Origin: a candidate division TA06 bacterium SM23_40
Lineage (GTDB): Bacteria > LJUI01 > SM1-40
DNA: 11,171 nucleotides
Assembly: GCA_001303705.1 (NCBI GenBank)
Contig: LJUI01000117.1
Location: 1-11,171 of the forward strand
Reading direction: 5' to 3'
The notes under the pieces were generated by a model. That model did not search any database and was not told the origin of the DNA. It was given only the letters and a program-made list of their open reading frames with translations. The first letter of the stretch is position 1. Each line of letters starts with the position of its first letter. The translations under genes were made by a program, and so were the position numbers. This document shows, piece after piece, positions 1 through 11,171 of this stretch.

Positions 1-2835
1 ATACGAGATGTCCCGTAGCTCATCCTCGAAGAGGGTCAGCGGGTGGCGGCTGACCAGGAACCCGAGCACCTCTACTTCATGGCGAAGGAGCATCCCTTCG
101 TCGTAATCGGGAACCTCGGGAAGAGGATCGTCGAGATGTTTCCCCAGGCGCCGCTCGCCCATCACCGCGTACAGTTGCCACATGAGCTGAGGCCGCGTCC
201 TCCCCCGGGCGATCGAGTCGAAGCACCCCGCCTTGATGAGCACCTTCACGTCCGATGGATCGACGTCGACCCGATCGAGGAATTCGGCGAACGATCTATA
301 TGGTCCCCCTCGCCGCCGCTCCTCGAGGATCGCCTCCAGGCCGGCCGAAGAAAGCCCCTTGAGCTGCATCAGCCCGACGCGCACCTCGCGGTCCACCCCG
401 GTGTACGGCTCCTCGCTCAGATTGATGTCGGGCGGGAGCACCGCCAGACCCATTCGCTTCGCCTCGGAGACATAGGCGAATGTCGCATAGTATCCGCCCT
501 GATTGGAGATGACCGCGGCCATGAACTCGGCAGGATAGTGGGCGCGCAGATAGGCCGACTTGAACGAGACGAGCGCATACGAGGCGCTGTGCGGCTTACA
601 GAAGCTATACCCGCTGAAGCTGAGGATCATCTCCCACACCCGGTCGATCACCTCACGGGCCACGCCCCGCGCCCCCGCTCCCCCGTAGAACTGGTCCCGA
701 TAATCCCGGAGCTGCTTCTGCGCCCGCTTCCTGGAGAGCGCCTTCCGCAGCCCATCTCCATCGACGGCATCGAACCCCGCCATCGCCATGGCGACCTTGG
801 TGACATCCTCCTGATAGCACATGATCCCGTAGGTCTCCCGGAGGAGTTCATCGAGAATGGGATGGAGCGAAGTATAGGCGCCGCCGTGGAGGCGACGGAC
901 GTACTCTCTGATGTAGGTGTTGGCGGCAGGGCGGATGATCGAGCTATGGATCACCAGATGTTCGAAGTCGCCGGTCCCCGTCTTCTCCTGGAGCTGGCGC
1001 ATGGCCGGCGACTCGACATAGAAGACGCCGATCGTGTCGCCGCGCGCGATCAACTGCTGGGTCGCCGGATCGTGGAGCGGATCCCAGGTCCGGTAGTCGA
1101 TCTCGATCCCATAGTTCGCCTTCACCGCCGCGAGCACGTCGCGGATCACCGCCAGCGAACGGTTCCCCAATAGATCGATCTTGACCAATCCGCTGTCCTC
1201 GGCCTGATCCTTCTCCCACTGGATGATGTTGACTCCTTTCGGCGCCGGCTCCATCGGCACGTGGCGACTGATCGCATCGGGGACGATGATCATCCCTCCG
1301 CAATGGACGGAGAGGTGGCGGGGAAATCCGTCGATCGCCAGGGCGAGGTTGATGATCTCCGGCCAGGGGGGTGAGAGATCGATATCTTTGAACAGGGGAT
1401 GGTGCTGGATGAGGCCGGGGAGCCGATGCCTGCCCCAGAGTTGTCTCAACCGTCCGGTGACATTCCTGATCTCCCCCTCGGGCAGGCCATAGACCTTGGC
1501 GATCTCGCGGACCGCGGCCCGCGCCCGCAGACAGACGTGATTCGCCACCATCGCCGCGCGGTCTGTGCCATACCGCCGAAAGACATAATCGAGCACATCG
1601 TCGCGCTCGTCCCAGGGGAAATCGACATCGATGTCGGGCGCGTCCTTCCGGCCCGGATTGAGAAACCGCTCGAAAAACAGATGGTACTCGATGGGATCGA
1701 CATGGGTGATGCCAAGACTGTAGGAGACGATGCTGGCGGCGGCCGAACCGCGTCCGCAGGTGCGCGGAAAGCGCGAGACGATGTCCTCGACGATGAGGAA
1801 GTAGCTGGCAAATCCCTTCTCTCCGATGATCGCGAGTTCGTGTTCGAGCCGCTCGACCAGCTCGCGCGGCAGCTCCTTTTCCTCGGGAATACCGTACCGG
1901 CGGCGCGCGCCCTCATAGGAGCGGGCGCGCAGCGTCTGCAGGGCGCGATCCTTCCCCGGCCCCGCGAAATCGGGGAAGGCGAATTCACGAAACTCCCAGT
2001 CGACGACACAGGCAGCCGCGATCCGTGTCGCGTTCTTCAGGGCCTCGGGACAGTAGACGAAGGCCTTCGCCATTTCATGCGGCGGCTTGAGCCAGGCGCT
2101 CCGCGGGGCGAGCTCCCGTGGAGGCAGGCGCGACAGTTTGGTATTGCAATCGATCGCCCGCACCAGCCGGTGGATAACGAACTCCTCGGGATCGAGGAAG
2201 TGGACGGCATTCGTCGCCACCGGAGGGATGCCGAGCTCACGGGCGAGGCACACCACTTCGTCTGTCGTCCCGCCGGGCCGGAGCTCGGCATAGAGAGGAG
2301 CGACCTCGGCTGCGGACGTCGCCGCGGACAGAGACACGTACGTTGATGCGTCTCCGCCGCCTGCCCGACAGACCCCATGACCTCGCCCGCGGGGTGGATG
2401 GCCCGTTCCGGTCGGCCGCCAGAGATGGCCGGCCGACCGGAGAAGGGGACTGGCGAGCTGGCGGAGGAGCCCGACCGAGTCGCTCAATACGACGATTCCC
2501 TCGCGGTCGTGGACCAGAGCGCGGGCCAGGGAGAACTTCTCATCGCAGTGGCGCTGCGAGATGAGACGACAGAGAGTCTCATATCCCCGACGACTCCGTG
2601 CCAGCACCACAGCGCGCTCATCGCCCGTCACGAGCTCGGCACCGATGATAGGGTGGATGCCGAACTCCTTCGCCACCTGGAGGAATATGATGAGTCCATA
2701 GAGTCCATTCGTATCGGTGAGCGCCAGGGTATCCATTCCCCGCGCTCTGGCGACACGACAGACATCCTCGATTGGTGCCGTCCCCCGCATCATCGAGTAG
2801 TAACTATGGACATGGAGATGGACGAACCGCGACAT
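1..2835 (-). CDS. dnaE2: DNA polymerase III alpha subunit, DnaE2/ImuC-like, 3' end outside window
   Basis: C-family replicative-type polymerase catalysing template-directed DNA synthesis. The frame is open for 945 codons with no stop and leaves the window before its C terminus. The N-terminal PHP domain begins with HLHVHSYYS (residues 6-14). Catalytic Asps lie in PDIDVDF (D401, D403) and KIDLLGNR (D554). GRGSAAAS precedes the palm, and FCKPHSASYALVSFKSAYL with HYPAEFMAAV marks the fingers. The ATG at 2835 is chosen because an in-frame TAA lies 16 codons upstream and an AGG lies 7 bases before it. It follows lexA and the imuB-like gene on the same strand, which argues for the error-prone SOS polymerase (DnaE2/ImuC) rather than the replicative DnaE1. 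The C terminus that would help decide is missing. Odd feature: about 50 low-complexity residues (129-178) containing a perfect palindrome. Polymerase identity is very sure; the DnaE2 role is inferred from context. Confidence 0.9.
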   Translation of the reverse strand, partial: MSRFVHLHVHSYYSMMRGTAPIEDVCRVARARGMDTLALTDTNGLYGLIIFLQVAKEFGIHPIIGAELVTGDERAVVLARSRRGYETLCRLISQRHCDEKFSLARALVHDREGIVVLSDSVGLLRQLASPLLRSAGHLWRPTGTGHPPRGRGHGVCRAGGGDASTYVSLSAATSAAEVAPLYAELRPGGTTDEVVCLARELGIPPVATNAVHFLDPEEFVIHRLVRAIDCNTKLSRLPPRELAPRSAWLKPPHEMAKAFVYCPEALKNATRIAAACVVDWEFREFAFPDFAGPGKDRALQTLRARSYEGARRRYGIPEEKELPRELVERLEHELAIIGEKGFASYFLIVEDIVSRFPRTCGRGSAAASIVSYSLGITHVDPIEYHLFFERFLNPGRKDAPDIDVDFPWDERDDVLDYVFRRYGTDRAAMVANHVCLRARAAVREIAKVYGLPEGEIRNVTGRLRQLWGRHRLPGLIQHHPLFKDIDLSPPWPEIINLALAIDGFPRHLSVHCGGMIIVPDAISRHVPMEPAPKGVNIIQWEKDQAEDSGLVKIDLLGNRSLAVIRDVLAAVKANYGIEIDYRTWDPLHDPATQQLIARGDTIGVFYVESPAMRQLQEKTGTGDFEHLVIHSSIIRPAANTYIREYVRRLHGGAYTSLHPILDELLRETYGIMCYQEDVTKVAMAMAGFDAVDGDGLRKALSRKRAQKQLRDYRDQFYGGAGARGVAREVIDRVWEMILSFSGYSFCKPHSASYALVSFKSAYLRAHYPAEFMAAVISNQGGYYATFAYVSEAKRMGLAVLPPDINLSEEPYTGVDREVRVGLMQLKGLSSAGLEAILEERRRGGPYRSFAEFLDRVDVDPSDVKVLIKAGCFDSIARGRTRPQLMWQLYAVMGERRLGKHLDDPLPEVPDYDEGMLLRHEVEVLGFLVSRHPLTLFEDELRDISY
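2407..2441. repeat. 12-bp perfect palindrome inside dnaE
   Basis: Arms TCCGGTCGGCCG (2407-2418) and CGGCCGACCGGA (2430-2441) are perfect inverted repeats with an 11-nt loop. They lie within the coding frame of the polymerase gene, in a stretch encoding Gly/Arg/Pro-rich sequence not expected between the PHP-domain segments ending LLRQLA and starting LYAELRPG. It could be an in-frame palindromic insertion or a chance product of GC-rich sequence. Confidence 0.6.
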
Positions 2836-3024
2836 CAGAGTACCTGTTTCATCATTAGAGTACCTGTCCCATCGAAACTCTTATTCCATCATCGGAGTAC
2901 CCGTCCCACCATCGGAGCATCTGTCCCATCGGGACGCCCGCCCCATCATCAGAACACCTGTCCCATTATCAGGGCACCCGCTCCATCATCGGGACACCTG
3001 TCCTATCATCAGAGCACCCGTCCC
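2831..3024 (-). repeat. degenerate 20-bp tandem repeat array between imuB and dnaE
   Basis: Ten adjoining units of 20, 20, 17, 20, 20, 17, 20, 20, 20 and 20 bp. Minus-strand consensus is GGGACRGGTRCTCTGATGAT. The two 17-bp units (2871-2887, 2928-2944) close two 57-bp super-units. The first unit in the transcribed direction contains the imuB stop; the last contains the SD-like sequence and ATG of dnaE. Several internal units read as tiny frames such as M-G-Q-V-L-stop, matching the imuB C-terminal MGRVL, with the stop overlapping a following ATG (TGATG). There are no unique spacers, so this is not a CRISPR array. It looks like a tandemly copied translational-coupling junction. Confidence 0.9.
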
Positions 3025-4274
3025 ATCCGAATGGCCTCGCCGCCATACTTTTCACGGATCCTGTCGATCGCCGCGACCAGTTCGCGATCCCTTTGCACAC
3101 CTTCTCGCCCGGACGAGCGGGCAGCTCTGTTCTCTCCCGTACAGCCGAAGAGATCGAGCTGGCGGGTGCGCACAATCAGGTCGGTAAGCTGGATCGAGAG
3201 ATGGCGCACACGCTGCCTTCGGTCGCAGGCCTGGAAGAACAGGGACTCAACGTGGCGGAAAAGATACATATCGAGAGTCGTCCTCTCGTCGAACCCTGCG
3301 CGGTCGAGCCGCGGCCGGCCGTCACCGCGCGATCTACCGCTACCTTGCCCCCGACCATCGAGCCTGGTGCGCCGCACCCGCTCGACATGATCGGCATAGC
3401 GGAGCGTGAGCGTCAGCCGCCTCGCCACTACACCCCCCTTTCGCAACCGATGCGCCGCTCGCTCGCTCATCGCATAGAGTTCAGCGAGGAGACGCCGATC
3501 GTCGTTCGTATCCTCCGCCAGGAAACCTTCCTCGACGATCGCCGGCCTCCGCTGCGGCGGGCGCACCGGAGTGGGATCGATCCCCAACGCCTGCCGATGA
3601 AGCACATAGGCAACACGCCCGAAGACGACGGTGAGATAACCGATCGGTATCACCGCCAGCTGGCGGATGAGGCGAATATTCAGTTCCTCAACAAGCACCT
3701 CCTCGGTGTCCTGTTTCAATTCCGGCAACACACGCACGGTCAGCGGCGCGAGAAAGGCTGCCTCGCCCCCATGTTCGACATCGCAGACGTCCCCATCAGG
3801 CTGGATGATCCTGGCCGCCACTCTGCTCACAAGTTTATTCGATGCGATGCCGACCGTCCCCCTGAGCGAGAGCCGGCTCGATATCTCCCGCCGCATCCTC
3901 GCCGCCACATCCCTGGGTTCGCCGAAGAGACGCCGCGTCCCGGTTATGTCGATGAAGAGATGACCGTATGAGGACGGCTCCACCAGGGGCGAGAACTCCC
4001 CCAGTACCTCGTACACCGAGCGGGATGCGGCCCGGTACAGTATCTCGTTGGGGGGGATCACCACCAGGTCCCGGCACCACCGACGCGCATGTGCGAGCGG
4101 CATCCCCTTGCGGATGCCGGCACGGTAGGCCTCGATGGAGGCGCAGCGCACCGCTGCCCGGGCCGCTCCCGGCACACCGATGACGACCGGCCTGCCGCGC
4201 AGCCGCGGTTCCCGCACCTCCTCGACCGCCACCCCAAAGGCGGCGATGTCAAGATGTATAATGTGACGCTCCAT
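3009..4274 (-). CDS. imuB: ImuB-like catalytically impaired Y-family DNA polymerase
   Basis: Y-family (DinB/UmuC) fold of 421 residues. The first palm motif HLDIAAFGVAVEE keeps D9. The second motif, SIDEAYLDVT in DinB, reads SYGHLFIDIT here: the Asp-Glu pair is replaced by G104-H105, so two of the three metal ligands are gone. TVGIASNKLVSRVAA is the usual Y-family palm segment. QLDLF at 372-376 is a strong beta-clamp binding motif, and the tail REKYGGEAIR resembles DinB ends. Known ImuB proteins likewise lack catalytic acids and link DnaE2/ImuC to the clamp, so a scaffold role in error-prone lesion bypass is inferred. The start overlaps the lexA end by 26 bp, suggesting translational coupling. 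A low-complexity Arg/Gly stretch precedes DRAGFDERTTLD. A divergent DinB with residual activity cannot be excluded. Confidence 0.85.
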   Translation of the reverse strand: MERHIIHLDIAAFGVAVEEVREPRLRGRPVVIGVPGAARAAVRCASIEAYRAGIRKGMPLAHARRWCRDLVVIPPNEILYRAASRSVYEVLGEFSPLVEPSSYGHLFIDITGTRRLFGEPRDVAARMRREISSRLSLRGTVGIASNKLVSRVAARIIQPDGDVCDVEHGGEAAFLAPLTVRVLPELKQDTEEVLVEELNIRLIRQLAVIPIGYLTVVFGRVAYVLHRQALGIDPTPVRPPQRRPAIVEEGFLAEDTNDDRRLLAELYAMSERAAHRLRKGGVVARRLTLTLRYADHVERVRRTRLDGRGQGSGRSRGDGRPRLDRAGFDERTTLDMYLFRHVESLFFQACDRRQRVRHLSIQLTDLIVRTRQLDLFGCTGENRAARSSGREGVQRDRELVAAIDRIREKYGGEAIRMGRVL

Positions 4275-4872
4275 AGTTCCGAATCAGCCCCACCACCACA
4301 CCGCGGATCGAGAACTCACCCTCGGTCACCACGATGGGGCTGAGGGCGGCGTTGGCCGGACGAAGCTCGACCCCTGCCCCGGTGCGATAGAACCGCTTCA
4401 CCGTCGCCTCGCCATCGACCAACGCCACCACTGTCTGCCCATCGTCGGCCGTCTCCTGCCGCTTGACGATCAACAGGTCACCATCGAGGATCCCGTCATC
4501 GACCATAGACTGGCCCTCTACTTCGAGCGCATAGTGCTCGCCGTGGTGGAGCATGGCCTGCGGCACCTCGACCGTTCCCGGCTGCTCCACCACCTCAAGC
4601 GGACGCCCCGCGGCGACCGGTCCCAACAGCGGCAGTTCGACCGTTCCGCTCCGCTCCCAATCCACCAGCGCAAGGGCCCGCTTCTGGTTCCTCCACGGGC
4701 TCTGGATCACGCCCTTCTCCGCGAGCCGCCTCAGATGTTTCTGCACGGAGTTGAGCGAGCGAAATCCGAAATGCCGGCGGATTTCGTCATATGAAGGGGC
4801 CACTCCTTCCCGGGCTACATAGGCCCGGATGAATTCATAGACCTCTCGTTGCCGCCTGGTCAGCATCATCAT
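4249..4872 (-). CDS. lexA: SOS repressor LexA
   Basis: Transcriptional repressor that self-cleaves when stimulated by the RecA filament, derepressing DNA-damage genes. From the chosen ATG it has 207 residues. The N-terminal winged helix spans about 1-65 (LTRRQREVYEFI; PSYDEIRRHFGF; SLNSVQKHLRRLAEKG). The cleavage bond is A88-G89 in VAAGRP. The catalytic dyad is S122 (GQSMVDDGI) and K159 (GEATVKRFYR). The start at 4872 is supported by GAGGAG at 4887-4882, nine bases upstream; the longer GTG reading from 4893 would put this SD inside the gene. It heads the lexA-imuB-dnaE operon and overlaps imuB, so it is probably autoregulated together with the mutagenesis genes. Its recognition helix differs from that of E. 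coli, consistent with a lineage-specific operator. Confidence 0.95.
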   Translation of the reverse strand: MMMLTRRQREVYEFIRAYVAREGVAPSYDEIRRHFGFRSLNSVQKHLRRLAEKGVIQSPWRNQKRALALVDWERSGTVELPLLGPVAAGRPLEVVEQPGTVEVPQAMLHHGEHYALEVEGQSMVDDGILDGDLLIVKRQETADDGQTVVALVDGEATVKRFYRTGAGVELRPANAALSPIVVTEGEFSIRGVVVGLIRNYGASHYTS

Positions 4873-4937
4873 GCTCGGCCTCTCCTCACACACGCCGTTC
4901 TCTTCGTGATATGCTTCTCATCGCTACGGGAGATCAT
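4869..4937 (-). CDS. possible 22-residue leader peptide upstream of lexA
   Basis: A short frame begins at ATG 4937, preceded by GAGGA six bases upstream, and runs MISRSDEKHITKRTACVRRG to a TGA at 4871-4869. That stop overlaps the lexA start as ATGA, the usual geometry for coupled translation. It lies inside the lexA transcript predicted from the 5058-5086 promoter. The peptide resembles nothing I know and has no Trp or Leu run typical of attenuators. A short frame with an SD could occur by chance, so this is tentative. Confidence 0.3.
   Translation of the reverse strand: MISRSDEKHITKRTACVRRGRA
4879..4887 (-). promoter_or_regulatory. ribosome binding site of lexA
   Basis: GAGGAGAGG on the minus strand ends six bases before the ATG at 4872, with the GAGGAG core nine bases away. 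It decides the lexA start against the in-frame GTG at 4893, which lies upstream of it. Confidence 0.75.
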
Positions 4938-4968
4938 TCGGTATCCTCGGTTGTCAGCCGTCGCCTAT

Positions 4969-4994
4969 CACCTGCCACCTGCCACCTGCCACCC
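4969..4994. repeat. 7-bp tandem repeat in lexA leader
   Basis: CACCTGC occurs three times in a row plus a partial fourth copy on the plus strand; on the lexA transcript this is a GCAGGTG array. It lies about 60 bases downstream of the predicted lexA transcription start. Likely a slippage-prone microsatellite; no function is evident. Confidence 0.75.
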
Positions 4995-5057
4995 ATCACC
5001 CTCACCCGTCGTGCGTCGCCCGTTGACTATCGACCACAGGCTATCATGCCGGTACTC

Positions 5058-5086
5058 ATTATAGGTGTAAGTAAGGTGTAAGTCAA
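5058..5086 (-). promoter_or_regulatory. lexA operon promoter with embedded direct-repeat operator candidate
   Basis: TTGACT (5086-5081), a 17-bp spacer, and a perfect TATAAT (5063-5058) point toward lexA, with transcription expected to start near 5051. The spacer contains ACTTACACC twice at an 11-bp period (plus strand AGGTGTAAGT at 5063-5072 and 5074-5083). This gives a TTAC-N7-TTAC layout, the geometry of the GTTC-N7-GTTC LexA sites of alphaproteobacteria. A repressor bound here would block both promoter elements. Promoter call is strong; assigning the repeats to LexA is inference. Confidence 0.8.
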
Positions 5087-5090
5087 GAGA

Positions 5091-5174
5091 AAAATATAAA
5101 AAATCGTCCGTCTCGAGCCGACGCCGCAACCGTGAAGCACAGCGGATCTTACGACATCGAAATCGAGACGGACG
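5091..5174 (-). terminator. long stem-loop followed by T tract (terminator or 3' end of a small RNA)
   Basis: Perfect 12-bp arms CGTCCGTCTCGA (5105-5116) and TCGAGACGGACG (5163-5174) enclose 46 nt that can fold further (CCGC...GCGG, GTG-CTT-CAC). On the minus strand the stem is followed directly by ATTTTTTATATTTTT (5104-5090), ending just upstream of the lexA -35 box. The loop is long for a simple terminator. A short structured RNA transcribed toward lexA is possible. I see only a poor promoter upstream (GATAAT near 5195) and no gene that would need termination. Confidence 0.45.
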
Positions 5175-5220
5175 CCGCTCCGCTCAGCAGAGCTCATTAT
5201 CTCATATTGTGGAGACTACC

Positions 5221-5250
5221 CCCCAACCTTCTGAACCTACCAACGTCCCC
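5221..5250 (-). repeat. GGGACGT...GAAGGTT motif, copy 1
   Basis: The minus strand reads GGGGACGT, then TGGTAGGTTCA, then GAAGGTTGGGG. The 17-bp part CTGAACCTACCAACGTC (plus, 5231-5247) recurs exactly at 5589-5605. Motifs of this GGGACGT type resemble short REP/MITE-like elements scattered in some bacterial genomes. No transposase is present here. Confidence 0.55.
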
Positions 5251-5272
5251 GGGTCTCTCAGAAGACGATAAA

Positions 5273-5295
5273 CCCGAGCAGTCTCTCCGCTCGGG
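5273..5295. repeat. 7-bp stem hairpin
   Basis: CCCGAGC (5273-5279) and GCTCGGG (5289-5295) flank a 9-nt loop. On the minus strand it is followed by TTTAT, which is too weak a T tract for a confident terminator. Confidence 0.4.
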
Positions 5296-5482
5296 CCGCC
5301 TACGTCGCCATCATCTCCGCCTGCCAGCTCTCTCGGATCGCCCACCGTAGGCCCGGGCAGCGGGACATCTGCCATCGGCCACAATCCTGTCCGGCGGCCA
5401 GACGCCTCCCACCGCCCGCCACACCAACTCTACCCCGGACCACCGCCCATGTCAACAAAAAATCCCAATAAAATACAGACCC

Positions 5483-5582
5483 GGGACGTACCTGGGTTTT
5501 GAAGGTTATTGCGATCCAGCCTTCGCACGCCCGCCTCCTCCGTTGGCATAACTCAATAACCTTCATTTCCAAGGTACGTCCC
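5483..5582. repeat. 29-bp imperfect inverted repeat, MITE/REPIN-like
   Basis: Left arm 5483-5511 and right arm 5554-5582 pair at 25 of 29 positions around a 42-nt loop. Both arms read GGGACGTACCT at the outer end and TGAAGGTTATTG at the inner end; mismatches lie in the middle. The outer part matches the GGGACGT start of the repeat at 5221-5250. This looks like a small non-autonomous palindromic element. It lies upstream of the SHMT promoter and could equally be used as a transcript structure. Confidence 0.65.
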
Positions 5583-5588
5583 TCCGGG

Positions 5589-5605
5589 CTGAACCTACCA
5601 ACGTC
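5589..5605. repeat. 17-bp direct repeat, second copy
   Basis: CTGAACCTACCAACGTC is identical to 5231-5247, 358 bp away. It lies between the inverted-repeat element and the -35 box of the SHMT-like gene, so it may be either part of the repeat family or a binding site. Confidence 0.6.
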
Positions 5606-5610
5606 TCCCA

Positions 5611-5639
5611 TTGACTTGTCGGCGGTTCTCGTGTATGCT
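5611..5639 (+). promoter_or_regulatory. promoter of SHMT-like gene
   Basis: TTGACT (5611-5616), 17-bp spacer, TATGCT (5634-5639). Transcription should start near 5646, leaving a leader of about 50 nt with a GGGAGGGGAG Shine-Dalgarno just before the ATG at 5696. The short palindrome GCCTGTCAGGC lies in the leader. Confidence 0.7.
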
Positions 5640-5695
5640 GGGCGGGAGGCCTGTCAGGCATAAACTCAAGGGTACTTACATAGGGAGGGGAGAGC

Positions 5696-7144
5696 ATGGC
5701 TACACTCCGCGAGCGTATCGCCAACCTCGTCGAGCGGGCTGCCGAGAACAACTCATGGCGCCAACATCGCTGCTTCAACCTCATCCCGTCAGAGACGACG
5801 CCGAGCCTGCTGGTGAAGATGTGCGAGATCTCCGATCCGGCCGGCAGATATGCCGAACACCGCACGATGAAGGGGAAGGAGATCTACTTCTACCAGGGAA
5901 TCGATTTCATCCGCGAGGTTGAGGAGGAGGCGCGTGCCGAGCTATGCACGTACTTCGGGTGCTCGGAGGTCGAACTCCGCCCGATCAGCGGCCAGATGGC
6001 GAACGAGGTCGTCTTCAAGGCCGTGACGAAGCTCATCAACCGGGAGAACGCCCCGGGGCAGCCATTCAGGCGCATGCGCTCAGTGATGAACAATGACCTG
6101 ACCAAGGGGGGACATCTCAGTTCGCAGCCGATGGGCGCGCTCTTCAACTACGTCGAGATCGATCCGGAGACAGGGAAAGAGGCAGTCGTCAACTTCCCCA
6201 TCCGCGAGGACAATCCGTACAGGACCGACGAAACCAAGCTCGAGGACCTCCTCCGGACGCACCGTCCGGAACTGGTCGTCTTCGGGAAGAGCATGTTCAT
6301 CTATCGCGAGCCGGTCAGATTCGTGGCCAGGATCGCGGCTGAGCTCGATCCCCCGCCGATCCTCATGTACGATATGGCCCACGTCCTCGGTCTGTACGGT
6401 CTGTTTCAGGAACCGCTCGCTGAGGGGGCTGACATCGTCACCGGGAGCACTCACAAGACGTTCTTCGGGCCCCAACGCGGCGTCGTGGCCAGCAACATGG
6501 AAAAAGGGACGCCGCTCCGCAAGCTGTGGATCGAGACGAAGAGCCGTGCATTCCCCGGTTCCACGAGCAATCATCATCTCGGCACGCTGCTCGCTCTCCT
6601 CCTCGCCACCTATGAGATGAACGCGTTCAAGGAGGAGTACCAGAGCCAGGTGCGCAAGAACGCCAAGGCCTGGGCTAAGGCCCTGGTCGCCTACGGTGTC
6701 GAGGTAGAGGGCGATCCCAGTGACGGATACACTGAGACTCATCAGGTCCTGCTGCGGGTGAGGAAGTACGGGATCGGAGAGGACATCGCCAGGCGACTCG
6801 AGGAGAACAACATCGTCGCCAACTACCAGGCACTCCCCGATGATCCCAGCTTCATCAACTCGAGCGGGATCCGGACGGGCGTCCAGGAGATGACACGGTT
6901 TGGAATGCAGGAGAGGGATTTCGACAGACTTGCCGGATTCACGGCCGAGGTCGTCATCAATAACAAGGATGTGGCTGACGAGGTCGCCGCCTATCGCAAG
7001 GAATTCAACGAGATGCAATACTGCCTCCCCCCGGAGGAGGCTGCCCAATTCGGCGCCAGGCTACTGGCCACCGTCCTACCCAACAGCGACTACTCGAAGC
7101 TGTTCGCCGACAACCTGATCGCAGCGGCCGCGCTCGCACGCTGA
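5696..7144 (+). CDS. serine hydroxymethyltransferase-like PLP enzyme (divergent)
   Basis: PLP-dependent fold-type I enzyme of 482 residues related to GlyA, which interconverts serine and glycine with tetrahydrofolate. The SHMT landmarks are present in order: LIPSET (30-34, matching LIASEN), the RYAEH glutamate region, ISGQMAN, KGGHL (H140, stacks on PLP), YDMAHV (D226, H229), STHKTFFGP with Schiff-base lysine K254, and SGIRTG (R393, binds the carboxylate). It is longer than typical bacterial GlyA (about 415-430). Insertions lie around INRENAPGQPFRRMRSV and in the VNFPIREDNPYRTDETKL region, and there is a distinctive C-terminal tail. It stands alone behind its own promoter and converges on trpS. 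It may be the cell's SHMT or a relative acting on another beta-hydroxy amino acid. Family is sure; substrate is not. Confidence 0.85.
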   Translation: MATLRERIANLVERAAENNSWRQHRCFNLIPSETTPSLLVKMCEISDPAGRYAEHRTMKGKEIYFYQGIDFIREVEEEARAELCTYFGCSEVELRPISGQMANEVVFKAVTKLINRENAPGQPFRRMRSVMNNDLTKGGHLSSQPMGALFNYVEIDPETGKEAVVNFPIREDNPYRTDETKLEDLLRTHRPELVVFGKSMFIYREPVRFVARIAAELDPPPILMYDMAHVLGLYGLFQEPLAEGADIVTGSTHKTFFGPQRGVVASNMEKGTPLRKLWIETKSRAFPGSTSNHHLGTLLALLLATYEMNAFKEEYQSQVRKNAKAWAKALVAYGVEVEGDPSDGYTETHQVLLRVRKYGIGEDIARRLEENNIVANYQALPDDPSFINSSGIRTGVQEMTRFGMQERDFDRLAGFTAEVVINNKDVADEVAAYRKEFNEMQYCLPPEEAAQFGARLLATVLPNSDYSKLFADNLIAAAALAR

Positions 7145-7231
7145 CGGAGGTCGCTGCGGCGGCGCCGGCAGTCCGCAGACGCTGACCGCTCAATCGGCTG
7201 ATCGCAGAAGAGCGATCGGCTGCCAGGCGAG

Positions 7232-7283
7232 AAAAGACGATCGGCAGCCCGCGGCCATCCGGCCTGGTACATGGGCTGCCGAT
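7232..7283. terminator. bidirectional terminator between SHMT-like gene and trpS
   Basis: Perfect 11-bp arms ATCGGCAGCCC (7240-7250) and GGGCTGCCGAT (7273-7283) surround a 22-nt loop that itself holds GGCC...GGCC. On the trpS strand the stem is followed by CGTCTTTTCTC; on the other strand by TTCTATTCCC. An upstream copy, CGATCGGCTGCC (7213-7224), can pair with the left arm as an alternative hairpin. Confidence 0.7.
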
Positions 7284-7312
7284 TCTATTCCCGTGTGGCG
7301 GGAACCTCGCCC

Positions 7313-8182
7313 TCAGTATTTGATCCCCACCCGCTCCCGCACCTTCTCGATCGTCGGGGCGGCCCGTTCCCGCGCCCTCTCCGCGCCGCGGCGGAGGATC
7401 TCACGAACCACACTCGGATCCTTCGCCAGCTGCGCGCGCTTCCTCCGATAGGGACCGAAGTAGTCGATTATGAGACTGAACAGTTCCTTCTTGACCTCGC
7501 TGTACCGCACGCCGCCCGTCCGATATCGGTCGGCAAGACTCGCCGCATCCTCCGGCGCGGCGAATAACTTGTACAGCAAGAACAGATTGTCAGCCTCAGG
7601 ATCCTTCTTTTCGTCGATCGGCCGTGAATCGGTGACGATTCCCATCACCTTTTGACGCACAGATTCCTCGTCAGCGAAGATCTCGATCGTGTTGTCGTAG
7701 CTCTTCGACATCTTCTGTCCGTCAATCCCGGGGACGACCGCCACTTCGTCCTCGATCTCCGGCTCCGGGATGACGAAGGTCTCGCCGTATGTCTGGTTGA
7801 ACTTGATGGCGATATCACGCGCCACCTCGACGTGCTGCTTCTGATCCTTGCCGACCGGGATGATCTCCGACTGATAGAGAAGGATGTCTGCTGCCATCAA
7901 CACGGGATAGGCGAAGAGTCCGTGGTTGGGCGATAATCCCCTCGCGATCTTGTCCTTGTACGAATGGCAGCGCTGCAGGAGTCCCATCGGCGTGACGTTC
8001 GAAAGGATCCAGGTGAGCTCGGTCACCTCGGGCACGTCGGATTGGACCCAGAAGATCGCCTTCTCGGGATCGAGCCCGTAGAGCTCATGCTCCTCCTGGT
8101 ACGCGATCATTCGCCGCATCATCCCGAAGTAGTTGCCTATATGTAGAGACCCGGACGGCTGGATACCTGATAGGACGCGCAT
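7313..8182 (-). CDS. trpS: tryptophanyl-tRNA synthetase with an apparent internal deletion
   Basis: Class I aminoacyl-tRNA synthetase charging tRNA-Trp. The HIGH-type motif is PSGSLHIGN (H14), and KMSKS is at 157-161. VGKDQKQHVEVARDIA and YPVLMAADILLYQ are typical. The ATG at 8182 is used because the product then starts MRVLSGIQPSG as in the family and GAGGAG lies 11 bases upstream; longer frames reach into the promoter. At 289 residues it is short (usual about 325-340). EEHELY (to Y35) joins directly to GLDPEKAIFWVQSDVPE (from G36). The roughly 32 residues expected between them, including the conserved (N/D)xHA(L/I)T segment and following helix of the Rossmann fold, are absent with the frame kept. 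This may be a real inactivating or tolerated deletion, or a sequence or assembly error. It has its own promoter. Confidence 0.92.
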   Translation of the reverse strand: MRVLSGIQPSGSLHIGNYFGMMRRMIAYQEEHELYGLDPEKAIFWVQSDVPEVTELTWILSNVTPMGLLQRCHSYKDKIARGLSPNHGLFAYPVLMAADILLYQSEIIPVGKDQKQHVEVARDIAIKFNQTYGETFVIPEPEIEDEVAVVPGIDGQKMSKSYDNTIEIFADEESVRQKVMGIVTDSRPIDEKKDPEADNLFLLYKLFAAPEDAASLADRYRTGGVRYSEVKKELFSLIIDYFGPYRRKRAQLAKDPSVVREILRRGAERARERAAPTIEKVRERVGIKY

Positions 8183-8343
8183 CGATCTATTCACTCCTCG
8201 CTTCCGCGCTGACTTTGATGTGTTGCCCGTCTGCACAACCGTTGATGAGTTGAACGCCCGCTCACGGATATCCGCTGGCGGACGCACCTGGAAACAGACT
8301 CCCTCGCGCGGCACCCGCGCACAGGCACTCACCGCGCGCCCCA

Positions 8344-8372
8344 ATAATGGCAATCGGCAGGCAATCTGTCAA
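8344..8372 (-). promoter_or_regulatory. trpS promoter with 11-bp-period direct repeat
   Basis: TTGACA (8372-8367), 17-bp spacer, CATTAT (8349-8344), reading toward trpS. The spacer contains GATTGCC twice at an 11-bp period (plus strand GGCAATC at 8349-8355 and 8360-8366), a candidate operator. The leader of about 150 nt includes a CGCGCGG...CCGCGCG stem near 8330-8297 and the palindrome CGGATATCCG (8265-8274). No T-box consensus is seen. Confidence 0.75.
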
Positions 8373-8452
8373 CGAAAAAGTGGGGGCAGCCAACGACCTC
8401 AGGATTGAGTCATCGAGAGGGCGAACGTTTCTGCCGCCACGAGGGGCAGCAC

Positions 8453-9295
8453 CTACCAGCTCACCTCGTCCACCTTTGCTGCGGCGCCTTCGATCTCCTC
8501 CCGCATGGGGCAGATCTCGAGATAGTCACACCAGGGACAGAGCCGGTTGACGACAGGCCGGAATTCATCCTCTCCACGGATCATCTCAATGACACCGAGA
8601 ATCCGCCTGCGCTGCGCCGCCAGGTCATCCCGATCCCACACCACATCGAACACCTGAGAATACCTGATGTAGATGAACCCGACGCGGAGCGAACCGGCGA
8701 AGGGATAGAGTTCTCCTGCGATGAGCGCATAGACCGGGAGCTGGAAGTCGTTTTCGACGATCTTCTCCACGGTCCTATGATATGGCAGCTTCCCGGTCTT
8801 ATAATCCCACACGGCGACCCGGTCGTCTCCCTCCTTGTCGACACGGTCGATCTTCCCTCCGAGTCTCACCCCATCGATGGCCGCGTGCTGCCAGTCTTCG
8901 AGCGCGATGGGCACTACCGAGAGATCGGCCGTCCTCAAGTAGCTCTCCAACATATCGATGGCGGCCAGCCCCTGGGCGCGCTCCTGCTCGACGGACCCGA
9001 ACAGAGCAACGCGCTCCTCCGCCCTATAGGGAGACTGGAAGCCCTTGGTCACGCGCGCCCACGCTTTCCTCATGAGATCGCCGATCGCCTCCGGTCGGCG
9101 CTCGTGGATGGGCACCTCGTTGATGTCAAAGAAGAGCCGGAGCGCTCCGTGAACCGCCTCACCGACGAACTGCTCGGGTGACGGCTTGAATACCGCTTTC
9201 ACATCCTTGTCGTTGTGACAGCGGAATCTGAACGGACACTGCTGAAAATGGTTGAGCGATGTGGCGAAGATTGTCTCTGGGAACTCATACGCCAT
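8453..9295 (-). CDS. PD-(D/E)XK nuclease, RecB/AddB-like, with probable 4Fe-4S cluster
   Basis: RecB-family nuclease domain protein of 280 residues. Motifs in order: GEAVHGALRLFF with H49; GGKIDRVD with D150; VWDYKTGK with D164 and K166; and QLPVYAL with Q185. Four cysteines are placed as in AddB- and Cas4-type iron-sulfur nucleases: C20 near the N terminus (FQQCPFRFRC) and C253, C256, C262 near the C terminus (CPWCDYLEICP). No helicase domain is attached, and length fits a stand-alone PDDEXK_1 protein. ATG 9295 is preceded by GGGAGG seven bases upstream. It lies between yjbQ-like and trpS on the same strand. DNA end processing or repair is likely but the exact substrate is unknown; no cas genes are nearby, so Cas4 in adaptation is not supported. 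Confidence 0.88.
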   Translation of the reverse strand: MAYEFPETIFATSLNHFQQCPFRFRCHNDKDVKAVFKPSPEQFVGEAVHGALRLFFDINEVPIHERRPEAIGDLMRKAWARVTKGFQSPYRAEERVALFGSVEQERAQGLAAIDMLESYLRTADLSVVPIALEDWQHAAIDGVRLGGKIDRVDKEGDDRVAVWDYKTGKLPYHRTVEKIVENDFQLPVYALIAGELYPFAGSLRVGFIYIRYSQVFDVVWDRDDLAAQRRRILGVIEMIRGEDEFRPVVNRLCPWCDYLEICPMREEIEGAAAKVDEVSW

Positions 9296-9411
9296 GAGCG
9301 GCCTCCCTCGAAATCCGAACCCTTCCTTCGGCTATGCCCCCATCGTCTATCCAGTGACATTCATCGATTCGAAAGAAACGCCCTCTTATCCCCGGATCCG
9401 ACACCAGCTAC

Positions 9412-9831
9412 TCATTCCCCGATCACCTGGGCGACGATACGTCGCTGGCGCGGCCCCGTATCGAAGTCGACGAAGACGATCTGCTGCCAGGTCCCCAGGG
9501 AGAGCTCCCCGTCGGCGAACGGGACCGTGAGGCTCGGGCCGAGCAAAGCCGCACGCACGTGGGAGTGGCCGTTGTCATCGCCCCACCGCAGGTGATGCTG
9601 ATAGTCGCGGTTGGGAGGCACGATCTCGTCGAACAGCCGGTTCAGGTCTGATACTGCCCCGGGCTCGAACTCGATCGTCGTGACGGCGCCCGTCGATCCG
9701 GGCACGAAGAGCGTAACGATGCCGGACCGCAGCCTGCTTTCCTGCACAACGCGGGCCGTATCGCCCGTAATATCGATGGCATCACCATTGCCCTTGGTAC
9801 GGCACTTGAGTTCTCGCGAAACGACTGCCAT
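9412..9831 (-). CDS. YjbQ/UPF0047 family protein
   Basis: Small protein of 139 residues from ATG 9831, which has GGAGGG four bases upstream. The family signature is clear: ITGDTARVVQES near the N terminus, then LFVPGSTGAVTTIEFEPG (42-58), HHLRWGDDNGHSHVRAALLGPS (H79, H80, H89, H91), and the C-terminal LGTWQQIVFVDFDTGPRQRR. YjbQ proteins form compact trimers, and the conserved histidines may bind metal. Members have been linked to weak thiamine-phosphate synthase activity, but the physiological role is unsettled. It lies between the osmC-like and nuclease genes in the same direction, with about 96 and 116 bp gaps. A weaker promoter may sit just upstream. Confidence 0.92.
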   Translation of the reverse strand: MAVVSRELKCRTKGNGDAIDITGDTARVVQESRLRSGIVTLFVPGSTGAVTTIEFEPGAVSDLNRLFDEIVPPNRDYQHHLRWGDDNGHSHVRAALLGPSLTVPFADGELSLGTWQQIVFVDFDTGPRQRRIVAQVIGE

Positions 9832-9859
9832 ACACCCTCCATCACCTCTGCTGGCTCTC

Positions 9860-9888
9860 AGAATAGACCTGCTGCTCCCTGCAGTCCA
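9860..9888 (-). promoter_or_regulatory. possible promoter upstream of yjbQ-like gene
   Basis: TGGACT (9888-9883), a 17-bp spacer, and TATTCT (9865-9860) in the gap after the osmC-like gene. Both boxes deviate from consensus, so it is weak and may simply be read through from the osmC promoter. Confidence 0.3.
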
Positions 9889-9927
9889 CCGTTGACTCCC
9901 GCGCATCCAGACAGAGTCCCCGCGCGT

Positions 9928-10341
9928 TCACTGCTCGGCTCCCACCTTGCTCGTATGAACCATTATCTGCGGCGGATCATACATGTGCTTCGTGACAGCA
10001 CAGAACTCTGCAGACCGTATCACCGCCTCCTTATATTTGTCCGGAAACTCGGGAGGAACCTGGATCTCGATAGTAATCTTGCCGATCATCCGCGTCTCGG
10101 CGTTCAACTCAGTGCGGAGAATGAGCTTCATATTTTCGGTCGGCAGATTCCGTTGCTGGCAGAAGACAAGTACGTATATGCCAGCGCAGGCACCGATCGA
10201 TACGAGAAAGAGGTCGAACGGCGCGGGAGCAGACCCATCGCCCCCTGCATGTTTTGCCTGATCGGTCTTGATCGTGAATCCTTTATAGATGGCATCCACT
10301 CTCTTGCCGCCGGGGAAGACGATCTGCATATCTCTATCCAT
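9928..10341 (-). CDS. OsmC/Ohr family protein
   Basis: OsmC-like protein of 137 residues. The family core is SAPAPFDLFLVSIGACAG with C52, and the second conserved cysteine is C114 in AEFCAVTKHM; these are the pair that reduces organic hydroperoxides in OsmC and Ohr. An additional C61 is present. The tail DPPQIMVHTSKV is slightly unlike classical OsmC. ATG 10341 is selected because AAGGGAG lies seven bases upstream and the sequence before it is not protein-like, although the frame stays open much farther. It is the first gene of a run toward yjbQ, nuclease and trpS, and is driven by a strong promoter at 10597-10625 with a long structured leader. Peroxide detoxification is probable, but OsmC relatives of unknown function are common. 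Confidence 0.9.
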   Translation of the reverse strand: MDRDMQIVFPGGKRVDAIYKGFTIKTDQAKHAGGDGSAPAPFDLFLVSIGACAGIYVLVFCQQRNLPTENMKLILRTELNAETRMIGKITIEIQVPPEFPDKYKEAVIRSAEFCAVTKHMYDPPQIMVHTSKVGAEQ

Positions 10342-10381
10342 GCACAGACTCCCTTCGCTACCAGAACTGCCCGAAGATTGT

Positions 10382-10523
10382 CCCCAACCGTCAGCACTAC
10401 GTTGGGGCACGGCCCGCAGGGGAGAGCGCTGCCGCATCTGCGCCGGACTGGCGGCAGAGCCGTGTCCGGCTCCCGGCAGAACCGGGGTCTCCCTTCGATA
10501 GCCGGTCTCACGCCTCGACCGGC
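10382..10523 (-). ncRNA. structured 5' leader of osmC-like mRNA: five consecutive hairpins
   Basis: Perfect stems follow one another inside the leader: GCCGGTC/GACCGGC (10501-10507 with 10517-10523), CCCGG/CCGGG (10472-10476 with 10482-10486), GAGCCG/CGGCTC with a 4-nt loop (10457-10462 with 10467-10472), CTGCCGC/GCGGCAG (10429-10435 with 10451-10457), and CCCCAAC/GTTGGGG (10382-10388 with 10401-10407). The leader runs about 250 nt from the predicted start near 10590 to ATG 10341. I do not recognise any known riboswitch core. The SD sequence CGAAGGGAG occurs twice, at 10357-10349 and 10497-10489. It could be a regulatory leader or a separate small RNA, though GC-rich DNA forms short stems easily. 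Confidence 0.4.
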
Positions 10524-10596
10524 ACCGGATGCCACGGACGCCGGATACAGGACACCACGAAGCGTCGCCGCACCGGACAGAACGCACGTTGCATCC

Positions 10597-10625
10597 ATGA
10601 TACGGTCGAAGTCCGCACCAGTCAA
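10597..10625 (-). promoter_or_regulatory. promoter of osmC-like gene
   Basis: TTGACT (10625-10620), 17-bp spacer, TATCAT (10602-10597) on the minus strand, about 255 bp upstream of the osmC-like ATG. It fits the same pattern as the lexA, trpS and SHMT promoters in the window. Confidence 0.7.
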
Positions 10626-10734
10626 CGAAAATCGGGGACGGGACAGGGAACGGTTGCATTGGAAGGTGATCGCCGGTATCATGAGCTGACCCACGGAGTT
10701 GACCCTGGACCTCACCACAACGAAACGACGGCCA

Positions 10735-11171
10735 ATGAGCTGCCCTTCGATCATCGGACTGAGTAGCGAGATTGGACGGGGCCATCCCAGCTACCTCGAT
10801 AGCGTCTGGACGCTCCTCGAGCGGGGCTTCCCCGATCCGGCATCACGTCTCTCATACTGGAAGGCTCACGACAGATCGGTGCGCACCTCCCGCCTCGCCT
10901 GGAGCGCGGTCGCAAGCGTATACTGGATCGGCGGAAGGGGCGGCACGACGACCAGGCTGTACAACATCCTGAGGCGCCGAAGGGGAGTGCCGTCCCGGGG
11001 AGGCCTGGCCGTCGGTCTCTTGGGAAAGGATGTACGGGCTGCCCTTCGAGGATTCGAGGGGATCTGTCTGGTTGCCCACCCCATCCTCGCCCAGATCGCC
11101 AGCACAGTCTCCCGCACGTGGTTCATCCATGGCGAGATCGCAGCCCCTGAGGAGTGCGCGGTGAGCGGTGT
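10735..11171 (+). CDS. glycosyltransferase-like protein, N-terminal part (cut by window edge)
   Basis: The frame is open from ATG 10735 to the window end (145 codons), with an in-frame TGA at 10687. It begins MSCPSIIGLSSEIGRGHPSYLDSV, resembling the N-terminal glycine/histidine loop of GT-B glycosyltransferases of the MurG/MGDG-synthase type (SxxxGxGH). VAHPILAQIAS and TWFIHGEIAAPEECAVSG later in the fragment fit that family's first Rossmann domain. The catalytic C-terminal half lies outside the window, so donor and acceptor cannot be told. There is no clear Shine-Dalgarno before the ATG; a TTG at 10699 is an alternative start. It is divergent from the osmC-like gene. Confidence 0.6.
   Translation, partial: MSCPSIIGLSSEIGRGHPSYLDSVWTLLERGFPDPASRLSYWKAHDRSVRTSRLAWSAVASVYWIGGRGGTTTRLYNILRRRRGVPSRGGLAVGLLGKDVRAALRGFEGICLVAHPILAQIASTVSRTWFIHGEIAAPEECAVSG

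Follow-up and report, generated by a model that had tools for sequence, protein, structure and literature searches.

A probably tolerated tandem array seeded by a coupled stop/start junction fills the imuB-dnaE2 spacer of candidate division TA06 bacterium SM23_40

Results

The spacer between imuB and dnaE2 in candidate division TA06 bacterium SM23_40 is filled completely by a degenerate tandem array whose unit is the natural 3' end of imuB, and an ATG-only path of terminations and restarts runs through it, complete, from the imuB stop to the dnaE start. We propose that the array grew out of a coupled junction as a minisatellite that is compatible with translation and has been tolerated, and that it lowers DnaE2 relative to ImuB; from the sequence we regard this reading as probable, if far from assured. 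The window analysed here is the whole 11,171-nucleotide stretch of contig LJUI01000117.1, and its features are collected in Table 1.

Table 1. Features of the lexA-imuB-dnaE2 locus in window coordinates
Feature	Position	Strand	Evidence
lexA	4249..4893	(-)	TIGR00498, 205 bits
imuB, 421 aa, Y-family polymerase-like accessory protein	3009..4274	(-)	Pfam IMS 1.7e-39 and IMS_C
dnaE2/imuC-type C-family polymerase, first 945 aa	1..2835	(-)	Pfam DNA_pol3_alpha and PHP
Unit u0, 17 nt, codes M-G-R-V-L-TG of imuB, array seed	3010..3026	(-)	ImuB homologue C-termini
Spacer units u1-u9 (7 of 20 nt, 2 of 17 nt)	2836..3009	(-)	TRF, unit register
Mini-ORF 1, MIGQVSR-stop, starts in imuB TGATG, ends in TGATG	2986..3009	(-)	
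Mini-ORF 2, MERVP-stop, ends TGATAATG	2969..2986	(-)	
Mini-ORF 3, MGQVF-stop, ends TGATG	2949..2966	(-)	
Mini-ORF 4, MMGRASRWDRCSDGGTGTPMME-stop, spans u4-u7; weakest link, 8 nt from stop to following ATG	2881..2949	(-)	
Mini-ORF 5, MGQVL-stop, ends TAATG	2855..2872	(-)	
Mini-ORF 6, MMKQVL-stop, ends TGATG at dnaE start	2835..2855	(-)	
sigma70-like promoter TTGACT-17-TATAAT upstream of lexA	5058..5086	(-)	11/12 matches

The preliminary description had named the flanking genes imuB and dnaE, and both names are confirmed by their Pfam domains. With a LexA-linked ImuB and a second DnaE, the locus is a lexA-imuB-dnaE2 mutagenesis cassette; a distinct DnaE, 37% identical to the dnaE2 product, is encoded elsewhere in the genome (G000:C76), and the cassette is without imuA at this locus, as neither the lexA-imuB nor the imuB-dnaE interval contains any gene. 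The dnaE gene runs past the contig end and continues on contig C69. The imuB product carries SSYGHLFIDITG where DinB has the motif SxDEAYLDVT, and by this comparison its catalytic D/E pair is absent. Because lexA overlaps the start of imuB by 26 bp, the stretch of about 173 to 174 nt from the imuB stop to the dnaE ATG is the sole real gap in the operon. Within dnaE itself, the PHP region holds a low-complexity insertion of about 45 residues (window ~2310-2445, minus strand) that the nearest relative does not have.

TRF placed the array at 2833-3027 with period 20, 10.1 copies and a score of 96, and a period of 40 scored higher (151). Read in register from the imuB end, the units are ATGGGACGGGTGCTCTG (u0), ATGATAGGACAGGTGTCCCG, ATGATGGAGCGGGTGCCCTG, ATAATGGGACAGGTGTTCTG, ATGATGGGGCGGGCGTCCCG, ATGGGACAGATGCTCCG, ATGGTGGGACGGGTACTCCG, ATGATGGAATAAGAGTTTCG, ATGGGACAGGTACTCTA and ATGATGAAACAGGTACTCTG (u9), followed by dnaE ATGTCGCGG; from 3009 down to 2836, u1 to u9 measure 20, 20, 20, 20, 17, 20, 20, 17 and 20 nt, and the dnaE ATG stands at 2835. 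The earlier count of ten 20-bp units, two of them 17 bp, is right only if the imuB end is included, in which case the 17-nt units number three, two of them in the spacer. No neighboring units are identical; mean identity is 67% between adjacent units and 74% between next neighbors, a difference that fits expansion in two-unit blocks. Of 191 positions compared with the unit consensus, 35 are changed, 34 by a transition. Counted over the array (2836-3026), transitions and transversions stand at 35:2, and at 190:128 in the other arrays of the genome taken together; as those arrays range individually from transversion-rich to 6:0, we rejected the transition bias as a sign of selection.

The origin of the unit can be read from the protein that it terminates. 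ImuB homologues end in matching tails, IRNRYGEDAIQFGRAA (AIQFGRAA-stop) and IRQRFGRESIKTGRRLAA (SIKTGRRLAA-stop) against IREKYGGEAIRMGRVL (AIRMGRVL-stop) here, so that u0 is genuine imuB coding sequence. Among eight relatives with a measurable imuB-dnaE junction, four have an overlapping ATGA and the others have gaps of 32, 89, 118 and 513 nt, and none carries an array at that position. The unit reproduces the natural imuB terminus, M-G-R-V-L followed by a stop that overlaps the ATG after it, so its derivation from a duplicated coupled junction, which the preliminary description had suggested, is well supported. A search for the unit pattern with three mismatches allowed gave eight matches in the array and, in the rest of the genome, one three-mismatch match, about the level of a reversed-pattern control; the unit thus has no other genomic copy, which excludes a dispersed repeat family and argues that the array arose locally. 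Among the genomes searched, the phylum is represented by the source genome alone, and a contig scan for closer relatives yielded one truncated relative.

From the imuB stop to dnaE the ATG-only path takes seven termination-restart steps through six mini-ORFs, the first overlapping the imuB stop and the sixth the dnaE start in the same orientation. The next start lies +2, -1, +5, +2, +11, +2 and +2 nt from the first base of each stop in turn, that is, by stop/start overlap or a gap of a few nucleotides at every step, the +11 step being marginal. The preliminary claims that several inner units keep the TGATG geometry and that ribosomes could step through the array are correct in part. Direct TGATG or TAATG overlap occurs at 6 of 10 unit boundaries, one further boundary reads TGATAATG, and three (u4/u5, u5/u6 and u7/u8) read CGATG without an overlapping stop; the path is topologically complete but includes an 8-nt gap. 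The weak place is u4-u7: a T-to-C change in TGA leaves a hole there, bridged only by a single 22-codon ORF and that gap. No column of the unit varies more than this T (5 T to 5 C), and ATG is kept in all nine spacer units. The six ATG columns are the most conserved, with 3 of 51 cells changed against 32 of 140 elsewhere (Fisher p=0.006, on tandem copies whose cells are not independent).

How far such a path could be due to chance depends on the control. A complete relay arose in about 0.6% of mononucleotide shuffles of the spacer. In a simulation of neutral decay, which began from the consensus and applied the observed number and type of changes, the full path survived in about 9% of runs, and about 5% retained ATG in every one of the nine spacer units, so that the evidence for upkeep of the path is suggestive only. 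Relay length by itself is no strong evidence, because chains of four to five steps arise by chance in ordinary sequence once mini-ORFs as long as 40 codons are counted. Most copies in the recJ leader array of the same genome have lost the start triplet, ATG remaining in 6 of 14. Taken together, these comparisons suggest that the start codons of the imuB-dnaE array may be kept up by selection.

SD pairing accompanies most of the inner start codons. Against the tail of the genome's 16S rRNA (GGATCACCTCCTTTCT), the inner units mostly pair at about -6 to -8.7 kcal/mol, compared with a median of -6.3 for gene starts, and dnaE's own start pairs weakly at -3.9 kcal/mol. A sigma70-like scan found no site in the spacer or the imuB end, the strongest on the strand being that upstream of lexA; no internal terminator was seen either, and both candidates were discarded. 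In the lexA leader (window 4967-5086, minus strand) the heptamer GGCAGGT is repeated 3.6 times, and a direct repeat CTTACACC..CTTACACC overlaps the lexA promoter as a possible LexA operator. The RNA fold of the array is no stronger than that of shuffles (z +1.26) and Rfam gave no match in it, and on these grounds an RNA element was rejected; CsrA sites were rejected because the genome is without CsrA.

Degenerate minisatellites of 12-60 bp are frequent in this genome, at about 40 per Mb or five times the sampled controls, each locus having its own unit and most lying in spacers. Across three sets of stretches that add up to 760 kb, or some 25% of the genome (loci L054-L094 and L119-L138), we counted 33 arrays of period 12-70 and at least 2.8 copies, or 43 per Mb; with a three-copy cut, 535 kb of the genome gave 37 per Mb vs 7.7 per Mb in controls (390 kb from 20 other genomes). 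They adjoin recJ, clpB, scpA and a macro-domain gene among others, and 28 of 29 lie between co-directional genes, against a background co-directionality of about 85%; inspecting the periods by eye showed no genome-wide preference for a unit length of 2 mod 3. One of them forms a second relay (L086:8630-8716, minus strand, period 23), in which a GGGAGG SD-like site precedes the first unit and three perfect ATGA steps lead into a methyltransferase gene through MTSGTGTP, MTSGTGTR and MISGEGT, the stop of each overlapping the next start. Upstream of recJ, L064:3969-4290 (minus strand) repeats that gene's start region (AGGAGC-ATG-GATCGCAG) fifteen times in 22-bp units. A pattern search in other bacteria found 20-bp tandem duplications on gene 3' ends with TGATG at three loci (L171, L172 and L179). 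Given these similar arrays in the genome and in other bacteria, junction-seeded arrays appear to be recurrent, and the imuB-dnaE array one of a class. On the viral contig L165 (IMGVR_UViG_3300049221_000011), positions 2291-2686 hold five matches of a 23-bp-spaced TGATG pattern.

Discussion

We propose that the ancestral imuB-dnaE2 junction was directly coupled, its stop and start overlapping as TGATG, and that a piece of 17 to 20 nt comprising the last imuB codons, the stop and the dnaE ATG was tandem-duplicated repeatedly, partly as 40-nt doublets, in a genome prone to forming such arrays. Experiments in E. coli and Haloferax found that coupling is nearly lost once genes stand about 20 nt apart (PMC10666635), so that a plain gap of 173 nt would be expected to uncouple dnaE; the distance rules are disputed, as work cited in PMC12548453 reports spacing of up to +25 nt without reduced coupling. 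The array, by comparison, would be compatible with translation because its units measure 2 mod 3 in length and every copy supplies an ATG, SD-like sequence ahead of it and, in most cases, a stop, and for that reason it may have been tolerated. Ribosomes that finish imuB, or that initiate anew on inner units, would step from mini-ORF to mini-ORF and then onto dnaE, the mini-ORFs being translated and dnaE reached through restarts at a rate presumably below that of the ancestral junction. The insert would thus pose no block, with DnaE2 output most likely reduced relative to ImuB, and selection may maintain the path.

The alternative that we take most seriously, though we think it unlikely, is a purely neutral minisatellite without effect on coupling, whose geometry is left over from its origin, with dnaE translation beginning at that gene's own weak start. 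The abundance of arrays at unrelated genes, the freely decaying stop column and the fraction of neutral simulations that retain the relay or all ATGs speak for such a reading, but it sits poorly with start columns that are more conserved than the rest, with the presence of the full path and with the weak SD at dnaE itself. At the other extreme, the array could be a selected translational ladder, its mini-cistrons passing on a fixed fraction of ribosomes per step to hold a low DnaE2:ImuB ratio under SOS, with similar ladders, such as that before the L086 methyltransferase, across the lineage; we consider this improbable.

Regulatory readings fare worse still. The preliminary description had speculated that changes in unit number adjust the output of the error-prone polymerase, for which there is a precedent in M. 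tuberculosis, where the amount of fpg1 mRNA follows how long the rnc-fpg1 repeat array is (PMC2734929). We did not find this idea borne out, and hold it very improbable: a VNTR or contingency locus has near-identical units, whereas adjacent units here are so diverged (mean identity 0.67, none identical) that slippage is disfavored, dozens of similar minisatellites lie at unrelated genes, and the unit number comes from a single genome of the phylum. Even less probable is an internal promoter region from which dnaE would be transcribed separately; the senX3-regX3 intergenic MIRUs are reported to have promoter activity (PMC4213456), but the sigma70-like scan described above points upstream of lexA and not to the spacer. 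Least probable of all, in our view, is a protein- or RNA-binding array acting on dnaE, through 20-bp phasing of about two helical turns or through a post-transcriptional regulator such as CsrA. The periodicity of about 20 bp and the GGA in most units would suit such a role, as has been proposed for the Beggiatoaceae TAACTGA repeats upstream of starts (PMC4679880); against it stand a genome without CsrA, the unremarkable fold and Rfam result, the absence of the unit from the rest of the genome and a seed that is imuB coding sequence.

If the tolerated, translation-compatible minisatellite that we favor is the right reading, a long tandem insertion can settle in a tightly coupled operon junction and leave translation with no obvious interruption, since the duplicated TGATG junction carries its own restart signals. 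The array would then serve as a natural experiment on the number of successive termination-reinitiation events that one ribosome can complete, in a lineage where junction-duplication events appear to be frequent.

The array resembles repeats known from mycobacteria and is not a new kind of element, its nearest counterparts being MIRUs and rnc-fpg1. MIRUs, like the array, are short repeats between co-directional operon genes, with small ORFs coupled by stop/start overlap to the downstream gene, an arrangement thought to limit harm to expression (PMC12548453), and tandem copies occur between senX3 and regX3 (PMC4213456). They differ in being dispersed, apparently mobile elements of about 40-100 bp (53 and 77 bp at senX3-regX3), whereas the imuB-dnaE units are 17-20 bp long, derive locally from the imuB end and are not dispersed. 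At the rnc-fpg1 locus (ETR-F/VNTR3239) of M. tuberculosis, tandem repeats have expanded a junction that spans just a few bp elsewhere among mycobacteria, and the repeats end, as here, at the initiation codon of a gene for DNA repair; the units there are larger, composite and polymorphic, their effect was seen on mRNA, and an excerpt of PMC2734929 describes no stop/start relay. The steps of the array use the ATGA/TGATG overlap geometry of pairs coupled by termination-reinitiation (PMC6728339, PMC10666635), with six mini-ORFs chained in the imuB-dnaE spacer vs a single junction in ordinary pairs. Finally, the Beggiatoaceae TAACTGA repeats are likewise direct repeats found genome-wide just upstream of start codons (PMC4679880), but there a single fixed heptamer recurs, whereas here each locus has its own unit.

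Follow-up and report, generated by a model that had tools for sequence, protein, structure and literature searches.

The trpS gene of the window, which is an entire contig (C74) of 11,171 bases, encodes a tryptophanyl-tRNA synthetase (TrpRS) lacking a stretch of residues near its active site, and the question is whether the living organism works with such an enzyme or whether the contig fails to represent its working gene. The sequence-only reading had left three explanations side by side: a compromised enzyme covered by a second trpS, a fold that tolerates the loss, or a misassembly. The contig belongs to a 2.88-Mb draft genome made up of 189 contigs, with an estimated completeness of 89.76% and contamination of 1.32%; from its fragmentation and completeness values we infer that the draft was derived from a metagenome.

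The gap in trpS

The gene and its parts are as follows.

7316..8182, minus strand: trpS, tryptophanyl-tRNA synthetase, 289 codons, 32 residues short (TIGR00233, PF00579, alignment)
8078..8182, minus strand: N-terminal piece, residues 1–35, with strand 1, HIGN, helix 1 and the start of strand 2 of the Rossmann fold
8077..8078, minus strand: junction lacking 96 bp (32 codons) that all relatives carry (alignment of 109 homologs and DNA comparison with eight relatives)
7316..8077, minus strand: C-terminal piece, residues 36–289, with strand 3, CP1, the GKDQKQH region, KMSKS and the C-terminal helical domain

The frame opens with the ATG at 8182 and stays open through its last codon, which ends at 7316; the stop codon comes next, and an AGGAG-like ribosome site lies immediately upstream of the ATG. 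The product scores above the cut-offs of both family models, with 255.8 bits against TIGR00233 (cut-off 176.75) and 168.6 bits against PF00579 (cut-off 21.1), and carries both class I signatures, LHIGNY (HIGN, of the HIGH type) at residues 13–18 and KMSKS at residues 157–161. The nearest relative found is the TrpRS of a Deltaproteobacteria MAG, L034 (62% identity in the best segment, 69% in aligned columns), and the nearest solved structure by sequence is the TrpRS of Campylobacter jejuni (3m5w/3tzl). The protein shares with bacterial TrpRS the order HIGN, CP1, GKDQKQH, KMSKS and the C-terminal domain, but it is without half of strand 2, the HALT motif and the helix between strands 2 and 3, 32 residues in all.

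Re-reading of the frame placed the junction at 8078/8077, where the sequence-only reading had put it: Y35 is encoded by 8080–8078 and G36 by 8077–8075, and the translation passes from MIAYQEEHELY directly into GLDPEKAIFWVQSDVPEV. The homologs used for comparison (n = 109) came from GTDB species genomes and genomes of other phyla, none of them from the same phylum, and may contain a few TyrRS-like frames. Between the equivalents of Y35 and G36, 91 of the 109 have 32 residues, 16 have 33 and two have 34, whereas the window protein has none, so that the claimed in-frame loss of about 32 residues was borne out. Measured against the nearest relatives, the gap is exactly 96 bp long and in frame; these 96 bp are missing from the contig.

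The relatives show the pattern (C/A/V)F(I/L)xxxHA(L/M)T...DFLAL in this segment. Column conservation was scored against 23 other TrpRS rows, in which the lost F, H and T are invariant; three further lost columns are conserved at 90% or more. The alignment with the 109 relatives shows that the active-site motif of strand 2, xHA(L/I/M)T, is missing from the window protein, which agrees with the earlier placement of the (N/D)xHA(L/I)T strand-loop within the missing segment. Because the segment is present in all 109 relatives and three invariant columns are lost with it, the gap is more than the random variability of a loop. In Escherichia coli TrpRS, His45, Ala46 and Thr48 line the active-site cavity and contact inhibitors, and His45 is conserved among bacterial TrpRS (PMC12135181). 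Judged by motif position, the missing H, A and T would correspond to these three residues. No natural TrpRS without this segment was found in the literature searches made.

Predicted fold and the prospects of a short enzyme

AlphaFold2 models of the window protein and of the intact L034 enzyme as a control were built on the same 24 rows. The control (mean pLDDT 90.4) has strands at residues 2–6, 33–37 and 73–77 and a helix at 49–65. Projected on it, the gap takes out residues 35–66, that is, the latter half of strand 2 together with the HALT loop and the helix 49–65; its starting point, after control residue 34, lies in the middle of strand 2 rather than at the border of a module. For the window protein, the model has a mean pLDDT of 81.8, falling to block means of 51 (residues 1–10) and 46 (residues 31–40); strands 1 and 3 are not formed, only isolated E assignments being present, and confidence there is low. 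The whole still matches TrpRS and superposes on the Campylobacter enzyme 3tzl with Z 28.2 and 2.5 Å over 286 residues, as is expected because the remaining chain is that of an ordinary TrpRS. Since structure predictors are unreliable judges of the effects of deletions, the predicted loss of fold is support for a damaged enzyme and not proof of it. Without half of strand 2, the HALT loop and the following helix, the 289-residue protein would very probably be inactive and unable to charge tRNA-Trp.

The contrary reading takes the deletion as real and the protein of 289 residues as an active enzyme, in which strand 3 has shifted to the position of strand 2 and the HALT loop is replaced by other residues. 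The open frame, the retention of all other conserved motifs and the superposition of the remaining model on 3tzl are consistent with it, and so is the behavior of TrpRS constructs cut down much further. These constructs, the protozyme and the urzyme, retain the N-terminal crossover, strand 2 and the histidine motif. With 46 and 130 residues, respectively, and with CP1 and the anticodon-binding domain removed, they keep considerable activity (PMC5272822). The window protein resembles them as a shortened TrpRS, the constructs having been examined for activity; unlike them, it loses part of the N-terminal crossover and keeps CP1 and the C-terminal domain. Against an active short form, none of the 109 relatives is short at this place, each of the 23 other rows carries the motif's histidine and threonine, and strands 1 and 3 do not form in the model. 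Compensating change is not evident either, a single near-invariant column being altered, whereas an older working short form should show some. The suggestion that the fold tolerates the loss is thus weakened by the loss of a central strand and of the active-site histidine, by the predicted structure and by the lack of any shortened relative, and we regard a working short enzyme as the least likely of the readings. It appears very improbable that a bacterium alone in its phylum depends on one TrpRS in which strand 3 and other residues do the work of the missing strand 2 and HALT loop. A real and active short gene would mean that a class I synthetase core can do without a central strand and a conserved histidine of the active site.

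Age of the event and the search for a second copy

The earlier claim that the other motifs are intact holds: in addition to HIGN and KMSKS, outside the gap the window protein matches all 71 invariant columns and 32 of the 33 near-invariant columns (103 of 104 together), and intact relatives match the conserved columns at a similar rate in a leave-one-out comparison. The sole near-invariant change is E to Q at residue 70. Because the conserved columns outside the gap match as they do in intact enzymes, our analysis suggests that full constraint acted on trpS up to very recent times. Decay would be expected in a gene long dead, and some adjustment in a short form of long standing; neither is evident, with the reservation that variable positions can be judged only with close relatives. 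Taken with the mid-strand start of the gap, the lack of decay or adjustment speaks for an artefact or a lesion of very recent date. A collapse or deletion driven by repeats was considered and rejected, as no direct repeat longer than 5 bases and no inverted repeat longer than 6 occurs between the flanks, and the only 5-base match between them sits away from the junction. A repeat of at least 21 bases at both ends of the gap is unlikely, since both flanks are conserved in the relatives.

A second copy was sought in the bin, which is about 90% complete, through PF00579 matches and with a full-length relative as the query, and none was found. The full-length query matched the tyrS gene and the two pieces of this trpS and nothing else; the other PF00579 match, on contig C25, was rejected as a second trpS, being tyrS (TIGR00234, 367.8 bits). 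A 51-residue query spanning the gap did not locate the missing piece elsewhere in the bin at E values up to 10; the same query located the segment in six of six other genomes used as a positive control.

These searches leave the proposal of a second trpS standing only in part: no second copy is in the bin, and an unbinned one is possible because about 10% of the genome is missing. The deletion would then be real and fixed, the short enzyme dead or dying, and the second trpS located in the unrecovered tenth of the genome. The completeness of 89.76% leaves room for one missing gene, and two TrpRS are known in some genomes (one of those sampled, G052, has two good matches). On the other hand, clear two-copy genomes are rare among those sampled, and the loss would need to be very recent, the rest of trpS being undecayed. 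We place this reading second in probability and consider it rather unlikely.

Another possible source of the contig is a different organism, or a subpopulation that is not viable, whose DNA was binned with the genome, as the fragmentation of the bin and its estimated contamination of 1.32% would allow. However, the trpS of this contig is the only one in the bin, and the question of the 96 bp would persist for the other organism; we hold such a source to be improbable.

The preferred explanation and other features of the contig

The likelihoods attached to the readings here are judgements and not computed probabilities. On balance, the contig at this place is probably not the working gene of the living organism, and we infer either an assembly error or a minority allele. 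In the first case, a mis-join in local assembly or gap closing would have dropped the 96 bp; in the second, the assembler would have picked a rare and very recent deletion allele. This explanation draws on the presence of the segment in all 109 relatives, the loss of the invariant F, H and T from an otherwise undecayed gene, the start of the gap in mid-strand, the loss of strands 1 and 3 in the model and the lack of any other copy of trpS or of the segment in the bin; the draft is, in addition, fragmented (189 contigs) and 89.76% complete. Against it stand the exact in-frame length, which has one chance in three if lengths are random, and the lack, at the junction, of a repeat that could have led an assembler to collapse the sequence. 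The integrity of the other class I synthetases seen in the bin also counts against it. Three PF00133 synthetases span the profile nearly end to end, one as two adjoining pieces, and the TyrRS of the bin spans its model in a profile search; a fourth PF00133 match (on contig C161) is partial, covering positions 27–245. General gapping of the assembly was therefore rejected, as the other class I synthetases sampled in the bin span their profiles.

The gap is a real property of the contig sequence, and no new biological feature is claimed for it. The case is a caution that single-copy essential genes in draft bins can hide in-frame gaps, which annotation can miss because the family model still scores the protein well above its cut-off.

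Several other features of the contig were observed. A gene for an SHMT-family protein of 482 residues (5696–7141, plus strand; PF00464, 124 bits) is convergent with trpS. Positions 1–4866 on the minus strand hold, according to Pfam domains, a cassette of lexA, a Y-family polymerase with an IMS domain and a DnaE2-type polymerase, which resembles SOS mutagenesis operons. Inspected by eye, the Y-family protein has SSYGHLF where active Y-family polymerases carry SxDE, as in ImuB proteins. At about 2300–2470 on the minus strand, the DnaE2-type protein has about 45 residues around LLRSAGHLWRPTGTGHPPRGRGHGVCRAGGGDASTYVSLSAATSAAEV that are missing from the nearest homologue found, L118 (67% identical over 171–800); these residues were either inserted or reflect a local fault in the sequence of this contig. 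Between the genes for the Y-family polymerase and the DnaE2-type protein, at about 2860–3010, a plus-strand frame shows short repeated units (PSSEHPSHH..., PSSEHLSHYQ...), and this stretch, judged from the translated reading alone, is perhaps an intergenic tandem repeat.
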